Made by a program: the position numbers and the translations under genes. A DNA stretch of 64,000 nucleotides, from the NCBI GenBank assembly GCA_025210295.1, contig JAOASC010000044.1, positions 1 to 64,000 on the forward strand, read 5' to 3'. The DNA is from Flavobacteriales bacterium (GTDB lineage Bacteria > Bacteroidota > Bacteroidia > Flavobacteriales_D > Parvicellaceae). The notes under the pieces are model-generated. The model was not told where the DNA came from and made no database searches. It was given only the letters and a program-made list of their open reading frames with translations. Of this stretch, positions 1 through 64,000 are shown in pieces (position 1 is the stretch's first letter; each line of letters begins with the position of its first letter).

Positions 1-2288
1 CAGCCTATAAAGCAGCGCACGATGTTATCCCAACTGAAACACGTCCACAAGCCGAGATTGATAAGATCAATGAAATCTTAAAAAATCGTTCAGGTAAAGC
101 CGAGTATCAAAAAATTATAGATAAAGCAGACGAGTTGTTTGCCGCAAAGAATTATGAGAAATCCAAAGGTTTATTTGAACGTGCCAAAGGATTAAATCCC
201 GACGATAATTATCCACCACAAAAGATAGCCGAGATCGATAAAATACTAGCCGACTTAGCGGCTGCAAATGCCGATGCTGCTGCACAAAAAGCGTTACGAG
301 ATAAATACGACGGCTTAATGTCAAAAGCAGACGGATTAAGAGACTCTGAGGCTTATGAAGAAGCAAAAGCAGCCTATAAAGCAGCGCATGATGTTATCCC
401 AACCGAAACACGTCCACAGGCCGAAATAGACAAGATTAATGTATTATTGAAAAAGTTAGCATCAAATACAGCTGAAGAACAATATAGAAAAATAGTATCA
501 AAAGCAGATGAGTTATTTGAAGCTAAAAACTATGAGAAAGCAAAGGGGCTGTATGAACGCGCAAAAGGATTAAAACCATCTGATAACTATCCTCCAGCTC
601 AAATTTCTAAAATAAATGACATTTTAGCTTCAATGGCATCCGCAGAAGAGTTAAACAAAAAATACCAAGAGTTTATTACAAAAGCTGACGATAAATTTGA
701 TGCTGAACAATATAAAGATGCCTTGAATAATTACCAATCTGCATTAAGTCTAAAGCCTAATGAAGCTTATCCTAAAAAACGAATAGAGGAAATCAAAAAA
801 CTATTAAATAAAAAAGAAGAGCCAGTAGCTACTGAACCTGGAGAAATACCTAAATATGTTTTTGCTGATTATGGAGAAGAGGTTTCAGATTTAGATGAAG
901 CTACTGCTGATAATCTATTGCAAAACGCTCAGATTAATAAAGATGATAAGCGACAAGAACAAATGATTGATCGTAAAGAAAGAGAATTTGCAACTAAAGG
1001 TGAAGATGTGGAAGATCAACAAAATAAAACGGATGATTTAAATGAAGAGCTAACAGGTTTTGAAAATAAAATTAGTGAAGAGCGAGAGGCTTTAAATGAA
1101 TATAGCAAGGAAAATATACCTGAGGTAGAAAATTATAAAATCGAAAAAGAAGAACAGGCTTTTGATAAGCAAGAATCATCAAAAGAATATACTTATGATA
1201 TTGATGCAGCAAATGTTGATTTTAAAACAGAGCGAACACTTCAAAATATAGCATCAAGTGATAAGAGTAGGGAGAATGTTCCAGAAGTCGCAGCTTATAA
1301 AAATGAAAGAGCTAACGGGCAGTTTGATTATGACCTTGACAGGAAAGAAGTAACGTACGGTACATTCGAAGCAGGAGAGCGTTTGCAAAAAGATAGAACA
1401 TTAGCTGAAATTGAAAGTAACACCAAGAGTAGAGAGAATGTTCCAGAAGTTGCAGCCTATAAAAATGAAAGAGCTAACGGGCAATTCAATAATGATCAAG
1501 CAGGAAAAGAGTCTACCTATGGTAACTATACTGAAAAAGAAAAGTTAATTGATCGTTTCGAAGAAATTTATGAGACATCAGATGTCCCACGAGAAGAAAA
1601 TTCTGCTGAACTTGCTAATTATCAGAAAGAGCTGAATTTCCAAAGGTTTGAAACAAATGAGGGGGCAAAGGAAGAGACTTATACTAATGCAGATGCGCAT
1701 GTTGAGTTTCATATTGTAGAACAAGAAAGAAGTACCGAAAATGTTGAGCGACAAATAGAAAATGCTCCTGAAGTTGATAAATATAAAGAAGCGTTAAGTC
1801 AAATAAACGTGTCAGAAACTCAAACAGCTCAAGATAAATCAGATGATGTTAATGAGGCGCATGAAAGTTTTGCTCAAAAAGAAGATGCTTTCCATGAGAG
1901 TATTAAAACGGTAAATGCTGATAATACCGAAGAAATCATGGCATATAAAGAAAGCAAATCAGCGATAGATAATAAAGAGTCTGAAACTGCTCAAAATAAG
2001 ATCGATGATGGTATGGATGATATTGAACAAATCAAAGGTCAGAAATCAACTAAATTTAGTGATGCTAATCAAAATTACTTAGCAAGTCAATTTCCTGAAG
2101 GAGTAACAGAAAAGACTTTTCAAAGAAAAGATGCTAATGGAAATGTGGTAGAGGTTACCACTGTGAGAATTGTGGTGAAAGGAAATAAAGGAGATGAGTA
2201 TAAAAAAGTGGCGTCTAGGTGGTCGACCAACTATTTTAAAAATGGAGTAGCCACTTCTGCTCAAGTTTGGGATACAGATACCAATTGA
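1..2288 (+). CDS. Large repetitive TPR / coiled-coil protein, 5' end outside window
   Basis: The reading frame is open from base 3 to the TGA at 2286-2288, so the start lies upstream of the window and 761 residues are visible. A TTG at 135 is internal, not the start. Residues 1 to about 270 are alternating TPR-like units of roughly 60 residues: one type has AYKAAHDVIPTETRPQAEID, the other YEKAKGLYERAKGLKP. Residues about 300-690 are highly charged and probably coiled coil, with a 54-residue repeat centred on SRENVPEVAAYKNERANGQF. The last 70 residues (about 690-761, beginning near NYLASQFPEGV and containing VVKGNKGDEYKKV and YFKNG) look like a compact conserved domain. No signal peptide can be judged because the N-terminus is missing. 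The function is unknown; the architecture suggests a scaffold or envelope-associated structural protein. I cannot assign a family beyond TPR-like. Confidence 0.85.
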   Translation, partial: AYKAAHDVIPTETRPQAEIDKINEILKNRSGKAEYQKIIDKADELFAAKNYEKSKGLFERAKGLNPDDNYPPQKIAEIDKILADLAAANADAAAQKALRDKYDGLMSKADGLRDSEAYEEAKAAYKAAHDVIPTETRPQAEIDKINVLLKKLASNTAEEQYRKIVSKADELFEAKNYEKAKGLYERAKGLKPSDNYPPAQISKINDILASMASAEELNKKYQEFITKADDKFDAEQYKDALNNYQSALSLKPNEAYPKKRIEEIKKLLNKKEEPVATEPGEIPKYVFADYGEEVSDLDEATADNLLQNAQINKDDKRQEQMIDRKEREFATKGEDVEDQQNKTDDLNEELTGFENKISEEREALNEYSKENIPEVENYKIEKEEQAFDKQESSKEYTYDIDAANVDFKTERTLQNIASSDKSRENVPEVAAYKNERANGQFDYDLDRKEVTYGTFEAGERLQKDRTLAEIESNTKSRENVPEVAAYKNERANGQFNNDQAGKESTYGNYTEKEKLIDRFEEIYETSDVPREENSAELANYQKELNFQRFETNEGAKEETYTNADAHVEFHIVEQERSTENVERQIENAPEVDKYKEALSQINVSETQTAQDKSDDVNEAHESFAQKEDAFHESIKTVNADNTEEIMAYKESKSAIDNKESETAQNKIDDGMDDIEQIKGQKSTKFSDANQNYLASQFPEGVTEKTFQRKDANGNVVEVTTVRIVVKGNKGDEYKKVASRWSTNYFKNGVATSAQVWDTDTN
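3..58 (+). repeat. Direct repeat, copy 1 (TPR unit)
   Basis: This 56-base block matches 372-427 with 4 mismatches, all at third codon positions. The spacing is 369 bases (123 codons), which is one pair of TPR-like units. Confidence 0.85.
372..427 (+). repeat. Direct repeat, copy 2 (TPR unit)
   Basis: Second copy of the block at 3-58. It encodes the same residues (AYKAAHDVIPTETRPQAEI) with only synonymous changes. Confidence 0.85.
1266..1324 (+). repeat. Direct repeat, copy 1 (54-residue coiled-coil repeat)
   Basis: This 59-base block encodes SRENVPEVAAYKNERANGQF and recurs at 1428-1486, 162 bases (54 codons) away. There are about four differences, all synonymous. Confidence 0.85.
1428..1486 (+). 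repeat. Direct repeat, copy 2 (54-residue coiled-coil repeat)
   Basis: Second copy of the block at 1266-1324. More diverged copies of the same 54-residue unit lie before it (near 1104) and after it (near 1587 and 1755). Confidence 0.8.
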
Positions 2289-2357
2289 TAAAGTCTGTTC
2301 AGAATTTTACCATATTGATGAGTGTAAAATTATTCACGTTATTGATAAAAAATAAGA

Positions 2358-2927
2358 ATGAAAAAAGGCAGTAAAGTTCGTTTTTTAAATGAAGTTGGTG
2401 GAGGTGTTGTAGTAAACGTAATCTCTAATTTTAAGGTGTTGGTAGAAGACGAAAACGGTTTTGATATCGAATGTTTTATTAAAGATTTGGTGGAGGAAAA
2501 AAACACTAAAGATTATAAGTTGGATGGTATCGAACATAATTTAGCTGTGCAAGAAAAAGTAGCTTCTGAATCTAAAGAGAAACAGCTAGAAGATTTTTAT
2601 CAAAAAACGAAAAGCTTAAATCGAATTGAGACCCCCGAAGAAATTGAGGTGGATTTACATATTGAAGAGTTGATAGAAACACACAAAGGAATGTCAAACT
2701 CTCAAATTTTGGAGGTTCAAATGGCTAATTTTCGAAGAGAACTAAATGTTGCGATTCGTAAAAAAGTTAAACGCTTAATTATTATTCATGGCGTAGGAGA
2801 AGGAACGCTCAAAGCAGCAATAAGAAATGAATTGTATGAGTCTTACCCATCTATTGAGCATCACGATGCGTCTTATCGAAAATATGGATATGGAGCTACA
2901 GAAATTTTAGTGTATACCTATCACTAA
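2358..2927 (+). CDS. Smr (small MutS-related) domain protein
   Basis: A 189-residue cytoplasmic protein. Residues 1-45 (MKKGSKVRFLNEVGGGVVVN) resemble the small beta-barrel N-terminus of DUF2027/Smr proteins of Bacteroidota. Residues about 96-189 form an Smr domain, with the DLH motif at 99-101 (DLHIEEL) and the HGVGEG motif at 144-149 (family consensus HGxGxG). In other Smr proteins these motifs carry nuclease or nucleic-acid binding activity. Family members with a full DUF2027 region are usually longer, so this is a short version. It lies 70 bases after the repeat protein and upstream of groES. Whether it cuts DNA or acts on RNA/ribosomes cannot be told from the sequence. Confidence 0.85.
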   Translation: MKKGSKVRFLNEVGGGVVVNVISNFKVLVEDENGFDIECFIKDLVEEKNTKDYKLDGIEHNLAVQEKVASESKEKQLEDFYQKTKSLNRIETPEEIEVDLHIEELIETHKGMSNSQILEVQMANFRRELNVAIRKKVKRLIIIHGVGEGTLKAAIRNELYESYPSIEHHDASYRKYGYGATEILVYTYH

Positions 2928-2932
2928 AATCA

Positions 2933-3042
2933 TTTTGTCATAGTAGCTGTTTTTTTGTCAGATTTAAAGAGAAAAAAGTTTAAAAATCAAGTCAAATTGA
3001 CTTCATTTTTATTTGGCATAAAATCTGTCAAAAGCCTTTTGA
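2933..3042 (+). promoter_or_regulatory. groESL upstream region with two dyads and TGTCA repeats
   Basis: Before groES there is a near-perfect 31-base palindrome at 2981-3011 (15-base arms, one mismatch, core AAGTCAA-A-TTGACTT). A second, 15-base palindrome lies at 3028-3042 (TCAAAA-GCC-TTTTGA). TTTTGTCA occurs at 2933-2940 and again at 2953-2960, 20 bases apart, and TGTCA recurs at 3026-3030. No CIRCE element is present. The region could hold heat-shock operators. Alternatively the first dyad, whose right arm ends in ATTTTTATTT, could terminate the Smr gene. Both readings are inference. Confidence 0.45.
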
Positions 3043-3075
3043 ACTTAATTTAATATTTCAAAAAATAGATAAAAC

Positions 3076-3348
3076 ATGGGAATCAATGTAAAACCATTAG
3101 CAGATAGAGTTTTGATCGAACCAGCTGCTGCAGAGACAAAAACATCTGGAGGAATTATTATTCCTGATAATGCAAAAGAGAAGCCTCAAAGAGGAACTGT
3201 CTTAGCAACAGGAAATGAAAAGTTAACTTTTACAGTAAAAGAAGGAGATACAGTTTTATATGGTCAGTATAGTGGAACTGAGATTACGGTAGAGGGGAAG
3301 AACTATTTAATCATGAAAGAAAGCGATATATACGCAGTATTAGGATAA
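3076..3348 (+). CDS. groES: Co-chaperonin GroES
   Basis: At 90 residues this matches the family length. It caps GroEL as a heptameric lid during ATP-driven folding of cytosolic proteins. The sequence carries the GroES pattern: [11 protein letters not shown] at the N-terminus, the mobile loop [20 protein letters not shown], and the C-terminal [20 protein letters not shown] strand. The ATG at 3076 follows an A-rich stretch without a Shine-Dalgarno sequence, normal for Bacteroidota. groEL begins 58 bases downstream, so the pair forms the usual groESL operon. Confidence 0.98.
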
Positions 3349-3391
3349 TAACATTTAAGGGGATTCAAGTCTTTTTGTCTTGGAACTCTAA

Positions 3392-5041
<1,650 letters not shown>

Positions 5042-5050
5042 AACGAATAA

Positions 5051-5113
5051 CAGGTTAGCATGGCTAACTTGTTTCCTCGGGCCGCTTTTCCTGTAGTGAT
5101 ACAGATAGAGCGG
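5051..5113 (+). ncRNA. Candidate structured RNA in the groEL 3' UTR
   Basis: Two hairpins follow the groEL stop codon. The first has a 9-bp stem, 5051-5059 with 5063-5071 (one G-U pair), closed by the 3-base loop ATG. The second is nested: CCGCT 5082-5086 pairs with AGCGG 5109-5113, and inside it CTGTA 5091-5095 pairs with TACAG 5100-5104, closed by the GNRA-type tetraloop GTGA. The linker CCTCGGGCC is unusually GC-rich for this DNA. Hairpins plus the terminator at 5132-5163 resemble a 3' UTR-derived small RNA or a conserved RNA motif. I do not recognise a named family; function unknown. Confidence 0.45.
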
Positions 5114-5131
5114 AACGTCTATATATAATAA

Positions 5132-5163
5132 AAACGCCACATTTCATTAGAGATGTGGCGTTT
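5132..5163. terminator. Bidirectional terminator between groEL and the DUF6515 gene
   Basis: The 11-bp stem AAACGCCACAT / ATGTGGCGTTT has a 10-base loop and T-rich flanks on both strands. It lies between convergent genes and can serve both. Confidence 0.85.
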
Positions 5164-5176
5164 GTTTTATAGGTTG

Positions 5177-5731
5177 TTATTCTTCTGTTTCTTCTTCAAT
5201 AATATCCGTAACACGATATTGCGTCTTCCCTTCTATGATTACAGGTTCATAGATAATCGAATTGTATTCATAGATAGTGTTTCCGTCCACTATCGTTGGT
5301 GTTAAGTCTTCAACAGGTAATTCTGGTACAATTGTGCCTAACTCTGGCGTTATGACTTCGTATTCATTGTTTACGCTTTTATAAAATAGTCCTCGGTAAT
5401 AATACCTTTTCACTCCTCCTACAAGAACAATGCGATGTCCAGCAGGTAATGTGCGAACTCTAAACCCTCTTGGAGGGTATACCAAGACATAACGGTTGTT
5501 AATGTGACGATAATAATTCCCAGAATGAAAATGATATTTTCGATTACGATGCACAATTACTGTGTGTTTGGTAGGCATCGTTCTTAGTGTTCTTGGCGTT
5601 CGTTTTTTGACAACAACTACAGTCTTCCCATTGCGCTTTGCTTTATGGTGCTGGCGTCTTTGGCCATAGCTGATGTTAGTAATAAATAAAGAGAGTGTAA
5701 TTAATAAAAGAGAAAAAAATAGATTACGCAT
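5177..5731 (-). CDS. DUF6515-family secreted protein
   Basis: A 184-residue protein with a clear signal peptide (residues 1-23, ending near NISYGQ). A strongly basic region follows (about 24-70, rich in R, K and H), then the family-like core YPPRGFRVRTLPAGHRIVL and GGVKRYYYRGLFYK, and an acidic tail ending IIEEETEE. It is probably periplasmic or outer-membrane associated. The function of the DUF6515 family is unknown. It lies downstream of the SpoIIE-type phosphatase gene on the same strand but is separated from it by a 13-bp inverted repeat, so co-transcription is uncertain. Confidence 0.75.
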   Translation of the reverse strand: MRNLFFSLLLITLSLFITNISYGQRRQHHKAKRNGKTVVVVKKRTPRTLRTMPTKHTVIVHRNRKYHFHSGNYYRHINNRYVLVYPPRGFRVRTLPAGHRIVLVGGVKRYYYRGLFYKSVNNEYEVITPELGTIVPELPVEDLTPTIVDGNTIYEYNSIIYEPVIIEGKTQYRVTDIIEEETEE

Positions 5732-5740
5732 AGCAAAAGT

Positions 5741-5780
5741 TTTTTAGTTTTATATAAGTAGGACTCCATAAAACTAAAAA
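5741..5780. repeat. 13-bp perfect inverted repeat
   Basis: TTTTTAGTTTTAT (5741-5753) and ATAAAACTAAAAA (5768-5780) are exact reverse complements with a 14-base spacer. They sit between the phosphatase stop codon and the DUF6515 start. No T-run follows on the minus strand, so this is a weak terminator at best and may be an operator. Confidence 0.7.
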
Positions 5781-5795
5781 GGTTTAATTAAGAAA

Positions 5796-7781
5796 TTAAA
5801 TTTCAATTCCTAATACACAAACATCATCTATTTGTTCAAAATCACCTTGCCATTCATAGAACGCTTCACTCAATGTGGTTTGCTGTTGTTGAATTGGAGT
5901 GCTTTGAATTGCAGAAACTAGTTTTTTTAGATTATTAGATTTAAATTTCTTTCCATACGTTCCTCCAAATTGGTCAATGTACCCATCAGAAAATAAATAG
6001 ATGCGATCACCTTTTTGAAGTTTGATTTGTCGGAGGTCAAAAGGCTTTAAAGCTGTGGCATAATTTCCAATAGGTTGTTTGTTCCCTCTATATTCAATGA
6101 TGGTATTGTCTTCTTTTTTTACAATCCAAATAGGATTGTTAGCGCCAGACCACTCAAGAAGTTGAGAAGTAGGGTTGAACACACCTAGCGAAATATCCAT
6201 TCCGTCATTTAATGAAACTTCTGATGTGCTGAAACGCTGGATCACAATTTCTCTTGTTCGATCTAAGATATGGTGAGGGTGTGTATGACTTTCTTCTATG
6301 ATGGCTTGTGTAAGAGCGTTGGAACAAACAAAACTGACCATAGCTCCAGGTACTCCATGGCCAGTACAATCTGCTACGGCGAAGTAAATGAGGTCGTTGT
6401 GTTGTTCTAACCAATAAAAATCACCAGAGACAATATCTTTAGGCTCGAAAAAAACAAAAGAGTTTTCAAAAATGGCGTTCATTTCAGCAGTAGTAGGGAG
6501 GATGGTAGACTGTAAGTGTTTAGCGTATTTTATTGAAGCTAAAATTTCCTTGTTTTTTACTTTTAGATCTTTTCTTTGTTGTTCAGCCTGTTCTTTTAAT
6601 GCTAAGGTGGAATTAAAAATACCCGAAAATCGGTTCGCAAAAATAAGTCCCATGGATAATACAAATAATAAAGTGGTAATGTCTACTATCGTATTGTTGA
6701 TCTCAACAATGTTTAAAAAGTTGAGCACTTTTAAAAGTAATACGCCATATAAGAGTGCTAATGAGATACTAGTGAATATATTGTTGGTTTCTTTACTTTT
6801 AATCACTTGCGTAAATACTAACATGACATAGATCATAGAGAGGACTAGGGTGATGATATTGCTCACGGCGACATAAGAAAAGATGTGCGGCGGGAAAAAT
6901 AAAATAAGAATAAGTGCAAGAGCATTGATTGTTAAAACAGTGCGTTGCATCAGTTTGATATTCTGTTTGGGAAATAATGTGGAGATGTATATGATGAAAA
7001 AAGAAACGGCAACAATCATTGCGCTATATTCTATTCGAAGTGCCAATTCCCAATCAAAGGTTTTCCAAATTGAAAAAAACACTTTCTCATCTCTAAATGA
7101 TGTCCATAAGCCAAATACTAAAGAGAAACCAAAGAAATAGAGTAAAGATTGGTCGCGTTTCCATAAAATATACATGCTGAGGAGAAAAATGCCCAATATA
7201 AATAAGCCTCCAATAATAATCGCGTCAATAGACATGTAAAACTCTCTATCTTTAATCATTTTTTCGTAGTCACCAATGGTAATGCTTGATGCGAATCCTG
7301 CATTTCGATGTCCGAAGTTGGCCACAACAAAAGTTAAATTAAAGGTCGATTTTGGGGGGTGAATAGGGAGTAAAAATGGACTCCAGTCAGCTTTTTGTTG
7401 AGTGGGGCTTTTACTCGGTTTCCCTTGTTCATGAACTAGAGAATCGTCGAGATACAGACGATAAGAATTGTGAATGTTATTAATTCTTAAGGCTAACTTA
7501 CTTTGGGTTGGAGGCAACTTTATTTGAACTCTATAACAAGCTTGTCCAAAAGTAGGGAAACTCCCATTTTTTTTGTGATTCCAAAATCCAGGTACTGAAA
7601 TAGTTTGAGTAGCATTAAATTCTTCAAAGTCAGTATTCCAACTAAAAAGCCAAGCGCCATCAAGCGGGTACGTTTGGTCTTCAAATTTTTGGTCACTTAA
7701 GTCAATAGAGCCATCAATGACCTTGTTCGCAAATAATGAATGACTGAGGATAATCAATAGTATGAAAAGTGGGCGTCTCAC
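5796..7781 (-). CDS. Membrane 7TM-DISM receptor with SpoIIE/PP2C phosphatase domain
   Basis: A 661-residue signalling protein. Residues 1-18 form a signal peptide. Residues about 20-170 form a periplasmic jelly-roll-like sensor (GAWLFSW, YRVQIKLP, YLDDSLVHEQGK) of the kind found in 7TMR-DISM proteins. About seven membrane helices span 182-385. A coiled linker (about 390-430) leads to a cytoplasmic PP2C/SpoIIE domain at about 440-661. Metal-binding motifs are intact: SGDFYW near 452, ADCTGHG at 470-476, SDG at 598-600 and the DD pair at 652-653. In known pathways such phosphatases dephosphorylate anti-sigma antagonists or similar Ser/Thr targets. No anti-sigma partner is nearby, so the target is unknown. 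Confidence 0.9.
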   Translation of the reverse strand: MRRPLFILLIILSHSLFANKVIDGSIDLSDQKFEDQTYPLDGAWLFSWNTDFEEFNATQTISVPGFWNHKKNGSFPTFGQACYRVQIKLPPTQSKLALRINNIHNSYRLYLDDSLVHEQGKPSKSPTQQKADWSPFLLPIHPPKSTFNLTFVVANFGHRNAGFASSITIGDYEKMIKDREFYMSIDAIIIGGLFILGIFLLSMYILWKRDQSLLYFFGFSLVFGLWTSFRDEKVFFSIWKTFDWELALRIEYSAMIVAVSFFIIYISTLFPKQNIKLMQRTVLTINALALILILFFPPHIFSYVAVSNIITLVLSMIYVMLVFTQVIKSKETNNIFTSISLALLYGVLLLKVLNFLNIVEINNTIVDITTLLFVLSMGLIFANRFSGIFNSTLALKEQAEQQRKDLKVKNKEILASIKYAKHLQSTILPTTAEMNAIFENSFVFFEPKDIVSGDFYWLEQHNDLIYFAVADCTGHGVPGAMVSFVCSNALTQAIIEESHTHPHHILDRTREIVIQRFSTSEVSLNDGMDISLGVFNPTSQLLEWSGANNPIWIVKKEDNTIIEYRGNKQPIGNYATALKPFDLRQIKLQKGDRIYLFSDGYIDQFGGTYGKKFKSNNLKKLVSAIQSTPIQQQQTTLSEAFYEWQGDFEQIDDVCVLGIEI

Positions 7782-7845
7782 ATCCGAAAATTAAGAATTA
7801 ATTTCTAATTAAAAATGATTTGAAGTATAAAATAGTTGTTAAAAA

Positions 7846-7876
7846 AAATCCTTTCTAAACATTTTAGAAAGGATTT
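7846..7876 (-). terminator. Terminator of leuS
   Basis: A 14-bp perfect stem (7846-7859 with 7863-7876) with a 3-base loop. On the minus strand it is followed by a run of eight T residues, 25 bases past the leuS stop codon. Confidence 0.9.
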
Positions 7877-7900
7877 GAGATACTGAATTGTTAATGGGAG

Positions 7901-10669
7901 TTATACTACAACATTAATAATTCGTTTAGGAACAATAATAATTTTCTTAGGGTCTTTACCACCTAAATATCCTGCTGTTTTTTCATGTGCAAAAAGCGCT
8001 TTTTCGATATCGTCTTTCCCCATTTCAATAGGTAAGTCTAGTTTAAAACGCATTTTTCCATTAAAAGAAACAGGGTAAGAAAAATTACTTTCTATAATGT
8101 GTTGTTCATTAAATTCAGGCCATGGTGCTGTGGTTACACTTGTGTTATTCCCTAAACGCTCCCACAGTTCCTCAGTAATATGTGGAGCAAAAGGAGAAAT
8201 TAAAACAACTAACTCACTCAAGATTGTTTTGTTTTTACATTTTTGAGCACCTAATTCATTTACAGCAATCATAAAAGTACTAATCACGGTATTGAAAGAA
8301 TATCGCTCAATGTCCTCTGTTACTTTTTTAATCGTTTTATGTAAGGTTTTTAGCGCATCTTTTGTCGCTTCCCCCTCATCAAAAACATTGTCTTGTGGAA
8401 ATAGACGCCATAATTTTTTTAAGAAATTATTGACTCCATTAATTCCTTGAGTATCCCAAGGTTTAGCTTGTTCCAATGGACCTAAAAACATTTCGTAACA
8501 ACGCAATGAATCTGCTCCATATTGCTCACATAAGTCATCTGGAGTTTGTACGTTGTATTTCGACTTTGACATTTTTTCAATTTCATGCCCGCAGATATAT
8601 TTTCCATCTTCTAATACAAATTCTGCATCTTTTAAGAAACTAAATAAAGGGTCTTTAGATGCTGCTTCAATGTTTAAGAGGTCATTTTCTACGTACTTAA
8701 TATCGATGTGTAACTTTTGAGTTTTATATTCCTTTCTTAACCCTTTAGAAACAATTTTGTTTTCATCTTTTACTTTGTAAACAAAACTACTTCTCCCCAA
8801 AATCATTCCTTGGTTAATCAACTTTTTAAAAGGTTCATCAAAACCAATAAACCCTTTGTCGTATAAGAACTTCGTCCAAAAACGAGAATATAACAGATGT
8901 CCTGTAGCGTGTTCAGAACCTCCGATATATAAATCAACTTGGTTCCAATAATCTGCTTTTTCTTTGCTTACAAATTCATTTTCGTTTTTAGGATCCATAT
9001 AGCGTAGGAAATACCAAGAACTTCCAGCCCAACCAGGCATAGTGTTGTATTCCATACGGTCCCCCTCAAAAATATTCCACGCCTCTTTTTGTGCTCTGGC
9101 CAACGGAGGCTCTCCATCTTCAGTAGGTAAATAAGCATCAACTTCAGGTAACGTAACAGGTAGTTGATTATCTTCTAAAACGTAAGGAATATCGTTTTTA
9201 TAATAAACAGGGAATGGCTCACCCCAATAACGTTGACGACTAAATATCGCTTCTCTTAAACGGTAATTTGTTTGTCCTTTTCCTAAACCTCTTTTTTCTA
9301 TTTCATAAATTGCTGTCCCAATTCCTTTTTTAGCAGTTAAACCATTTAAGAAATCAGAATTCACCAACTTTACAGATTTTTCAGTGTAAGCGCCCTCAGA
9401 AATATCAGCCCCTTCAAAAATATTTGGAATAGGAATATTAAAATGATTGGCAAAGTCCCAGTCTCTCTGATCTCCTGCAGGTACAGCCATTACAGCACCA
9501 GTACCATAAGTGGCTAGTACATAATCACCAATCCATATTTGAACTTTTTCACCAGTAAAAGGATGAATAGCATAAGCGCCTGTAAATTCTCCAGTAATAT
9601 TTTTAACATCTGCTTGCCTATCTCTTTCCGATTTAGCAGCAGCTGTTTTTTGATAAGCTTCTACTTTTTCTTTGTATTCTTCAGTTGTGATTTTAGCAAC
9701 CAGTTCATGTTCGGGAGCCAACACCATAAAGGTTACGCCAAAAATAGTGTCAGGTCGTGTCGTAAAGACCTCAATTTGATCATCAAATCCATCAATATTA
9801 AAAAAGACACTTGCCCCTTTCGATTTTCCTATCCAATTGCGTTGTTGTTCTTTTAAAGCATCAGAAAAATCAATTTGATCTAAACCAGTAAGTAAACGTT
9901 CAGCATAAGCAGTAATACGCATGCTCCATTGGCGCATTAGTTTTTGTTCAACAGGATGTCCTCCACGTTCAGAAACACCGTCTTTAATTTCGTCATTGGC
10001 CAAAACAGTTCCCAACTCAGGACACCAGTTTACCCAAGAGTCAGCTAAATAAGTCAAACGATAGTTCATTAACGTTTGTTGCTGTTTTTTTTCATCCCAA
10101 CTGTTCCATTCATCAGCAGTAAAAATAGGCGTCTCATCACAAGCTGCATCAACGTTATGGTTACCTTCTTGCTCAAACGTTGCAATTAATGTCGAAATAT
10201 CCTCAGCTTTGTCAGAGGTGTTGTTATACCAGGAATTAAAGATTTGTTTAAAAATCCATTGGGTCCATTGGTAATAATCAGGACTAGAAGTTCGAACCTC
10301 TCGATCCCAATCAAACGCAAAACCAATTTTATCTAACTGTTGTCTATAACGTGCAATGTTTTGTGCTGTCGTAATTGCAGGATGTTGCCCTGTTTTAATT
10401 GCATATTGTTCCGCTGGTAAACCAAAAGAGTCATACCCAGATGGGTGTAATACGTTAAATCCTCTGTTCTTTTTATAACGAGCCATAATGTCAGAAGCAA
10501 TATAGCCCAATGGGTGACCTACATGCAGTCCTGCACCAGAAGGGTATGGAAACATATCTAAAGCATAAAACTTCTCTTTAGTGTCATCTTCAGTTGCTTT
10601 GTAAGTTTTGTTTTCAGCCCAAAACTTTTGCCATTTTTGTTCTATTGAATTATGGTTGTATTCGCTCAT
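7901..10669 (-). CDS. leuS: Leucyl-tRNA synthetase
   Basis: A 922-residue class I aminoacyl-tRNA synthetase that charges tRNA-Leu. The HIGH-type motif is HVGH at 49-52 (PSGAGLHVGHPLGY) and the KMSKS loop is at 699-703. A CP1 editing domain lies between (TTRPDTIFG and GTGAVMAVPAGDQRDWDF), so post-transfer editing is expected. The C-terminal anticodon-binding helical domain contains LISPFAPHITEELWERLG. The length is typical for Bacteroidota LeuRS, longer than E. coli, partly through an insertion after the first Rossmann half (about residues 125-180). It is a stand-alone gene with its own terminator. Confidence 0.98.
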   Translation of the reverse strand: MSEYNHNSIEQKWQKFWAENKTYKATEDDTKEKFYALDMFPYPSGAGLHVGHPLGYIASDIMARYKKNRGFNVLHPSGYDSFGLPAEQYAIKTGQHPAITTAQNIARYRQQLDKIGFAFDWDREVRTSSPDYYQWTQWIFKQIFNSWYNNTSDKAEDISTLIATFEQEGNHNVDAACDETPIFTADEWNSWDEKKQQQTLMNYRLTYLADSWVNWCPELGTVLANDEIKDGVSERGGHPVEQKLMRQWSMRITAYAERLLTGLDQIDFSDALKEQQRNWIGKSKGASVFFNIDGFDDQIEVFTTRPDTIFGVTFMVLAPEHELVAKITTEEYKEKVEAYQKTAAAKSERDRQADVKNITGEFTGAYAIHPFTGEKVQIWIGDYVLATYGTGAVMAVPAGDQRDWDFANHFNIPIPNIFEGADISEGAYTEKSVKLVNSDFLNGLTAKKGIGTAIYEIEKRGLGKGQTNYRLREAIFSRQRYWGEPFPVYYKNDIPYVLEDNQLPVTLPEVDAYLPTEDGEPPLARAQKEAWNIFEGDRMEYNTMPGWAGSSWYFLRYMDPKNENEFVSKEKADYWNQVDLYIGGSEHATGHLLYSRFWTKFLYDKGFIGFDEPFKKLINQGMILGRSSFVYKVKDENKIVSKGLRKEYKTQKLHIDIKYVENDLLNIEAASKDPLFSFLKDAEFVLEDGKYICGHEIEKMSKSKYNVQTPDDLCEQYGADSLRCYEMFLGPLEQAKPWDTQGINGVNNFLKKLWRLFPQDNVFDEGEATKDALKTLHKTIKKVTEDIERYSFNTVISTFMIAVNELGAQKCKNKTILSELVVLISPFAPHITEELWERLGNNTSVTTAPWPEFNEQHIIESNFSYPVSFNGKMRFKLDLPIEMGKDDIEKALFAHEKTAGYLGGKDPKKIIIVPKRIINVVV

Positions 10670-10766
10670 TATATTGTTTTTAATCTGGCGCGAATTTACA
10701 AAAATCTTTATGTTCTATCCTAGCGTTTAATACTGGAAGTTTTGGTGATGGTATTATAAACAAAAA

Positions 10767-10787
10767 AAAGCTCTACAAGAGAGCTTT
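10767..10787 (-). terminator. Terminator of the P-domain T9SS gene
   Basis: AAAGCTCT / AGAGCTTT form an 8-bp stem with a 5-base loop, followed on the minus strand by eight T residues (10762-10769 in the complement). It lies 124 bases past the stop codon of the gene at 10911-11981. Confidence 0.7.
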
Positions 10788-10910
10788 AAAAAGGTGCTGG
10801 TAACTAAAGAATATTAAGTGTGTCATGAAAAAGTTATAAGTCTATTCTTTTGATTTGCAACACCTTTTTTTTGTCTTTAAGACGTTGTTGTTGGTATTTA
10901 AAAGGTCGGT

Positions 10911-11981
10911 TTATAAAATCATTGTCTTTTTAACTTCAAGGTTGTCAATTTGGATAAAGTAAACTCCTGTTTCTAAGTTAGAGAAAGTCACTTCAGAGTC
11001 AATTTGTCCAGTAATTTGTTTGACAACCTGTCCAAAAGAGTTGATTAATGAAATGTTATTATAAGTTTCTGTAATGTTTTTAATTGTAATGCTTTGGTTA
11101 GCTGTTGCAATTTCTACGTTGTTTTTATGGCTTTCTACAGCTTTGATTTCAGAATAAGTATAGTCACCATTGTAATCCGTTTGTTTTAATCTGTAGTAGC
11201 TTACTCCACTAGTTAAGTTATCATCTTGAGTAGAGTAGTTGATTGTTTCAACTGAAAAACCAGCTCCATCTACCATTGTTACTACTTCCCAATTCTCTAA
11301 GTCATCTGATTTTTCAATAGTAAAGAAATCATTGTTTAATTCAGAAGCAGTAGCCCATGATAAGTTAGTAGCGTTTAATGAATGGTCTAATTGAGCATCA
11401 AAACTTAATAATTCAATTGGTAGTGGACTAAATGTATTAATAGTAATGCTATAAGAATAAATACATAATGGGTCAGCTCCAGCGTCGTCTCCAGCTTGAA
11501 TAGTCCAAGTTCCTGTTGCAAATTCGTTTGCAAAATCATTTAAGTTTCCTCCTTTTGGTCTAAACGTTCCAGATACTGGTGCTCCAGTTGGTCTAGCATT
11601 TGCAAAATTTGAGAAAGTTACTGTAGCTATAGGTGCACTCGCTCCTCCAGTCCATGTGTCATCGTTTGCTAAAACAACGCTTGTTCCTGTTGGGCTAATA
11701 ACTCTAAAAGTTGTTTCTCCATGGTATGCATAACCACCTCTAGGATTTCCGCAAGAACCATCTGTTTTGCGAAATTGAATGGTTACGTTTACTGAAGCTA
11801 TTCTCTCAGAAGCAGGGAAGTCTGTTCCTGCGATAAATTCAATGTCGTCGAATGAAACAGCGTAATCTCCTGTTCCGTCTATAGTGTATGCCGAAGCAAA
11901 TGTATGTTCTTTAGTAATAGATGTAGAAAATGCTACTTGTACTGCGAATAAAAATGCGATTAATGTTGATACTGTTTTCAT
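10911..11981 (-). CDS. Secreted protein with P-like domain and T9SS type A sorting domain
   Basis: A 356-residue exported protein. A signal peptide (about 1-19) is followed at about 25-185 by a beta-sandwich resembling the proprotein-convertase P domain (GETTFRVISPTGTSVVL, GTWTIQAGDDAGADPL). A linker starting SPLPIELLSFDA leads into a fibronectin-like segment (SWATASELNNDFFTIEKS). The C-terminal sorting domain has SLINSFGQVVKQ and LETGVYFIQI and ends in a short basic tail, as in T9SS type A cargo. It should cross the outer membrane by the T9SS and be anchored or released at the surface. No catalytic domain is visible, so the biological role is unknown. The LytTR regulator lies immediately upstream in the opposite reading order. 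Confidence 0.88.
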   Translation of the reverse strand: MKTVSTLIAFLFAVQVAFSTSITKEHTFASAYTIDGTGDYAVSFDDIEFIAGTDFPASERIASVNVTIQFRKTDGSCGNPRGGYAYHGETTFRVISPTGTSVVLANDDTWTGGASAPIATVTFSNFANARPTGAPVSGTFRPKGGNLNDFANEFATGTWTIQAGDDAGADPLCIYSYSITINTFSPLPIELLSFDAQLDHSLNATNLSWATASELNNDFFTIEKSDDLENWEVVTMVDGAGFSVETINYSTQDDNLTSGVSYYRLKQTDYNGDYTYSEIKAVESHKNNVEIATANQSITIKNITETYNNISLINSFGQVVKQITGQIDSEVTFSNLETGVYFIQIDNLEVKKTMIL

Positions 11982-12065
11982 GACTTTTAATTTTTACGAT
12001 TAATTATTTGATTGTGGAATAATGGATAATCGTACCAAAAGTCGGAAATCCTTTAAAACTGGGTG

Positions 12066-12173
12066 TTTATACCTAATGGGTAAGTGTTTAGGCGTTTCAA
12101 AATGGGAAAGAATTCTACGAATGGGAAGCTCGATAGGTCTAAATACGAATCAAAAATAGGTATTTATACCTAA
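12066..12173. promoter_or_regulatory. Repeated TTTATACCTAA elements before the P-domain T9SS gene
   Basis: TTTATACCTAA occurs exactly at 12066-12076 and 12163-12173, 97 bases apart. The second copy overlaps a 16-base palindrome at 12157-12172 (TAGGTAT-TT-ATACCTA). The region lies between the end of the LytTR regulator gene and the start of the secreted protein gene. It could hold regulator-binding sites, with the neighbouring LytTR protein an obvious candidate. This is inference. Confidence 0.35.
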
Positions 12174-12193
12174 AATAAATGTTGAATATAGGT

Positions 12194-12913
12194 TTATAAG
12201 CTCATCAGGGATTTGAATTTAGAGGATTGTCTTCTCGATACCTCTATATATTCATTAGCTCTTAATGTAATTCTTAAAGTCCCACTAAACCAATTTTCGA
12301 TATTGCTAATGTGTTTAAGGTTAACGATGTTTTTTCTATTGGCTCTAAAGAAGTGAGCATTGTCCAATTTTTCTTCCAATAAGTTGAGAGATTTCAAAAT
12401 CAAAGGTTTTTCATCATTAAAAAATACGCGAATATAGTTTCCTTCCGATTCAAAGTATCGAATGTCCTTTAAGGTAACAAACCAGCATTTTTCACCATCT
12501 TTTAAAAAGATTTGATGTTCTAACCCTAGTTTTTCTTTCGGCAAACTTTCTTGTGAGCGTTGTGAAAAGTCTTCAATAAGCGGGGTCAATACTTTCTTTA
12601 ATTTTTCAGGGTCTACAGGTTTTGTAATATATCCTATAGCGTTTACATCAAAAGCTTTTAAAGCATAGTCGTTGTATGCTGTTACAAAGATTACTTTGGG
12701 AACTTTGTCTAAAGCAGCTAGTAAATCAAAACCGTTTTTTTCAGGCATTTCGATGTCTAAGAAAATTAAATCAGGTTGGTTCTTCTCGATGCTTTTTATG
12801 GCGTCATCAGCATTGCTACATTCCGCTATGACTTCGATTTCAGGGTAGCTGCTCAATAAAGAATTCATTTCCTTACGTGCTAAACGTTCATCGTCTATTA
12901 TGATAACTTTCAT
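12194..12913 (-). CDS. LytTR-family response regulator
   Basis: A 239-residue regulator. The receiver domain (1 to about 120) has the acidic pair at 7-8, phospho-acceptor D53 (FLDIEMP) and a conserved Lys in GYITKPVD. The LytTR DNA-binding domain (about 140-239) contains LKDIRYFESEGNYIRVFF and RANRKNIVNLKHI. It overlaps the sensor kinase gene by 4 bases (ATGA), so the two are co-transcribed and translationally coupled. The likely output is transcription of nearby genes through imperfect direct repeats. The target is not shown by the sequence. Confidence 0.95.
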   Translation of the reverse strand: MKVIIIDDERLARKEMNSLLSSYPEIEVIAECSNADDAIKSIEKNQPDLIFLDIEMPEKNGFDLLAALDKVPKVIFVTAYNDYALKAFDVNAIGYITKPVDPEKLKKVLTPLIEDFSQRSQESLPKEKLGLEHQIFLKDGEKCWFVTLKDIRYFESEGNYIRVFFNDEKPLILKSLNLLEEKLDNAHFFRANRKNIVNLKHISNIENWFSGTLRITLRANEYIEVSRRQSSKFKSLMSL

Positions 12914-13965
12914 TTTGAGTTAGAGTTTAAAGGGATTTTGATGGAGGCAACAACTAAACCATCAGTATTAGAAATGCCTAAGAAATGTTCTGGGTAGATT
13001 AAGTCCAATCGTTTTTTTATATTGGTTAAACCAATTCCAGTATCACTTTTTTTATGAGGGTCATAGAACCCGTCGTTTGCTATTTCAATATTAAGAAATT
13101 TGTTGGAGTTGTTAATTGTTATTGACACAGTTCCCCCTTTGGCCAATTGGCTAATACCATGTTTTATAGCGTTTTCAACAAATGTTTGAATAAGCAAGGG
13201 AGGAATCATTATTCGTAAAGCGTCACCGCTTATATCTTTATGAATATTGAGGCGCTCTTCAAATCTCACTTTTTCTAATTGTAAATAATCACTAACAATT
13301 TTTAACTCATCTTCAACTGTAATAAATTGTTCTTGCCCTAATACAAGAGTATTTCGAAGTACATTGCTCAATTGAGTAATGGATTTTTTGGCGATAATAG
13401 GGTCTTCGTCGATCAACGCTCTTATGCTATTTAGTGCATTAAACATAAAGTGCGGGTTCAGTTGGTTTTTTAAAACATTCAATTCCATGTCTTTTTGAAC
13501 GCTTAGTAGTCTAAGGTTGTTCAGTTCTTGTTTTCTACTATTCTGTATAAAGAAATAAGTAGAGTAGGCAATGGCCCACATAAAAAAGATAATAAAATTG
13601 CTAAGAATTTGACTAAGAATTTCTGGAATTGAAAAATCAACTGCCAACGAAAATACAATGAGTCCAAGAATAATGTATAGGTAAAATCCAATAGCAAGAA
13701 TGCCAGACCAACCTAAAAAATGAAGGACCATTTTAGAGAATGATTTCCTCAATAAGTTTTTACGAAGAATAATAAGACGAAATAACGAAGTAATCAAAAT
13801 ACTTCCGATGAAAATTAAGCTGGAACTTACGGCTGTTTTAAAACTTAATGTTTGCGTTGAAATTAGTTCTCCAATAATCCCTAAGAAAAGAAGAATGCCC
13901 CACCCAACAAATTGAAAAATCCAAAAAATGGGCTTAGGGGAAAATTTTGTTACTTCTTTGTTCAT
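12910..13965 (-). CDS. LytS/YehU-type sensor histidine kinase
   Basis: A 351-residue membrane kinase. Four hydrophobic helices lie at about 13-34, 47-68, 80-108 and 118-140. The His_kinase box NPHFMFNALNSI has phospho-acceptor H172. The HATPase domain shows FVENAIKHG (N box) and DTGIGLTNIKKRL (G box). There is no large periplasmic domain, so sensing probably happens in or at the membrane. It is the cognate partner of the LytTR regulator that overlaps its 3' end. A TATATTTG box (complement of 13971-13978) ends 5 bases before the ATG, suggesting a leaderless transcript. Confidence 0.95.
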   Translation of the reverse strand: MNKEVTKFSPKPIFWIFQFVGWGILLFLGIIGELISTQTLSFKTAVSSSLIFIGSILITSLFRLIILRKNLLRKSFSKMVLHFLGWSGILAIGFYLYIILGLIVFSLAVDFSIPEILSQILSNFIIFFMWAIAYSTYFFIQNSRKQELNNLRLLSVQKDMELNVLKNQLNPHFMFNALNSIRALIDEDPIIAKKSITQLSNVLRNTLVLGQEQFITVEDELKIVSDYLQLEKVRFEERLNIHKDISGDALRIMIPPLLIQTFVENAIKHGISQLAKGGTVSITINNSNKFLNIEIANDGFYDPHKKSDTGIGLTNIKKRLDLIYPEHFLGISNTDGLVVASIKIPLNSNSK

Positions 13966-13970
13966 TCTTT

Positions 13971-13978
13971 CAAATATA
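13971..13978 (-). promoter_or_regulatory. -7 box of the sensor kinase operon (leaderless spacing)
   Basis: The complement reads TATATTTG, a perfect match to Bacteroidota TAnnTTTG. Only 5 bases separate it from the ATG at 13965, placing the expected transcript start at or next to the start codon. Confidence 0.6.
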
Positions 13979-14012
13979 AGAGTTTTTGGTTTTATTTTTA
14001 TATCTTGGTATC

Positions 14013-15554
14013 ATGAAAAGAGGTGTTGTTAGTGTTGTCTTCATCATGTTATGTTGGTACGTAGGAGCCCAAACAGTGGGAATTAATACAACTGGAGCTG
14101 TTCCTGCAACTTCGGCAATGTTAGATGTTTCGGCAACAAATAAAGGGGTGTTGATCCCTCGAGTTGATATTGCTGATTTGAGTACAGCTGCACCAGTAGC
14201 TGCACCAGTAACAAGTTTATTGGTTTACAATACCAATGCCACAACAGGTCAAGGATATTATTATTGGGATGGTACAGCTTGGATTCAATTAATTGATGCA
14301 GCGACGACTTTAGAAGATCATGATTGGTATGAAGTAGGTGGGACAACCCAGCCTGATAATATTAATGATGCTATTTATACGCAAGGAAATGTTGGGATAG
14401 GAACAGTTACGCCTAGTGTAAAATTGGCGGTATGGGATAATACAAGTCCTGCTATTCATTTGAGACGCGATGCAACTAACGAGTGGTATTTTACAGCCAC
14501 ACCAACAGGTAACGATCGTTTAGGAATTAGAGCTGGAGGTAATGCAGATGCTAACGAACAAGTAACGATCTTAACATCTGGAAATGTAGGAATAGGAACA
14601 ATTACTCCTAATGCTAAATTGAACGTGTTTACTCAAATAGCAGGTACAGGTTTTACGCCAAGTGCGCAAGCAGATGAGATCTCAATTGAAAATAATTCCA
14701 ATGCCGGCTTGTCAATTGGAACAGAGAATAATGGTAATTTCTATGTAGGGAATTCGACAACAAATAATTTAGGGCAATTAACATATAACACCTTAGATAA
14801 TAGTTGGCGTATTGCTACTAATACAACAGAAAAAGTAAGGGTTTTAGCTAATGGTAAAGTTGGAATTGGGGTAACTGTTCCTAGGGGTAGACTAGAAATA
14901 AATCACGATGTGTCTAGTGAATATTCAGCAGTTTTGTTTAATACTCAAGATGTCGCAGGAAACGGGTTATTAATAGAATCAAATGGAGGATCAGATGATG
15001 ATACATTGATTTATGCAATAGGAGACTTAAATGGAACACCAACAGATAAATTCATTTTGCTAGGTGACGGAAGAGTAGGAGTAAATCAAGGGAATCCTAA
15101 CGCAGAAACAAAATTGGATGTGAATGGTTATCATATAGGACAAGTTTTTTCGTTCTCAGCTTATTCTACAAATACTGTTAATGATTATTCTAACGGTAGT
15201 TTGGCTTTTACCGAAATTGAAGATAATCATAGTAATTATAATGGTACTGAATATACCGCTCCAATCGATGGCTTATATTTCTTTTCTACTAATGTTAATT
15301 TCTTTGGTGGGGATGGTAATGATGATTCTCAATTTATAAGGTTTTTACAAAACAATACTACTGCAGTGAACCCTATGTTGATAAATCCTGAATATTTCTC
15401 AATTGCTGGTGTTGAAATGGTGATTTCAAACACTTGTTTAGTCCGTTTAAGTGCAGGAGATACAATTGAAGTAGAAATTACAGGCGTTGATGGTGGTTCA
15501 CCTGTCTCTGATTATTCTAGAAGAAGTTTTATGGGATACTTTGTAAGTAAATAG
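14013..15554 (+). CDS. Secreted fibre-like protein with C1q-like C-terminal domain
   Basis: The start is ATG 14013, giving 513 residues with a signal peptide (1-19, cleavage before Q20). An in-frame TTG at 13986 would add nine residues before it and is rejected. The head (20-107) contains TVGINTTGAVPATSAMLDVS and YYYWDGTAWIQL, common in secreted Bacteroidota fibre proteins. A shaft follows with repeats of the form GNVGIGTxTPxxKL (three or four copies, resembling phage-tail-fibre repeats). Residues about 379-513 look like a C1q/TNF-like jelly roll (FSAYSTNTVND, TAPIDGLYFFSTNVNF, RLSAGDTIEVEI, SFMGYFV). Such domains usually trimerise and bind ligands. It is probably a trimeric surface fibre. 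No T9SS sorting domain is visible. The head is nearly identical to that of the next gene. Confidence 0.85.
   Translation: MKRGVVSVVFIMLCWYVGAQTVGINTTGAVPATSAMLDVSATNKGVLIPRVDIADLSTAAPVAAPVTSLLVYNTNATTGQGYYYWDGTAWIQLIDAATTLEDHDWYEVGGTTQPDNINDAIYTQGNVGIGTVTPSVKLAVWDNTSPAIHLRRDATNEWYFTATPTGNDRLGIRAGGNADANEQVTILTSGNVGIGTITPNAKLNVFTQIAGTGFTPSAQADEISIENNSNAGLSIGTENNGNFYVGNSTTNNLGQLTYNTLDNSWRIATNTTEKVRVLANGKVGIGVTVPRGRLEINHDVSSEYSAVLFNTQDVAGNGLLIESNGGSDDDTLIYAIGDLNGTPTDKFILLGDGRVGVNQGNPNAETKLDVNGYHIGQVFSFSAYSTNTVNDYSNGSLAFTEIEDNHSNYNGTEYTAPIDGLYFFSTNVNFFGGDGNDDSQFIRFLQNNTTAVNPMLINPEYFSIAGVEMVISNTCLVRLSAGDTIEVEITGVDGGSPVSDYSRRSFMGYFVSK
14070..14333 (+). repeat. Duplicated fibre head, copy 1
   Basis: These 264 bases encode the mature N-terminal head and align without gaps to 15615-15878. 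Most differences are synonymous. Similarity ends abruptly beyond this block. Confidence 0.9.
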
Positions 15555-15560
15555 TAAAGC

Positions 15561-17111
15561 GTGAAGTATATATATTTGATGATATTGATAGGAGGGCTGG
15601 GAAGAATGTTTGCTCAGACTGTAGGAATAAATACTACTGGGGCTGTTCCAGCAACATCAGCAATGTTAGATGTCTCAGCTACAAACAAAGGACTGCTTAT
15701 TCCCAGAGTTGATATTGCTGATTTGAGTACTGCTGCACCAGTAGCATCGCCAGTAACAAGTTTGTTGGTGTACAATACTAATGGTACAACCGGCGAAGGG
15801 TATTACTACTGGGATGGTACAGCTTGGGTTCAATTAATAGATGCAACCACGACATTAGATGATCATGATTGGTATGAGGAATCGACAACAATAGCTCCTG
15901 ATGCAATAACCGATGATATTTATACAGAAGGAAGAGTTAGGATTTCAACACCAAATTATCCGCCATTAAAATCAGAGAGAACATCAACAGGAACTTCTAG
16001 TTTGGCTGGTGTAATCCAAGTCAATCAACAAACAACGGCTGATATGGTAGATGGTTTTGGTGTACGAATGGATTTTACTATTGAAGATAATGCTGGAGTG
16101 CAAAATGAAATCGCCCATGTTGGAGCAGTAAGAGATGGTGCGGATAACTCAGGACGTTTGCAGTTTTGGACAGAAAATGGTGGAGTAGATGGTGTAAAGA
16201 TGGCTATCGACCCAGATGGAGATATTGGTTTTGGAACAACTGCCCCTGTTGGAGCGTTTCATTTCTACCGAAACGGAATAGGGAATCACGTATTGATTGA
16301 AAATACAGGTTCAGCAGGTGGGAATTCTTATTTGATTTTAAAAGATGATGATTCTAATCCAGGAGCAAAATCGTATGGAATAAAATCAGGAACAGACCGA
16401 ATGGATGTTACGTTAGCTAATGATGCTGGTACATCAACGGTATCGGTTTTAGAGACTTTTCTGGCTAATGGAAATATTGGAATGGGAGTTACCAATCCCT
16501 TAGAAAAATTAGATGTTAATGGAGATATATACTTGAGAGGTGATGATATGTATTTCTCTCACGATGCTGCAACGGATGCTAATAATGATTATGTTCGCTT
16601 TGATGATATTAATACATTAAACTTTGGAGGAGCATCTATCTTTAGTTTTCATGCAGACCGACCAAGAGGAGAAGATTGGAGTACCCCAACAGGATCGATT
16701 AGTTTTGATGGAGCTTATGCAACAGGTAGAATAGGAATGAATACAACCAATCCACAAGCTTCCTTAGATATTGAAAATGGTTATGCTGTTTCAGATCGTT
16801 TTTGGTATAGAGATTATGTGGTGAGTAATACCAATACTGCTGCTGTTTTAGACAGAGATGGCAATCCTTTGCCAACTAATTTTGTTGGTCTTTTATTTTG
16901 TTCTGTTACAAGTACCAACGCTTTTGGAACCTCTTATTGGATGGTTAAAAGATGGTCGAATGGAACGGTAAGTTTAGAAAGAATTGCCTCTTTTGGCTCA
17001 ACCACAAGTAATACCCCAGAAATATATGATGATGCAGGTACAATTCGTATAAGGTTGTATAACCACCCTAACGATTATACCGTTAGAGTTCGAACTGAAC
17101 AGCTGTGGTAA
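15561..17111 (+). CDS. Secreted fibre-like protein, paralogue with a different tip
   Basis: A 516-residue protein starting at GTG 15561, six bases after the previous stop codon. An ATG at 15579 is an alternative but removes the positively charged start of the signal peptide. Cleavage is likely before Q19. The head (19-106) is almost the same as in the preceding gene, then the sequence diverges fully. The shaft has fewer repeats (GDIGFGTTAP, GNIGMGVTNPLEKLDVNG, GRIGMNTTNPQASLDI). The C-terminal domain of about 100 residues (SDRFWYRDYVVSNTNTA to VRVRTEQLW) is not C1q-like and I do not recognise it. The genes are probably co-transcribed. Possible roles are adhesion or ligand binding; inference only. 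Confidence 0.85.
   Translation: MKYIYLMILIGGLGRMFAQTVGINTTGAVPATSAMLDVSATNKGLLIPRVDIADLSTAAPVASPVTSLLVYNTNGTTGEGYYYWDGTAWVQLIDATTTLDDHDWYEESTTIAPDAITDDIYTEGRVRISTPNYPPLKSERTSTGTSSLAGVIQVNQQTTADMVDGFGVRMDFTIEDNAGVQNEIAHVGAVRDGADNSGRLQFWTENGGVDGVKMAIDPDGDIGFGTTAPVGAFHFYRNGIGNHVLIENTGSAGGNSYLILKDDDSNPGAKSYGIKSGTDRMDVTLANDAGTSTVSVLETFLANGNIGMGVTNPLEKLDVNGDIYLRGDDMYFSHDAATDANNDYVRFDDINTLNFGGASIFSFHADRPRGEDWSTPTGSISFDGAYATGRIGMNTTNPQASLDIENGYAVSDRFWYRDYVVSNTNTAAVLDRDGNPLPTNFVGLLFCSVTSTNAFGTSYWMVKRWSNGTVSLERIASFGSTTSNTPEIYDDAGTIRIRLYNHPNDYTVRVRTEQLW
15615..15878 (+). repeat. Duplicated fibre head, copy 2
   Basis: Second copy of the 264-base block at 14070-14333, collinear and of identical length. 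It marks a tandem duplication followed by replacement or divergence of the shaft and tip. Confidence 0.9.
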
Positions 17112-17178
17112 ACGATAGCTTGTTGATAATTGTTCATTTCTAAGGAAAATATTTGGTGTAGTTCAAAACAAGATTTCT

Positions 17179-17186
17179 TATTTTTG
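17179..17186 (+). promoter_or_regulatory. -7 box of the UvrD gene (leaderless spacing)
   Basis: TATTTTTG matches TAnnTTTG and ends 5 bases before the ATG at 17192. TTTG at 17152-17155, 23 bases upstream, is a plausible -33 element. The transcript should start at or next to the start codon. Confidence 0.6.
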
Positions 17187-17191
17187 TTTTT

Positions 17192-19564
17192 ATGCACTAT
17201 TTAGATGAATTAAACGAACCCCAAAGAGCGGCTGCAGAGAATATCAATGGACCAATGATGGTCATTGCAGGAGCTGGTTCTGGGAAGACAAGGGTATTAA
17301 CATACAGAATTGCAAACATGATAGATAAAGGTATTGATCCTTTTAATATTCTATCATTAACGTTTACCAACAAAGCTGCAAAAGAGATGAAAGAGCGTAT
17401 CTCGAAAATGTTGGGAGATGGGCAGTCCCGTAATGTATGGTCAGGAACATTTCACTCTATTTTTGCACGTATTTTACGTTCCGAAAGTGAACGAATTGGT
17501 TACCCGAGTAATTTTACCATTTACGATACACAAGATTCTCGTAGTTTGATTAAGGCCATCGTAAAGGAAATGGGCTTAGACGATAAATTATACAAACCGT
17601 CTATTGTAGGTTCGAGAATATCATCAGCAAAGAATAATTTAATTTCGCCTCAAGCTTATTTGCAGAATACAGATATTCAGGCAGACGACAGAGAAACAGG
17701 AAGGAAAAAGCTGGGTGAAATTTATATGGAGTATGCTAAACGTTGCTTTAAGTCTGGAGCGATGGATTTTGATGATTTATTATTCAAAACCAATGTGCTG
17801 CTGAAAAACTTTCCTGATGTTTTAGAGAAATACCAAAATAAATTTAAATATATCCTCGTAGATGAGTACCAGGATACCAACTATTCTCAATATTTAATCG
17901 TAAAACGATTAGCAGCCAAAAATCAAAACCTGTGTGTAGTAGGGGATGATGCTCAAAGTATTTATGCTTTCCGTGGTGCTGACATTCAAAATATACTCAA
18001 CTTTAAGAAAGATTATCCTCAATACAAATTGTTTAAGCTAGAGCAAAATTATCGTTCTTCAAAAGTTATTGTAAATGCTGCAAATAGCATTATAAAAAAC
18101 AATAAAAAACAGATCCAAAAAAATGTTTGGACAGCCAATGAAGAGGGAGAAAAAATGCGAGTGATAAAAACCTATTCTGATAATGAAGAGGGAAAGTTTG
18201 TTGCCAATGATATTTTTGAAACTAAGCAGAATGAGCAAGTCAATAACATTGATTTTGCAATTTTATATCGAACCAACGCACAGTCAAGATCTTTTGAGGA
18301 AGCCCTAAGAAAGCTTAATATAAAGTATCGAATTTATGGTGGACTATCATTTTACCAACGTAAAGAAGTCAAAGATTTAATTGCTTATTTTAGGCTTACA
18401 GCAAACCATGATGACGAAGAGGCGTTAAAAAGAGTAATTAATTATCCCAAAAGAGGAATAGGAAAAGGTAGTCTTGAAAAAGCAACTGTAGCAGCTAGAG
18501 AAAATGACGTTTCCCTATGGGAAATGTTAAGTAATCTGCCTAAGTATAATTTGGGAATTAATACTGGGACAACGAATAAAATTGTGCAGTTTACGACAAT
18601 GATTAAGAGTTTTGCTACGAAATTGCAGACGATGTCAGCTGCTGATTTGGCCTATGAAATAGGTCAAGCGAGTGGTTTAACCCGTGAATTATACGCCGAT
18701 AAGACACCAGAAGGAGTAGCTCGTTATGAGAATATTCAAGAGCTGCAAAATGGTATTAAAGAATTTACAGAAAAGAGTAAAGCTGATGGCGTAGATGTGT
18801 TTTTACCAGATTTTTTATTGGATGTCGCTTTATTAACTGATGCCGATAATGATGATGAAGAAGATAATGATAAAGTTACTTTAATGACAATTCATGCTTC
18901 TAAAGGATTGGAATTTCCTTATGTATATATTGTTGGACTTGAGGAAGCTTTGTTCCCGTCTCAATTAGCATTAAACTCGAGAGCTGAATTAGAAGAGGAA
19001 CGTCGACTGTTTTATGTGGCGGTGACACGTGCAGAAAAAAAATGTACACTAAGTTATGCAATGAGTAGGTACCGTTGGGGAAATTTAATTTCTTGTGAAC
19101 CAAGTCGTTTTATAGAAGAAATTGATGAACGGTTCTTAGACTTAGCTCAGGCAGGCAGTCCTTCAGAAATGATGGGGAGCCCATCGGCTACTGGTGGTGG
19201 AACAAGTAGTTTTGGGTCGAGAAATACAGGAGGTGGTGTAGGTGCTAAACAACAGTTTGGCAGTCGCTTTAGTAAGCGAACAGTGATTCCTAAAACAACC
19301 GCGACAACAAAACCAGCCGCTCATAAACCATCGTTTGGAAACCGTAATTTAAAGAAGGTCTCTTCAGCAAGTTCTGCGCCAAGTAAACCTGTAGATACTT
19401 CTAAGTTAGCAGTCGGAGTAATCGTAAATCACGATCGTTTTGGGAAAGGAAAAATTTTAAAAATTGAGGGGGAAGCCCCCAATTTAAAAGCCACCGTTTT
19501 GTTTCCATCTAGTGGAGAAAAACAATTGCTTTTAAAATATGCTAAATTAACAGTGATTGGGTAG
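17192..19564 (+). CDS. uvrD: UvrD/PcrA-type ATP-dependent DNA helicase
   Basis: A 790-residue superfamily 1A 3'-5' helicase used in DNA repair and in clearing proteins from DNA. Motifs in order: Q motif (LNEPQRAA), Walker A AGAGSGKT at 26-33, Ia (LSLTFTNKAAKEM), Walker B/II VDEYQDTN, III (GDDAQSIYAFRGA), IV (FAILYRTNAQSR), V (LMTIHASKGLEFPYV) and VI (FYVAVTRAEKK). A Ser/Gly/Thr-rich linker (about 655-735) joins a small C-terminal Tudor-like domain (VGVIVNHDRFGKGKILKI), as in PcrA/UvrD, where it contacts RNA polymerase. It is likely leaderless. It could equally be called pcrA. Confidence 0.96.
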   Translation: MHYLDELNEPQRAAAENINGPMMVIAGAGSGKTRVLTYRIANMIDKGIDPFNILSLTFTNKAAKEMKERISKMLGDGQSRNVWSGTFHSIFARILRSESERIGYPSNFTIYDTQDSRSLIKAIVKEMGLDDKLYKPSIVGSRISSAKNNLISPQAYLQNTDIQADDRETGRKKLGEIYMEYAKRCFKSGAMDFDDLLFKTNVLLKNFPDVLEKYQNKFKYILVDEYQDTNYSQYLIVKRLAAKNQNLCVVGDDAQSIYAFRGADIQNILNFKKDYPQYKLFKLEQNYRSSKVIVNAANSIIKNNKKQIQKNVWTANEEGEKMRVIKTYSDNEEGKFVANDIFETKQNEQVNNIDFAILYRTNAQSRSFEEALRKLNIKYRIYGGLSFYQRKEVKDLIAYFRLTANHDDEEALKRVINYPKRGIGKGSLEKATVAARENDVSLWEMLSNLPKYNLGINTGTTNKIVQFTTMIKSFATKLQTMSAADLAYEIGQASGLTRELYADKTPEGVARYENIQELQNGIKEFTEKSKADGVDVFLPDFLLDVALLTDADNDDEEDNDKVTLMTIHASKGLEFPYVYIVGLEEALFPSQLALNSRAELEEERRLFYVAVTRAEKKCTLSYAMSRYRWGNLISCEPSRFIEEIDERFLDLAQAGSPSEMMGSPSATGGGTSSFGSRNTGGGVGAKQQFGSRFSKRTVIPKTTATTKPAAHKPSFGNRNLKKVSSASSAPSKPVDTSKLAVGVIVNHDRFGKGKILKIEGEAPNLKATVLFPSSGEKQLLLKYAKLTVIG

Positions 19565-19592
19565 CTTTATTTATTAACGGCATAAAAATTGA

Positions 19593-19618
19593 ATGCCTAA
19601 CTATTGAAAATTAGGCAT
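19593..19618 (+). terminator. Weak hairpin after uvrD
   Basis: ATGCCTAA (19593-19600) and TTAGGCAT (19611-19618) form an 8-bp stem with a 10-base loop, 29 bases after the stop codon. No T-run follows, so termination efficiency is doubtful. Confidence 0.4.
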
Positions 19619-19655
19619 AGAATGCTTATTATTACATTAATTTAAACAACTAGAC

Positions 19656-20420
19656 ATGAAAAAAACAACATTTATTTTAAGCATATTGGCTTTCTTATTT
19701 ATTTCTATTTCAGGAATTTCTCAAACGGAAAAAGAGCTGTATGCACAAGGATTGAAGTATAAAAAGCAAGTGAACAACAAAAAAATGTTAGTCACTTTTA
19801 AGAAGCTGGTAGAGTTAAAACCAGAAAATGTAGATTACTTATCGCACTTAAGCTTTGCATTTAGTAAAGTAGGAGCAAACTTGGAAGAAGAAGCAACGCA
19901 ATTAAAGTATTATGCTAAGGCTAAAACATTGGCAGCAAAAGCTAAAGGGTTAGACGATAACCATTCTTTTGCACATTATACTTATGCATTAGCATTAGCA
20001 AGAGAAAATGAGAATGCAAGTTCTAAAACAAAAATTTCTAATGCTAAAGAAATTCAAAAAGAATGTGACAAAGCATTGGCTTTAAACCCAAATGAAGCAG
20101 GTGCATACCATATTATGGGAAGATGGCATAGAACTTTTGCAGGGTTTGGAAAAACAAAGACTGCTTTAGTTAATACCTTTTTTGGAGGAAAACCAGAAGG
20201 AGGAACTTATGCAGATGCTGTTTCTAACTTGAAAAAGGCAATTAAATTAGAGCCTTGGTATATGCTACATACTTATGAATTGGCTGTTACTTACCATGAA
20301 ATGGGGAAAGACGATTTAGCAAAAGAGTTTGTAAAGAAAGCGATGAAATTGCCACAAACTTATGAAGATGCTAAGAAATGCTATAAAAAATGTGAGGCTT
20401 TATTGAAAGAGCTAGAATAA
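19656..20420 (+). CDS. Secreted TPR-repeat protein
   Basis: A 254-residue protein with a signal peptide (1-22, ending SGISQ). The rest is helical TPR-like: KLVELKPENVDYLSHLSFAF, a central block around ALALARENENAS, ALALNPNEAGAYHIMGRWHR, and AIKLEPWYMLHTYELAVTYH. The motif GAYHIMGRWHRTFAGF resembles the RMD (regulator of microtubule dynamics)-like TPR family found in many bacteria. It is probably periplasmic and scaffolds other proteins; no enzyme motif is visible. It is monocistronic, with a strong terminator 23 bases after the stop codon. Confidence 0.85.
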   Translation: MKKTTFILSILAFLFISISGISQTEKELYAQGLKYKKQVNNKKMLVTFKKLVELKPENVDYLSHLSFAFSKVGANLEEEATQLKYYAKAKTLAAKAKGLDDNHSFAHYTYALALARENENASSKTKISNAKEIQKECDKALALNPNEAGAYHIMGRWHRTFAGFGKTKTALVNTFFGGKPEGGTYADAVSNLKKAIKLEPWYMLHTYELAVTYHEMGKDDLAKEFVKKAMKLPQTYEDAKKCYKKCEALLKELE

Positions 20421-20442
20421 GAAGTAATTTAAAAGAATAAAT

Positions 20443-20474
20443 AAAAGCGTGTCATATTATAATGGCACGCTTTT
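20443..20474 (+). terminator. Terminator of the TPR gene
   Basis: AAAAGCGTGTCAT (20443-20455) pairs with ATGGCACGCTTTT (20462-20474), 13 bp with one T-G pair and a 6-base loop. The T-run continues downstream. Confidence 0.9.
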
Positions 20475-20523
20475 TTTATGCTTTGTATTAAACCTTTCCC
20501 TTTTCAATTAGTCATAACAGTAT

Positions 20524-21861
20524 ATGAAATTAACACAACAACATAAAAACCATTTATACGCAAGAACTTCGTTTTTTACGCATCTTAAACACCAAAGTGA
20601 TAGTGACAATGTAAAAACAGTTGTCGATACAATCATCAATAATCAAGTTGGTCAACCCATTACAATAGATTTGCCTGAATATAATCCGATTTCAATGAAA
20701 AAGCTTTCAAAAGCCAAGGGAAAAGCATTAAAACGAGCGTGGAAAAAGGAGGTGGTTCAAATCAATCAGAAATGGATTCAGCAGATGTTGGAGGAGGATA
20801 AGAGTTTTATAGAAAAAATGACACTGTTTTGGCATGGGCATTTTGCTTGTGATACAAGTAAGAATCCATATACAACTTTACAATTGAATAATCTTTTAAG
20901 AAAGCATGCTTTAGGGAACTTTAAAGATTTGTTGTTGGCAGTTTCACAGTCTGCGGGGATGATTAACTACTTGCATTTAAAGCAAAATAAAAAGAAAAAA
21001 CCCAACGAAGATTTTGCCCGAGAATTGTGTGAGTTGTTTACCTTGGGAAGAGATGTAGATTATACGGAGAATGATGTCAAAGAAATTGCTAGAGCGTTTA
21101 CAGGTTGGACAATTTCTCCAATGGGTGATTTTATGTTTAATGAAAAGCAACATGATGCAGGAGTAAAAACCATTTTTGGACAATCTGGGAATTTTAAAGG
21201 AGAAGATGTATTAAAGTTAATTACAGATAACCCCAATACCGCAAAATTTATAGCAACAAAACTTTATCGTTTTTTTGTTGTTGATCGATTGGATAAAGCT
21301 AACATTCAAGCAATCGCTCAAGTACTTTATGAATCAGATTATGACCTTACCAAGACAATGAAATACTTGTTCAATGCAACCTGGTTTTATCAGGCAGAGG
21401 GGAAGCTAATCAAAAGTCCGATTGATCTATTAGTGGGAATGGGAAAGACATTTGATTTAAAGTTTGTAAGAGCAAATATATTGATAAAGTATCAGAAGTA
21501 TTTGGGGCAAGTTTTATTTAAACCACCAAATGTTGCGGGTTGGTCAGGAGGTAGAGATTGGATAGATGCTTCGCGATTAGCCTTTCGATTAAGGTTGGGG
21601 TCCCTCATTTTAAATAAAGGCAGTTTTCAAATAGATACAGGTGCAGATTTGGATGAGCGTTCTGAGGATAAAGTGAATGCTAAATTTACACGTTTTTATG
21701 AAGAAATTAATTGGCAAAGCTTTGCAGAAAATATAAAAGGAGGAAACGTATATGATGTACTGATAAGAACAGAAAACCCCATTCTAAGAGCGCAATTTAG
21801 TGATAAAGAAAAATCAACAATTGTAAAGTTAATCTCAACACCAGATTATCAATTAACCTAA
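20524..21861 (+). CDS. DUF1800 family protein
   Basis: A 445-residue protein. Family features visible are MTLFWHGHFAC, LLRKHALGNFKDLLLAVSQS, FARELCELFTLG, YTENDVKEIARAFTGWT, HDAGVKTIFGQSG and KPPNVAGWSGGRDWID. DUF1800 proteins occur next to DUF1501 proteins in many Bacteroidota and Planctomycetes. Their biochemical role is unknown. There is no obvious N-terminal signal peptide, while the partner has a twin-arginine-like leader, so the two might be exported together. The DUF1501 gene starts 11 bases downstream, so they form an operon. Confidence 0.92.
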   Translation: MKLTQQHKNHLYARTSFFTHLKHQSDSDNVKTVVDTIINNQVGQPITIDLPEYNPISMKKLSKAKGKALKRAWKKEVVQINQKWIQQMLEEDKSFIEKMTLFWHGHFACDTSKNPYTTLQLNNLLRKHALGNFKDLLLAVSQSAGMINYLHLKQNKKKKPNEDFARELCELFTLGRDVDYTENDVKEIARAFTGWTISPMGDFMFNEKQHDAGVKTIFGQSGNFKGEDVLKLITDNPNTAKFIATKLYRFFVVDRLDKANIQAIAQVLYESDYDLTKTMKYLFNATWFYQAEGKLIKSPIDLLVGMGKTFDLKFVRANILIKYQKYLGQVLFKPPNVAGWSGGRDWIDASRLAFRLRLGSLILNKGSFQIDTGADLDERSEDKVNAKFTRFYEEINWQSFAENIKGGNVYDVLIRTENPILRAQFSDKEKSTIVKLISTPDYQLT

Positions 21862-21872
21862 TACTAAAGACT

Positions 21873-23051
21873 ATGAAAAGAAGAGAATTTTTAAAAAAGA
21901 CTGGGGTCATTACAGCAGGATCTTTATTGCTGCCTTCATTTTTGAGAGCGAATTCATTTTCAAATTCATTAGTAAATGGAATGAAAAGGTTAGTAATTGT
22001 TCAACTCAGTGGTGGAAATGATGGGATAAATACTGTTGTTCCTTATGGATTAGATGAATATTATAACAATCGAATAAGGATAGGTTTAAAAGAAGAAAGC
22101 TTGTTAAAAATCAATCATCAATTTGGTTTTAATCCAGCATTAAAGGGACTTTATAAATTACATCAAGAGGGAATGGTATCTTTAATCAATTCGGTAGGAT
22201 ACCCTAACCCTAGCCGTTCGCATTTTAGGTCCATGGATATCTGGCATACCGCTTCTAATTCTGAAGAGTATAAAACATCAGGATGGATAGGACAATATCT
22301 AGATAGTTATTGCCAAAATGCATACCAAGCAATAGAGTTAAATGGGAATTTATCATTAGCACTAAAAGGAAAAACAAAAAGTGGAATAGCTTTTACCAAT
22401 CCTGAGGCATTTTATAAGAGCATCAATGCTCCATTTTATCAGGAATTGAAAGCGATAAAAACTACCAATACTGAATTAGATTTTATGTACAAAGTATTTA
22501 ACGATACCAAAAATTCAGCAAAGTATATTTACGATCAACACCAGCTTGTTTCCAATACCGTCGATTATGGAAGAGGAGTTTTTGGACAACAATTAAAAGA
22601 AATAGCTACGCTCATACAATCAGATATACAAACGCCTGTCTTTTATACAGCGCTAAAAGGGTTTGATACGCATGTCAATCAATTGGGAAATCATAATCGT
22701 TTATTAAAGCTTTTAGATGAAGGGTTAAGTGCTTTTGTAGCAGATTTGGAAAAAGATGATTTAATGAAAGAGACTACCATCTTAGTCTTTTCAGAATTTG
22801 GAAGGCGATTAAAAGAAAATGCAAGTAGAGGAACAGATCATGGAGCAGCCAATATTTCTTTTGTAATAGATAAGAATTTATCTCAACAAGCACATCAATT
22901 CAATACCATTGATTTGTCGGACTTACATAGAGGAGACCCGAAATATCAAGTAGATTTTAGAAGTATTTATCAAGAACTTTTAACCCATCGTTTAAATGTT
23001 GATGCAAAAAAAGTTTTGGGAAAATCATATCAAAGTTTAGGGTTGTTTTAA
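21873..23051 (+). CDS. DUF1501 family protein with Tat-like leader
   Basis: A 392-residue protein with a twin-arginine-like leader MKRREFLKKTGVITAGSLLL followed by PSFLRANSF, so it is likely exported folded. Family motifs are LSGGNDGINTVVPYG, NPSRSHFRSMDIWHTAS, GFDTHVNQLGNHNRLL, FSEFGRRLKENASRGTDHG and a DLHRGDPKYQVDFRSIYQEL tail. The domain is related to the sulfatase/alkaline phosphatase fold, but no substrate is known. It is encoded with the DUF1800 gene 11 bases upstream. Its last codons lie inside a hairpin shared with the convergent rnr gene. Confidence 0.92.
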   Translation: MKRREFLKKTGVITAGSLLLPSFLRANSFSNSLVNGMKRLVIVQLSGGNDGINTVVPYGLDEYYNNRIRIGLKEESLLKINHQFGFNPALKGLYKLHQEGMVSLINSVGYPNPSRSHFRSMDIWHTASNSEEYKTSGWIGQYLDSYCQNAYQAIELNGNLSLALKGKTKSGIAFTNPEAFYKSINAPFYQELKAIKTTNTELDFMYKVFNDTKNSAKYIYDQHQLVSNTVDYGRGVFGQQLKEIATLIQSDIQTPVFYTALKGFDTHVNQLGNHNRLLKLLDEGLSAFVADLEKDDLMKETTILVFSEFGRRLKENASRGTDHGAANISFVIDKNLSQQAHQFNTIDLSDLHRGDPKYQVDFRSIYQELLTHRLNVDAKKVLGKSYQSLGLF

Positions 23052-23063
23052 GCCCTAAACTTT
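23032..23063. terminator. Shared bidirectional terminator overlapping two stop codons
   Basis: AAAGTTTAGGG (23032-23042) and CCCTAAACTTT (23053-23063) form a perfect 11-bp stem with a 10-base loop. The left arm and loop contain the last codons and stop of the DUF1501 gene. The right arm reaches into the rnr stop codon. Confidence 0.75.
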
Positions 23064-25221
23064 ATTCTGTTACTTTCTCAGTCAATTCCAAGTCAATTTG
23101 CTTTTTAATTAGATCAACATGCTTAACCCAAACAGTTACTTGTTGACCTAAATGAAACTTGTTGTCAGATTGGAACGATTCTAATTGTTTAGATTTATGA
23201 TTGTAGAAAAAAGAGCCATCTTCAATGGTTCGTATATGTGCAAGCCCTTCGCATTTAGTCTCGTTTAATTCTACAAAAATTCCCCATTCAGTTACTCCCG
23301 TTATTTTCCCCTCGAAGACTTCACCAATTTTATCGCTCATAAACTTCACCTGCATGTATTTAACTGATGCACGTTCAGCATTTGTGGCTTCTTTTTCAGT
23401 AGCAGAAATATGTTGGCAACGATCTTCTAGGTCGTTTGTAATATATTTTTTGTTGGTAAGCTTAGCTTGTAAAATTCGATGGACTAATAAATCAGCATAT
23501 CTTCTAATTGGTGAAGTGAAATGTGCATAATAACGGAATCCTAATCCATAATGTCCAATGTTTTCAGTTGAATATTCGGCTTTAGACATCGAACGAATGA
23601 CCATTGGCCCAATAATATGCAATTCATCTTTTGCTTTGGCTTCAAGCATTACTTTATTCAAAGCATAAGCAATAGGCTTGTTTTTAACCTCTTTTATTTG
23701 ATAACCAAATTCATTTAAAAAGATTTTTAAATCCGCTATTTTTTCACTGTTAGGTTCATCATGAATACGGTAAACTAAAGGAACAATCGTTTTGTTTTTT
23801 GCAGGTTCCCCAACAAATGCTGCGACACGTTTATTGGCGAGAAGCATGTACTCCTCAATCAGTTTATTTGCATCTTTAGATACTTTTAAAACGATTCCTA
23901 AAGGATTCCCATCTTCATCCAATCGAAAACGTACTTCTTGACTTTCAACATTTAACGCGCCATTTTCTAAGCGAGCTCCTCGCATAATCTTAGCAATGCG
24001 ATCCATTTCTAAAATCACTGGACCATAAGTCTCGTCAGTAACAGTTCCTTCGATGATTTCTTGAGCTTGCTCGTAAGTAAAACGTTTGTCGGAATATATA
24101 ATTGTTTTTCCAAACCATTCTTTGAGTACTTCTCCTTTTTCGTTAAACTCAAATACAGCAGAAAACGTTAGCTTAGTCTCTTCTGGTCTTAATGAGCATA
24201 ATTTGTTGGATAAGACTTCAGGTAACATAGGAATTACTCGATCTACTAAGTATACAGAGTTCCCTCTAGCATAAGCTTCCTGGTCTAATGCTGAGTTGGG
24301 GAGTACATAATGACTCACGTCAGCAATGTGAATCCCAATTTCTATATTTCCATTTTCGAGTTGTTGATACGATAATGCATCGTCAAAATCTTTTGCGTCA
24401 ACTGGATCAATGGTAAAAGTAAGAATGTCTCTAAAATCTCTTCGGTCTTTTACAACCTCATCGTAGTTGGCTTCCTTAATATTATTGGCTTCCTTTTCAA
24501 CTTGTTTTGGAAATTCATACGGGAATCCAAATTCAGATAAAATAGAATTCATCTCTACATCAATGTTTCCAGGCATTCCTAAACGATCTATAACAGCTCC
24601 AAATGGACTTTTATTATTGCTCGGCCATGTTAGCAATTTAACTTTAACTTTTTCACCGTCTTTTGCTCCGTGTAAATGTCCTCTATCAATAAAGAAGTCA
24701 ACAGGCATGTTCTTATCATCTGGTCTAACAAATACAGCTCTAGAAGATTTATCTACAGTTCCTATAAATTCAGTTCTGTTGCGTTCAACAATTTCAATGA
24801 CTTTCCCTTCTTGCTTTCCTTTTCGTTCAGAAACAGCAACGCGCACTGTATCTTTTTGTAGGGCTTTACCTGTATTGGAAGAATGAATATATATATCATC
24901 TTCTCTACCTTCAACAATCAGATAAGCAGAACCTCTTGAATTAAAATCAATTTTTCCAATTAATTCTTCTTGCTCTTGTCCTGCATAGTTTGCTTTGTAT
25001 TTTCCACTACCTACATGTCTAATCCAGTCATTCCCCTCAAGTTCAATAAGTATGGTGTTCATTAGCTTTCGTTCATTTCCATTCGCTAAGCCTAATGCTT
25101 TAGACATATCTTTGTAGTTGAAAGCTGTTTCGGGGTTGTGGTCAAAAACTTTTAAGGTTTTCTGAATTAATTTTTTCTTTAAAGTAGCTGGGGTTTTTCT
25201 TTTATTTCTTTTTTTACTCAT
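23062..25221 (-). CDS. rnr: Ribonuclease R
   Basis: A 719-residue 3'-5' exoribonuclease of the RNB family, which degrades structured RNA, including rRNA and tRNA fragments. An N-terminal winged-helix region (about 10-65, KLIQKTLKVFDHNPETAFNY) precedes cold-shock-type OB domains (GKIDFNSRGSAYLIV, FIGTVDKSSRAVFV). The RNB catalytic domain has the acidic cluster DPVDAKDFDDALSY, HIADVSHYV and VIPMLPEVLSNKLCSLRPEE. A C-terminal S1 domain (GEVFEGKITGVTEWGIFVEL) follows. It is a monocistronic gene convergent with DUF1501. Its 5' region is AT-rich and has only a tentative promoter box. Confidence 0.97.
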   Translation of the reverse strand: MSKKRNKRKTPATLKKKLIQKTLKVFDHNPETAFNYKDMSKALGLANGNERKLMNTILIELEGNDWIRHVGSGKYKANYAGQEQEELIGKIDFNSRGSAYLIVEGREDDIYIHSSNTGKALQKDTVRVAVSERKGKQEGKVIEIVERNRTEFIGTVDKSSRAVFVRPDDKNMPVDFFIDRGHLHGAKDGEKVKVKLLTWPSNNKSPFGAVIDRLGMPGNIDVEMNSILSEFGFPYEFPKQVEKEANNIKEANYDEVVKDRRDFRDILTFTIDPVDAKDFDDALSYQQLENGNIEIGIHIADVSHYVLPNSALDQEAYARGNSVYLVDRVIPMLPEVLSNKLCSLRPEETKLTFSAVFEFNEKGEVLKEWFGKTIIYSDKRFTYEQAQEIIEGTVTDETYGPVILEMDRIAKIMRGARLENGALNVESQEVRFRLDEDGNPLGIVLKVSKDANKLIEEYMLLANKRVAAFVGEPAKNKTIVPLVYRIHDEPNSEKIADLKIFLNEFGYQIKEVKNKPIAYALNKVMLEAKAKDELHIIGPMVIRSMSKAEYSTENIGHYGLGFRYYAHFTSPIRRYADLLVHRILQAKLTNKKYITNDLEDRCQHISATEKEATNAERASVKYMQVKFMSDKIGEVFEGKITGVTEWGIFVELNETKCEGLAHIRTIEDGSFFYNHKSKQLESFQSDNKFHLGQQVTVWVKHVDLIKKQIDLELTEKVTE

Positions 25222-25541
25222 ATTTTAAATTTAACATCACTAGACTGATTTATAAAATCGATATAATGTGATGGAACATCGTGTTTGATTGATTTGGCGA
25301 TGTTGGTTTGAATAGCTCCTTTGAAACTTTGTGTACTAAGATATTGAAAAACGATTTTCAATGGAATAGTTAAGGAGTTTAGATGATTAGCTCTCGTAAA
25401 AGATACTAATTTTTAAATTAAATAGTAGTTGAATAACTTTAATTCGTAGCAAAAGTAATGATATTCTGATAAGAATGTATTAAAAAAATGTTATTTTATT
25501 GTTTGGTTGATTTAAACTATTGGTTTTTGACTAAAAAGAAA
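25222..25541. other. 320-base gene-free region between rnr and the GH39-like gene
   Basis: AT-rich DNA upstream of rnr and downstream of the glycosidase gene, both on the minus strand. The only signal I can point to is TACTTTTG on the minus strand (complement of 25450-25457), a perfect -7 box match that would give rnr a 5' leader of about 220 bases. I see no hairpin terminator, RNA gene or convincing short coding sequence. Confidence 0.5.
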
Positions 25542-27443
25542 TCATTCTTTAATCACCTTAATTGTTTGCTTAGATTGCTCCAGGTGTATTAGATAAGTCC
25601 CTTTTGGATAATTAGAAAAATCAAGTGTATTGGTGTTGGAGTAATTTTGAAGCATTTGGCCTTGTATATTTAAGATCTTGATGGTTTCGTTGGGGTGAAT
25701 TCCCTCAATCTTCAGTAACCCATTTGTTGGATTAGGGTAAGCAATAGATTTTGATTGCTTTAGTTGTTGATTTAATCCAGAGAGTTCAGGGATTTTAAAT
25801 TGAAATAAGATAACAGCATTAGGTTCCAAAGTAAAATTTAAAGAACCATTAGGTAGCAATGTTGCGATACTGTTTAATGCTTGATTAGTAGTAAGTTGTT
25901 GTATGGCATTGTTTTGACTAACTCCAGCATTAATCAATGAATCGTAAGTGAATTGATTGTTGTTATGGTTGTTATCAATTAGAAAATAATGTCCAGAATA
26001 ATTGTTGCTGTATCCATTAATAGATAATTGGATTGTTCTGGCTATTGTTTGTAGACTATCATAATGTTCGTAGATAGGAATAGCATTGTTTATAGCTATG
26101 TTGATAGGGGTTGAGCTGGGAATAGTAATTAGTCCTTTATAAATAGAGTCTAGGTGGGATAAGTCATTTGCAGAGATATTAATGAATCCTTGAGCATCTA
26201 ACTCGCTAGCATTAAAATTGCCTTCATATAAGGTATAGTTAAAGGCTTCAGCAAATGCAGGAGGAATATAGTTCCCGATCAAGATGTTTAGCGTGTCATT
26301 TGAGAGGGATTGTATCACATCTAAAGGAGCACTAGTTGTATGTTTGATGGTTTGACCTTTTAATTGGTTAGCCAATAATAAACTATTGTATGCGGGTTTG
26401 TGTATTGCGCCATAGCTTACTAAGCCATAATCGTTGTGAAATTCATTGGAAGATTGACTAAAATCTTGCCATGCAGCAACAAGATTGTTGTCGATCCTAG
26501 TGTTTGCAATAGCAATTAAGTTTTTAATAAAATAAGATTTTTGAATAGGCGTGTCGCGACTAACAGAAGGTGCGTTCCATTCACTAACGATAAGTTCAGG
26601 TGTATTTTGAGAATGACTCGTGTATTTGTAGTTGATATAGTCTACAGCATTCTGATAAGTCTGATAGGTATGGTTAAAATTATGCCAAGAAATAAAATCA
26701 AGGGGTTTGTTCCATAAAACAGAAGAGTCAATTAAAGCTCCAATTAAAGAAGTGTTAGCAATAGTATGAGTTAAATATCCATAAGGAGGTTGAGTATAAA
26801 TATGATTGCCCCAATAGTTGGTAGCAGGTCCGCCTACTGGAATATTGTTATTCACTGCTTTTATTGCAGCATAAGTATTACTAAATAATTCAAAAAACTC
26901 AGCTTCAGTTCCAGTCCAAGAACCTAAGTCTGGTTCGTTCCAAATTTCAAAATAAGCATTGGTAATGCCATAGTCATTTACTAATTTAGAGGTAATGGCT
27001 GTAATTGCGCTGTTCCATTGAGTATAGCTAGATGGTGGTTTAGTATTTAATACATACCATCCAGGAGTTGTAGCAGGAGATCCGTCATTTGAGCTACTTA
27101 GCCAAGCGGGCATTTTTTCGAAAATAAAAATAAGTTTATCAGTCTTAGCAGCTAAAGATTGAATAATAGTGCTAACATTATCCAAATATGCTAAGCTTTG
27201 ATTAATGTCACTAGAATTGTTAATCGCACTCTCAATAATATGTGTACGAATAGCATTTTGATGAATGCCATTGTTTAAAAAGTCAGCTTGAGCTTCTTGA
27301 GTTTTGGGAACATAAAATACCCCAGGCGTATAATTCTGATTGATAGAAGCCTCTATAGAATCAGGGTAGCTTGTAACAATTGTTTGGGCAATACTAATGT
27401 GGTAAAAGCTTAATGCTAATAAAAAGAGATAAATCAACTTCAT
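25542..27443 (-). CDS. Secreted GH39-like glycoside hydrolase with T9SS sorting domain
   Basis: A 633-residue exported protein. A signal peptide (1-19, before QTIVTSY) precedes a TIM-barrel domain (about 40-400) with the clan GH-A pattern. The acid/base candidate is E170 in EIWNEPD and the nucleophile candidate is E288 in LIVSEWNAPS, as in GH39 xylosidases/iduronidases and related families. An accessory beta-rich region follows. The type A sorting domain near the C-terminus has YPNPTNGLLKIEG, IKILNIQGQML and YPKGTYLIHL. It is likely surface-exposed or released and acts on polysaccharide; the substrate cannot be told. No SusC/SusD pair is nearby, so it is not part of a typical polysaccharide utilisation locus. 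Confidence 0.85.
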   Translation of the reverse strand: MKLIYLFLLALSFYHISIAQTIVTSYPDSIEASINQNYTPGVFYVPKTQEAQADFLNNGIHQNAIRTHIIESAINNSSDINQSLAYLDNVSTIIQSLAAKTDKLIFIFEKMPAWLSSSNDGSPATTPGWYVLNTKPPSSYTQWNSAITAITSKLVNDYGITNAYFEIWNEPDLGSWTGTEAEFFELFSNTYAAIKAVNNNIPVGGPATNYWGNHIYTQPPYGYLTHTIANTSLIGALIDSSVLWNKPLDFISWHNFNHTYQTYQNAVDYINYKYTSHSQNTPELIVSEWNAPSVSRDTPIQKSYFIKNLIAIANTRIDNNLVAAWQDFSQSSNEFHNDYGLVSYGAIHKPAYNSLLLANQLKGQTIKHTTSAPLDVIQSLSNDTLNILIGNYIPPAFAEAFNYTLYEGNFNASELDAQGFINISANDLSHLDSIYKGLITIPSSTPINIAINNAIPIYEHYDSLQTIARTIQLSINGYSNNYSGHYFLIDNNHNNNQFTYDSLINAGVSQNNAIQQLTTNQALNSIATLLPNGSLNFTLEPNAVILFQFKIPELSGLNQQLKQSKSIAYPNPTNGLLKIEGIHPNETIKILNIQGQMLQNYSNTNTLDFSNYPKGTYLIHLEQSKQTIKVIKE

Positions 27444-27558
27444 AAAACACAGTTTTTAATAGACCAATATTAGCAAAATTTAGTCCATAATTTACAAATT
27501 ATAGATTAAATTTTGATTCAATTGATTTATCGTGTTTTAAAATAAGTGTACTAAATGT

Positions 27559-28650
27559 TTACCTAGGAACTTCAACTGCTTTGATAATTTCTTGAATAAT
27601 ATTGGCTTCTGTCATTCCTTCCATTTCAGCTTCAGGAGTTAAAATAATTCTATGGTTGATGACGTGATAAGCGACATATTGAACATCATCAGGAATTACA
27701 AAATCTCTTCCACGCATTGCAGCCATTGTTTTGGATGCTTTTAGCATAGAAAGTGAAGCTCTTGGAGATGCTCCTAAATATAATTTTCCGTGATTACGTG
27801 TGTTATGGGTAATTTCTGCAATGTATTTAATAATAGAATCTTCCACTCTTACCTGTGAAATGGTTTCTTGTATGGTTTTAAGGTCTGCTTTAGAAAAAAC
27901 ATTGGCAATTTTATCAAAATCAACAGAGATACCGCTTTTGTATCTGGTAAGGATATCTTTTTCTTCATCTAAGGATGGGTAATTTAAGTTGATCTTAAAT
28001 AAGAAACGGTCCAACTGAGCCTCTGGTAAACGATAAGTACCCTCTTGTTCAACAGGGTTTTGTGTTGCTATTACTAAGAATGGGAAATCCAATTTATGGG
28101 TAACACCATCGTAAGTAATCTGGCGCTCTTCCATAACCTCAAATAAAGCCGCTTGGGTTTTTGCAGGAGCCCTGTTGATCTCATCAATTAATGCAATGTT
28201 GGTGAAAATAGGACCTTTCTTAAACGAAAATTCACTTGTTTTCATGTTGAAGATTGATGTCCCTATAATATCAGAAGGCATCATGTCAGGGGTGAACTGA
28301 ATTCTTGAAAAATCAACAGAAAGTGTTTGAGCAAGAACTTTAGCTGTGAGCGTTTTAGCTATTCCAGGAACTCCCTCCAATAAAATATGACCGCCACTAA
28401 ATAGACCAATTAATAGTAAATCAACCATTTCGTGTTGCCCTACTAAGTAGTTAGAAATTTCATTCCTAGCTTTAGTTATTTTTTCATTGATTAACGACAA
28501 ATCAATTCTAGAGCCACTGAAAGAAGTAGAATATTCTTGACTTGCAGCCGCAATAGGTTGTTCGGTAATTGGAGCTTTAGCTGTTTGAGCTTGCTCTTCT
28601 TGTGGCTGTTGTGCATTGTTTTCAGGTTGAGTTGGGTTGTTTTCTTCCAT
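27559..28650 (-). CDS. MoxR-family AAA+ ATPase
   Basis: A 363-residue cytoplasmic ATPase. A Pro/Gln-rich N-terminal extension (1-45) precedes the AAA+ core: Walker A GVPGIAKT at 93-100, Walker B IALIDEINR at 152-160, sensor 1 (VIATQNPVEQEGTY) and the helical lid with the sensor 2 region (GASPRASLSMLKASK). MoxR ATPases act as chaperones that load metal or assemble complexes, usually beside DUF58 and von Willebrand A domain genes. Here no DUF58 or VWA gene is adjacent within the window, so the partner is not visible. Confidence 0.95.
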   Translation of the reverse strand: MEENNPTQPENNAQQPQEEQAQTAKAPITEQPIAAASQEYSTSFSGSRIDLSLINEKITKARNEISNYLVGQHEMVDLLLIGLFSGGHILLEGVPGIAKTLTAKVLAQTLSVDFSRIQFTPDMMPSDIIGTSIFNMKTSEFSFKKGPIFTNIALIDEINRAPAKTQAALFEVMEERQITYDGVTHKLDFPFLVIATQNPVEQEGTYRLPEAQLDRFLFKINLNYPSLDEEKDILTRYKSGISVDFDKIANVFSKADLKTIQETISQVRVEDSIIKYIAEITHNTRNHGKLYLGASPRASLSMLKASKTMAAMRGRDFVIPDDVQYVAYHVINHRIILTPEAEMEGMTEANIIQEIIKAVEVPR

Positions 28651-28763
28651 TTTAATCCAGAATAATTGGTCTTATATTATACTTTAGTTGGATAAATATA
28701 CACAATTACTTATCAACATAAGAACATCAAAAAAATAAAAATTTAATTTTAAAATAAAACACT

Positions 28764-28771
28764 TACATTTG
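28764..28771 (+). promoter_or_regulatory. -7 box of the CHU_C-only gene
   Basis: TACATTTG matches TAnnTTTG and ends 66 bases before the ATG at 28838. Confidence 0.45.
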
Positions 28772-28837
28772 TTAAATTGGAGGAATCTTTTTTATGCCAT
28801 CCTATTTTGAGGGTATAAAGTATGTTTACCCAATAAC

Positions 28838-29185
28838 ATGAAAAAACTTAGTGCAGTTATATTATTCATTGTGAGCTTAACTTTTTGTAGTGTTGCTCAA
28901 GACTCAGCAAGTGTTGAGATGCCTAATGTTTTTACTCCTAACAATGATGGAATAAATGATGTTTTTAGGCCAACTTATGTTGGAATTGAAAAGGTAACTG
29001 GATACATCTATAACCGATGGGGAGAAGTGATCTACCAATGGTGGGGAGTAAAAGGCTATTGGGATGGATATACTTTTCCTGCAGGAGTGGCTGTACCAGA
29101 AGGTACATACTACTATGTGGTGAAAGCTTATTCCTATGCCGAAGAAGAAATTATAAAAACAGGAGTAGTTAGCTTAAAAAGATAA
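28838..29185 (+). CDS. Stand-alone CHU_C (T9SS type B sorting) domain protein
   Basis: A 115-residue protein made only of a signal peptide (1-20, ending CSVAQ) and a CHU_C/gliding-motility C-terminal domain: MPNVFTPNNDGINDVFRPT, YIYNRWGEVIYQW, YWDGYTFPAG, VPEGTYYYVVKAY. This domain normally sits at the C-terminus of large secreted proteins and directs them through the T9SS (type B). Here there is no cargo domain before it. The gene has its own promoter box and a normal start. It could be a small surface protein, a free domain acting with other T9SS components, or a relic of a larger gene, though nothing upstream looks like lost coding sequence. Confidence 0.85.
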   Translation: MKKLSAVILFIVSLTFCSVAQDSASVEMPNVFTPNNDGINDVFRPTYVGIEKVTGYIYNRWGEVIYQWWGVKGYWDGYTFPAGVAVPEGTYYYVVKAYSYAEEEIIKTGVVSLKR

Positions 29186-29224
29186 TCATTTTACAGCATT
29201 TTTCGAGGTCTCAAAAAAAACCAT

Positions 29225-29232
29225 TACATTTG
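29225..29232 (+). promoter_or_regulatory. -7 box of ppa
   Basis: TACATTTG matches TAnnTTTG and lies 51 bases before the ATG at 29284. Confidence 0.5.
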
Positions 29233-29283
29233 TCCGCTCTTTTTTTGGAAAAGAGCTTTTTTTAGATAATTAAATCAATAGAG

Positions 29284-29955
29284 ATGAACGAGTCGATAAA
29301 AGAACTTTTAGGGAAATTGTCATTGCGTTTTCAATCGCATCCATGGCATGGAATAAATATAGGAGAAAATGCTCCAAACGAAATAATGTCATTTATAGAA
29401 ATGACACCAAGTGATACTGTTAAATATGAAGTAGATAAAGAATCGGGATACATCATGGTGGATAGACCACAGAAATTTTCGAACATTATGCCAGCTTTAT
29501 ATGGTTTTGTTCCACAAACTTATTGTGCCGAAGAGGTTGCTGAGTTTTGTATGGAGAAAACAGGAAGAGATGGTATTGTGGGAGATGCAGATCCTTTAGA
29601 TATCTGTGTGCTTTCTGAGAGAGATATTACACATGGGAATATTTTAGTTCCTGCTATTCCAATAGGAGGGTTTAGAATGATTGATGGAGGAGAAGCTGAT
29701 GATAAGATTGTTGCCATTCTAAAAGGAGATAAAGTTTATGGTGAGTGGGATGATATTTCGAAATGCCCAGAAGCTTTAGTTCAACGTTTAAAGCACTATT
29801 TTTTAACCTATAAAAATGTGCCTGGAGACGGAAAGAAAGTAGAAGTAGAAATTACACATACCTACGGAAAAGAAGAAGCAATTGAAGTGATTAAAAGAAG
29901 TTACAACGATTACAAAAAGCATTTTGGAATTGTTGAGGAACAAATTGCTCAATAA
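29284..29955 (+). CDS. ppa: Inorganic pyrophosphatase (family I)
   Basis: A 223-residue cytoplasmic enzyme that hydrolyses pyrophosphate to two phosphates and so pulls biosynthetic reactions forward. The family I signature DADPLDICVL has the three metal-binding aspartates D101, D103 and D106. YEVDKESGYIMVDRP and YGFVPQTYC form the active-site strand region. It is longer than the roughly 175-residue E. coli enzyme by an N-terminal extension and insertions common in this phylum. It stands alone, with a terminator shared with the convergent lipoprotein gene. Confidence 0.96.
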   Translation: MNESIKELLGKLSLRFQSHPWHGINIGENAPNEIMSFIEMTPSDTVKYEVDKESGYIMVDRPQKFSNIMPALYGFVPQTYCAEEVAEFCMEKTGRDGIVGDADPLDICVLSERDITHGNILVPAIPIGGFRMIDGGEADDKIVAILKGDKVYGEWDDISKCPEALVQRLKHYFLTYKNVPGDGKKVEVEITHTYGKEEAIEVIKRSYNDYKKHFGIVEEQIAQ

Positions 29956-29975
29956 ACTTTAATAAAAAAAGTAAT

Positions 29976-30008
29976 AAAAAGAGCCATTCAAATAGAGTGG
30001 CTCTTTTT
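29976..30008. terminator. Bidirectional terminator between ppa and the small lipoprotein gene
   Basis: AAAAAGAGCCA (29976-29986) pairs with TGGCTCTTTTT (29998-30008). The stem has A and T tracts on both sides, so it can stop transcription from either gene. Confidence 0.9.
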
Positions 30009-30012
30009 GTTT

Positions 30013-30288
30013 TTAATCTTTACAGTCTTTGGCTATTTTTAAAACTTCAATAATTGAAGCTTTTTGTACATCTTCATAATTGTGATATTTCTCAGCAACA
30101 ACATCTACAGCGCAATCACAATACTGCTGTGCTTTATCTGCTCCAATTAGTCGACTGGATTTTTCTTCACAATTATTGACAAATTCTTTAATTTGTTTTT
30201 TGGTCCAATATTTAGCCGCAGCTTTAGCAAGTGAAGCGCATGAACCTAATGTGAAGATCACAAATGGAATAATAAGTAGCTTTTTCAT
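30013..30288 (-). CDS. Small lipoprotein, function unknown
   Basis: A 91-residue protein with a lipoprotein signal: hydrophobic MKKLLIIPFVIFTLGSC with lipobox LGSC, so C17 is the likely lipidated residue. The mature part is helical and carries three cysteines (NNCEEKSSR, QYCDCAVDVV) plus a C-terminal DCKD. The pattern YCDCAVDVVAEKY resembles small Bacteroidota lipoproteins of unknown role. A TACTTTTG promoter box lies 27 bases upstream. No function can be assigned. Confidence 0.75.
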   Translation of the reverse strand: MKKLLIIPFVIFTLGSCASLAKAAAKYWTKKQIKEFVNNCEEKSSRLIGADKAQQYCDCAVDVVAEKYHNYEDVQKASIIEVLKIAKDCKD

Positions 30289-30315
30289 AAAAACAGTTGA
30301 GTAAAAAATTCAAAA

Positions 30316-30323
30316 CAAAAGTA
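30316..30323 (-). promoter_or_regulatory. -7 box of the small lipoprotein gene
   Basis: The complement reads TACTTTTG, a perfect TAnnTTTG match, 27 bases before the ATG at 30288. Confidence 0.5.
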
Positions 30324-30328
30324 TCATT

Positions 30329-30985
30329 TTAAATTAAATTATGCTTTATTCCCTTTTGCACAGCTTCCATTTTATTGTGTACTTGAAGTTTTTTATAGCA
30401 ATTTTCTATGTGTTTTCTAACTGTAGCAGGACTTATAATAAGATTGTCTGCAATTTGATGATAATTTAACCCTTTAGAAAGTTGCTCTAAAATTTCAGTT
30501 TCTCTTTTAGTAAGAGAAAAATCTTGCATTTCACCTTTATTCTTTAACGCTTCTGGTGATCGTAATAAATGTAAGGTTCTAAGGGCTATCGATGGCGTCA
30601 TGGCAGCTCCTCCTTCTAGAACGTCAATAATGCCTTTGTATAAGAGGTCAGGGGTAGTCTCTTTTAGTAAGTAACCATCAGCACCTGCTTGAATTGCTTT
30701 AAAAATATAAGCGTCACTATCAAAAATAGTGAGCATAATCACTTTGATTTGTGGGTATTTATTTTTGATGAGTTGAGTGGTTTCAATGCCATCCATGATG
30801 GGCATTTGTATGTCCATTAAGATAACATCAATATGATGGTTTTCTTGGAGTTTCTCTAATAAATCTTTTCCATGTTCTCCTCTATACTTTAATGTAAAGT
30901 CGGAGAATAATGATAGCTTATCCTTTATAGACTCAAATAAAAAACTATTATCTTCTGCTACTGCTATTTTTATTTTCATACTCAA
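30329..30985 (-). CDS. NarL/LuxR-family response regulator
   Basis: A 218-residue transcription regulator. The receiver domain (1 to about 125) has acidic residues E11 D12, phospho-acceptor D58 (VILMDIQMP), the switch T in VIMLTIFD and the conserved Lys in GYLLKET. The LuxR-type HTH (about 150-215) reads LTKRETEILEQLSKGLNYHQ followed by IADNLIISPATVRKHIENC. No histidine kinase is adjacent, so it is an orphan whose partner lies elsewhere. The target genes are not shown by the sequence. Confidence 0.95.
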   Translation of the reverse strand: MSMKIKIAVAEDNSFLFESIKDKLSLFSDFTLKYRGEHGKDLLEKLQENHHIDVILMDIQMPIMDGIETTQLIKNKYPQIKVIMLTIFDSDAYIFKAIQAGADGYLLKETTPDLLYKGIIDVLEGGAAMTPSIALRTLHLLRSPEALKNKGEMQDFSLTKRETEILEQLSKGLNYHQIADNLIISPATVRKHIENCYKKLQVHNKMEAVQKGIKHNLI

Positions 30986-31071
30986 TGCATCTATCCTCCA
31001 AAACTAATTATTTTTTACAGGAATTAATATACGTCATATAGCTAGTTTGATTTAGCACTACCATAAAAAGA

Positions 31072-31100
31072 AAAAACCGAGCTCAAAAAGCTCGGTTTTT
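31072..31100 (-). terminator. Terminator of the rhodanese gene
   Basis: AAAAACCGAGCT (31072-31083) and AGCTCGGTTTTT (31089-31100) form a perfect 12-bp stem with loop CAAAA. It is followed by T residues on the minus strand, 36 bases past the stop codon. Confidence 0.9.
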
Positions 31101-31136
31101 ACAAAAATAAAACACTACTATATTGAAAAAAATAGC

Positions 31137-31445
31137 TTAACTCAATTTTGAGTTTAAGCTAGTCCAAGGACCACCGTTATAAGCATCAATACCGTTTTGT
31201 TTAAGTATCGAAGTCGCTTGTCCACTTCTTGCTCCACTTCTACAAACTGCTATTACTGCTTTGTTTTTCTTTTTGATGTCATTAACTTTTTTAGAGATTT
31301 GATCTAAAGGTATATTTTGAGAACCTTTATAGTGCCCTTGTTTGTACTCTCCTGTAGTTCTAACGTCTATTATCATAGCACCGTTCTCATAAATTTCTTT
31401 AAAATTTACTTTAGATTTTAATCCTAATATTTCTAATAACCCCAT
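31137..31445 (-). CDS. Single-domain rhodanese-like protein
   Basis: A 102-residue cytoplasmic protein with one rhodanese domain: MIIDVRTTGEYKQGHYKGSQ, NIPLDQI, and the active-site loop AVCRSGARSGQA with catalytic C68. Such proteins transfer sulfane sulfur or act as phosphatase-like binders. The six-residue loop C-R-S-G-A-R is typical of the sulfurtransferase/PspE type. A TACATTTG box (complement of 31471-31478) lies 25 bases upstream. No operon partners are seen, so the sulfur acceptor is unknown. Confidence 0.9.
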   Translation of the reverse strand: MGLLEILGLKSKVNFKEIYENGAMIIDVRTTGEYKQGHYKGSQNIPLDQISKKVNDIKKKNKAVIAVCRSGARSGQATSILKQNGIDAYNGGPWTSLNSKLS

Positions 31446-31470
31446 TTATCGTTGATTTAAATTGATGCCA

Positions 31471-31478
31471 CAAATGTA
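31471..31478 (-). promoter_or_regulatory. -7 box of the rhodanese gene
   Basis: The complement reads TACATTTG, matching TAnnTTTG, 25 bases before the ATG at 31445. Confidence 0.5.
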
Positions 31479-31632
31479 TTATTACCATAAAGGACACACA
31501 GTAACAATAGTTACAATGAACAGCTTTTTTAGGGTTTAACTTTTCTTAACAAGGTCTGAAATACTAAATTTTGTTTTTTCAAGTTTTATTCATAGATTTA
31601 TTACAACGAAACAACAAAAACAAGGTAAAATT

Positions 31633-31815
31633 ATGTTAGGATTAAGTAAGAAAGTACTTAAAGGCGTAAGTTTTGATAAGTATTTGTTTCAGAAAGAATT
31701 GAAAAAGTCAATTCGATATATAAAGAAAGAAGACTTATCTAAATTTTATGTTTGGTGCTTAGCTTCTTTTGCCATGTACAATGATATTATTGTAGATGCA
31801 TTTGAAGCGGTTTGA
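31633..31815 (+). CDS. Small 60-residue protein, unknown
   Basis: ATG 31633 to TGA 31815. The protein is basic at the N-terminus (LSKKVLKGVSFDKYLFQKEL, then KKSIRYIKKED) and has an aromatic-rich C-terminal helix (FYVWCLASFAMYNDIIVDAF). It has no signal peptide. It is followed 33 bases later by a perfect hairpin with a T-run, which supports a real transcribed unit separate from the downstream receptor gene. It looks like a small soluble or membrane-peripheral helical protein. I cannot name a family. Confidence 0.6.
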   Translation: MLGLSKKVLKGVSFDKYLFQKELKKSIRYIKKEDLSKFYVWCLASFAMYNDIIVDAFEAV

Positions 31816-31848
31816 AAAAACAAACAATTTATTAGTTAAATTTTGAAG

Positions 31849-31875
31849 AGCAATATAGTCTAATTCTATATTGCT
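31849..31875 (+). terminator. Terminator of the 60-residue protein gene
   Basis: AGCAATATAG (31849-31858) and CTATATTGCT (31866-31875) form a 10-bp stem with a 7-base loop followed by TTTTTT. The -7 box of the next gene begins five bases after the stem. Confidence 0.85.
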
Positions 31876-31879
31876 TTTT

Positions 31880-31887
31880 TATTTTTG
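31880..31887 (+). promoter_or_regulatory. -7 box of the TonB-dependent receptor gene (leaderless spacing)
   Basis: TATTTTTG matches TAnnTTTG and ends 6 bases before the ATG at 31894. The box abuts the T-run of the preceding terminator. Confidence 0.55.
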
Positions 31888-31893
31888 TATTTG

Positions 31894-33759
31894 ATGAAAA
31901 GTTCCTATTTGTTTTTGATGATTTTTACAATGGTAAAAATAAGCTTTGGGCAGCAAGATACATTGCCTGAAGTTGAGGTTGAAGCAAATAAGATTAATAC
32001 CCCTTCTCAGACTTATAAGTCGATTCCTTTAAAATTATCTGGGGCCAATAATTTGGGAGCTGTGCTCTCCGAAAATACACCAATTTATATCAAGTCCTAT
32101 GGGCAAGGTAGCTTGTCTACAGTTTCAATTAGAGGAGGAAGTGCAAGTCAAACACAAATAATATGGAATGGCTTTTCAATTAATTCCCCAACACTAGGCC
32201 AAAGTGATTTGGCTATTGCATCAACTTCTTTAATTGATGTTGCAGCTGTTCATCTTGGGGCGAGTAGTATTGTTAATACTAGTGGTGGGTTAGGTGGCGC
32301 AATTCAATTGTCTAATCAAACAACATTTGATAAAAGAATAAACCTTGATGTAACCAAAGAGTTGGGAAGTTTTGGAATAGATAATACTACTCTGAAGTTA
32401 AAGGTAGGAAACAAGAAATGGCAGTCTTTTACTGGACTTGTAAAAAAGCATGCAGACAATAATTTTCAATATCGAGACTTTTTACAAAAAGAACCTCAGG
32501 TTATTCGCCAAACGAATGCTAATTATGACCAATTAGAGCTGGCTCAAAATTTTTATTATCATGCTTCCAATCATCATCGGTTAAACTTAAAAACTAACCT
32601 AACAATGTCTCAGCGGTTGCTCCCACCAGTGATGGGAGTAAAGACAAGAGGTGAACGTCAAAAGGATGACGTGCTTAAAACAGCATTAGAATGGAGCTAT
32701 AATAAAGACAAGTATTTTCAACAAGTGGCTTTTGGATATTTTTATGATTTTTTGAATTATATAGATACCATGAGTGCTATCGACTCCAAAGTTCAAATTA
32801 ATGCTTATAAAGCTTATTATAAAGGTAAATATTATGTGAATGATTCAATTCAGTTGAGGGCGTCATTAAATACAGAAAGGGTGATAGCGAACTCTTCTGG
32901 GTTTGATGGAGAAAAGGAACAGTTGAGAAATGCCCTATTCCTAGAGTATTATCAAAACCTTAAGTATAACCTTTCCTATACCTTCTCGCTTAGAAAAGAG
33001 TTGATTTCATCAGTTGTATCACCCATTGTACCTGCGTTATCTTTAAAATGGTATATAAAGAAACAACATCAAGTGCTTTTCTCTGCTGCACAAAACTTTC
33101 GGGCTCCAACACTAAATGATTTGTTTTGGAGCCCAGGAGGAAATCCTGATTTGCAACCAGAAGAAGGGAAGATGACTGATTTGGGATATACATACAAGAC
33201 GAAAGAATTTAGTTTAGGACTAACAGGTTATTATTCCTTGATTCAAAATTGGATTCAATGGTTGCCATCCCATGAGGGGTATTGGAAACCTCAGAATATT
33301 AAGGAAGTTGAATCATACGGCGTAGAATTGAATGGCGTAAAAAAAATAAAGCTAAAAGGGGTAACTCTTGATATACATGGAGGCTATAATTTAGTTTTTT
33401 CAAAAAATAAAAAGACAAACATTGAAAATGATTTGTCAATAGGAAAACAACTGATTTATGTTCCTCAAAATTCAGCAAATATTAGCATGAACTTAGCATA
33501 TAAGACTTTCTATTTGACCTATCAACAATCCTACACAGGAGTAGCATTTATTGATGCTGGAAATCAGGTGTATATGCCTTATTTTGCTCCCGCCACTTTA
33601 GGTTTAGGTTGGAAAGCTGCTGGTAAAAAAGCTAAAAATAGATTGGAAATAATCACTAGTGTTGTTAATTTATTTGATGAAGAGTATCAGATTATTGCAA
33701 ATAGACCTATGCCTGGTAGGTATTATACTTTAACAATTAAGGTAAACTTTAAAAAATAA
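31894..33759 (+). CDS. btuB: TonB-dependent outer membrane receptor, BtuB-like
   Basis: The start is ATG 31894, giving 621 residues and a signal peptide (1-19, MKSSYLFLMIFTMVKISFG); an in-frame TTG at 31885 is rejected. A plug domain (about 40-145) shows IKSYGQGSLSTVSIRGGSAS and QTQIIWNGFSINSPTLGQSD. A 22-strand-type barrel follows, with the terminal strand PGRYYTLTIKVNF ending in an aromatic/basic pattern. TonB-dependent receptors import scarce nutrients across the outer membrane. The BtuB call rests on size and on the beta-propeller lipoprotein encoded 5 bases downstream, as in BtuB-BtuG pairs for vitamin B12 in Bacteroides. No cobalamin riboswitch is visible upstream, so another substrate such as a siderophore is possible. 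Confidence 0.8.
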   Translation: MKSSYLFLMIFTMVKISFGQQDTLPEVEVEANKINTPSQTYKSIPLKLSGANNLGAVLSENTPIYIKSYGQGSLSTVSIRGGSASQTQIIWNGFSINSPTLGQSDLAIASTSLIDVAAVHLGASSIVNTSGGLGGAIQLSNQTTFDKRINLDVTKELGSFGIDNTTLKLKVGNKKWQSFTGLVKKHADNNFQYRDFLQKEPQVIRQTNANYDQLELAQNFYYHASNHHRLNLKTNLTMSQRLLPPVMGVKTRGERQKDDVLKTALEWSYNKDKYFQQVAFGYFYDFLNYIDTMSAIDSKVQINAYKAYYKGKYYVNDSIQLRASLNTERVIANSSGFDGEKEQLRNALFLEYYQNLKYNLSYTFSLRKELISSVVSPIVPALSLKWYIKKQHQVLFSAAQNFRAPTLNDLFWSPGGNPDLQPEEGKMTDLGYTYKTKEFSLGLTGYYSLIQNWIQWLPSHEGYWKPQNIKEVESYGVELNGVKKIKLKGVTLDIHGGYNLVFSKNKKTNIENDLSIGKQLIYVPQNSANISMNLAYKTFYLTYQQSYTGVAFIDAGNQVYMPYFAPATLGLGWKAAGKKAKNRLEIITSVVNLFDEEYQIIANRPMPGRYYTLTIKVNFKK

Positions 33760-33764
33760 AAGAG

Positions 33765-34808
33765 ATGAGAACGTTATCGATATTGTTAATTATTGGGCTA
33801 TTACTTGGGGCATGCCGAAAAAAAGAGGTTGGCCCACAACGTATAGACGGAACAGCTTATCATAAAGAAGCTGGTAGTAAGGTTGTGATCGGCTGTGAAG
33901 GTAACTTTGGCTGGGGAAATGCTTCAATGTCTGTCTATAATGCAGAAACGAAAGTCAACGTCAATCAGGTGTTTAGCACGCAAAATAGTCTTCCATTGGG
34001 AGATGTTTTTCAGTCGTCAACATTGTTTAATGGAGATTTATTTGTGGTGGTCAATAATTCAAATAAAATAGAAGTTGTAGATACGACTAATTTTTTATCA
34101 AAAGGAACCATTACAGGACTTACAAGCCCACGTTATTTTTTAGGTGTTTCTCCATCAAAAGCGTATGTGTCTGATTTGTATGCTAATGCAATAACGATCG
34201 TTAACCCGACTACTTTTCAAGTTACTGAATCTATTCCTGTTTCAGCATGGACAGAGCAGTTGGTTTTACTAGATCAAACGGCCTACGTAACACAAAAGGG
34301 CTCCAACCAAGTTTTATTAATTGACGTTACAACAGATGCTATCATAGATTCGATAACTGTTGGACGAGAACCCAATAGTTTAGTGTTGGATACTTTTGAT
34401 AATCTTTGGGTGTTATGCAGTGGAGGAGTGAATGAAGCGATCCCGTCATTAGTTCAAATTAATACAGCGACTAATACTGTAATGAAAGAGTTGTTTTTTA
34501 GCTCCATAACCGAATCTCCTAACAACTTACAGATAGATACTAGTGGAACACAGTTAATTTATTTGAATAGTGCAATTTATCAGCAGTCCATCTCGTCCAA
34601 TACCATGAATCAGACACCTGTGTTGAATGCAGGGAATATCGTTTATTATGGATTGGGAGTGAATCCATATAATAACGAAATCTATTTATCGGATGCAAAA
34701 GATTATGTTCAAGCAGGAACAGTATATCGTTATTCACCAACGTTAGAGCTAATTGATCATTTTAATACTGGGATTATCCCACAAGATTTTACATTTTTAG
34801 AAAACTAA
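33765..34808 (+). CDS. btuG: YncE-like beta-propeller lipoprotein (DUF5074), BtuG-like
   Basis: A 347-residue lipoprotein. The leader MRTLSILLIIGLLLGAC has lipobox LGAC with C17 as the likely lipidation site. The rest is a seven-bladed propeller with YncE/DUF5074-type repeats: EVVDTTNFLSKGTITG, SPSKAYVSDLYANAITIV, TQKGSNQVLLIDVTTD, VGREPNSLVLDTFDNLWVLC, NPYNNEIYLSDAKDYVQAGT. In Bacteroides, BtuG of this type sits on the cell surface and hands cobalamin to BtuB. The gene begins 5 bases after the receptor gene, supporting a two-protein uptake complex. Substrate identity is inference. Confidence 0.78.
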   Translation: MRTLSILLIIGLLLGACRKKEVGPQRIDGTAYHKEAGSKVVIGCEGNFGWGNASMSVYNAETKVNVNQVFSTQNSLPLGDVFQSSTLFNGDLFVVVNNSNKIEVVDTTNFLSKGTITGLTSPRYFLGVSPSKAYVSDLYANAITIVNPTTFQVTESIPVSAWTEQLVLLDQTAYVTQKGSNQVLLIDVTTDAIIDSITVGREPNSLVLDTFDNLWVLCSGGVNEAIPSLVQINTATNTVMKELFFSSITESPNNLQIDTSGTQLIYLNSAIYQQSISSNTMNQTPVLNAGNIVYYGLGVNPYNNEIYLSDAKDYVQAGTVYRYSPTLELIDHFNTGIIPQDFTFLEN

Positions 34809-34813
34809 TGGGA

Positions 34814-34860
34814 AACTCATAAAATGGCTAAACTTATTCAAGTTAAAGTGCTCATGAGTT
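34814..34860 (+). terminator. Weak nested hairpin after the BtuG-like gene
   Basis: AACTCAT (34814-34820) pairs with ATGAGTT (34854-34860), and inside it AACTT/AAGTT closes a 4-base loop. There is no strong T-run. It lies between convergent genes. Confidence 0.3.
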
Positions 34861-34896
34861 ATTTAAATGGATAAGGGAATAACGGTTTTCACTTTT

Positions 34897-35322
34897 TTAA
34901 ATGTATCGCATTTTCATGATAATCGTTTTATCTTCCTGAGAAAGGTAAAACTTAAAGTCATCAAAAGCAGGTTCCGTGACGCCTTTGTGGTAGTAGTTAG
35001 AAAAGGCAAAGCCTTCAGTGGGGATAAAGAATATAAAATTCATTTTCCAATTTTTATCTTCATCATCCATCAGAGCAAGACCATAAATGTTGGGGGTAAG
35101 GTTGGGGATACTCGTAGTTAAAACTCCATCTTTAACAGTTGTTTTGGGTACTGCTTTCCATATAATAGGTTGCTTAGCTTGGTAATTCTTTTCGTTTGTA
35201 TATACACCAATCAAAAGTTGTCCTTTGTTGTTTTTTATGTCTGTAACTTTTATGTTGACCGTTTGCGATAAACAACAAAAAGATGTTAAGACAACTGCTA
35301 TTATAAGATTAAGAACTTTCAT
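34897..35322 (-). CDS. DUF2141 secreted protein, copy 2
   Basis: A 141-residue protein with a signal peptide (1-19, ending CCLSQ). DUF2141 features are IKNNKGQLLIGVYTNEKNY, YGLALMDDEDKNWKMNF and GFAFSNYYHKGVTEPAF. The family is a small beta-sandwich exported protein of unknown role in Bacteroidota. Its ATG directly follows the TAA of the paralogous upstream gene (TAAATG), so the two are translated from one message. It is the last gene of a five-gene operon. Confidence 0.88.
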   Translation of the reverse strand: MKVLNLIIAVVLTSFCCLSQTVNIKVTDIKNNKGQLLIGVYTNEKNYQAKQPIIWKAVPKTTVKDGVLTTSIPNLTPNIYGLALMDDEDKNWKMNFIFFIPTEGFAFSNYYHKGVTEPAFDDFKFYLSQEDKTIIMKMRYI

Positions 35323-35751
35323 TTATAAATACCTCAATTTCATGACGACAGTTTTATCATCTTTTCCAAGGTCAAAGTCAAAATCATAAAATTTAGGTTT
35401 ACTCATTCCTGTATGGTAGTAATCAGAAAATGCAAAACCTTCTTTAGGAAGTATTAAGCCATAAGTCATCTCACGATCAAAATCTTCGTCATCTAGCAAA
35501 GCAATACCATAAGTTCCTGGTGATAGTCCCTCAACTTTGGTGGATATTTTTCCATTTTGAACTTTTGTTTTGTAAACCGTGAGTTTTTTTACTGCTTTTT
35601 CATTAACGTAATCAGTTTGATTAGTGTAAATCCCTAATAAAAGTTGGCCTTTATTATTCCTAATGTTTGTAAATTCTATAGTTAATGTTTGGGCATACAT
35701 AGAAAACAGCATTCCCATTAGGAAAAATGTTAATACTAAATGTTTTTTCAT
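35323..35751 (-). CDS. DUF2141 secreted protein, copy 1
   Basis: The start is ATG 35751, giving 142 residues and a signal peptide (MKKHLVLTFFLMGMLFSMYA). An in-frame start at 35832 would add 27 non-signal residues and run into the upstream gene, so it is rejected. Core motifs match the next gene: IRNNKGQLLLGIYTNQTDY, YGIALLDDEDFDREMTYG, GFAFSDYYHTGMSKPKF. The two are tandem duplicates that have diverged. Function unknown; probably periplasmic or surface. Confidence 0.88.
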   Translation of the reverse strand: MKKHLVLTFFLMGMLFSMYAQTLTIEFTNIRNNKGQLLLGIYTNQTDYVNEKAVKKLTVYKTKVQNGKISTKVEGLSPGTYGIALLDDEDFDREMTYGLILPKEGFAFSDYYHTGMSKPKFYDFDFDLGKDDKTVVMKLRYL

Positions 35752-35761
35752 GTCTAATAAA

Positions 35762-36097
35762 CTAAACGAACCAATACTTGGTTGTATCAATTTCAAAAAA
35801 TTTTTGTTTTTCTTTCCATTCTTTAAATGCAACTCTAAAGAGCTGGACCATTTCTTTGTCTTCTAAGAAATAACTTGTTGGTTGGTCTTTAACGAGAAGG
35901 TGTTGCTTAATATTGTCCTTTAGGTAGTTTTTCCAAAAAGTTGAAGCATGTGTTTTTGCTTCATTTTTACCTACTTCTCGAAATTCTAAAATTGTCTTAG
36001 AAGCTTGTTTAGCATCATTGGTGTAGTCTTCTCCACGTTCTAGAATTTCAACCAATTCTGCATTTGATTTATTAGCATAAGTATTAAGCAGTGACAT
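35762..36097 (-). CDS. Hypothetical protein, 111 residues
   Basis: The ATG at 36097 overlaps the end of the thioesterase gene by 14 bases. The protein is hydrophilic and mainly helical: NKSNAELVEILERGEDYTND, then AKQASKTILEFREV, and a C-terminal FRVAFKEWKEKQKFFEIDTT. No signal peptide, membrane helix or known motif is seen. Position and overlap indicate it belongs to the five-gene operon. I do not recognise the family. Confidence 0.7.
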   Translation of the reverse strand: MSLLNTYANKSNAELVEILERGEDYTNDAKQASKTILEFREVGKNEAKTHASTFWKNYLKDNIKQHLLVKDQPTSYFLEDKEMVQLFRVAFKEWKEKQKFFEIDTTKYWFV

Positions 36098-36593
36098 TTC
36101 TCCTTTCTTTATTCATCTTAGAAAAATAGGCTGTCCTTAGGTTGAAGTCTTGGCTGTTTTCAATTGGTGTATGAATAGAACTAAAAATATCCATAAACTC
36201 TTCGTTGTGATTCTTGGGCTTTCCTGTTTTGATATCAAAGTGCACCAAGTTTACCCAGTTTAAAGCTTTCAAATGGGTCTTTTCTAAATCCCACATTTTC
36301 ATTTCGATAAAAAGATGTTTATTTCCAAAATCTAAAACCTGAGACTCAATTAAGATATCTTCATTGACATTGGCTGGAACCAAATAGCTAATCATATTAC
36401 TCGTAACAACCCATCCTAAGTTTTCTTTAAATGCTAATTCCCCCGTTTTAATTCCAAAATTAGCTTCAAATTGATCTTCCCTAGCGTTTACAAAATAATC
36501 CAAATACCTTGCATTATTAAGGTGTCTAAAAGGATCTGAATCCTGAAAACGAACTTGATAGGTAGATTGTAATATGTTTGATTTATTTTCCAT
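36084..36593 (-). CDS. Hotdog-fold acyl-CoA thioesterase (4HBT/YbgC-like)
   Basis: A 169-residue protein. The N-terminal half has the hotdog signature with VRFQDSDPFRHLNNARYLDY, in which the Asp in the SD position is the usual catalytic residue of 4-hydroxybenzoyl-CoA thioesterase-type enzymes. This is followed by the beta-sheet SNMISYLVPANVNEDILIES. It probably cleaves an acyl-CoA thioester in the cytoplasm. The start at 36593 overlaps the upstream NTF2-like gene by 11 bases and the stop overlaps the next gene by 14, so it is tightly coupled. Confidence 0.88.
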   Translation of the reverse strand: MENKSNILQSTYQVRFQDSDPFRHLNNARYLDYFVNAREDQFEANFGIKTGELAFKENLGWVVTSNMISYLVPANVNEDILIESQVLDFGNKHLFIEMKMWDLEKTHLKALNWVNLVHFDIKTGKPKNHNEEFMDIFSSIHTPIENSQDFNLRTAYFSKMNKERRNVTA

Positions 36594-37056
36594 TTTGTTT
36601 AGTAATGTGTTTGTCTAATAATGAATTGGCTTGTTTGTTAAATTGATTTTGAAAAAAAGTAGTTCCGCCAACTAAAGAACCCACCAGACCAAAAGCTTGT
36701 TTGGACCATTTTTTAAAACTAAAATGATCGGTATGTTTAATGATTTTACCATCTTTAAATTCAAACTCTGCGTCTATGATGTTGTGCACTTTTTTACCTG
36801 TTGCCGAAAACGTGTACCAAGCTTCCCAATGTGCTTTTCCCGTTTGTTCATTGGCATCAATTCCTGAGAACTCCATTTTTAGATCTTTACCAGATATACA
36901 TAGCATTTCCCACATTGCACCTGCACGTTCGCCCTGTAAGATGCCAAAAGCTGGATCTTCAAAAACAATATCCTTATGATAACATTCGGCCATTGTTTTA
37001 GCGTCTTTTGCTTGAAAAGCAGTATAAAATTTTGTCAAAAGTGCTTTATTGTCCAT
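36583..37056 (-). CDS. NTF2-like (SnoaL-type) protein
   Basis: A 157-residue protein. The NTF2-like fold shows in FYTAFQAKDAKTMAECYHKD, IVFEDPAFGILQGERAGAMW, KAHWEAWYTFSATGKKVHN and FKDGKIIKHTDHFSF. Members are small alpha/beta cones that bind hydrophobic ligands or act as isomerases/hydrolases. It is the first gene of the operon and is divergent from the M28 peptidase gene across 72 bases. The ligand is unknown. Confidence 0.88.
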   Translation of the reverse strand: MDNKALLTKFYTAFQAKDAKTMAECYHKDIVFEDPAFGILQGERAGAMWEMLCISGKDLKMEFSGIDANEQTGKAHWEAWYTFSATGKKVHNIIDAEFEFKDGKIIKHTDHFSFKKWSKQAFGLVGSLVGGTTFFQNQFNKQANSLLDKHITKQNGK

Positions 37057-37128
37057 AAGAGTTAATTACCTTTGGTTTATGTTTACGAATATAAACAAAT
37101 ATCCTGTTTGTTTTAAAATAACTTCAAA

Positions 37129-38379
37129 ATGAGATTTTTAATACTATTCCTAATTACTCCATTTATTTTCTATTCACAAACTCCTCAGGAATATGGGAAA
37201 GATATTGTGAAAACCTTAGCCTCTCCAGAGTTTTATGGCCGAGGATATGTGAATGATGGAAGTGAAATTGCGGCTGATTTTGTCGTTGAAAAATTTAAAG
37301 AGTATGGTTTAAAACCATACCATAACACCTATAAACAACCTTTTAATTTAACAGTGAACACATTTCCAACAGTGGTAGAAATGACTATTGATGGAAAAGC
37401 TTTAGAAACAGGTAAGGAGTTTGTTGTTTCTCCAATTTCTGGAAGTTGTCATGGGGAGTATGTTCCATTTTGGATCGACAGTGCCAACTTTCCAAAGGTG
37501 ATAGAAGACCTAAAATCCATGCGAATGAACGGTACGACGGCTTTTATAATGGATAAAAAAGGAATAAGTAACAAAGATACTTTAGCATTATTCAATGAGT
37601 TAAAATATTACCTTTCTACATTAGGGCCTGTAATCACAATAGAAGAAGAAAAGTTTACATGGTCTGTAGGTCGTCAAGAAGCTTCCAATGCTATTGTTGC
37701 CGTATTGAGAAAGAACATTTCTAAGTCGATAGAAAAAGTAGCGTTTAATATTGAAAATAAGTTGGAAGAAAACTATGAAGTAGCAAATGTTATAGGGTAT
37801 ATTGAGGGGAAGTGTAAAAAGAAAAATATTGTAATCACTTCCCATTTCGATCATTTAGGAATGATGGGGCAAAAGACTTATTTTCCAGGAGCTAATGATA
37901 ATGCTAGTGGAACGGCAATGTTTCTTTATCTAGCTCAATATTATTCAACACATCAACCTAAATACAACATTGTTTTTATGTCATTCGCAGCTGAAGAAGC
38001 AGGAATTTTAGGTTCTAAACATTATACAGAACACCCACTATTCCCTTTGGATGAAATTAAGTTTCTAGTGAACTTAGATTTAGCAGGAACAGGAGAGGAA
38101 GGGGTAACAGTGGTTAACGCAACCCTTCATAAAAAGGAGTTTAAAAAACTAGGAAAAATCAATTTAAAAAATAATTATATGGAAAAAGTGAAGTTAAGAG
38201 GCCCTGCTGCAAATTCTGACCATTATTTCTTTACTCAAAAAGGAGTTCCAGCCTTTTTTATCTACACCAATGGAGGAATTAAAGCTTATCATGATGTGTA
38301 TGATAAATCAGAAACATTGCCATTAACTGAATTTAACGATTATAGTGAGTTGCTAATAGCTTTTATAAAAAAGCTGTAA
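37129..38379 (+). CDS. M28-family zinc peptidase, secreted
   Basis: A 416-residue protein with a short signal peptide (MRFLILFLITPFIFYSQ). A PA-like insertion (about 60-190) precedes the M28 catalytic core. Zinc-binding and catalytic motifs are SHFDHLGMM (His/Asp), GANDNASG (Asp), SFAAEEAGILGS (catalytic Glu pair), NLDLAGTG (Asp) and the late His in AANSDHYFF. Members are aminopeptidases or dipeptidases acting in the periplasm or outside. The M17 gene lies 109 bases downstream. Confidence 0.93.
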   Translation: MRFLILFLITPFIFYSQTPQEYGKDIVKTLASPEFYGRGYVNDGSEIAADFVVEKFKEYGLKPYHNTYKQPFNLTVNTFPTVVEMTIDGKALETGKEFVVSPISGSCHGEYVPFWIDSANFPKVIEDLKSMRMNGTTAFIMDKKGISNKDTLALFNELKYYLSTLGPVITIEEEKFTWSVGRQEASNAIVAVLRKNISKSIEKVAFNIENKLEENYEVANVIGYIEGKCKKKNIVITSHFDHLGMMGQKTYFPGANDNASGTAMFLYLAQYYSTHQPKYNIVFMSFAAEEAGILGSKHYTEHPLFPLDEIKFLVNLDLAGTGEEGVTVVNATLHKKEFKKLGKINLKNNYMEKVKLRGPAANSDHYFFTQKGVPAFFIYTNGGIKAYHDVYDKSETLPLTEFNDYSELLIAFIKKL

Positions 38380-38488
38380 CCCGTCCGCATAAATTAATGG
38401 CATTTTCTGTGATTATTGAAAAGATGTGATAATTATAAGCCTCCTAGAATATATTTAGTAACTTTAGACCTCTAAAATTACTATAGTC

Positions 38489-39910
38489 ATGACAGAAATT
38501 AAATTAAATGAAAAGCTAGAGAACGCTAGTTCAATATATCTCGTAGAAAAAATAGAAGATTTACCTGCTAATACTTGCTCGTCAAAGGAGTTAGACTATA
38601 TCACAGGAAAATTGAAAGAGAACTTTGATTACGCTATTGTTAATCAATATGATGAGCGAATAGTAGTGGTAAAAGTTGCCAAAGAAAATACCTATCAAAA
38701 CGTAGAAAAAGTAAGAAAAGCTGGAGCTAAAATTTTGAGTGAGCTCAACGGAGCTAAAGTAGCAAATGTTCATGTTTTTGGAAATGAAGCCAGTTCATTG
38801 GCTATGGCTGAAGGAATGGCTTTAGCAAATTATCAGTTTTTAAAATATTTTAAAGATGCTGATAAAAAACAAAATGCCCTGGCAGCAATTAGTCTGATTT
38901 CAGATTCAATTGGAGCGCAAAAGGTCTTAGAATTAGTTGCTGGAATAGAAGCAAACTCATGGGCAAAAGACCTTGTCAATGAGCCTTTATCCTTTTTAAC
39001 GGCAACGGAGCTTGCCAATCAAATAGTGGAGAAAACAACTCCTGTTGGAGTTAAAGTTGAGGTGTTAGATCAGTTGAAAATAGAAACACTAAAGATGGGA
39101 GGTTTACTAGCTGTAAATCAAGGGAGCTTAGATCCTGCTACATTCACCATTATGGAATGGAAACCAGAAAATGCTAGAAATGTTAAGCCTATCGTTTTGG
39201 TTGGGAAAGGAATCGTTTACGATACGGGAGGTTTGAGTCTTAAGCCAACAGCAAACTCTATGGATTTTATGAAATCAGATATGGGAGGAGCAGCTGCAAT
39301 GGCTGGAGCGATATATGCCGTTGCTAAAGCTAAAATTCCTGTTCATGTAGTGGGATTAATTCCTGCTACAGATAACCGCCCAAGTGGAAATGCTTATGCG
39401 CCAGGAGATGTAATTAATATGTATAACGGGTTAACTGTTGAAGTGTTAAATACAGATGCAGAGGGACGTATGGTCATGGCTGATGCCTTGAGTTATGCTA
39501 AAAAATATGAACCAGAGTTGGTAATCGATGCAGCAACACTTACTGGAGCAGCTGTTGCAGCTTTAGGGCCAGAAGCATCTGCAATAATGGGAACTGCTGA
39601 TGAATCGGTAATGAGCGCATTGAAAACAGCTGGAGTTGATACTTATGAAAGAGTGGTTGAATTCCCGTTTTTTGAAGAATATGGAGAGTATTTAAAATCA
39701 GATATTGCTGATTTAAAGAATATTGGAGGGCCATTAGCAGGAACAATTACTGCGGGTAAATTTCTTGAGAATTTTACTGATTATCCATGGGTTCATGTGG
39801 ATATTGCCCCAACAGCTTGGAGTAAGGCAACTAAGGGGTATACCTCTAAAGGAGCAACAGCGAGTGGTGTACGTTTGTTCTTTGAGTTTATTAAGAATTA
39901 CACAAAATAA
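38489..39910 (+). CDS. pepA: Leucyl aminopeptidase (M17)
   Basis: A 473-residue cytosolic aminopeptidase. The catalytic domain has KGIVYDTGGLSLKPTANSMD (metal-ligand Asp and catalytic Lys), SDMGGAAAMAG, and the M17 signature NTDAEGRMVMADAL carrying metal ligands Asp and Glu and the catalytic Arg. The N-terminal macro-like domain is present. It releases N-terminal residues from peptides using two metal ions, normally as a hexamer. It is followed two bases later by pdxA, so the genes are probably co-transcribed. Confidence 0.96.
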   Translation: MTEIKLNEKLENASSIYLVEKIEDLPANTCSSKELDYITGKLKENFDYAIVNQYDERIVVVKVAKENTYQNVEKVRKAGAKILSELNGAKVANVHVFGNEASSLAMAEGMALANYQFLKYFKDADKKQNALAAISLISDSIGAQKVLELVAGIEANSWAKDLVNEPLSFLTATELANQIVEKTTPVGVKVEVLDQLKIETLKMGGLLAVNQGSLDPATFTIMEWKPENARNVKPIVLVGKGIVYDTGGLSLKPTANSMDFMKSDMGGAAAMAGAIYAVAKAKIPVHVVGLIPATDNRPSGNAYAPGDVINMYNGLTVEVLNTDAEGRMVMADALSYAKKYEPELVIDAATLTGAAVAALGPEASAIMGTADESVMSALKTAGVDTYERVVEFPFFEEYGEYLKSDIADLKNIGGPLAGTITAGKFLENFTDYPWVHVDIAPTAWSKATKGYTSKGATASGVRLFFEFIKNYTK

Positions 39911-39912
39911 GT

Positions 39913-40983
39913 ATGAGTAATAAGAAAGAAAATATTAGAGTAGGAATATCAGTAGGTGATATCAATGGTGTTGGAATGGAAGTGATCATGAAAACACTTA
40001 AAGATAATCGAGTCTTAGAAGATATTACTGTTATCGTCTATGGTGCTGCTCGTTTAACATCTTACTATAAAAAAACTTTGGGATTCAATCAGTTTAACTT
40101 TGTAAAAACAGAGAGTGCTGAAAAGGCTAAACCTAATAAAGCAAACTTAATTAATGTATGGCAAGATGAGGTAAAGATAACAATGGGAGAATCAACAGAA
40201 GACGGAGGGATTTATGCGCTGAAGTCTTTAAAAGCTGCTACAGAAGATTTGGCTGGAGGAAAGATTGATGTATTGGTTACCGCTCCAATTAATAAGCATA
40301 ATATTCAAAGTGAACAGTTTAATTTTCCTGGGCATACAGAATATTTAACACAATATGCTAATGCTGATGAATCACTCATGTTTATGATTGATGAAGGGTT
40401 AAGGATAGGAGTTGCAACGAATCATATTCCTTTAAAGGAGGTGTCTGAGGTGCTAACCAAAGAGTTGATTGCTGATAAGGTCAGGTTGATGGTCGCTTCT
40501 TTGAAAAAAGATTTTGGAATAGAAGAGCCTAGAATCGCAGTTTTAGGGTTAAATCCTCATGCTGGAGACGATGGGTTGTTAGGAGACGAAGAGGAAGAAG
40601 TAATTATCCCTGCTCTTGAAGATTTAAATGAAGAAGGAATAATGGCTTACGGCCCTTATGCTGCTGATGGTATTTTTGGATCAGAAAATTATTATAAATT
40701 TGATGCAGTTCTTGCCATGTATCACGATCAAGGATTAGTTCCTTTTAAAGCTTTGTCTAGAGGGAATGGAGTCAATTTTACAGCAGGCTTGCCTATTGTA
40801 AGAACATCGCCCGACCATGGAACAGCGTTTGATATTGTTGGAAAAGGAAAGGCTTCAGAGGCCTCGTTTAGAAATGCCTTATTTACAGCTGTAGATATTT
40901 TTAGAAATAGACAACACTATAAGCAAATAACAGCCAACCCTTTGCCAATAAAAGAACATAAAAAAGAATATCATAAGAAATAA
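39913..40983 (+). CDS. pdxA: 4-hydroxythreonine-4-phosphate dehydrogenase
   Basis: A 356-residue enzyme of the DXP-dependent pyridoxal phosphate pathway. It oxidises 4-phosphohydroxy-threonine with NAD before condensation by PdxJ. Motifs: RVGISVGDINGVGMEV at the N-terminus, ITAPINKHNIQ-type loop (VTAPINKHNI), PGHTEYLTQYA with a metal-ligand His, LGLNPHAGDDG and MYHDQGLVPFKAL with another metal-ligand His, and RTSPDHGTAFDI. Length fits the family. A strong terminator begins at its stop codon. Confidence 0.97.
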   Translation: MSNKKENIRVGISVGDINGVGMEVIMKTLKDNRVLEDITVIVYGAARLTSYYKKTLGFNQFNFVKTESAEKAKPNKANLINVWQDEVKITMGESTEDGGIYALKSLKAATEDLAGGKIDVLVTAPINKHNIQSEQFNFPGHTEYLTQYANADESLMFMIDEGLRIGVATNHIPLKEVSEVLTKELIADKVRLMVASLKKDFGIEEPRIAVLGLNPHAGDDGLLGDEEEEVIIPALEDLNEEGIMAYGPYAADGIFGSENYYKFDAVLAMYHDQGLVPFKALSRGNGVNFTAGLPIVRTSPDHGTAFDIVGKGKASEASFRNALFTAVDIFRNRQHYKQITANPLPIKEHKKEYHKK

Positions 40984-41014
40984 AAAAAGGCTTGAGTTTT
41001 TTCAAGCCTTTTTT
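40983..41014. terminator. Bidirectional terminator between pdxA and dps
   Basis: AAAAAAGGCTTGA (40983-40995) and TCAAGCCTTTTTT (41002-41014) form a perfect 13-bp stem with A/T tracts on both sides, between convergent genes. Confidence 0.92.
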
Positions 41015-41044
41015 ATTAATTCTATTCTAATTAGGTACAAAGTT

Positions 41045-41515
41045 TTAACCTTTTAGGTAAGAAGAAAGCATCCACAGTGTCTTTTCTGATTCAGAGATGT
41101 AGTCACTCATTAAACTTGCAGTCCCCTCATCTTCAGCGTCGCTTGCCATACTTAAAATCTCACGTTCTTTTAAAATGATAGTAGAGAAGTTACTCACAAT
41201 GATTTTGATTCCCTCTATACCATTTGTAATTCCTTTTTCAGCTTTAATATCGGATTGATTAAGGTAGTCTTCAAATGTATGTAAAGGCTCTCCTTCTAAG
41301 GTTAAAATTCGTTCAGCTATTTCATCTACTTTAAGAACAGCATCGTTATAAAATTCCTCAAATTTTAAGTGAAGTTCAAAAAACTCACGCCCTTTAATAT
41401 TCCAATGTAAGCCTCTTAGGTTTTGATAAAAGAGCTGGTAATCAGCAAGTAATAAGTTGAGTTTTTGACTAAGTTTTTCTGCTGCTTCTTTATTGATTCC
41501 AATTAAATTCTTCAT
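41045..41515 (-). CDS. dps: Dps-family ferritin-like protein
   Basis: A 156-residue protein that should form 12-subunit cages storing iron and protecting DNA from peroxide. Ferroxidase features: GLHWNIKG (His) on helix A and the FEEFYNDAVLKVDEIAERI helix carrying the Asp and Glu ligands, as in Dps. A four-helix bundle fills the whole length, and there is no long positively charged tail. It is monocistronic. A near-consensus promoter box (CAAAGATC in the plus sequence) lies just upstream. Oxidative stress control is likely from the family, not shown here. Confidence 0.95.
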   Translation of the reverse strand: MKNLIGINKEAAEKLSQKLNLLLADYQLFYQNLRGLHWNIKGREFFELHLKFEEFYNDAVLKVDEIAERILTLEGEPLHTFEDYLNQSDIKAEKGITNGIEGIKIIVSNFSTIILKEREILSMASDAEDEGTASLMSDYISESEKTLWMLSSYLKG

Positions 41516-41606
41516 GATTCGTTGTTTTTTTATTTTGTTACCACAAAGATCATTAGTTTATTGGTATAAATCAAATTGATAGTTTTTATACCAGTATAAG
41601 AATAAT

Positions 41607-42047
41607 TTATATCCTAATCCATTGTAAAATGAAAGCTGTAATGTTGGGAAGTTGATAATGATAGTGAGCCACACTTACTGGATCATTTTGCGTAGATGGA
41701 AGTTTTTCTTTAGCATTGATTTGTTCACGTTCATGAATTAATTTCATTTTGTAAATACCGTCATTAATCGTTTCTACTTTGGAAATAATCGCTTGAGTTG
41801 TAATGATATTTTGGTCAAAAAATACTTCGGCAGTTTCATTTTCAAAGTCGATGTCGAATGAAGTGATGCCATTTGTTTTACTCATCTCTTTTTCAATAAC
41901 ACCTTTACATCCATGTTCACATACCATACCATCGATTTCAAAGTTGGCAATCCAATTTTTAGGAGCTTTAGGGGTTGTGTTACTTGAACAAGCATTAAAC
42001 ACAAAAAAAGTAATTGTAAGGGCGAGTAAAGTAACTATTCTGATCAT
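41607..42047 (-). CDS. Heavy-metal-associated (HMA) domain lipoprotein
   Basis: The start is ATG 42047: it gives a lipoprotein leader MIRIVTLLALTITFFVFNAC with C20 as lipid site, and a promoter box (TAATTTTG, complement of 42068-42075) lies 20 bases upstream. A longer frame to 42095 would place that box inside the gene. The HMA domain (about 33-105) has the metal loop GMVCEHGCKGVIEKEM, with C43 and C47 spaced CxxxC instead of the usual CxxC, and a His between them. The C-terminal part contains SVAHYHYQLP. It probably binds copper or a similar metal in the periplasm. 146 residues. Confidence 0.85.
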   Translation of the reverse strand: MIRIVTLLALTITFFVFNACSSNTTPKAPKNWIANFEIDGMVCEHGCKGVIEKEMSKTNGITSFDIDFENETAEVFFDQNIITTQAIISKVETINDGIYKMKLIHEREQINAKEKLPSTQNDPVSVAHYHYQLPNITAFILQWIRI

Positions 42048-42067
42048 AATGGTAAATATTGTGAATA

Positions 42068-42075
42068 CAAAATTA
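42068..42075 (-). promoter_or_regulatory. -7 box of the HMA lipoprotein gene
   Basis: The complement reads TAATTTTG, matching TAnnTTTG, 20 bases before the ATG at 42047. Its position supports that start over one at 42095. Confidence 0.5.
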
Positions 42076-42138
42076 ATGAAAATAGTTAAAAGCAACTTTT
42101 AACTATTGCTTTTTAACAATTCTTAAAAAGATAGTGAC

Positions 42139-42146
42139 TACATTTG
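42139..42146 (+). promoter_or_regulatory. -7 box of the EamA transporter gene
   Basis: TACATTTG matches TAnnTTTG and lies 18 bases before the ATG at 42165. Confidence 0.5.
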
Positions 42147-42164
42147 CCCCTCAAAAAAAAATAA

Positions 42165-43061
42165 ATGTCTGAAACGCTTAAATCTTGGTTGTTGTTGATT
42201 TTACTTTCTTGTGTATGGGGAAGTTCTTTTGTACTTATCAAGATGGGACTGTTTGATAGTGCTGGTGCGGTACGTTTGCCTGCGGATCAATTAGGAGCGC
42301 TAAGGGTTACTTTTGCTTTTTTGGCTCTGGTTCCAATTCTTCTCAGAAGTTTTAAATACCTCAGTAAAGATAATTTTATTTTTCTGATGATAGCAGGTGT
42401 GTGTGGAAATGGTCTGCCCGCTTTTCTTTTTGCTTATGCTGAAACGACACTGAATAGCTCAATTACAGGGATGTTAAACTCCTTAGTTCCTTTATTTACT
42501 ATTATTATTGGCGCTGTTTTTTTTAGTTTTAAAATTAAAAAGATTCATTTGATAGGAATTGCAGTCGCTGTATTGGGAACATTTTTGATTGTACAAGAAA
42601 AATTGATTGGAGTTAAGATAACAACTGGAATGTTGTTGCCATTTTTTGCGCTAATTTTAGCCACGATGTGCTATGCTACTAGTTTAAATGTTATTAAATA
42701 TAAGCTGGTGAACGTAAAATCAACGGCGATAACAGCCTTGTCATTTTTTATGATTTCGCCATTTGCCATAGGTTATTTGATAAGTTCTGATTTTACCACT
42801 CGAATACAAACTCAAGAGAATATATTACCTGGGGTAGGAGCAATCCTGATTCTGGCAATAGTAGGAACGGCTACAGCAGTTTTACTCTTTAACAAATTGA
42901 TTAAAATAAGTTCACCTATTTTTGCCTCTTCAGTCACCTATTTTATTCCGATTGTAGCGATTATTATTGGGTGGATCATTGGCGAGTCAATATCCTTACT
43001 TCAGTTACTTGGAATGGGAGTATTAATAGCAGGGGTTTTGATTATCAATAGAGGAAAGTAA
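42165..43061 (+). CDS. EamA/DMT-family inner membrane transporter
   Basis: A 298-residue integral membrane protein with ten predicted helices in two EamA halves. Family features are the N-terminal WGSSFVLIKMGL, LRVTFAFLALVPILL, ALAETTLNSSITGML-like loop (AYAETTLNSSITGMLNSLVP), and in the second half YFIPIVAIIIGWIIGESISL. Members export amino acids, nucleosides or drugs; the substrate cannot be predicted. It is convergent with the YkgJ gene, whose stop codon is 10 bases away. Confidence 0.93.
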   Translation: MSETLKSWLLLILLSCVWGSSFVLIKMGLFDSAGAVRLPADQLGALRVTFAFLALVPILLRSFKYLSKDNFIFLMIAGVCGNGLPAFLFAYAETTLNSSITGMLNSLVPLFTIIIGAVFFSFKIKKIHLIGIAVAVLGTFLIVQEKLIGVKITTGMLLPFFALILATMCYATSLNVIKYKLVNVKSTAITALSFFMISPFAIGYLISSDFTTRIQTQENILPGVGAILILAIVGTATAVLLFNKLIKISSPIFASSVTYFIPIVAIIIGWIIGESISLLQLLGMGVLIAGVLIINRGK

Positions 43062-43070
43062 CCATTGGAT

Positions 43071-43577
43071 TTAATATTTCTTTTCCTTAGGATGAGTAAG
43101 TACATTCTTCATGAGTTCGTCGACTATATGCTCAACAGCAGGGCATGCCTCTGCATTTTTAAGCAATAATGGTAACATCTTTTTTTGAGAACGCATACCT
43201 GTTAAGGGGTAATCAGCACAAGCTTTAGGTCGTACATCATAAATAGAACAATAATTATCACTCCCTAAAAAAGCACAAGGAACTTGCTTTAGCACATAAT
43301 CGTCATCTTCATCAATTCTAAGGTACTCATCGACAAATTGACCAGGCTTCATTCTGAAATGTTTGGATATTCGACTAATATCTTTGCTTGTAAAAAGTGG
43401 TCCTGTTGTTTTGCAACAGTTGGCACAGTCAAGACAATTAACAACTTTGAATGCTTTTTCATCTGCTGTATTGATGATACGATCTAGCTCTCCATCCTTT
43501 TTTTGTTTTAATTGTCGGAGGAGTTTATTGTTACGGTTATTAATCGCCTTTTTGCTTAATGGTTTACTTTTAGACAT
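43071..43577 (-). CDS. YkgJ-family cysteine cluster protein
   Basis: A 168-residue protein. The cysteine pattern CLDCANCCKTTGPLF, then PCAFLGSDNYCSIYDVRPKAC followed by ADYPLT, is the YkgJ/UPF0153 zinc- or iron-sulfur-binding signature. A basic N-terminus (KSKPLSKKAINNRNNKLLRQ) could contact nucleic acid, but this is speculation. It is probably cytoplasmic. Its molecular role is not established for the family. No partner gene is evident. Confidence 0.92.
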   Translation of the reverse strand: MSKSKPLSKKAINNRNNKLLRQLKQKKDGELDRIINTADEKAFKVVNCLDCANCCKTTGPLFTSKDISRISKHFRMKPGQFVDEYLRIDEDDDYVLKQVPCAFLGSDNYCSIYDVRPKACADYPLTGMRSQKKMLPLLLKNAEACPAVEHIVDELMKNVLTHPKEKKY

Positions 43578-43602
43578 AGGGAAAGGTTAGTTTTACTTTC
43601 AA

Positions 43603-44361
43603 CTATTTATTAGCATCTTGATTAAACTGTCTAACTTTGAGATAGCGCATAAAGACAGACATACTCGATAAAGTGCAAAGAATAAAACCTGTAAGACCGT
43701 CTAAGATTCCTAATTTTAAAAAGTAGTCCTGAAAAAATCGAAAAGCAGGCTTTACCAAAAAATGAAATAATGTAGGCTTTTCTCCTCTATTTGCCCTATC
43801 AGTACCACTCATAGTCGTATACCGATCCCATTTTTCTAAATAGTGAAAAATATCCTTAAAAGTATAGTGAACGAGTTTGTTTTTTAGCGAACCCACAGTT
43901 CCCTCACATATAATTTCAGCATGAACGCTTTTGTCTTCATAACGACAATTATCACGTTTAAAAAGTCGAATAACTTTATCCCCTTGCCAGCCAGAATATT
44001 TTATTTCAGACCCCATAAAAAAGTTTCTGCGTTTGATCCAAAATGCTGCGTGAGGATTTGAAGTTTGTTTCAAGATGCCTTGTATTTCACCTTTAAGCTT
44101 TTCATCAACACGCTCATCTGCATCCAGTAAGAAAATCCATTCATGCTGAGCTTGAGGAATCGTCCAGTTTTTTTGAGAAGCAGAATGCTCATATTCGCGT
44201 TGAAGTATTCTTGCTCCTTTCTCTTGTGCTATTTCTACCGTATTATCTGTGCTGTATGAATCAACAACGATAATTTCATCAGCCCACTCTACAGATTGTA
44301 TCGCAGCTTCGATATTGTGTGCTTCATTAAAAGTCGGTATTATAGCAGTTACTTTTTGCAT
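43603..44361 (-). CDS. GT2 glycosyltransferase (LPS core-type)
   Basis: A 252-residue inverting glycosyltransferase. The GT-A fold starts VTAIIPTFNEAHNIEAAIQS, followed by EIIVVDSYSTDNTVEIA and the metal-binding region WIFLLDADERVDEKL (DAD). The length and the pattern HSASQKNWTIPQAQHEW resemble WaaE/KdtX-like heptosyl or glucosyl transferases of the LPS core. It probably acts at the cytoplasmic face of the inner membrane. A TATCTTTG box (complement of 44372-44379) lies 10 bases upstream. It is divergent from another GT2-like gene. Confidence 0.92.
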   Translation of the reverse strand: MQKVTAIIPTFNEAHNIEAAIQSVEWADEIIVVDSYSTDNTVEIAQEKGARILQREYEHSASQKNWTIPQAQHEWIFLLDADERVDEKLKGEIQGILKQTSNPHAAFWIKRRNFFMGSEIKYSGWQGDKVIRLFKRDNCRYEDKSVHAEIICEGTVGSLKNKLVHYTFKDIFHYLEKWDRYTTMSGTDRANRGEKPTLFHFLVKPAFRFFQDYFLKLGILDGLTGFILCTLSSMSVFMRYLKVRQFNQDANK

Positions 44362-44371
44362 AGTTTGCCAG

Positions 44372-44379
44372 CAAAGATA
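44372..44379 (-). promoter_or_regulatory. -7 box of the LPS-type GT2 gene
   Basis: The complement reads TATCTTTG, a perfect TAnnTTTG match, 10 bases before the ATG at 44361. Confidence 0.5.
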
Positions 44380-44413
44380 TGTTTTTTATTACTTTTACAG
44401 TAAGAATTTATTT

Positions 44414-45361
44414 ATGAAGATTAGCGGTTTTACTTTTATTAAGAATGGGGATAAATTATATATTCCCACTAAAGAATCTATTTTGTCAATTTTACCAATA
44501 TGTGATGAGTTTGTTATTGCCTTAGGGGATTGCGATGAAGATGATCAAACTGAAGCGTTAATAAACTCAATAGATTCTCCAAAAATTAAAATAGTAAGAA
44601 CAGTTTGGGATACCAAAGCTTATCCAAAAAATACAGAGTTTGCCCATCAAACAGATATCGCTAAGGAACATTGTACTGGTGATTGGCTTTTTTATTTACA
44701 ATGCGATGAGGCGATTCACGAAAAAGATTTAAAAACAATTCAAGAGGCCTGCAAGCGAGAGTTGAACAATACAAAAGTTGAAGGGTTTTTATTCAAATAT
44801 CTTCATTTCTGGGGAGATTATAAACATTACCACTTGTCGCATGTGTGGTATAATCGAGAAATCCGAATAGTAAGAAATTTACCGGAAATTCATTCTTGGA
44901 AAGATGCCCAAAGCTTTAGAAAATTTGAGACTTGGAATGGTGGTTTTGAAGATTACCAACGAAAGGAGGGAACTGAAAAGCTGCAAGTAAAAGAATTGGA
45001 CGTATATGTTTATCATTATGGATATGTTCGACCTCCTATTTTAATGACGAAAAAAAGAAAGGTAAGTGCTACATCTTATCATGGTGAAGCAGCCAAAGAA
45101 GCACATTCAGTTCCTGATTTATACGATTATGGTCCCTTAAATAAATTAACACTTTTTAAAGGGACTCATCCAGCAACAATGAAAGATTGGATGGAGAAGT
45201 TTAATTGGAAAGACCAGTTGCAGTATACGGGGAAACGAAATACTAAGCGTCCAATATTAAAACACGAAAAGCCAAAGTATGTCTTTTTGTCTTGGCTAGA
45301 AAATACCTTTCGTAGTGGAAAACCAATAGGAGGTTTTAAAAATTATAAAATTATAAAGTGA
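44414..45361 (+). CDS. Glycosyltransferase family 2-like protein
   Basis: The start is ATG 44414 (315 residues); a longer in-frame reading from 44249 runs through the divergent gene and is rejected. The N-terminus is GT-A-like: MKISGFTFIKNGDKLYIPTK, ICDEFVIALGDCDEDDQTEA, and GDWLFYLQCDEAIHEKDL with CDE in the DxD position. The C-terminal half (YHYGYVRPPILMTKKRK, TFRSGKPIGGFKNYKI) matches a group of uncharacterised Bacteroidota glycosyltransferases. It probably adds a sugar to an envelope glycan. It overlaps the convergent T9SS gene by 11 bases. Confidence 0.85.
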   Translation: MKISGFTFIKNGDKLYIPTKESILSILPICDEFVIALGDCDEDDQTEALINSIDSPKIKIVRTVWDTKAYPKNTEFAHQTDIAKEHCTGDWLFYLQCDEAIHEKDLKTIQEACKRELNNTKVEGFLFKYLHFWGDYKHYHLSHVWYNREIRIVRNLPEIHSWKDAQSFRKFETWNGGFEDYQRKEGTEKLQVKELDVYVYHYGYVRPPILMTKKRKVSATSYHGEAAKEAHSVPDLYDYGPLNKLTLFKGTHPATMKDWMEKFNWKDQLQYTGKRNTKRPILKHEKPKYVFLSWLENTFRSGKPIGGFKNYKIIK

Positions 45362-46634
45362 TTTTTGTAGTAGATTTTACGCCGTTTTTATCTATTAAAA
45401 CCGCATTGTATAATCCACTAGCTAGCCCAGAAGCATCAAGAACGTATTGATGAGCTCCTTTAGATTCATTAAATAACTCTTGTTGTTTGATGATTTTACC
45501 ACTTAAATCAACCAACAAAAATTGGTACGTTGAGTTTGGTGTCTCAGCTGTTATTTCAATAAAGATATTGTTATTGTTAATAGGTGAAAACACATAAGTA
45601 TTGGAGTTCTCCTCACAGTTCTCCACAGCGATGATTTCAGAATGTAAATCATTCGTCTCTCCTTCAACAATTAAGCGATAATAACTTTGGTTAATATATG
45701 GGTTGCGGTCAACAAAGTTAAACGTGCTTTCGTTGTTTAGTGCATTGGCTGTACCTATAGTCGTAAAGTTGCTTCCGTCTAAACTCTTCTGAACTATAAA
45801 TGTTGAATTTTCAGTAGTACTAAGCTCCCAAGATAAATGAATAGAAGAATTGTCACAGTTTCCGTCAAAATAATTTAATGATAGAGGAAGTGGATGATCA
45901 TAGTCAGTCAAAGTCCATGCTCTATAAAATTCAGAAGCTGCAATGTTTACTCCTGTTACACTTCTATTTCCTGCTGTACCAGTTACTGTTCCCCAGATTC
46001 CAGCAGAACCACTATGACTTCCCTCCCAATGATTGTTGGAAGTGTTAAATCGTTGTGCTCCTAAATTGGTAATGTTTAATAAATTAGGAGCTCCTGTTTC
46101 AGTAGCATCATCATTAAAACCAAAAGAGAGCTGTACAGCTGGTTTAGTAGTGTAATTTTCAGCATCAATAATCCAAAAACGATCTACAACCCAGTTTTTA
46201 TTGTCTAGATTTCCAGAAGAGGATTGAAAATGTGTTACACCTGAAGCCCATGGTAAGTTGTCATCATCAGTTTCATAAGTGGAAAAAAGTATATCTCCAG
46301 AGCCAACACCAGCAGCAGTTGTTTGAACCGTTAAAGGAATCTTTTGTTCTGTACCTCCAACACCAGTCGTAAAAGGTACGGTAAAAGCACCTGTACTTGT
46401 GCCTATGTTCCACTTTACATAGTTGTATTCATCTTCTGAAATGATGTTTCCTCCAGAACCTTGTGTGATAATACCATTAGCATTAGTTTGGTTCACAACA
46501 ACATATACAGGTGTTCCAGCAGTACCTCCATTGAGGACAACATAAGGGTTATCTTTTAAGACTAATGCATGGTTTTGGGCATTAGTCTTATAGAGACCAA
46601 GTAACAGTGCTATATATAATAATTTATAGTTCAC
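45351..46634 (-). CDS. T9SS type A sorted secreted protein
   Basis: A 427-residue exported protein with a signal peptide (1-19, ending KTNAQ). The N-terminal part (20-240) is beta-rich, with LKDNPYVVLNGGTAGTPVYV and WVVDRFWIIDAE. It resembles the architecture of surface proteins that have a beta-propeller-free repeat-less body. PLPLSLNYFDG begins the fibronectin-like segment. The C-terminal sorting domain is FLLVDLSGKIIKQQ, ASGLASGLYNAVLI and the KSTTKITL end. It probably passes through the T9SS to the surface. No enzyme motif; function unknown. Confidence 0.85.
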   Translation of the reverse strand: MNYKLLYIALLLGLYKTNAQNHALVLKDNPYVVLNGGTAGTPVYVVVNQTNANGIITQGSGGNIISEDEYNYVKWNIGTSTGAFTVPFTTGVGGTEQKIPLTVQTTAAGVGSGDILFSTYETDDDNLPWASGVTHFQSSSGNLDNKNWVVDRFWIIDAENYTTKPAVQLSFGFNDDATETGAPNLLNITNLGAQRFNTSNNHWEGSHSGSAGIWGTVTGTAGNRSVTGVNIAASEFYRAWTLTDYDHPLPLSLNYFDGNCDNSSIHLSWELSTTENSTFIVQKSLDGSNFTTIGTANALNNESTFNFVDRNPYINQSYYRLIVEGETNDLHSEIIAVENCEENSNTYVFSPINNNNIFIEITAETPNSTYQFLLVDLSGKIIKQQELFNESKGAHQYVLDASGLASGLYNAVLIDKNGVKSTTKITL

Positions 46635-46681
46635 GATAGTAGAAGAAGCAATTTAGCTGTTTTAGGATTAAAAACCAAAAA

Positions 46682-47218
46682 TCAAGGTTGTAATCCCAGT
46701 TTTTTCTTCACTAAAGGTAAAATATTATCCTCTGTGTTTTTTGCATATATAATATGCCCAAAACTTACATCAGTAATATAATCATAGTGGTTTTCCGCAG
46801 CAACAGCATCGATAGCCTTTTGCATTTTTTGTCGAATTGGAGCATAAAGTTCTTCTTTCTTTTTATTCAGCTCTGCATCAGCCTGTTTAGGGAAGTTTTT
46901 TATGCTTTCTTGTTCTTTTAATAATGCATCAACTTTTTCTTTACGAATTAATTCGCTCATAGAGGCGCTATCTCTTTTATAGCCTGTAACCCCCAATTCA
47001 AATTGTTGTTGTTTTTGTTGGTAATAACCAACAAATTCAGTTTTCATTTTGCTAAGTGTAGAATCAGCACTTGCTTTTTCGGGCATTGCTTGCCATAATT
47101 GGGTAGTATTGATATATCCAACCTTAGATTTTGCTGTATTTCCTTTTGCAGCAACTAAAACAATTAGCGCAAAAAAACCAGCAACGATTAATGCTGTAGT
47201 ATAGGAAGTCGACTTCAT
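46682..47218 (-). CDS. OmpH/Skp-family periplasmic chaperone-like protein
   Basis: A 178-residue protein. One N-terminal hydrophobic segment (about 8-25, TALIVAGFFALIVLVAA) is either a signal peptide or a membrane anchor. The OmpH-like domain has KVGYINTTQLWQAMPEKASA, a long coiled-coil (about 60-140, rich in K, E and Q) and the C-terminal strand KAIDAVAAENHYDYITDVSF. Skp trimers hold unfolded outer membrane proteins in the periplasm. This gene is single here, whereas many Bacteroidota have tandem ompH genes beside bamA. It diverges from pabB with only 23 bases between start codons. Confidence 0.88.
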   Translation of the reverse strand: MKSTSYTTALIVAGFFALIVLVAAKGNTAKSKVGYINTTQLWQAMPEKASADSTLSKMKTEFVGYYQQKQQQFELGVTGYKRDSASMSELIRKEKVDALLKEQESIKNFPKQADAELNKKKEELYAPIRQKMQKAIDAVAAENHYDYITDVSFGHIIYAKNTEDNILPLVKKKLGLQP

Positions 47219-47226
47219 AATTTATT

Positions 47227-47234
47227 TATCTTTG
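47227..47234 (+). promoter_or_regulatory. -7 box of pabB (leaderless spacing, TTG start)
   Basis: TATCTTTG matches TAnnTTTG and ends 7 bases before the TTG at 47242. The transcript should begin close to the start codon. Confidence 0.5.
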
Positions 47235-47241
47235 TGTAAAA

Positions 47242-48498
47242 TTGAGTATTCTGAGAACAAATATCAAATATAATTCCAATATAAACGAATTAAATAATCT
47301 GTTTTTTAAAAATGGAACAGGTTTTTTGTTTTTAAACGATTGTAAAGAAGATCATGGTTACTTTGCTATTGGAGTTCAACAATCCTTTGAAGTGGGAGTG
47401 AATGCCCCCGTAGATTTTAAAGCATTAGATGAATTTATAGCAATAAAGGACGCGTGGAAGTTTGGATTTATTTCCTATGATCTAAAAAATGATGTTGAAG
47501 CATTAAATTCAAATAATCAAGATGGCTTAACATTTCCCAAAATACACTTTTTTATACCTCAAAACTTATTGTTATATAAGGATGGGGAGTTCTCTTTAAT
47601 TTATGGAGAAGAAAAATACCTGGAAGAAGTAAAGTTATTTTCGAAAGAGCTCCATTTAGGAAGTCAGAAGTTAAAGTTAAATCCAAGAATTACCCAAGTA
47701 GAATACCTTAAAAGTGTGAAGAGGTTGCAAAATGAAATCCGTCTAGGAAATATTTACGAGATTAATTTTTGTTACGAGTTTTATAAGGAGAATACAAGCA
47801 TTAATCCCATAGCCTTGTATAACCGATTGGTACCTTATACAAAAGCTCCTTTTTCTGCAATAGGAAAGTTCAAGGATAGATATATTATCAGTGCTAGTCC
47901 AGAACGTTTTATAAAAAAAGAGGGTGCTAAAGTTGTTTCACAACCGATAAAAGGAACAATTGGTAGAGGAGAAACTAAGGAAGAAGACCTTGAGTTGAAG
48001 AAGCAATTGAAAGAGAATCCTAAAGAGCGAAGTGAAAATATCATGATCGTTGACTTAGTTCGTAATGATTTATCACAAATTGGCCGTTTTGATTCTGTGA
48101 AAGTAGAAGAGTTATGCGAGGTGTATTCGTTTGAATCTGTACATCAGATGATTTCTACGGTGAGTTGTCAACTGGAAGAAAGGGTTCGCTTTTCAGATGT
48201 GCTTAAAGCAACCTTTCCTATGGGGTCTATGACAGGAGCTCCAAAAGTTAGGGCTATGGAGTTGATTGAAGATGAAGAAAAGACCAAAAGAGGAGTCTAT
48301 TCTGGAGCAGTAGGATATATTAAACCTAATGGGGATTTTGATTTTAATGTGGTGATTCGCTCGTTTTTATATCATAGCACTCAACAATATTTGTCTGCAA
48401 TGGTGGGAGGAGCAATAACAGCTAAAAGTGATCCTATAAAAGAGTATGAAGAAACACTTGTCAAGATTAACCCTTTATTAAAAGCGATCAGCCAATGA
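47242..48498 (+). CDS. pabB: Aminodeoxychorismate synthase component I
   Basis: A 418-residue enzyme making 4-amino-4-deoxychorismate from chorismate for folate (with PabA/glutamine and then PabC). Motifs of the chorismate-binding fold: NEIRLGNIYEINFCYEFYKE, AGFSAIGKF-type loop (APFSAIGKF), SASPERFIKKEG, SENIMIVDLVRNDLSQIG and the C-terminal PMGSMTGAPKVRAMELIED. The length fits PabB rather than TrpE. The start is TTG 47242, since no ATG or GTG lies upstream in frame and the gene begins directly after the divergent ompH start. It overlaps tilS by 4 bases. Confidence 0.93.
   Translation: MSILRTNIKYNSNINELNNLFFKNGTGFLFLNDCKEDHGYFAIGVQQSFEVGVNAPVDFKALDEFIAIKDAWKFGFISYDLKNDVEALNSNNQDGLTFPKIHFFIPQNLLLYKDGEFSLIYGEEKYLEEVKLFSKELHLGSQKLKLNPRITQVEYLKSVKRLQNEIRLGNIYEINFCYEFYKENTSINPIALYNRLVPYTKAPFSAIGKFKDRYIISASPERFIKKEGAKVVSQPIKGTIGRGETKEEDLELKKQLKENPKERSENIMIVDLVRNDLSQIGRFDSVKVEELCEVYSFESVHQMISTVSCQLEERVRFSDVLKATFPMGSMTGAPKVRAMELIEDEEKTKRGVYSGAVGYIKPNGDFDFNVVIRSFLYHSTQQYLSAMVGGAITAKSDPIKEYEETLVKINPLLKAISQ
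47265..47272 (-). promoter_or_regulatory. -7 box of the OmpH gene, inside pabB
   Basis: The complement reads TATATTTG, a perfect TAnnTTTG match, 46 bases before the ATG at 47218. It lies within the first codons of pabB, so the divergent promoters overlap. Confidence 0.5.
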
Positions 48499-49808
48499 GG
48501 ACGTTAGAAGAAAGTGTACTTAAGTCGTTAAGGAGCTTGGATAAAAATTATAATCATAAAACCTATTTGTTAGCTGTTAGTGGTGGAAGTGACTCTGTTT
48601 GTTTATTCCATGTGTTTAAAGCTTTAGGTTTGCGCTTTGATGTTGCTCATTGCAATTTTAACCTAAGAGGAGAGGAGTCTGAAGGAGATGAAATGTTTGT
48701 CCGAAATTTACTTAAAGATCATACTGTAAACGGATACTTTACTACATTTCAAACCGAAAAATATGCAAAAGAGAAGCGGTTGTCTATTCAAGAAGCAGCT
48801 AGAAAATTAAGATATGATTGGTTTGCAGAGGTCATTAAAAAGCAAAAAATAGACTATGTTGTAACAGCTCATCATCAAGATGATCTAATAGAAACTTTTT
48901 TTATTAACCTAACAAGAGGAACAGGAGTTGCTGGGTTAAAAGGAATTCCAAAGAAATCTAGGAATATAATAAGGCCTATGCTTACGGTTTCTAAAGAAGA
49001 AGTAGAGGATTATTTGGGGGAATTACAGTTGAATTATCGTCATGATAGTAGTAATGATAGTTTAAAATACAGTCGAAATTTTCTGCGGCATAAAATAATC
49101 CCAGAATTGGACCATGTACATAACAATGCAAAGAAAGGGATGCTTGCTACTGTAGATAATTTGAATTCAATAGAGGAGTATCTTTCTGAAAAATTGAAAG
49201 AAGATGAATACAACTATGTAGAGGAAAACGAAGCAATGATCCAACTAAAAGAATTGGCTTCACATTCGTTCTATTTTGTGTTTCATGTATTATCGCGTTA
49301 TGGATTTACTAAAACACAAGTTGAAAATGTAATTAAAAGTACTCAAAAAGGGCGTTTGTTTTATTCGAATCATTACCGTTTGTTAAAGGAGAATAATCAA
49401 TTACTCATCAAAAGAAATAAAGAGGAGAATTTAGATAAAACGTATTCGTTAGCTACTTTTGGTCAATATAAACAACCTATTGAATTGGCTGTGGAGGCTT
49501 ATCAAGGAAGTGTGGATGCGATCGTTTTTAATGAAAATATAGCTTGGATGGATGCCTCAAAAGTTCGTTTCCCTTTAATATTAAGAAGGTGGAAAGAGGG
49601 AGATTGTTTTCAACCACTAGGTTTAAAAGGAAAAAAGAAGCTGAGTGATTTTTTTACAGATCTTAAATTAAACCAATTTGAAAAAGAAGCAATTTGGGTA
49701 TTAGAAAGCCAAGGGGAAATTTGTTGGGTTGTAGGTAAGCGGTTAGGAGATGGAGTCAAAATAACGACCAATACCACAAAAATTATAAAAATTGTAACCA
49801 AATTGTAA
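48495..49808 (+). CDS. tilS: tRNA(Ile)-lysidine synthase
   Basis: A 437-residue N-type ATP pyrophosphatase that converts C34 of tRNA-Ile(CAU) to lysidine, so that AUA codons are read as Ile. The PP-loop SGGSDS lies at 29-34 (LLAVSGGSDSVCLF). Other features are AHCNFNLRGEESEGDEMFV, VTAHHQDDLIETFFINLTRG and IIRPMLTVSKEEVEDYL. The C-terminal domain has LILRRWKEGDCFQPLGLKGK and KKLSDFFTDLKL. It overlaps pabB by 4 bases (ATGA), so the two are coupled. Confidence 0.97.
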   Translation: MRTLEESVLKSLRSLDKNYNHKTYLLAVSGGSDSVCLFHVFKALGLRFDVAHCNFNLRGEESEGDEMFVRNLLKDHTVNGYFTTFQTEKYAKEKRLSIQEAARKLRYDWFAEVIKKQKIDYVVTAHHQDDLIETFFINLTRGTGVAGLKGIPKKSRNIIRPMLTVSKEEVEDYLGELQLNYRHDSSNDSLKYSRNFLRHKIIPELDHVHNNAKKGMLATVDNLNSIEEYLSEKLKEDEYNYVEENEAMIQLKELASHSFYFVFHVLSRYGFTKTQVENVIKSTQKGRLFYSNHYRLLKENNQLLIKRNKEENLDKTYSLATFGQYKQPIELAVEAYQGSVDAIVFNENIAWMDASKVRFPLILRRWKEGDCFQPLGLKGKKKLSDFFTDLKLNQFEKEAIWVLESQGEICWVVGKRLGDGVKITTNTTKIIKIVTKL

Positions 49809-49866
49809 AAACATACGTATCTAGACCTACCGCGTTAACTAAAACACTAAATACACAAAACACTTT

Positions 49867-50157
49867 ATGGAAAATATGACCCTTACACCTGTACGTATAG
49901 AAAAAGAAGAAATTTCAAACCTAATCTTTCCTAAAACTCCCGTAGATAAAACACCAGATGAGTTAAAAGTCTTAAAGCACTCTTTAAGAAGAGCAATGAT
50001 TTTGGGAAATCTGCATCATTCAAAAATAAAAATTGTTTTCGAGGATGATAAAGGGTTAAAAGAGGTTTTTACAACGGTTTGGGCTGTTGGTGATAAAAAT
50101 ATTGTACTTAAGCAAGGTACAGTAATTCCTATCAATAGAATTGTAAGCATTATTTAA
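49867..50157 (+). CDS. Conserved small protein, 96 residues
   Basis: ATG 49867; the start is supported by an A-rich upstream region. The first 40 residues are basic/acidic and likely helical. The second half LHHSKIKIVFEDDKGLKEVF, then TTVWAVGDKNIVLKQGTVIP and INRIVSII, looks like a small five-strand beta-barrel, Sm- or SH3-like. No signal peptide or membrane helix. The pattern is that of a conserved cytoplasmic small protein of Bacteroidota. I cannot name its function. Confidence 0.75.
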   Translation: MENMTLTPVRIEKEEISNLIFPKTPVDKTPDELKVLKHSLRRAMILGNLHHSKIKIVFEDDKGLKEVFTTVWAVGDKNIVLKQGTVIPINRIVSII

Positions 50158-50253
50158 AACAATTCACGATACATTGTTCGTATATCTTTTGTCGTACACT
50201 TTCTTATTGTCAAACTTGATATTAATTTTATGTTAAGCAAAAGTGATAGAACA

Positions 50254-51189
50254 ATGAAAAAAATACTTTTATACCTCTTATTTCCATTAAGTATATATAG
50301 CCAAGAGAACTATATAATAGATTTTTATGGCTTAGATTCTGTCAACTATGCTTTCGTTAATACTAATGCTTTGGTTAAAGAACGTTGGGATATATTGGCA
50401 CAACCTAACTTTTGGAAAGAGGTTATGGTGTTGAGTCAAGATTCTTGTTTAGTAAATATAGCCGCAACAAGAGAAGTGTTGGGAAAAGATTCTTTTGTCA
50501 AATGGAAAGCTCAAACTGAGGATCAAAAATTAGCCTATAAAGACAGTGTAAGAAAAGTTTTTAACTTGGATTCAACAGAAAAAATTTATGTGACTTCAGG
50601 TAAAAGTCATTTTTATCAGTTTGAAAAAGTAATTCCAAGTATAAGTAAAGCCATACCAATCTTTAAAAAATATGATACAGACCCTTGGTATGCCCAAGCG
50701 ATTTTATTGATTGAGAGTCCTGGTAAAATAGAGTATTCAAATGTCGGTGCTTACGGGCCGTTTCAACTCATGAAATCTGTTGCTCGAAGTCATGGTCTTA
50801 TTGTCAATAAAACTGTAGATGAACGAAAAGATTTTGAAAAATCTGCAATGGGAGCAGCAAGTTTGCTAAGGAAAACTTGTATTCCAGAAGCGAAAAGGAT
50901 TTTAAAGAAGAATCAGATTTCATATTCTGAAGATGCCATTTGGTTCAAGCTATTTGTTCTACATATTTATCATGCTGGGGCTGGTAATGTAGATGGGTTA
51001 GTTAGTTCATTTAAAGAAAAAGTAAATGGACAAGAACTGATCACAAAAATGTGGCATTCTGAATGGGGAGGATTTAAAAACGCCTCTCAGAATTATTCAC
51101 AAGTTGCATTAGCTGCGATGTTAAACCTTCATGATTTTATCTATTCTAATTGTAGTGTGCTATACAGTTGTGATATTAAGGAACTATAA
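50254..51189 (+). CDS. Lytic transglycosylase (SLT domain)
   Basis: The start is ATG 50254 (311 residues); an ATG at 50230 would put eight polar residues before the signal peptide MKKILLYLLFPLSIYSQ. The SLT/lysozyme-like domain (about 125-290) has the catalytic Glu in ILLIESPGK, SNVGAYGPFQLMKSVARSHG, and LFVLHIYHAGAGNVDGLVSS. It cleaves the MurNAc-GlcNAc bond with formation of an anhydro sugar. Acting in the periplasm, it could help wall turnover or insertion of envelope machines. No LysM domain is visible. Confidence 0.9.
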   Translation: MKKILLYLLFPLSIYSQENYIIDFYGLDSVNYAFVNTNALVKERWDILAQPNFWKEVMVLSQDSCLVNIAATREVLGKDSFVKWKAQTEDQKLAYKDSVRKVFNLDSTEKIYVTSGKSHFYQFEKVIPSISKAIPIFKKYDTDPWYAQAILLIESPGKIEYSNVGAYGPFQLMKSVARSHGLIVNKTVDERKDFEKSAMGAASLLRKTCIPEAKRILKKNQISYSEDAIWFKLFVLHIYHAGAGNVDGLVSSFKEKVNGQELITKMWHSEWGGFKNASQNYSQVALAAMLNLHDFIYSNCSVLYSCDIKEL

Positions 51190-51223
51190 GTAACAATTTG
51201 CCAACCAGTTTCTTTGTGGTTTT

Positions 51224-51243
51224 CTTTTTTTTATAAAAAAAAG
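51224..51243. repeat. 20-base poly-T/poly-A palindrome
   Basis: C-T8-A-T-A8-G is a perfect palindrome of 20 bases in the spacer after the transglycosylase gene. It could serve as a bidirectional termination or bend site; the role is unclear. Confidence 0.6.
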
Positions 51244-51293
51244 CTCTATATTCGTGATGAATAATACCCCTGTGAAGTTGAAGACATTTGCAT

Positions 51294-51301
51294 TATTTTT
51301 G
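51294..51301 (+). promoter_or_regulatory. -7 box of the glycan cluster
   Basis: TATTTTTG matches TAnnTTTG and lies 68 bases before ATG 51370 (80 before ATG 51382). It is the best promoter candidate for the cluster 51370-54718. Confidence 0.4.
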
Positions 51302-51369
51302 TCAAATTTTGTTCTTCCCTTTAAAGATGCCCCCCCTCTTCATAGTTTTATGCGTATAACTGTATAAAT

Positions 51370-53268
51370 ATGTTAAGTCATATGAAGCTGAGGACACTTG
51401 TATATTTGTTTATAATATTTGTTTATTTCTTTTTTTCCTTTAATCAGTACAAAGATGAAAAGGTACATTTAGGGGGAGATAATGTTGCTTATTATTTATT
51501 AGCGAAAAACTTATCTCAAGGTAATGGTTATGTCGATAATCATGTTGTGAGTGAAAGAAATGGTGAGATTATTAAGTCTGTTCCTCATACACATTTTCCT
51601 CCTGGTTATCCAGCCTTGCTTTCTGTTTTTATGAAGTTTTTCGGGAGTGAAATTAATGTCGCAAAGAATGTCAATGGCTTTTTTTTATTGCTGTCTAGTA
51701 TCACACTCTTTTTTTTACTCCAAGCAATAAAGATTAATGAAAACATCGCTTTTATTTCATCGCTTTTTTTGTTGGGGAATTACTATATGCTCTACTTTTC
51801 GATGTATCTCTACAGTGAAGTCGCTTTTATGCTGTTTCTATTGTTGTTTCTGTATTCTTTTATAAAACAAATGGAGCATCAATTTTTTTGGAAGTCACCA
51901 TATTTTTATGTGTCTCTTGGTTCGATGATGGTGATGTTTTACATTAAATCAATAGCTGTAGCAGCCATATTTGCAATGTTGTTGTTTTTATTAAGTAAGA
52001 AAGAGTGGAAAAGAATATTGGTGTACGTAGGTTCATTTGTGCTGTTTTATTTGCCTTGGTCATGGAGGATGAAAGATCTAGCTCATACATCATACCTCCA
52101 TTATTTAACCTATAAGAACCCTTATAATCGAGAATTGGGAGTGATGGAGTTTTCAGATTATATCACTCGAATATTGATGAATTTTAAAAGATATATAGCT
52201 GTTGAAATCCCTGGAGGAATACTGTCTAATGACCCTTTGTATAACTATAAGGAGGATCCAGGGATGATGAGTTATGTCGTAGGGGTTGGAATTGTCTTAG
52301 TTGTTTTGTTTGGTCTTTTTAAATTAAAAAAATATTCAGGATATCTTTTTTTATCCTTAGGAGGCGTTTTTACCGTGTTGTTGTTGTGGCCAGAAGTTTG
52401 GTTTGGTAAACGATTTATTCTACCAATAATGCCAGTCCTTTTGGGGTTGTTTTTTTGGGGGATTTATCATTTGGTAATGGTTTTTGTGAAGCTGTTGAAG
52501 TTGTATAAGATAAAAAAGGGAATAGAGAAATATGGTGTTTACCTACTGTTGCTGTTTTTTATTCCTGGTAAAATCGGGTTTCATGAACTGAAAAAGAATG
52601 TTGATGCGAACCATATTCCTAAATATCATAATTATTTTCAAGCTGCCAAGTGGGTTAAATTAAATACTCCTGATACTTCAGTCACTGCATGTCGAAAGCC
52701 TAATTTGTTTCATTTGTATTCGGGAAAAACCGTAACTAATTATAGAAAGTCTTCCGATAAAGAAGAAGTGCTAGATGGGTTGATAAAATTGAAAGTAGAT
52801 TATGTTATTCTTGAATCATTAGGTTTTTCTTCTACTTCTAAATATTTGATGCCTACCATACAAAAATACCCTGGTAAGTTTAAAATGGAGTATAAAACAG
52901 GGAAACCAGAATCTTATGTGTTTCAATTTTTACCAGAAATGGGTTATGATGGAGAATGGAAAGGAGATAAAAAACATGGTAAAGGGAAGTACAAGTATTG
53001 GGATGGTTCTTCGTATGAGGGGGAGTGGAAAGAGAATATTAGAGAAGGAAAAGGGGAGTATTTGTGGAAAAGTAATAATCGATTTGTAGGGGAATGGAAA
53101 AATGACCTCAGAGAAGGTCAAGGCGTGTTGTTTTTATCGAATGGAAATATCATCAAAACAACTTGGGTTAAAGATAAAATGGAGGGGAAAGGAGAAGTTT
53201 TTAATGTCAAGACTAAAGAAAGAACTTTTGGCTTGTTTAAGAATAATAAGTTTATTCCTAATGTGTAA
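51370..53268 (+). CDS. PMT/ArnT-like membrane glycosyltransferase fused to MORN repeats
   Basis: A 632-residue protein (ATG 51370; ATG 51382 is an alternative that starts with a better-charged MKLRTLVYLF). The first 430 residues are polytopic with about ten helices and a GT-C-type first loop containing GGDNVAYYLLAKNLSQGNGY and THFPPGYPAL (an Asp near the end of the first helix, as in ArnT/PMT enzymes). A soluble region follows (about 430-520). Residues 526-610 are MORN repeats with a 23-residue period: YDGEWKGDKKHGKG, YEGEWKENIREGKG, FVGEWKNDLREGQG, then a degenerate fourth. MORN repeats usually bind lipids or proteins. GT-C enzymes use polyprenyl-phosphate sugars, which the DPM1-like GT2 at 54888 could make. 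The fusion is unusual. Confidence 0.85.
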   Translation: MLSHMKLRTLVYLFIIFVYFFFSFNQYKDEKVHLGGDNVAYYLLAKNLSQGNGYVDNHVVSERNGEIIKSVPHTHFPPGYPALLSVFMKFFGSEINVAKNVNGFFLLLSSITLFFLLQAIKINENIAFISSLFLLGNYYMLYFSMYLYSEVAFMLFLLLFLYSFIKQMEHQFFWKSPYFYVSLGSMMVMFYIKSIAVAAIFAMLLFLLSKKEWKRILVYVGSFVLFYLPWSWRMKDLAHTSYLHYLTYKNPYNRELGVMEFSDYITRILMNFKRYIAVEIPGGILSNDPLYNYKEDPGMMSYVVGVGIVLVVLFGLFKLKKYSGYLFLSLGGVFTVLLLWPEVWFGKRFILPIMPVLLGLFFWGIYHLVMVFVKLLKLYKIKKGIEKYGVYLLLLFFIPGKIGFHELKKNVDANHIPKYHNYFQAAKWVKLNTPDTSVTACRKPNLFHLYSGKTVTNYRKSSDKEEVLDGLIKLKVDYVILESLGFSSTSKYLMPTIQKYPGKFKMEYKTGKPESYVFQFLPEMGYDGEWKGDKKHGKGKYKYWDGSSYEGEWKENIREGKGEYLWKSNNRFVGEWKNDLREGQGVLFLSNGNIIKTTWVKDKMEGKGEVFNVKTKERTFGLFKNNKFIPNV

Positions 53269-53986
53269 TGAAATGATTAAGAAAATTTCCATACTTCTTT
53301 TGGTTAAGCATGATCGTACAAATATCCGTTTGATTCTCGATAAAATAAGAGAGGTTCAACTTGAGGATAATATTAGTAAAGAAGTTATAGTTGTTTATTT
53401 AAGCAAGATCAATGATCCTGTTTTAGGAATAGAGGATGATCCTGTTCAATGCGATGAATTTTCTGTTCGTTCATGTAGTATAACGCCCAATAAAAGCACA
53501 GGAAAGATGGTCCAAGAGACCATTCAAACGTGTTCAGGAGATTTTTTATTGATTCAAGAATTGGGGGTGCATTTTGATTCTACACTTTATAAAACGTTGT
53601 TAGCTCCTGTCTTTAAAGGGGGAGCAGATGTAGTATATGGGTCAAGGTACAAAGGAGGAAATGCCCATAGAACTTCTGCTTTCTTTCATAATACATTCAA
53701 TAAATTTTTGACTAAAATTTCTAATATGTTTACCAATCTAAATCTAACAGATGTAACTACTTCATATAAGTTAATAAGAACTGATATCGCCAAGCGTATA
53801 GTATTAAAAGAAGAGTGTTATGCTATAGAGTTGGTTGCAAAAGTTTCTAGAATCAAGGAGGTTAAAATATATGAAGTTGGTGTCTCATATCATGGCGAAG
53901 TTTGTCAAGTAAAATCAAGAGCTAAATTGGGAGCTGGAATAAGAGGTATTTATAGTGTATTAAAGTATAACTTATTAAAAGGTTAA
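53261..53986 (+). CDS. GT2 paralogue lacking catalytic motifs (likely pseudoenzyme)
   Basis: The start is ATG 53261 (241 residues, overlapping the previous stop by 8 bases) or ATG 53273; a longer frame back to 53102 lies inside the preceding gene and is rejected. The protein aligns over its full length with the intact GT2 at 54888-55613. Shared blocks are ADVVYGSRYKGGNAHRTS, SNMFTNLNLTDVTT, SYKLIRTDIA and KYEVGVSYHG-like KIYEVGVSYHG. Catalytic motifs are gone: IPAYNEE became LLVKHDR, VNDCSTD became VYLSKIN, and the metal site QDADLEYDP became QELGVHFDS. The frame is intact, so it is probably made. It may regulate or partner the active enzyme or the adjacent membrane transferase. Confidence 0.8.
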   Translation: MCNEMIKKISILLLVKHDRTNIRLILDKIREVQLEDNISKEVIVVYLSKINDPVLGIEDDPVQCDEFSVRSCSITPNKSTGKMVQETIQTCSGDFLLIQELGVHFDSTLYKTLLAPVFKGGADVVYGSRYKGGNAHRTSAFFHNTFNKFLTKISNMFTNLNLTDVTTSYKLIRTDIAKRIVLKEECYAIELVAKVSRIKEVKIYEVGVSYHGEVCQVKSRAKLGAGIRGIYSVLKYNLLKG

Positions 53987-53992
53987 AGCTGT

Positions 53993-54718
53993 ATGGAAGT
54001 TAAAAATGATGTAGTAGGAGAGTCAACATTATCTGCAATTAATAAAGCAGATAAGTTTAATGATTGGATGTATAGTACGATTGCAGAATTTTGTAAAGGA
54101 CATGTATTAGAAGTGGGAAGTGGTATAGGGAATATTTCCAATTGTTTTATTCGGGATAATAAGCAAATTATGCTTACAGATTTCAATGTAAGTTATTGTG
54201 AAACCTTGAGGAAAAAGTATCAGCACCACAAAAATGTATTAGGAGTTAAACTGATGGATTTAATTGATCCAAATTTTGATGAAAAACATCAAGATTTACT
54301 GGGGAAGTTTGATACGGTTTTTGCATTAAATGTTGTTGAACATATTCAAACGGATTTCACTGCGATTCAAAACTGTAAAAAGCTGTTAAGAAAAGGAGGG
54401 AATTTAATCATCTTAGTGCCTTCATACGATGCGTTGTATAACGGTATGGATAAAGAGTTGGGGCATTATCGTCGCTACAATAAAAAAAAGCTATCCACTT
54501 TATTTATAGCTAATGATTTCGAAATTATTCATAAACAATACTTTAATGCTATGGGAGTGTTTGGGTGGTTTTATACAGGGAAGTTATTAATGAAAAGGAT
54601 GATTCCTTCGAGCCAAATGGTGACTTATAATAAGCTCGTCCCGTTGTTTAAAGTAGTAGATAAAGCTTTGGTTCCCTTTTGGGGACTCTCTACTATAGTG
54701 GTAGGAAAAAAACGTTAA
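53993..54718 (+). CDS. Class I SAM-dependent methyltransferase
   Basis: A 241-residue cytoplasmic enzyme. The SAM-binding motif I is VLEVGSGIGNIS, followed by the acidic motif (LTDFNVSYCETLR), motif II-like FDTVFALNVVEHIQTD and motif III KLLRKGGNLIILVPS. The C-terminal part (GHYRRYNKKKLSTLFIANDF) is typical of methyltransferases in surface-polysaccharide clusters. It starts 6 bases after the pseudo-GT2 gene, so it belongs to that operon. The acceptor is unknown; a sugar or lipid-linked glycan is likely from context. Confidence 0.9.
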   Translation: MEVKNDVVGESTLSAINKADKFNDWMYSTIAEFCKGHVLEVGSGIGNISNCFIRDNKQIMLTDFNVSYCETLRKKYQHHKNVLGVKLMDLIDPNFDEKHQDLLGKFDTVFALNVVEHIQTDFTAIQNCKKLLRKGGNLIILVPSYDALYNGMDKELGHYRRYNKKKLSTLFIANDFEIIHKQYFNAMGVFGWFYTGKLLMKRMIPSSQMVTYNKLVPLFKVVDKALVPFWGLSTIVVGKKR

Positions 54719-54833
54719 AAGAAAATCCAATTCCGAAATATAATAATGATTAAAAGAACCCGTTTAGCAAAATGAAAATCAATTTAAATCACGAAATATA
54801 GTTTTGCAAATTAGTTTTTATGCCGCATGTTTT

Positions 54834-54841
54834 TAACTTTG
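54834..54841 (+). promoter_or_regulatory. -7 box of the intact GT2 gene
   Basis: TAACTTTG matches TAnnTTTG and lies 46 bases before the ATG at 54888. It suggests the active GT2 is transcribed separately from the upstream cluster. Confidence 0.5.
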
Positions 54842-54887
54842 TACACTTTCCTAAATACAAATAATTAGCGAAAAATAACCTGTTTAT

Positions 54888-55613
54888 ATGAATCCTGTTA
54901 GAACTTTATCTATTTTAATTCCAGCTTATAATGAAGAAAAAACCATTCATTTAATTCTGGATAAAGTGAGGGCAGTTTCTTTAGTTAGTTCTATAGAAAA
55001 AGAAGTCATTATTGTTAATGATTGCTCTACAGATAATACAATAGAAGCTGTTGAGAAGTATAAAAGTCAGTATCCGGAATTCCCAATACAATTGTATAGC
55101 CAAGAAGTGAATAAAGGTAAGGGGGCTGCAATACATAAAGCTATAGAGCAAGCAACGGGAGACTATTTGGTTATTCAAGATGCAGATTTAGAGTACGACC
55201 CTGAAGAATATAATGATTTGCTCAAACCAGTACTTAATGGATTTGCAGATGTGGTGTATGGATCTCGTTTTATGGGAGGTAATCCTCATCGAATTTTATT
55301 CTATTGGCACAGTATAGGGAATAAGTTCTTGACAAGTTTGTCGAATATGTTTACCAATTTGAATTTAACAGATATGGAAACTTGTTATAAGCTAATAAGA
55401 ACAGATATTGCACAAAGCTTAAATTTAAAAGAGCAACGTTTTGGTTTTGAACCAGAATTGACTGCAAAATTATCTCGAGTAAAGAATATTCGAATCTATG
55501 AGGTTGGGATATCGTATTATGGAAGAACCTATGAAGAGGGAAAGAAAATTGGATGGAAAGATGGTTTTAGAGCAATCTATTGCATCTTAAAGTATAATCT
55601 TTTCTCAAAATAA
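54888..55613 (+). CDS. DPM1-like GT2 glycosyltransferase
   Basis: A 241-residue inverting glycosyltransferase of the dolichyl/polyprenyl-phosphate-mannose synthase type. Motifs are intact: LSILIPAYNEEKTIHLILDK, VIIVNDCSTDNTIEA, GKGAAIHKAIEQATGDYLVI and the metal site QDADLEYDPEEY, with FGFEPELTAKLSR near the C-terminus. There are no C-terminal membrane helices, so it is a short soluble form. It probably makes a polyprenyl-phosphate sugar, the donor type used by GT-C enzymes such as the one at 51370. It is the active paralogue of the gene at 53261. Confidence 0.93.
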   Translation: MNPVRTLSILIPAYNEEKTIHLILDKVRAVSLVSSIEKEVIIVNDCSTDNTIEAVEKYKSQYPEFPIQLYSQEVNKGKGAAIHKAIEQATGDYLVIQDADLEYDPEEYNDLLKPVLNGFADVVYGSRFMGGNPHRILFYWHSIGNKFLTSLSNMFTNLNLTDMETCYKLIRTDIAQSLNLKEQRFGFEPELTAKLSRVKNIRIYEVGISYYGRTYEEGKKIGWKDGFRAIYCILKYNLFSK

Positions 55614-55621
55614 TAGCAGCC

Positions 55622-56536
55622 CTATAGTTCAGTTTCTAAAGCTTGAATAATCTCGTAAGTATCTTTGTTATAGATGTAGGTTATTAAAGAAAGGTTATCA
55701 ATGTTATAGGTGGTGTCATTAGCACTGTTAGGGAGTTCCATAGCAAAGTCATTGTAAATTTTATCACCTGCACTTATATTGTCTCCTAAGCGAGTTCCCC
55801 ATGCTCCATTAATAGTTCCACTCATTACATTATGATGATGGTAATTTTCTTCAGTTGTTCCATTGGCCATTTTTTGAGCGGAAATAACAGTTTTTCTAAT
55901 TAAATAAATCACGATATCATGCTCAACTGAGAGGTTAGTTAAAAATTCACTTTCGGTATGAATAAAGAGTCCTCTGGTTTGTGGAAAAAAGTTCGTTTGA
56001 ACTTGTATACCAGCTTTTACAGTGTTAGTAAGCGCAGCGTTTGTTTCGTTTGCCCATGATGTTGATGTATACCACAAAGTATTTCCTAAGCCATTACTTT
56101 GTCTATTGATTGTTCCAACAGGATTGGCGAAAAAGCTAGGGATTTCATTAATATAGATGTTACCTTCCTCAGTTCTAAAGTCCATTGGGAATTCTGGCGG
56201 TTCAGGGGCTTGAAACGTACTAGCAGTCCCTGCATGAATAGAAGCAACAAAAACTCTTCCAGGGTTGGCATCTTCAATGTTTTTTGCTACCACTGCAGCA
56301 GCAGGACAGTTGGTGCAGGTATGACCAGTATAGTCCTCTATCAGAACATTTTGTAGGATGTTTGAATTTGCAGTCCATGTTGGCCAGGTGTAGTTTGTTG
56401 AGTCGCCATTTGGAAATAAATCCCAGTTTAACCCACCCACTTTAGTAGGAATAGGTTGGGTAATTCTGTCACATGATAGCAAACCTATTAAAATAAATAA
56501 GGTAGTAATTGAAAAAGTTAATTTTATTAAACGCAT
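55622..56536 (-). CDS. Omp28-family outer membrane lipoprotein
   Basis: A 304-residue protein. The lipoprotein leader MRLIKLTFSITTLFILIGLL ends in lipobox LLSC with C22. A thioredoxin-like domain (about 62-170) begins NVLIEDYTGHTCTNCPAA with the CxxC pair C74-C77, as in Omp28-related proteins. The C-terminal half is beta-rich. In Porphyromonas gingivalis Omp28 is a surface-associated protein of uncertain role. It is the last gene of a TlpA-DUF6029-Omp28 operon; the DUF6029 stop is 4 bases upstream. A redox or thiol-handling role is suggested by the CxxC but not shown. Confidence 0.88.
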   Translation of the reverse strand: MRLIKLTFSITTLFILIGLLSCDRITQPIPTKVGGLNWDLFPNGDSTNYTWPTWTANSNILQNVLIEDYTGHTCTNCPAAAVVAKNIEDANPGRVFVASIHAGTASTFQAPEPPEFPMDFRTEEGNIYINEIPSFFANPVGTINRQSNGLGNTLWYTSTSWANETNAALTNTVKAGIQVQTNFFPQTRGLFIHTESEFLTNLSVEHDIVIYLIRKTVISAQKMANGTTEENYHHHNVMSGTINGAWGTRLGDNISAGDKIYNDFAMELPNSANDTTYNIDNLSLITYIYNKDTYEIIQALETEL

Positions 56537-56540
56537 AATT

Positions 56541-58232
56541 CTAAAAACTTGAGGTTAGGGTGAAAGTTAAACCATTAGACGCAGGAACTGTTCTACAGAC
56601 TCCTCCTACACAAAAGACTCCTGCACGTTGTCTACCATATTGTAAAGAAAATCGATGTGGGCCACTAACATAGCCAATGTTTCCTAGTAAATAATGTACA
56701 CGTAAATCTTCTTTTTTATTTCCGTAATTGTATTGGTCTAGTATGGCAAAAGACCAGTGTGGGCTAATGGTGTATTCTAATTGTGCAAAGGCCCAGTTTC
56801 CTTGATCCTGTTGAGTCCACAGGTGTTGAAGTTCTGTTCTAAGAGCATGTTTAGGTTTTAATTTGACAGTAAAATCAGCTACTGCAATATGTGCAAATAT
56901 TTTCTCATGATGTTTGGCTACTAGAATAGCTCTATCTTCAAATATAAAATTGAAGTAAGTAAAACTTGTTTTTAGTTTTTTATTTATTTTACGTTTTATT
57001 TCAATATTAAAATCTTGTAGAAGAATACTGTCACTCATCCTAAATAATTGAGTTTCATAACTTTTTCGAGCCCCATCCATATCATTAATAAATGTACGTT
57101 CAGGTACATAGGCAGTAGCAAAATTTAAAGCAATTGATGTTCCGTATTTTCCACCTATTTTAGTTTTTTTAGGGATTTTATAAATAACATCAGCTTGGAA
57201 AGCAATTTCTCCTTGGGCATTGGTTGCATAGGGGTATAAGGTTGATGCAAGGTTATAGGTGTGCTGCTTAGTTAGAGCAGGAATAAATCCAATCATTAAA
57301 TCTGTTGGACCAGTAGAGATATTGGTTGAGCGCCATAACAAGTTGTCATTGTGTTTAGCACTGATGTCAATTCCTAAACCTTTTTTAGAATATCCGAAAT
57401 TAAGTAATAGTCCTTCACCATTTTTGTAGATGTAATTAAAGTTAGAATCTTGATCATAAGGATATGGGTCGTTTTCTTTGTGTATATATTCTCCAGAGAA
57501 CCTGAATTTCCCATACCTCATGTTGATACGACCTCCATACGCTCCAACATTTTTAGGAAGAATAAAGTCGGTTGTTTTATTATCATTATTGTATTTACTT
57601 ACAAAACTACCACCAATAGCTACTTGGAATTTTGAGTCAACCAATAGACTGTCAAAAAGTTCATTGATATTTATTTCTCCATCTAAACCTCTTACGATAC
57701 CATTCCCGTTTTCAAATCCATCGTTAAATTGGTAGCGTTGTTTTCCTATTAGTCCTTTTAAGTAAATTCCTTTATAGGGATTGTATTTGACGCCTATCCC
57801 ATCTAAAGCGTTGTCAATTCCTAAGTTGCGTTCTTCATAGCTTCTTAGGATCATACCACTTCCAAACTGTTCGTAGAAATTACCTACTGTCACACTAAGT
57901 TTTTCTTTTGTCCAATTAGCATATCTGTATCCTAATCCTGTACCGTTAAATGTTGTTGGGTAACCCGATAGTGGGTTTAGGTATGATTCATACCTGATAC
58001 CTGCCGAAAAATTACCTCTATTATAATTAATATTGGTAAATGAGTTCATTCCCATTTTAAAATCAGGTAGAGCAGCTCCTATCAAAGAATCTTCGTTGTA
58101 AAGTTGGCTCATAACTTGAACGTTACCACTTATTCTTCCTAGGTCTAATGTTTCTTTTTCTTGACCAAAAAATGCTTGTCCTTTTAAAAAGACAAGCATT
58201 AGTATTAAAGGTTTAATGAATTTAATGTTCAT
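56541..58232 (-). CDS. DUF6029 outer membrane beta-barrel protein
   Basis: A 563-residue protein with a signal peptide (1-23, ending AFFGQ). The body has repeated amphipathic strands typical of an outer membrane barrel, such as FSAGIRYESYLNPLSGYPTT, GKFRFSGEYIHKEND and WSFAILDQYNYGNK. It ends NGLTFTLTSSF, with a terminal Phe as in barrel insertion signals. DUF6029 proteins are found beside TlpA and Omp28 genes in Bacteroidota. Two cysteines late in the chain (FCVGGVCRTV) could form a disulfide. No transport substrate can be assigned. Confidence 0.88.
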   Translation of the reverse strand: MNIKFIKPLILMLVFLKGQAFFGQEKETLDLGRISGNVQVMSQLYNEDSLIGAALPDFKMGMNSFTNINYNRGNFSAGIRYESYLNPLSGYPTTFNGTGLGYRYANWTKEKLSVTVGNFYEQFGSGMILRSYEERNLGIDNALDGIGVKYNPYKGIYLKGLIGKQRYQFNDGFENGNGIVRGLDGEININELFDSLLVDSKFQVAIGGSFVSKYNNDNKTTDFILPKNVGAYGGRINMRYGKFRFSGEYIHKENDPYPYDQDSNFNYIYKNGEGLLLNFGYSKKGLGIDISAKHNDNLLWRSTNISTGPTDLMIGFIPALTKQHTYNLASTLYPYATNAQGEIAFQADVIYKIPKKTKIGGKYGTSIALNFATAYVPERTFINDMDGARKSYETQLFRMSDSILLQDFNIEIKRKINKKLKTSFTYFNFIFEDRAILVAKHHEKIFAHIAVADFTVKLKPKHALRTELQHLWTQQDQGNWAFAQLEYTISPHWSFAILDQYNYGNKKEDLRVHYLLGNIGYVSGPHRFSLQYGRQRAGVFCVGGVCRTVPASNGLTFTLTSSF

Positions 58233-58241
58233 TGAATTGGG

Positions 58242-58733
58242 TTAATGTGCGTGTTTCTTAATTTGTTCATACAGCTCTTCTTCATCTCCAGCTGAGTAGT
58301 TGTTATGATCCCAAACGATATTCCCTTTGCCGTCAATTAGAAATGTATGTGGGACATTATTAACATTCATAGCTCTTTTTAATTCTCCATTAGGATCTAG
58401 TAGAACTTCGTATTCCCACCCTTGTCCGTTGACATAAGGTTCAACCCTACCCGTAGAACGTGAGTTGTCTATGGATACAGCGATTATTTTTACACCTGTT
58501 TCATCTTGCCAGTCTTCGTATTCTTCTGCTATAGTGTTTAGCTCTGTCTTGCATGGTTTACACCATGTAGCCCAAAAATTAACGACAATTGGATTCCCAT
58601 CGTTAGAAATTGTTGCTAAGTTAACAGTTTTGCCGTCTATAGTTTTAAGTTTAACTGCTGGTAATTTTTTGTTCTGAGCAACAATGCTAGTTAGACCAAT
58701 TAACATTGTCAAAAAAGTAATAATAGTTCTCAT
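58242..58733 (-). CDS. TlpA-family thiol-disulfide oxidoreductase
   Basis: A 163-residue periplasmic thioredoxin-fold protein with a signal peptide (1-19, before Q20). The active site is WATWCKPC with C58 and C61. Other features are the cis-Pro region (VNNVPHTFLIDGKGNIVW) and an AhpC/TSA-like core. Such proteins reduce disulfides in the periplasm or serve cytochrome maturation. It heads an operon with the DUF6029 barrel (9 bases downstream) and Omp28, both with cysteine pairs that could be substrates. Confidence 0.94.
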   Translation of the reverse strand: MRTIITFLTMLIGLTSIVAQNKKLPAVKLKTIDGKTVNLATISNDGNPIVVNFWATWCKPCKTELNTIAEEYEDWQDETGVKIIAVSIDNSRSTGRVEPYVNGQGWEYEVLLDPNGELKRAMNVNNVPHTFLIDGKGNIVWDHNNYSAGDEEELYEQIKKHAH

Positions 58734-58837
58734 AGTAGTTTAATTAATTTATTTTGAAATGAAAATAATTCAAAAATTAAGCCAAAGCCAAAGTAAACAT
58801 ACTAAAAAAAAGAAACAAGCAATAGAGTATAATTGTT

Positions 58838-58886
58838 TATTCTTGGAATCCTAAAAAACAAACTTTAAAATAGGAATCCAAGAATA
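58838..58886. promoter_or_regulatory. 16-bp imperfect inverted repeat between divergent redox/T9SS genes
   Basis: The arms 58838-58853 and 58871-58886 (core ATTCTTGGAATCCTA against TAGGAATCCAAGAAT) pair with one mismatch around a 17-base spacer. They lie between the divergent TlpA operon and the Omp28-like T9SS gene, just upstream of the latter's -7 box. It could be a shared operator. No T-run supports a terminator. Confidence 0.5.
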
Positions 58887-58923
58887 CTGTCATATTTTAT
58901 ATTAAGTTAATGTTACTTTGACT

Positions 58924-58931
58924 TATATTTG
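58924..58931 (+). promoter_or_regulatory. -7 box of the Omp28-like T9SS gene
   Basis: TATATTTG matches TAnnTTTG and lies 47 bases before the ATG at 58979. Confidence 0.55.
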
Positions 58932-58978
58932 TTGTTAAACGCTAGACATTTTTTAATGTATAAACATGTAAATAACTT

Positions 58979-61009
58979 ATGAAAAAACAATTACTTAGTT
59001 CAGTTACAGCATTATTATCAGCATCTGCTTTGATGGCTCAATTGCCAGTAAGTCAGACTGCGAGTAATAAAAATGTTGTCTTAGAAGAATTCACGGGGAT
59101 TTATTGTGGGTTCTGTCCAGATGGGCATAGAATCGCTAATAATATAAAGGCAGCTAATCCTGATGATGTGGTATTAATTAATGTCCATGTTGGAGGTTAT
59201 GCTAATCCAAATGGATCGGATCCTGATTTTAGAACGCCGTTTGGTTCGGCTATTGTCAATCAAACAGATTTACAAGGCTATCCAGCTGGAACAGTGAATA
59301 GACATCTGTTTGCTGGTAATTCTCAACAAGGAGGGAGCGGTACAGCCCAAGGAAGAAATACATGGACTTCTACTTCGTCAACAATTCTTTCTGAATCATC
59401 GTATGCGAATGTAGCTTTACAGGCTTCTTTAGATATACAAACTAGAGAGATTACAGTAGATGTCGAAGTTTATTATACAGGGAATGGAGCTGCAGCTAAC
59501 CGATTAAATGTGGCTTTGCTTCAAAATGGAATAGAGGGACCACAATCGGGGATGTCAGCTAATAACGCTCAAATTTTGCCGAATGGTAACTACGAACATA
59601 ATCATATGTTACGTCACTTAATTACAGGGCAATGGGGAGATACCATTTCAACGACAAGTCAAGGGACGTTAATACAACGTCAATATGTTTATTCAATTCC
59701 TGCAGATTTAAATGGAGTTGCTTATGAGTTGGGTGAATTAGAAGTTGTTGCTTTCTTGGCGGAAGGACAACAAGAGATTATTACAGGTGCTGAGGGACCT
59801 ATTAGTTATGTAATCCCTCCGGGAACGACTTTAGTTGATTTAGCATCTTCAACAAATATGCAAAGTCCTAATTCATATTGTGATGGAGCAGTTGTTCCAG
59901 AAATAACGGTGAATAATGCAGATACTGCTTCGATTACTTCTTATGAGGTGTCTTACTCTTTAAATGGGGGAACAGCTGTCACACAAACAGTTTCTAACCC
60001 GTTAGCTGGAGGGGCTTCTGCAACAACATCATTCCCTGGAATTACATTGTCTCCTGGAGAGAACGTTTTTACTTACACTGTTAATGCGTTAAATGGATCT
60101 TCTTACGTTGAGGTAGTTATGGGGAATAATTCTGCTACTTCGGAAGCAATTTATATTGTGCCATCAGCAGCATTTGCCCAGACGCATCAAGAAGGCTTCG
60201 AAAGTTCTAGCGTTGGAGCTAGTGCACCTAATAATGCTATTGCTGATAATCCAGATGATATTTCAGCTTTGGTTGTGAGTAACGCAGTTAGTAATAGTGT
60301 ATCCCAAGAGATAGGAGGTTTTGGAAAAAGCTCTAAGAGTTTTTTATGGAATTTCTTTTCTATTCCAACTGGAAAAAGCTCAATGCTTGTTTTTGAAAAG
60401 TTAGACTTTAGCGTTGGTACAGGGCATGGTGTTAAGTTTAACCACGCGTATGCTCAGTATCAGGCAGAAAATGATAAACTAGAAGTTTTAGTCTCTACAG
60501 ACTGTGGAATTACTTGGTCGAATGTATATTCTAAACAAGGTTCAGCATTGACTACTGCTAGTGCATCAACAAGTAGCTTTTTCCCTGCCGTTACAGAGTG
60601 GAAAAATAACTTTGTAGACTTAGCAAGTTATGCTGGGGAGTCTGAAGTTATCATTGCTTTTAAAGGAACTTCAGCTTATGGTAATAACCTTTTTGTTGAT
60701 GATATTCAAATTTTAGATGGAACAACTATTGGAGTTGAGGAAAATGAAGCATTAAGTTCGGCTACTGTATATCCAAATCCATCTAATGGAAACTCAGTAT
60801 TAGCATTGAGTTTATCAGAGCAGGCTGGTGTAAATGTAGCAATTTATAATAGCTTAGGTGAGTTGGTTGTTGCGAATACTACTCACAATCTATCGGCTGG
60901 AGTCGCAAATCTTAACTTAGACTTGTCTAATTTAAATAATGGTGTTTATTTTGCACATGTAACTATCGACGGTAGTACAGTCGTAAAACAAATAACATTA
61001 TTCAAATAA
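58979..61009 (+). CDS. Omp28-like T9SS-sorted protein with CxxC
   Basis: A 676-residue exported protein. A signal peptide (1-20, ending ALMAQ) precedes a thioredoxin-like Omp28 domain (about 30-265) with VVLEEFTGIYCGFCPDGH, the CxxC pair C43-C46, and NVHVGGYANPNGSDPDFRTP. A beta-sandwich and a MAM/jelly-roll-like region follow (about 400-585, ending VIIAFKGTSAYGNNLFVDDI). The type A sorting domain has VYPNPSNGNSVLALSL, VAIYNSLGELVV and LNNGVYFAHV. It should be exported by the T9SS. It is a distant paralogue of the Omp28 lipoprotein across the divergent promoter region. It has its own terminator. Confidence 0.9.
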   Translation: MKKQLLSSVTALLSASALMAQLPVSQTASNKNVVLEEFTGIYCGFCPDGHRIANNIKAANPDDVVLINVHVGGYANPNGSDPDFRTPFGSAIVNQTDLQGYPAGTVNRHLFAGNSQQGGSGTAQGRNTWTSTSSTILSESSYANVALQASLDIQTREITVDVEVYYTGNGAAANRLNVALLQNGIEGPQSGMSANNAQILPNGNYEHNHMLRHLITGQWGDTISTTSQGTLIQRQYVYSIPADLNGVAYELGELEVVAFLAEGQQEIITGAEGPISYVIPPGTTLVDLASSTNMQSPNSYCDGAVVPEITVNNADTASITSYEVSYSLNGGTAVTQTVSNPLAGGASATTSFPGITLSPGENVFTYTVNALNGSSYVEVVMGNNSATSEAIYIVPSAAFAQTHQEGFESSSVGASAPNNAIADNPDDISALVVSNAVSNSVSQEIGGFGKSSKSFLWNFFSIPTGKSSMLVFEKLDFSVGTGHGVKFNHAYAQYQAENDKLEVLVSTDCGITWSNVYSKQGSALTTASASTSSFFPAVTEWKNNFVDLASYAGESEVIIAFKGTSAYGNNLFVDDIQILDGTTIGVEENEALSSATVYPNPSNGNSVLALSLSEQAGVNVAIYNSLGELVVANTTHNLSAGVANLNLDLSNLNNGVYFAHVTIDGSTVVKQITLFK

Positions 61010-61026
61010 TTAAATATATATAAGTT

Positions 61027-61062
61027 AAGCCCTTACCTGTTGTGTACAATAGGTAAGGGCTT
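61027..61062 (+). terminator. Terminator of the Omp28-like T9SS gene
   Basis: AAGCCCTTACCT (61027-61038) pairs perfectly with AGGTAAGGGCTT (61051-61062), a 12-bp stem followed by TTT. Confidence 0.9.
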
Positions 61063-61078
61063 TTTAATACTGCTAGAT

Positions 61079-61831
61079 ATGAAATTAATAACATCAATCT
61101 TTTTTGTCCTATTGTTTATAGGAGTACAAGCTCAATTGAAGCTGATCGACCCATTGCATCCTGGTGCTGATTTTAATAACACCACAATTACAGTTTCAGG
61201 GGTTCCTGCTGATAACGATTTGGAATTCCCATTATCAGTAATCAATACATCAACAGAGAATTATACGATAAAATGTCGAAGAACAGAAGTAGATGTTTTA
61301 GCAGGTACAACGAATAGCACTTGTTGGGTGGTGTGTCCTCCTGATGTAAATGCGGGAGATTATCCTGTAATGGTTATTGGGCAAAATGGAGTAGAGTACG
61401 ATTATAGTTTAGCACCAGGAGATACCGCAATTGGTTTCTTGGCACATTACGGACCTCATAATATAGATGGATGCTCTTTGTTTAAGTATGAGTTTTTTGA
61501 CGCGGCAGATCCAAATACTGCGTTAGGTACTGTGTATGGTCGCTTTGTGCATAATGTGTCAACTTCTTGTACAGCAGCACTAACAGAAATGTCTAAAGTG
61601 AACTTTTCTATCTATCCTAATCCAGCAAGTGATCAACTAAATGTTGAAGTTGATTTAAAAAATGTAGATGTGAAAATTATTGATATGTTAGGGAAGACAG
61701 TACTAACAGCAGTAAATGTCAACAATTCAACTAAAATAAACTTGATGGATTTAAACAATGGAATTTATTTTGTTTCAGTTCTAGATAAAGGGACTGTTTT
61801 GAAAACAGAAAAACTAATTGTTAAACATTAG
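61079..61831 (+). CDS. T9SS type A sorted protein, small
   Basis: The start is ATG 61079 (250 residues); an in-frame ATG at 61040 lies inside the preceding terminator hairpin and adds no signal sequence. A signal peptide (1-18, ending VQAQ) precedes one beta-sandwich (about 25-165, ELDFPLSVINTSTENY-like NDLEFPLSVINTSTENYTIK), which has several cysteines (CRRTEVDV, CWVVCPPDV, GCSLFKYEF, TSCTAAL). The sorting domain has FSIYPNPASDQLNVEV, VKIIDMLGKTVL and LNNGIYFVSVL. No enzyme motif is visible. It is 16 bases past the terminator stem, so partial read-through or a promoter within the hairpin would be needed. Confidence 0.87.
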   Translation: MKLITSIFFVLLFIGVQAQLKLIDPLHPGADFNNTTITVSGVPADNDLEFPLSVINTSTENYTIKCRRTEVDVLAGTTNSTCWVVCPPDVNAGDYPVMVIGQNGVEYDYSLAPGDTAIGFLAHYGPHNIDGCSLFKYEFFDAADPNTALGTVYGRFVHNVSTSCTAALTEMSKVNFSIYPNPASDQLNVEVDLKNVDVKIIDMLGKTVLTAVNVNNSTKINLMDLNNGIYFVSVLDKGTVLKTEKLIVKH

Positions 61832-61856
61832 TATTTAATACTTGTTAAGTAAGTAT

Positions 61857-61880
61857 AAGTGAGCTTGTTTGAGCTCACTT
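61857..61880 (+). terminator. Terminator of the small T9SS gene
   Basis: AAGTGAGCT (61857-61865) and AGCTCACTT (61872-61880) form a 9-bp stem with a 6-base loop, followed by six T residues. Confidence 0.9.
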
Positions 61881-62011
61881 TTTTTTGCTTTGCCTTTTTG
61901 AAAAGGCTGAATTAGGTATCCTTTTTTGTAGAATAAAAAGTATAAAAAGAATTTATTTTAAGTTTTAAAAACTCATTTTGTTTATTTTTAACAACTTCAA
62001 TATTAATTTAT

Positions 62012-62019
62012 TACTTTTG
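62012..62019 (+). promoter_or_regulatory. -7 box of queA
   Basis: TACTTTTG matches TAnnTTTG and lies 81 bases before the ATG at 62101. Confidence 0.5.
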
Positions 62020-62100
62020 CAATCCAAAATTATTGTCGAATGAAATCAATGCGGAAGAAACTGTTGGCTTCATTTGATCATAAAAAATAAATAAAAACAG

Positions 62101-63150
62101 ATGAAATTATCACAATTTGAATTTGATTTACCAGAAGAGTTATTGGCTGAATATCCTGCAGATGTAAGGGATGAATCAAGGTTAATGGTTGTTCATAGAG
62201 ATACGGGAGAAATTGAACATAAAATGTTTAAAGATATTATCGATTATTTCGATGATGGAGATGTTTTTGTGTTAAATAATACAAAAGTCTTCCCTGCTAG
62301 AATGTATGGTAATAAGGAAAAGACTGGAGCAAGAATAGAAGTGTTCTTGTTGAGAGAATTAAACAGAGAAAGCTTATTGTGGGATGTTTTGGTAGATCCA
62401 GCAAGAAAAATAAGAATAGGTAATAAACTTTACTTTGGAGAGAATGATGAATTAATGGCTGAGGTTATTGATAATACAACTTCAAGAGGAAGAACATTAA
62501 GATTTTTATTTGATGGATCTTACGAAGAGTTCCAAGCAGTGATTAAAAAATTGGGGCAAACTCCTCTTCCAAAATATATAAAAAGAGAGCCAACGCCTGA
62601 GGATGAAGATCGTTACCAAACAATTTTTGCTAAAGAAGAGGGTGCTGTAGCCGCTCCTACTGCTGGTTTACATTTTAGTAAACAACTCATGAAGAGACTG
62701 GAGATTAAAGGAGTTGACTTTACAGAGTTAACGCTACATGTTGGTTTAGGTACTTTTAGAGGAGTAGAAGTAGAGGATTTAACAAAGCATAAAATGGACT
62801 CAGAGCAACTTTTTATTCCTCAAGAAGCTGCAGATAGAGTCAATAAAGCTAAAGCTGAAAAGAAAAAAGTTGTTGCAATTGGTACAACATCTATGAGAGC
62901 TCTAGAAACGTCAGTTTCAGTTAATAAAAATCTAAAACCTTATGAAGGATGGACGAATAAATTTATTTTCCCTCCTTATGATTTTAGTATCGCTGATGCA
63001 ATGGTGACTAATTTCCATACGCCTAAATCAACGTTGTTAATGATGATTAGTGCCTATGCTGGGTATGATTTGACGATGAAAGCTTATAAAGAAGCTGTTA
63101 AAGAAAAATACCGTTTCTATTCGTATGGAGACGCAATGTTGATTCTTTAA
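62101..63150 (+). CDS. queA: tRNA preQ1(34) S-adenosylmethionine ribosyltransferase-isomerase
   Basis: A 349-residue enzyme of queuosine synthesis. It transfers and isomerises the ribosyl group of S-adenosylmethionine onto preQ1 in tRNA, giving epoxyqueuosine. Family motifs: [20 protein letters not shown] at the start, [61 protein letters not shown] and [20 protein letters not shown]. Length matches the family. A strong hairpin terminator follows, and the next gene rlmN is also an RNA-modifying enzyme. Confidence 0.97.
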
Positions 63151-63172
63151 TAAAGTTAAAATAAAAGATAAT

Positions 63173-63205
63173 AAAACCTCATTCAAATAAAATGAATGAG
63201 GTTTT
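63173..63205 (+). terminator. Terminator of queA
   Basis: AAAACCTCATTCA (63173-63185) pairs perfectly with TGAATGAGGTTTT (63193-63205), a 13-bp stem with a 7-base loop, followed by more T. Confidence 0.92.
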
Positions 63206-63224
63206 TTGTATTATTACAGTACAA

Positions 63225-64000
63225 ATGGATAAGAAAGTAGATATAAGACAGCTAACTTTAGAGGAGTTGAAAAACTATTTTGTAGAAATAGGAGAAAAAC
63301 CATTTCGAGCAAAACAAGTCTACGAATGGCTTTGGAAAAAATCATCAACAGATTTTGATGATATGAGCAATTTATCATTAGCGCTTAGGGAAAAAATGAA
63401 AGCGCATTTTGAAATTCGTTATTTAACAATAGCTGAATCTCAAAAAAGTAGTGATAAGACCATTAAGAGTGTTTTTAAACTTTCCGACGGAGCTGTGGTC
63501 GAAGGGGTGTTGATTCCTACTTCAAAAAGAATGACAGCATGCATTTCAGTTCAGGTAGGTTGTAGCTTAGCGTGCGACTTTTGCGCGACAGGAAAATTAA
63601 AACGCGTAAGAAATTTAAATCCTGATGAAATTTATGATCAAGTAGTACTGATTAATAATCAGGCTATTTCTGAATATGGAATTCCGCTATCAAATATTGT
63701 CTATATGGGGATGGGGGAGCCTTTGCTGAATTATAAAAATATGCGACATTCTATTGATAAAATAACGCATGAAGATGGCTTAGGGATGTCGCCCAAAAGA
63801 ATTACTGTTTCGACGGCAGGTATTGCGAAAATGATTGAAAAATTAGCAGATGATGAGGTGAAATTTAATTTGGCACTTTCATTACATGCTGCTAATGATG
63901 TAAAACGCTCTAAAATTATGGAGATTAATGATTCTAATTCGTTAAGTGAGTTAGCAAAATCATTACGTTATTTTCATAAAAAAACAGGAAAACGCGTCAC
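63225..64000 (+). CDS. rlmN: 23S rRNA (adenine2503-C2)-methyltransferase, 3' end outside window
   Basis: ATG 63225; the frame is open to the window end, so 258 of about 345 residues are visible. A radical SAM enzyme that methylates A2503 of 23S rRNA and A37 of some tRNAs. The N-terminal helix-hairpin-helix-like part (LTLEELKNYFVEIGEKPFRA) is followed by VLIPTSKRMTACISVQVGC. The radical SAM CxxxCxxC motif is CSLACDFC, with GMGEPLLNY and ITVSTAGIAKMIEKLADD after it. The final region with the second catalytic Cys is outside the window. The ATG is only 20 bases after the queA terminator stem, with no obvious promoter between. Confidence 0.96.
   Translation, partial: MDKKVDIRQLTLEELKNYFVEIGEKPFRAKQVYEWLWKKSSTDFDDMSNLSLALREKMKAHFEIRYLTIAESQKSSDKTIKSVFKLSDGAVVEGVLIPTSKRMTACISVQVGCSLACDFCATGKLKRVRNLNPDEIYDQVVLINNQAISEYGIPLSNIVYMGMGEPLLNYKNMRHSIDKITHEDGLGMSPKRITVSTAGIAKMIEKLADDEVKFNLALSLHAANDVKRSKIMEINDSNSLSELAKSLRYFHKKTGKRV

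Follow-up and report, generated by a model that had tools for sequence, protein, structure and literature searches.

The question raised by this locus is what a membrane glycosyltransferase of a Flavobacteriales bacterium might do with a C-terminal array of MORN repeats. The gene lies in a 64,000-nucleotide stretch of contig JAOASC010000044.1, the whole of which is called the window below. Its product joins a predicted polytopic GT-C core, a soluble domain, and the repeats (Table 1). We read it as a periplasmic glycosyltransferase that depends on a lipid-phosphate sugar and uses its MORN tail, on this view, to dock an acceptor or to dimerise, and we put the probability of this reading as a whole at about 0.5.

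Table 1. Features of the GT-C-MORN locus, in window coordinates.
Feature	Position	Strand	Basis
SLT (lytic transglycosylase) gene, to the left of the cassette	50230..51189	+	Pfam
MORN-tailed GT-C membrane glycosyltransferase, 632 aa	51370..53268	+	ORF list, Pfam, alignment
Membrane part, residues 1-404, 11 predicted TM helices	51370..52581	+	16-member alignment, loop charge
Soluble domain, residues 405-524, predicted periplasmic	52582..52941	+	16-member alignment, loop charge
MORN repeats and 15-residue remainder	52945..53265	+	Pfam, lag-23 test, PDB profile match
Degenerate GT2 (pseudo-GT2), likely start 53261 or 53273, 240-aa open frame	53261..53986	+	Motif comparison with relatives
Class I SAM-dependent methyltransferase of cassette	53993..54718	+	Pfam
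Intact polyprenyl-phosphate-type GT2, resident copy	54888..55613	+	Pfam/NCBIfam, synteny

The reading frame is open throughout and represents a single uninterrupted gene. The fusion of a GT-C enzyme to MORN repeats that was proposed in a first-pass annotation is real, both halves scoring above their Pfam cut-offs: PMT_2 spans residues 77-224 (E 6.5e-7; 30.1 bits, cut-off 26.1), and MORN matches in three C-terminal stretches (E 6.6e-19; 67 bits, cut-off 22.5). The repeats, which carry YxGxW and GxG, start in register at residues 526, 549, 572, and 595, and a 15-residue remainder, a partial fifth repeat, follows from residue 618. The 23-residue period noticed earlier is borne out by a self-identity of 25 in 85 pairs at lag 23, against a shuffle mean of 6.95; none of 20000 shuffles reached this value. 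A profile of the tail matches MORN proteins in the PDB at E 1e-42 (6t6q and others), and no TPR model in Pfam matches the window protein, so the repeats are to be classed as MORN. Tandem Repeats Finder reported no DNA-level array over the MORN region of the gene; since the repeats have diverged so far at the DNA level, the array is old, without recent expansion. In the curated libraries scanned, no standard family holds the fusion, as had been supposed: Pfam and NCBIfam list only its two halves or sub-threshold matches, and none of the NCBIfam models reaches its cut-off with the window protein or with the two further members scanned, L034 and L055. Literature searches, covering open-licence papers judged by their listings, found no description of GT-C joined to MORN.

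Match counts across the order, three of its families, and the phylum establish the fusion as a conserved small family, sparsely spread, and no singleton. In a search of 60 relatives, full-length fused homologues were found in G001 (52% identity), G004 (51%), and G046 (37%), and G003 has both the GT-C and the MORN parts in a gene split at two contig ends. The GT-C part, searched against the order, matches 18 of 399 genomes. MORN is present in 15 of these, counting the split gene of G003, and is lacking in two genomes of family f9 (frames of 534 and 533 residues) and in G063 of family f13. A profile search of family f8 matched 11 of 200 genomes, ten of them already among the 15; the eleventh, G794, has a partial frame that likewise ends in MORN. 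Family f9 gave matches in 2 of 114 genomes, neither with MORN, and family f11 one genome only, with the fusion present. A phylum-wide search with a GT-C profile matched 8 of 395 genomes at E 1e-20. Apart from the window, none of them shows MORN beside GT-C in the frames as far as these could be read: two frames are short and lack repeats, and five are longer, bear tails of another kind, and run off the edge of their stretch.

In a 24-row tree of the GT-C part, all 14 complete MORN carriers lie on one side of a branch whose support (83/90; present in 84% of bootstrap trees) is not strong. Four rows of the tree, those of the window and of three outgroups, are compositionally unusual. The tree favours a single gain of the MORN tail. 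Pairwise counts of substitutions, in which four of six pairs yielded MORN values and synonymous sites were saturated in several, gave dN/dS for MORN and membrane part, respectively, of 0.17 and 0.19 between the window and G004, 0.19 and 0.17 between G001 and G004, and 0.09 and 0.02 for the close pair G304/G106. The f8 pair G303/G385 gave 0.29 for MORN and no value for the membrane part. Purifying selection acts on the repeats about as it does on the rest of the protein; in the closest pair they are freer than the membrane part, yet constrained.

These results bear on one alternative to a docking or pairing tail, namely that the repeats passively cap or stabilise the periplasmic domain and bind no particular partner, so that the GT-C part alone would choose the acceptor. 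The relatives in f9 share the GT-C part and the soluble domain and do without any tail, and in the f8 clade the last MORN repeats are worn; both observations speak for it. Every complete member from the three families f1, f8, and f11 nevertheless retains the tail, under selection about as strong as that on the rest of the protein, and we regard a passive cap as unlikely.

The family alignment holds 16 members, the 14 complete MORN carriers and the two MORN-less members from f9. Pfam model PMT matches 15 of the 16 at E 0.01, and MORN matches 14. Thirty columns are invariant, among them G36-D37-N38, P77, P78, E150, W230, W340, R348, and, in the soluble domain, R442-K443-P444. Enzymes of the GT-C/PMT clan (TMTC1-4, ArnT) are described in PMC7801869 as sharing three features: the first extracytoplasmic loop (EL1) holds an acidic motif, EL3 a basic residue, and EL5 an Arg in contact with the lipid phosphate. 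When the family is compared with TMTC and ArnT by motif position, rather than by structure, G36-D37-N38 falls in the first periplasmic loop, EL1, with D37 kept in 16 of 16; residue 192, in EL3, is Lys or Arg in every member; and R348, in EL5, is likewise kept in all. Agreement with the described motifs suggests an active enzyme, and the window protein is very probably a catalytically competent member of the GT-C class. A search of the PDB by sequence with the GT-C profile returned chance-level matches only, with no GT-C chain among them.

Hydrophobic segments and the Lys plus Arg fractions of loops, taken over 14 family members, fit 11 TM helices with the N-terminus inside and the C-terminus outside. 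Cytoplasmic loops have 20-32% of these residues, and periplasmic loops 6% (EL1), 0% (EL2), 14% (EL4), and 10% (EL5), with 20% in EL3, which has five residues. Because the loop boundaries were drawn by hand with a GT-C layout in mind, the result serves as a consistency check. Single-sequence AlphaFold gave a mean pLDDT of 44.2 over the full length and 36.8 over residues 397-632, too poor for fold reading, and the 11-helix topology therefore stands as a prediction rather than a model. The first-pass annotation had counted about ten helices; the polytopic core stands, while loop charge would put the count at 11. The MORN and pre-MORN domains both have about 15% Lys plus Arg, so that charge alone does not place them. 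From the helix count and the orientation, the MORN tail is most probably periplasmic, on the side of the active site.

The intact GT2 of the window matches Glycos_transf_2 at E 4.6e-33 and keeps the DxD-type motif DADLEYDP; its best NCBIfam model is AglJ, which scores 105 bits and so falls short of its cut-off of 325. Within the genus, the GT-C-MORN gene keeps company with a polyprenyl-phosphate-type GT2 and a methyltransferase: the gene order fusion, GT2, methyltransferase is found in G001 and, in reversed orientation, in G004. A GT2 of this type is no more than two genes away from the GT-C gene in six of the 14 complete MORN members (the window, its degenerate copy counted, and L031, L032, L059, L061, and L062), as it does in both MORN-less members from f9; the remaining eight have no GT2 alongside in the stretches covered, some of them on short contigs. 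The methyltransferase of the cassette occurs in 4 of 40 relatives (G000, G001, G003, and G004), all four with the fusion, and is absent from G046, in which the fusion is present. The GT2 is more widespread, with 27 of 40 relatives, and must therefore serve other enzymes too. In G023 and G008 (L100:1-1464, L101:3-1586), a GT2 of the resident type adjoins other polytopic, GT-C-looking membrane proteins, and for this reason the GT2 may serve several transferases. We consider it likely that the GT2 is the partner that loads the carrier for the GT-C enzyme. Methyltransferase and GT2, separate genes in the window, are fused in one protein at L068:2-1237 and L054:3081-4325, adjoining distant, tail-less GT-C relatives.

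In the sister genomes G002 and G006 (L095, L097), which lack the fusion, the counterparts of the window's 96-residue gene, its SLT gene, and its intact GT2 (86% identity) are directly adjacent, with the TlpA-like gene beyond. The fusion, the pseudo-GT2, and the methyltransferase of the window thus fill precisely the interval that separates SLT from the resident GT2. This is most simply explained by the insertion of a three-gene cassette, the GT2 of which could be dispensed with next to the resident one. Farther along the window, at 55622-61009, a DUF6029 gene and a gene for a TlpA-like thioredoxin lie between two Omp28 genes, the second of which has a T9SS sorting domain; the sorting domain and the Omp28 genes mark the window as Bacteroidota DNA.

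The neighbouring pseudo-GT2 of the first-pass annotation proved genuine. Its frame is kept at full length, and the motifs PAYNE, ND.S.DNT, DADLEYDP, and FGFEPE of its relatives are lost, the DxD-type motif being replaced; its Glycos_transf_2 match lies below the Pfam cut-off. Of the columns that do not vary among six intact relatives, it retains 19 of 45 in the first 110 residues and 44 of 76 in the rest, and comparison with the intact GT2 of the window gives pS 0.71 and pN 0.36. To judge from these patterns, it has the look of a pseudoenzyme that is still somewhat constrained, as opposed to a gene that has died, and erosion is greatest in its nucleotide-binding half. In a tree its end branch is 7.95 and its placement unsure, so that it may instead be a duplicate of the resident GT2. 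With its full-length frame beside an intact GT2, it is a possible regulatory pseudoenzyme.

A hint about the donor comes from G004 (L032:5129-6925), and also from G003 (L033), in which gmhA and an hddC-gmhB-like fused gene lie directly upstream of the GT-C-MORN gene. This is suggestive only of a heptose donor, and none is claimed, because heptose genes of the gmhA/hddC-gmhB type appear in the window genome only as partial matches elsewhere.

Taken as a pathway, the DPM1/AglJ-like neighbour GT2 would load polyprenyl phosphate with sugar on the cytoplasmic side, and the GT-C enzyme, in what we take to be the direction of transfer, would move the sugar from the polyprenyl-phosphate carrier onto a periplasmic acceptor. 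The methyltransferase probably modifies the sugar or the glycan. The MORN tail, set behind the soluble periplasmic domain, would be a protein-protein module near the active site, where it would hold a protein acceptor or partner or would pair two enzyme molecules through their C-termini. The protein-contact step is argued by analogy: in PMC7725318, MORN structures dimerise through their C-termini and are termed protein-protein modules, and membrane binding is unsupported; the dimer data are for apicomplexan and trypanosome proteins with longer arrays. We lean towards the hypothesis that the tail is a docking or dimerisation module. Tethering to the acceptor, one of the roles first suggested for the repeats, is the class of explanation we prefer. 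A bolder and rather doubtful extension would make the array a periplasmic platform on which a bacterial protein glycosyltransferase docks its acceptors, the bacterial equivalent of a TMTC with MORN in the place of TPR, with tails (none, TPR, or MORN) exchangeable and setting the glycosylation targets, and with the pseudo-GT2 regulating the resident GT2.

The first-pass annotation also offered membrane lipid as a ligand, and the opposite membrane or the carrier lipid might serve to position the enzyme. MORN was historically named as a membrane module, and junctophilins are among the PDB profile matches. Against this, PMC7725318, which re-evaluates other MORN proteins, reports TbMORN1 without membrane binding and re-assigns MORN to protein-protein contacts. 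The window protein, moreover, is already anchored by the enzyme's own helices. Lipid binding by the repeats is thus disfavoured, and we think it improbable.

Still less probable is a tail that holds the GT2 or the pseudo-GT2, coupling carrier loading to transfer, as had been proposed for the pseudo-GT2. The genes are adjacent in the window, L031, L032, L059, and L061, but GT2 enzymes of the polyprenyl-phosphate type are cytoplasmic, and tethering is disfavoured because the predicted topology sets the tail across the membrane, in the periplasm; in addition, eight of the 14 members have no GT2 alongside. That the fusion is a sequencing or assembly join of two genes, named at the outset as an outcome that would undo it, is ruled out by 13 further complete members from separate genomes that share the same join position. 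Nothing was found in favour of such a join, the split in the gene of G003 lying at contig ends.

A docking tail on a GT-C enzyme can be set beside known systems. Human TMTC1-4 are O-mannosyltransferases of the GT-C/PMT clan with C-terminal TPR repeats and, as described in PMC7801869, resemble the window protein, whose topology is predicted, in the 11-helix core, the cytoplasmic N-terminus, the acidic motif of EL1, the Arg of EL5, and the position of the C-terminal repeat domain on the active-site side. The window protein differs from them in that its repeats are MORN and not TPR, that a further soluble domain precedes them, and that its host is a bacterium. The likeness is one of layout and manner of working; we do not claim shared ancestry for the repeat part. 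The acceptor of ArnT is lipid A. ArnT and bacterial enzymes of the PMT_2 type (PF13231, PF02366) share with the family the PMT_2 match above cut-off in the window protein, PMT or PMT_2 matches across the members, and the logic of a lipid-phosphate sugar with a GT2 partner. They form a curated family without MORN, and ArnT has 13 TM helices according to PMC7801869, against the 11 predicted here. MORN1 and other MORN proteins (6t6q and others) match the tail in repeat sequence, as the profile score attests, but are soluble, eukaryotic, and cytoskeletal, with longer arrays, and MORN1 has no attached enzyme. TMTC provides a precedent for a GT-C enzyme that ends in repeats; what appears new is that the repeats are MORN. 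If the tail docks acceptors, MORN repeats gain a periplasmic, enzymatic setting in bacteria; GT-C acceptor choice gains a clean test system, with the tail present or removed and with natural tail-less relatives; and a GT-C core will have been joined to differing repeat types on its active-site side, in animals and separately in bacteria.

Five of the phylum matches (L070-L074, E 4e-21 to 2e-26 against the GT-C profile) resemble the window protein in having a repeat tail after the GT-C domain and differ in that the C-terminal tail is TPR-like and the membrane part only distantly similar. TPR models score above the Pfam cut-off in two of the five and weakly in the other three, the far ends lying beyond the stretch edge. 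The arrangement is a TMTC-like layout in bacteria. The closest relatives of the family thus have no tail, and TPR-like tails are found in deeper ones.

MORN repeats also occur in free-standing proteins. A scan of contigs with the single window protein as query found two loci, both free-standing proteins that match in the MORN part only, and a plasmid search found one match, again in the MORN part only. From the matches of an in-phylum survey, 11 stretches that contain long MORN frames were picked out; none of these frames has more than one predicted TM segment, and 10 of the 11 open with a signal-like stretch, judged by eye, and look exported. In a Marinimicrobia MAG, one 1183-residue protein consists almost wholly of MORN repeats (L037:4675-8789), and a second MORN frame, of 188 residues, overlaps it. 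In G003, about 2.5 kb upstream of the GT-C gene, a 586-residue, exported-looking protein with MORN-like repeats is encoded at L033:3832-5592.

Follow-up and report, generated by a model that had tools for sequence, protein, structure and literature searches.

What keeps a gene open once the protein that it encodes has lost every recognisable means of catalysis, and an active relative lies close by? Here we address this question for two GT2 genes on the forward strand of a 64,000-nucleotide stretch of Flavobacteriales DNA (hereafter the window). The first (53261–53986) encodes a paralogue resembling dolichyl-phosphate mannose synthase (DPMS) that appears catalytically dead (hereafter the dead copy), and the second (54888–55613) encodes a predicted DPMS-like polyprenyl-phosphate glycosyltransferase with all motifs (hereafter the active twin; 241 residues; PF00535 4.6e-33). 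The two products share 106 of 236 aligned residues (45%; BLASTP E value of 1e-71). At an E value threshold of 0.01, the dead copy gave no Pfam match, PF00535 (Glycos_transf_2) included; its GT2 descent is nonetheless clear, because it is 45% identical to a family member.

An earlier note on this DNA had read the DAD, VNDCSTD and FEPE motifs as lost from the dead copy, and alignment bears this out. The nucleotide-binding motif VNDCSTD has become VYLSKIN (53393–53413), with the family residue D47 replaced by L. The DXD motif (residues 100–102; 53558–53566) has changed from DAD to ELG, so that the family residues D100, A101, D102 and E104 read E, L, G and H; among 111 GT2 family sequences checked, only the dead copy has no DXD. 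Aligned with live relatives, RFGFEPE reads CYAI--E, with a two-residue deletion inside FEPE. An additional loss is that of the A-loop (residues 213–226; 53897–53938), in which GRTYEEGKKIGW has become GEVCQVKSRAKL; residues 211–221 of this loop are modelled with low confidence by AF2. The reading frame itself is undamaged, as the same note had claimed: it is an intact open reading frame of 241 codons with zero in-frame stops. The twins do share length and sequence blocks, but their equal length is a coincidence, the dead copy having two residues more at the N terminus and two fewer at FEPE. Its frame is also open upstream into the preceding transferase gene (294 residues from 53102); the start is therefore uncertain, and from the sequence both 53261 and 53273 are plausible.

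For both copies, the nearest solved structure by sequence is that of Pyrococcus furiosus DPMS (PfDPMS; PDB 5mlz/5mm1). Modelled with AF2 (pLDDT 75.8), the dead copy has PfDPMS as its best PDB match (Foldseek E value of 1e-11; VIA-align Z score of 20.1 over 217 aligned residues), and PfDPMS is also the first Foldseek match of the active twin's model (pLDDT 87.5). The helix that follows the nucleotide motif (residues 51–61 in the twin) is missing, at low confidence, from the dead-copy model. The dead copy is thus predicted to retain the GT-A fold seen in the catalytic domain of DPMS. PfDPMS and the bacterial ArnC/GtrB are, like the active twin, polyprenyl-phosphate GT2s, with PfDPMS the nearest to both copies in sequence and fold; unlike these enzymes, which carry C-terminal membrane domains, both copies here are only 241 residues long and have none.

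The PfDPMS structure (PMC5526996) gives the lost residues a meaning: the metal-diphosphate is held by Asp91 and Gln93, from which the metal and donor role of the DXD is taken, and the base by Asp39. Closure of the acceptor loop falls to Arg202 and Lys208, and the phosphate of the lipid is bound by Arg117, Arg131 and Ser135. Missing from the dead copy, by comparison with PfDPMS, are the DXD, the Asp that contacts the base (D47L), the counterpart of Gln93 and the A-loop residues. The counterpart of Arg117 is kept as R129, whereas those of Arg131 and Ser135 are not clearly identifiable in the GT2 family here, active members included.

This retention is uneven along the protein. Among 65 aligned relatives, 105 positions reach an invariance of 95% or more, and the dead copy keeps 54 of them. 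The donor half (residues 1–118) keeps 17 of 40 invariant positions and the A-loop, which locks over the donor, one of nine, whereas the acceptor-side and interface-helix segment (residues 119–183; 53615–53809) keeps 24 of 32, including R129. The difference between residues 1–118 and 119–183 (Fisher P = 0.008) and the unevenness as a whole (permutation P = 0.017) are descriptive only, because the segment boundaries were picked after viewing the alignment. As judged from this alignment, the losses concentrate on the donor side and the acceptor side is largely kept. R129 and its neighbours may, however, have been kept for reasons of fold or oligomerization instead of lipid binding.

The dead copy has changed far more than its relatives, with 2.54 amino acid substitutions per site on its branch of a 39-sequence protein tree; the twin's branch has 0.097, and the median is 0.14. 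A branch of this length, in a protein left without any catalytic residues, next to a functional second copy and absent from all other genomes searched, would fit a redundant duplicate in decay whose frame is still open by chance. However, when we simulated neutral evolution to the observed divergence with the same base composition, around 11–12 in-frame stops were expected, compared with zero observed, and none of 400 runs left a stop-free gene; with a 15% neutral loss of amino acid identity, around 3% of runs kept a stop-free frame. Two-ratio codon maximum likelihood likewise rejected a dN/dS of 1 on the dead branch (2ΔlnL of 25.4 or 34.1, for two placements). The branch estimates, 0.051 or 0.026 for the two placements compared with 0.008 for the background of active copies, are rough because dS is saturated. 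Differences between the copies at the three codon positions (.418/.322/.573) also show coding constraint at the sequence level, although the twin's branch contributes to them. With zero stops in the frame and a dN/dS of 1 rejected, we rule out that neutral drift produced most of the divergence, and we regard decay as distinctly unlikely. Maintenance of the dead copy by selection, as a protein, is instead supported, with evidence from one genome; it is possible that a function was lost too recently to leave stops, following long constrained divergence. The description of the gene as dead but retained holds on both counts, with catalytic, metal, nucleotide and A-loop residues gone from a frame that has evolved under constraint.

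DPMS-type GT2 enzymes synthesise polyprenyl-phosphate sugars, and GT-C transferases consume these. The dead copy lies in a cassette with such a transferase: a polytopic GT-C-like protein (PMT_2; aTase) fused to C-terminal MORN repeats, encoded on the same strand (51370–53268), the end of which overlaps the start of the dead copy by 8 nt. The third cassette gene, for a SAM-dependent methyltransferase (53993–54718, forward strand), follows 6 nt after the dead copy. The overlap and the short gap would also suit an open frame that is kept for translational coupling of the transferase and the methyltransferase, the protein itself being idle. An open frame is all that coupling requires, however; it accounts neither for the constraint on amino acids along the branch nor for the uneven retention of residues, and we consider it improbable. 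The earlier proposal of one operon fits these three tightly packed genes, but the active twin begins 169 nt past the methyltransferase. This gap, together with upstream DNA similar to that of the orthologue in a related genome (G002), suggests that the active twin probably has its own promoter; an 8-nt sequence, TAACTTTG (54834–54841, forward strand), is a weak candidate for its −7 element, judged against what we take to be the Bacteroidota −7 consensus.

Comparison with related genomes accounts for the position of the dead copy. The window has the order LT–[GT-C, dead copy, methyltransferase]–GT2–omp–thioredoxin. G002 and G005 carry pabB–tilS–h96–LT–GT2–trx without the cassette, and G005 has an omp11 remnant match between GT2 and trx. 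In three sister species (G006, G003 and G004) the cassette is present as MORN-fused GT-C, live GT2 and methyltransferase, with one such GT2 each, and in distant Bacteroidia (G589 and G615) the order is GT-C, methyltransferase, GT2. The window's live GT2 clusters with the G002 and G005 copies (tree support of 97), and tree and position mark it as orthologous to the stand-alone GT2 that those genomes have at this site. The dead copy occupies the cassette slot that is held by a live GT2 in the sister species, beside the resident live GT2. The search for the same gene order elsewhere, which had been suggested at the outset, recovered the cassette in three sister species but with a live GT2 in the slot instead of a pseudoenzyme, which points to a species-level conversion of the cassette synthase and not to a conserved three-gene pseudoenzyme system.

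The dead copy was carried by one genome of one species among the genomes searched. No orthologue was found in six other members of the genus, in overlapping samples of genomes from the family (39), the order (399) and the class (395), or by a pattern scan of 85,000 species genomes with one genome per species; every match in the orthologue searches was an active-type GT2, at up to around 45% identity. An assembly or binning artefact could produce a gene unique to one genome, and the assembly is in 48 contigs. The locus, however, lies on a 152-kb contig, its flanks (lpp–OmpH–pabB–tilS–h96–LT and trx) are syntenic with G002 and G005, and the GC content and codon-position composition of the dead copy match those of its neighbours, leaving an artefact highly improbable. 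In the multi-copy genomes examined, no other degenerate second GT2 copy was found apart from three partial exceptions: L203 misses the FEPE pattern, L213 misses DDxSxD and L211 is a fragment at a contig end. A separate tandem pair of the family in G317 (L196:1501–2953; identities of 79% and 62% to the GT2 of the window) has catalytic motifs in both members, the second of which is without the usual A-loop sequence.

How the two copies came to adjoin is less constrained: the cassette may have arrived beside the resident GT2, or may have arisen on site by tandem duplication. We rejected gene conversion and recent duplication as origins of the shared blocks, as codons are identical at 54 of 107 sites with identical amino acids, compared with 50 expected at saturation; the longest identical DNA run between the copies is 15 nt. 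In the tree, many attachment points of the dead copy fit nearly equally (AU test), and its placement beside Brumimicrobium and Crocinitomix sequences is probably long-branch attraction. Its diagnostic residues (three cassette-type and four LT-type) are uninformative on origin.

We tentatively favour, at somewhat less than even confidence, a lineage-specific pseudo-glycosyltransferase that serves the cassette as a retained non-catalytic subunit, with a partner and function that we infer. With a resident stand-alone GT2 next door, the cassette's own GT2 could have become catalytically redundant and free to lose catalysis. The dead copy would be produced in step with the GT-C transferase because their genes overlap. 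It would still fold and still present the lipid-phosphate, membrane-facing surface of a polyprenyl-phosphate sugar synthase, and selection would keep this surface for contact with lipid, the GT-C transferase or the live twin. Docked on the transferase, paired with the active GT2 as a non-catalytic subunit, or both, it might then help to hand over sugar-lipid from the active GT2 to the cassette's transferase, or gate its delivery. The regulatory or scaffolding role suggested by the earlier note is therefore a plausible one. A narrower version, doubtful though worth stating, is that of a DPMS-fold pseudoenzyme whose retained lipid-phosphate side lets it serve a bacterial GT-C transferase as a subunit for docking or gating, the sugar-lipid coming from a separate active synthase. 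This would be a bacterial analogue of a split catalytic/non-catalytic DPMS complex, reached by conversion of the cassette synthase.

The same evolution, accelerated yet constrained, and the same retention of a predicted GT-A fold and acceptor-side residues could also reflect neofunctionalisation into an enzyme or binding protein that takes another ligand and is no helper of its neighbours, such as a metal-independent transferase or a lipid-phosphate binder unconnected to the GT2. However, a new conserved catalytic set is not recognisable from one sequence, and the gene remains in the transferase operon with its start overlapping; we consider this outcome unlikely.

A non-catalytic cassette subunit would have precedents. 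In accessory Sec systems, the GT4 transferase GtfA works with GtfB, which is itself inactive and binds the acceptor while GtfA transfers (PMC12809243). The likeness lies in an inactive glycosyltransferase-like protein alongside an active one, which for the dead copy is a reading of sequence alone; the difference is that GtfB belongs to a GT-B-type system for serine-rich repeat proteins, in which the partnership is established, whereas here it is proposed. In animals, the T-synthase paralogue Cosmc has lost its DXD. It acts as the chaperone of T-synthase (C1GalT1; PMC5493369). Here too, an active GT-A enzyme has a relative without catalysis, kept because the function of the active enzyme depends on it, and in our case, as far as genes can tell, inactive paralogue and active enzyme coexist in the same cell; however, Cosmc is a eukaryotic GT31 chaperone of the ER, outside the GT2 family. 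A literature search on pseudoglycosyltransferases found only enzymes of unusual chemistry such as ValL. Helper pseudoenzymes are a kind of protein that is already known, and the dead copy would be a species-level novelty within it. It offers a clean natural case of an enzyme turned non-catalytic protein, with informative contrasts: a live synthase in the sister slot, a live twin adjoining, and a donor side lost while the acceptor side is largely kept. Should the dead copy bind the GT-C transferase, this would reveal which surface of a sugar-lipid synthase is recognised by the transferase in bacterial GT2/GT-C pairs.

The MORN-fused transferase extends well beyond this locus. A literature search on MORN-repeat glycosyltransferases in Bacteroidetes found none, and full-length homologues with 34–39% identity over nearly the whole length are present in members of the genus and in distant Bacteroidia families (L116, L117 and L171–L178). 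Four in-frame stops (two TGA and two TAG) break up the homologue in G579 (L166). In the sister species G003 (L117:5129–6925, reverse strand), two genes stand ahead of the cassette: one with a SIS domain, which is GmhA-like, and one for a fused nucleotidyltransferase/HAD phosphatase, which is HddC/GmhB-like; these genes hint that the sugar donor of the cassette may be of the GDP-heptose type.
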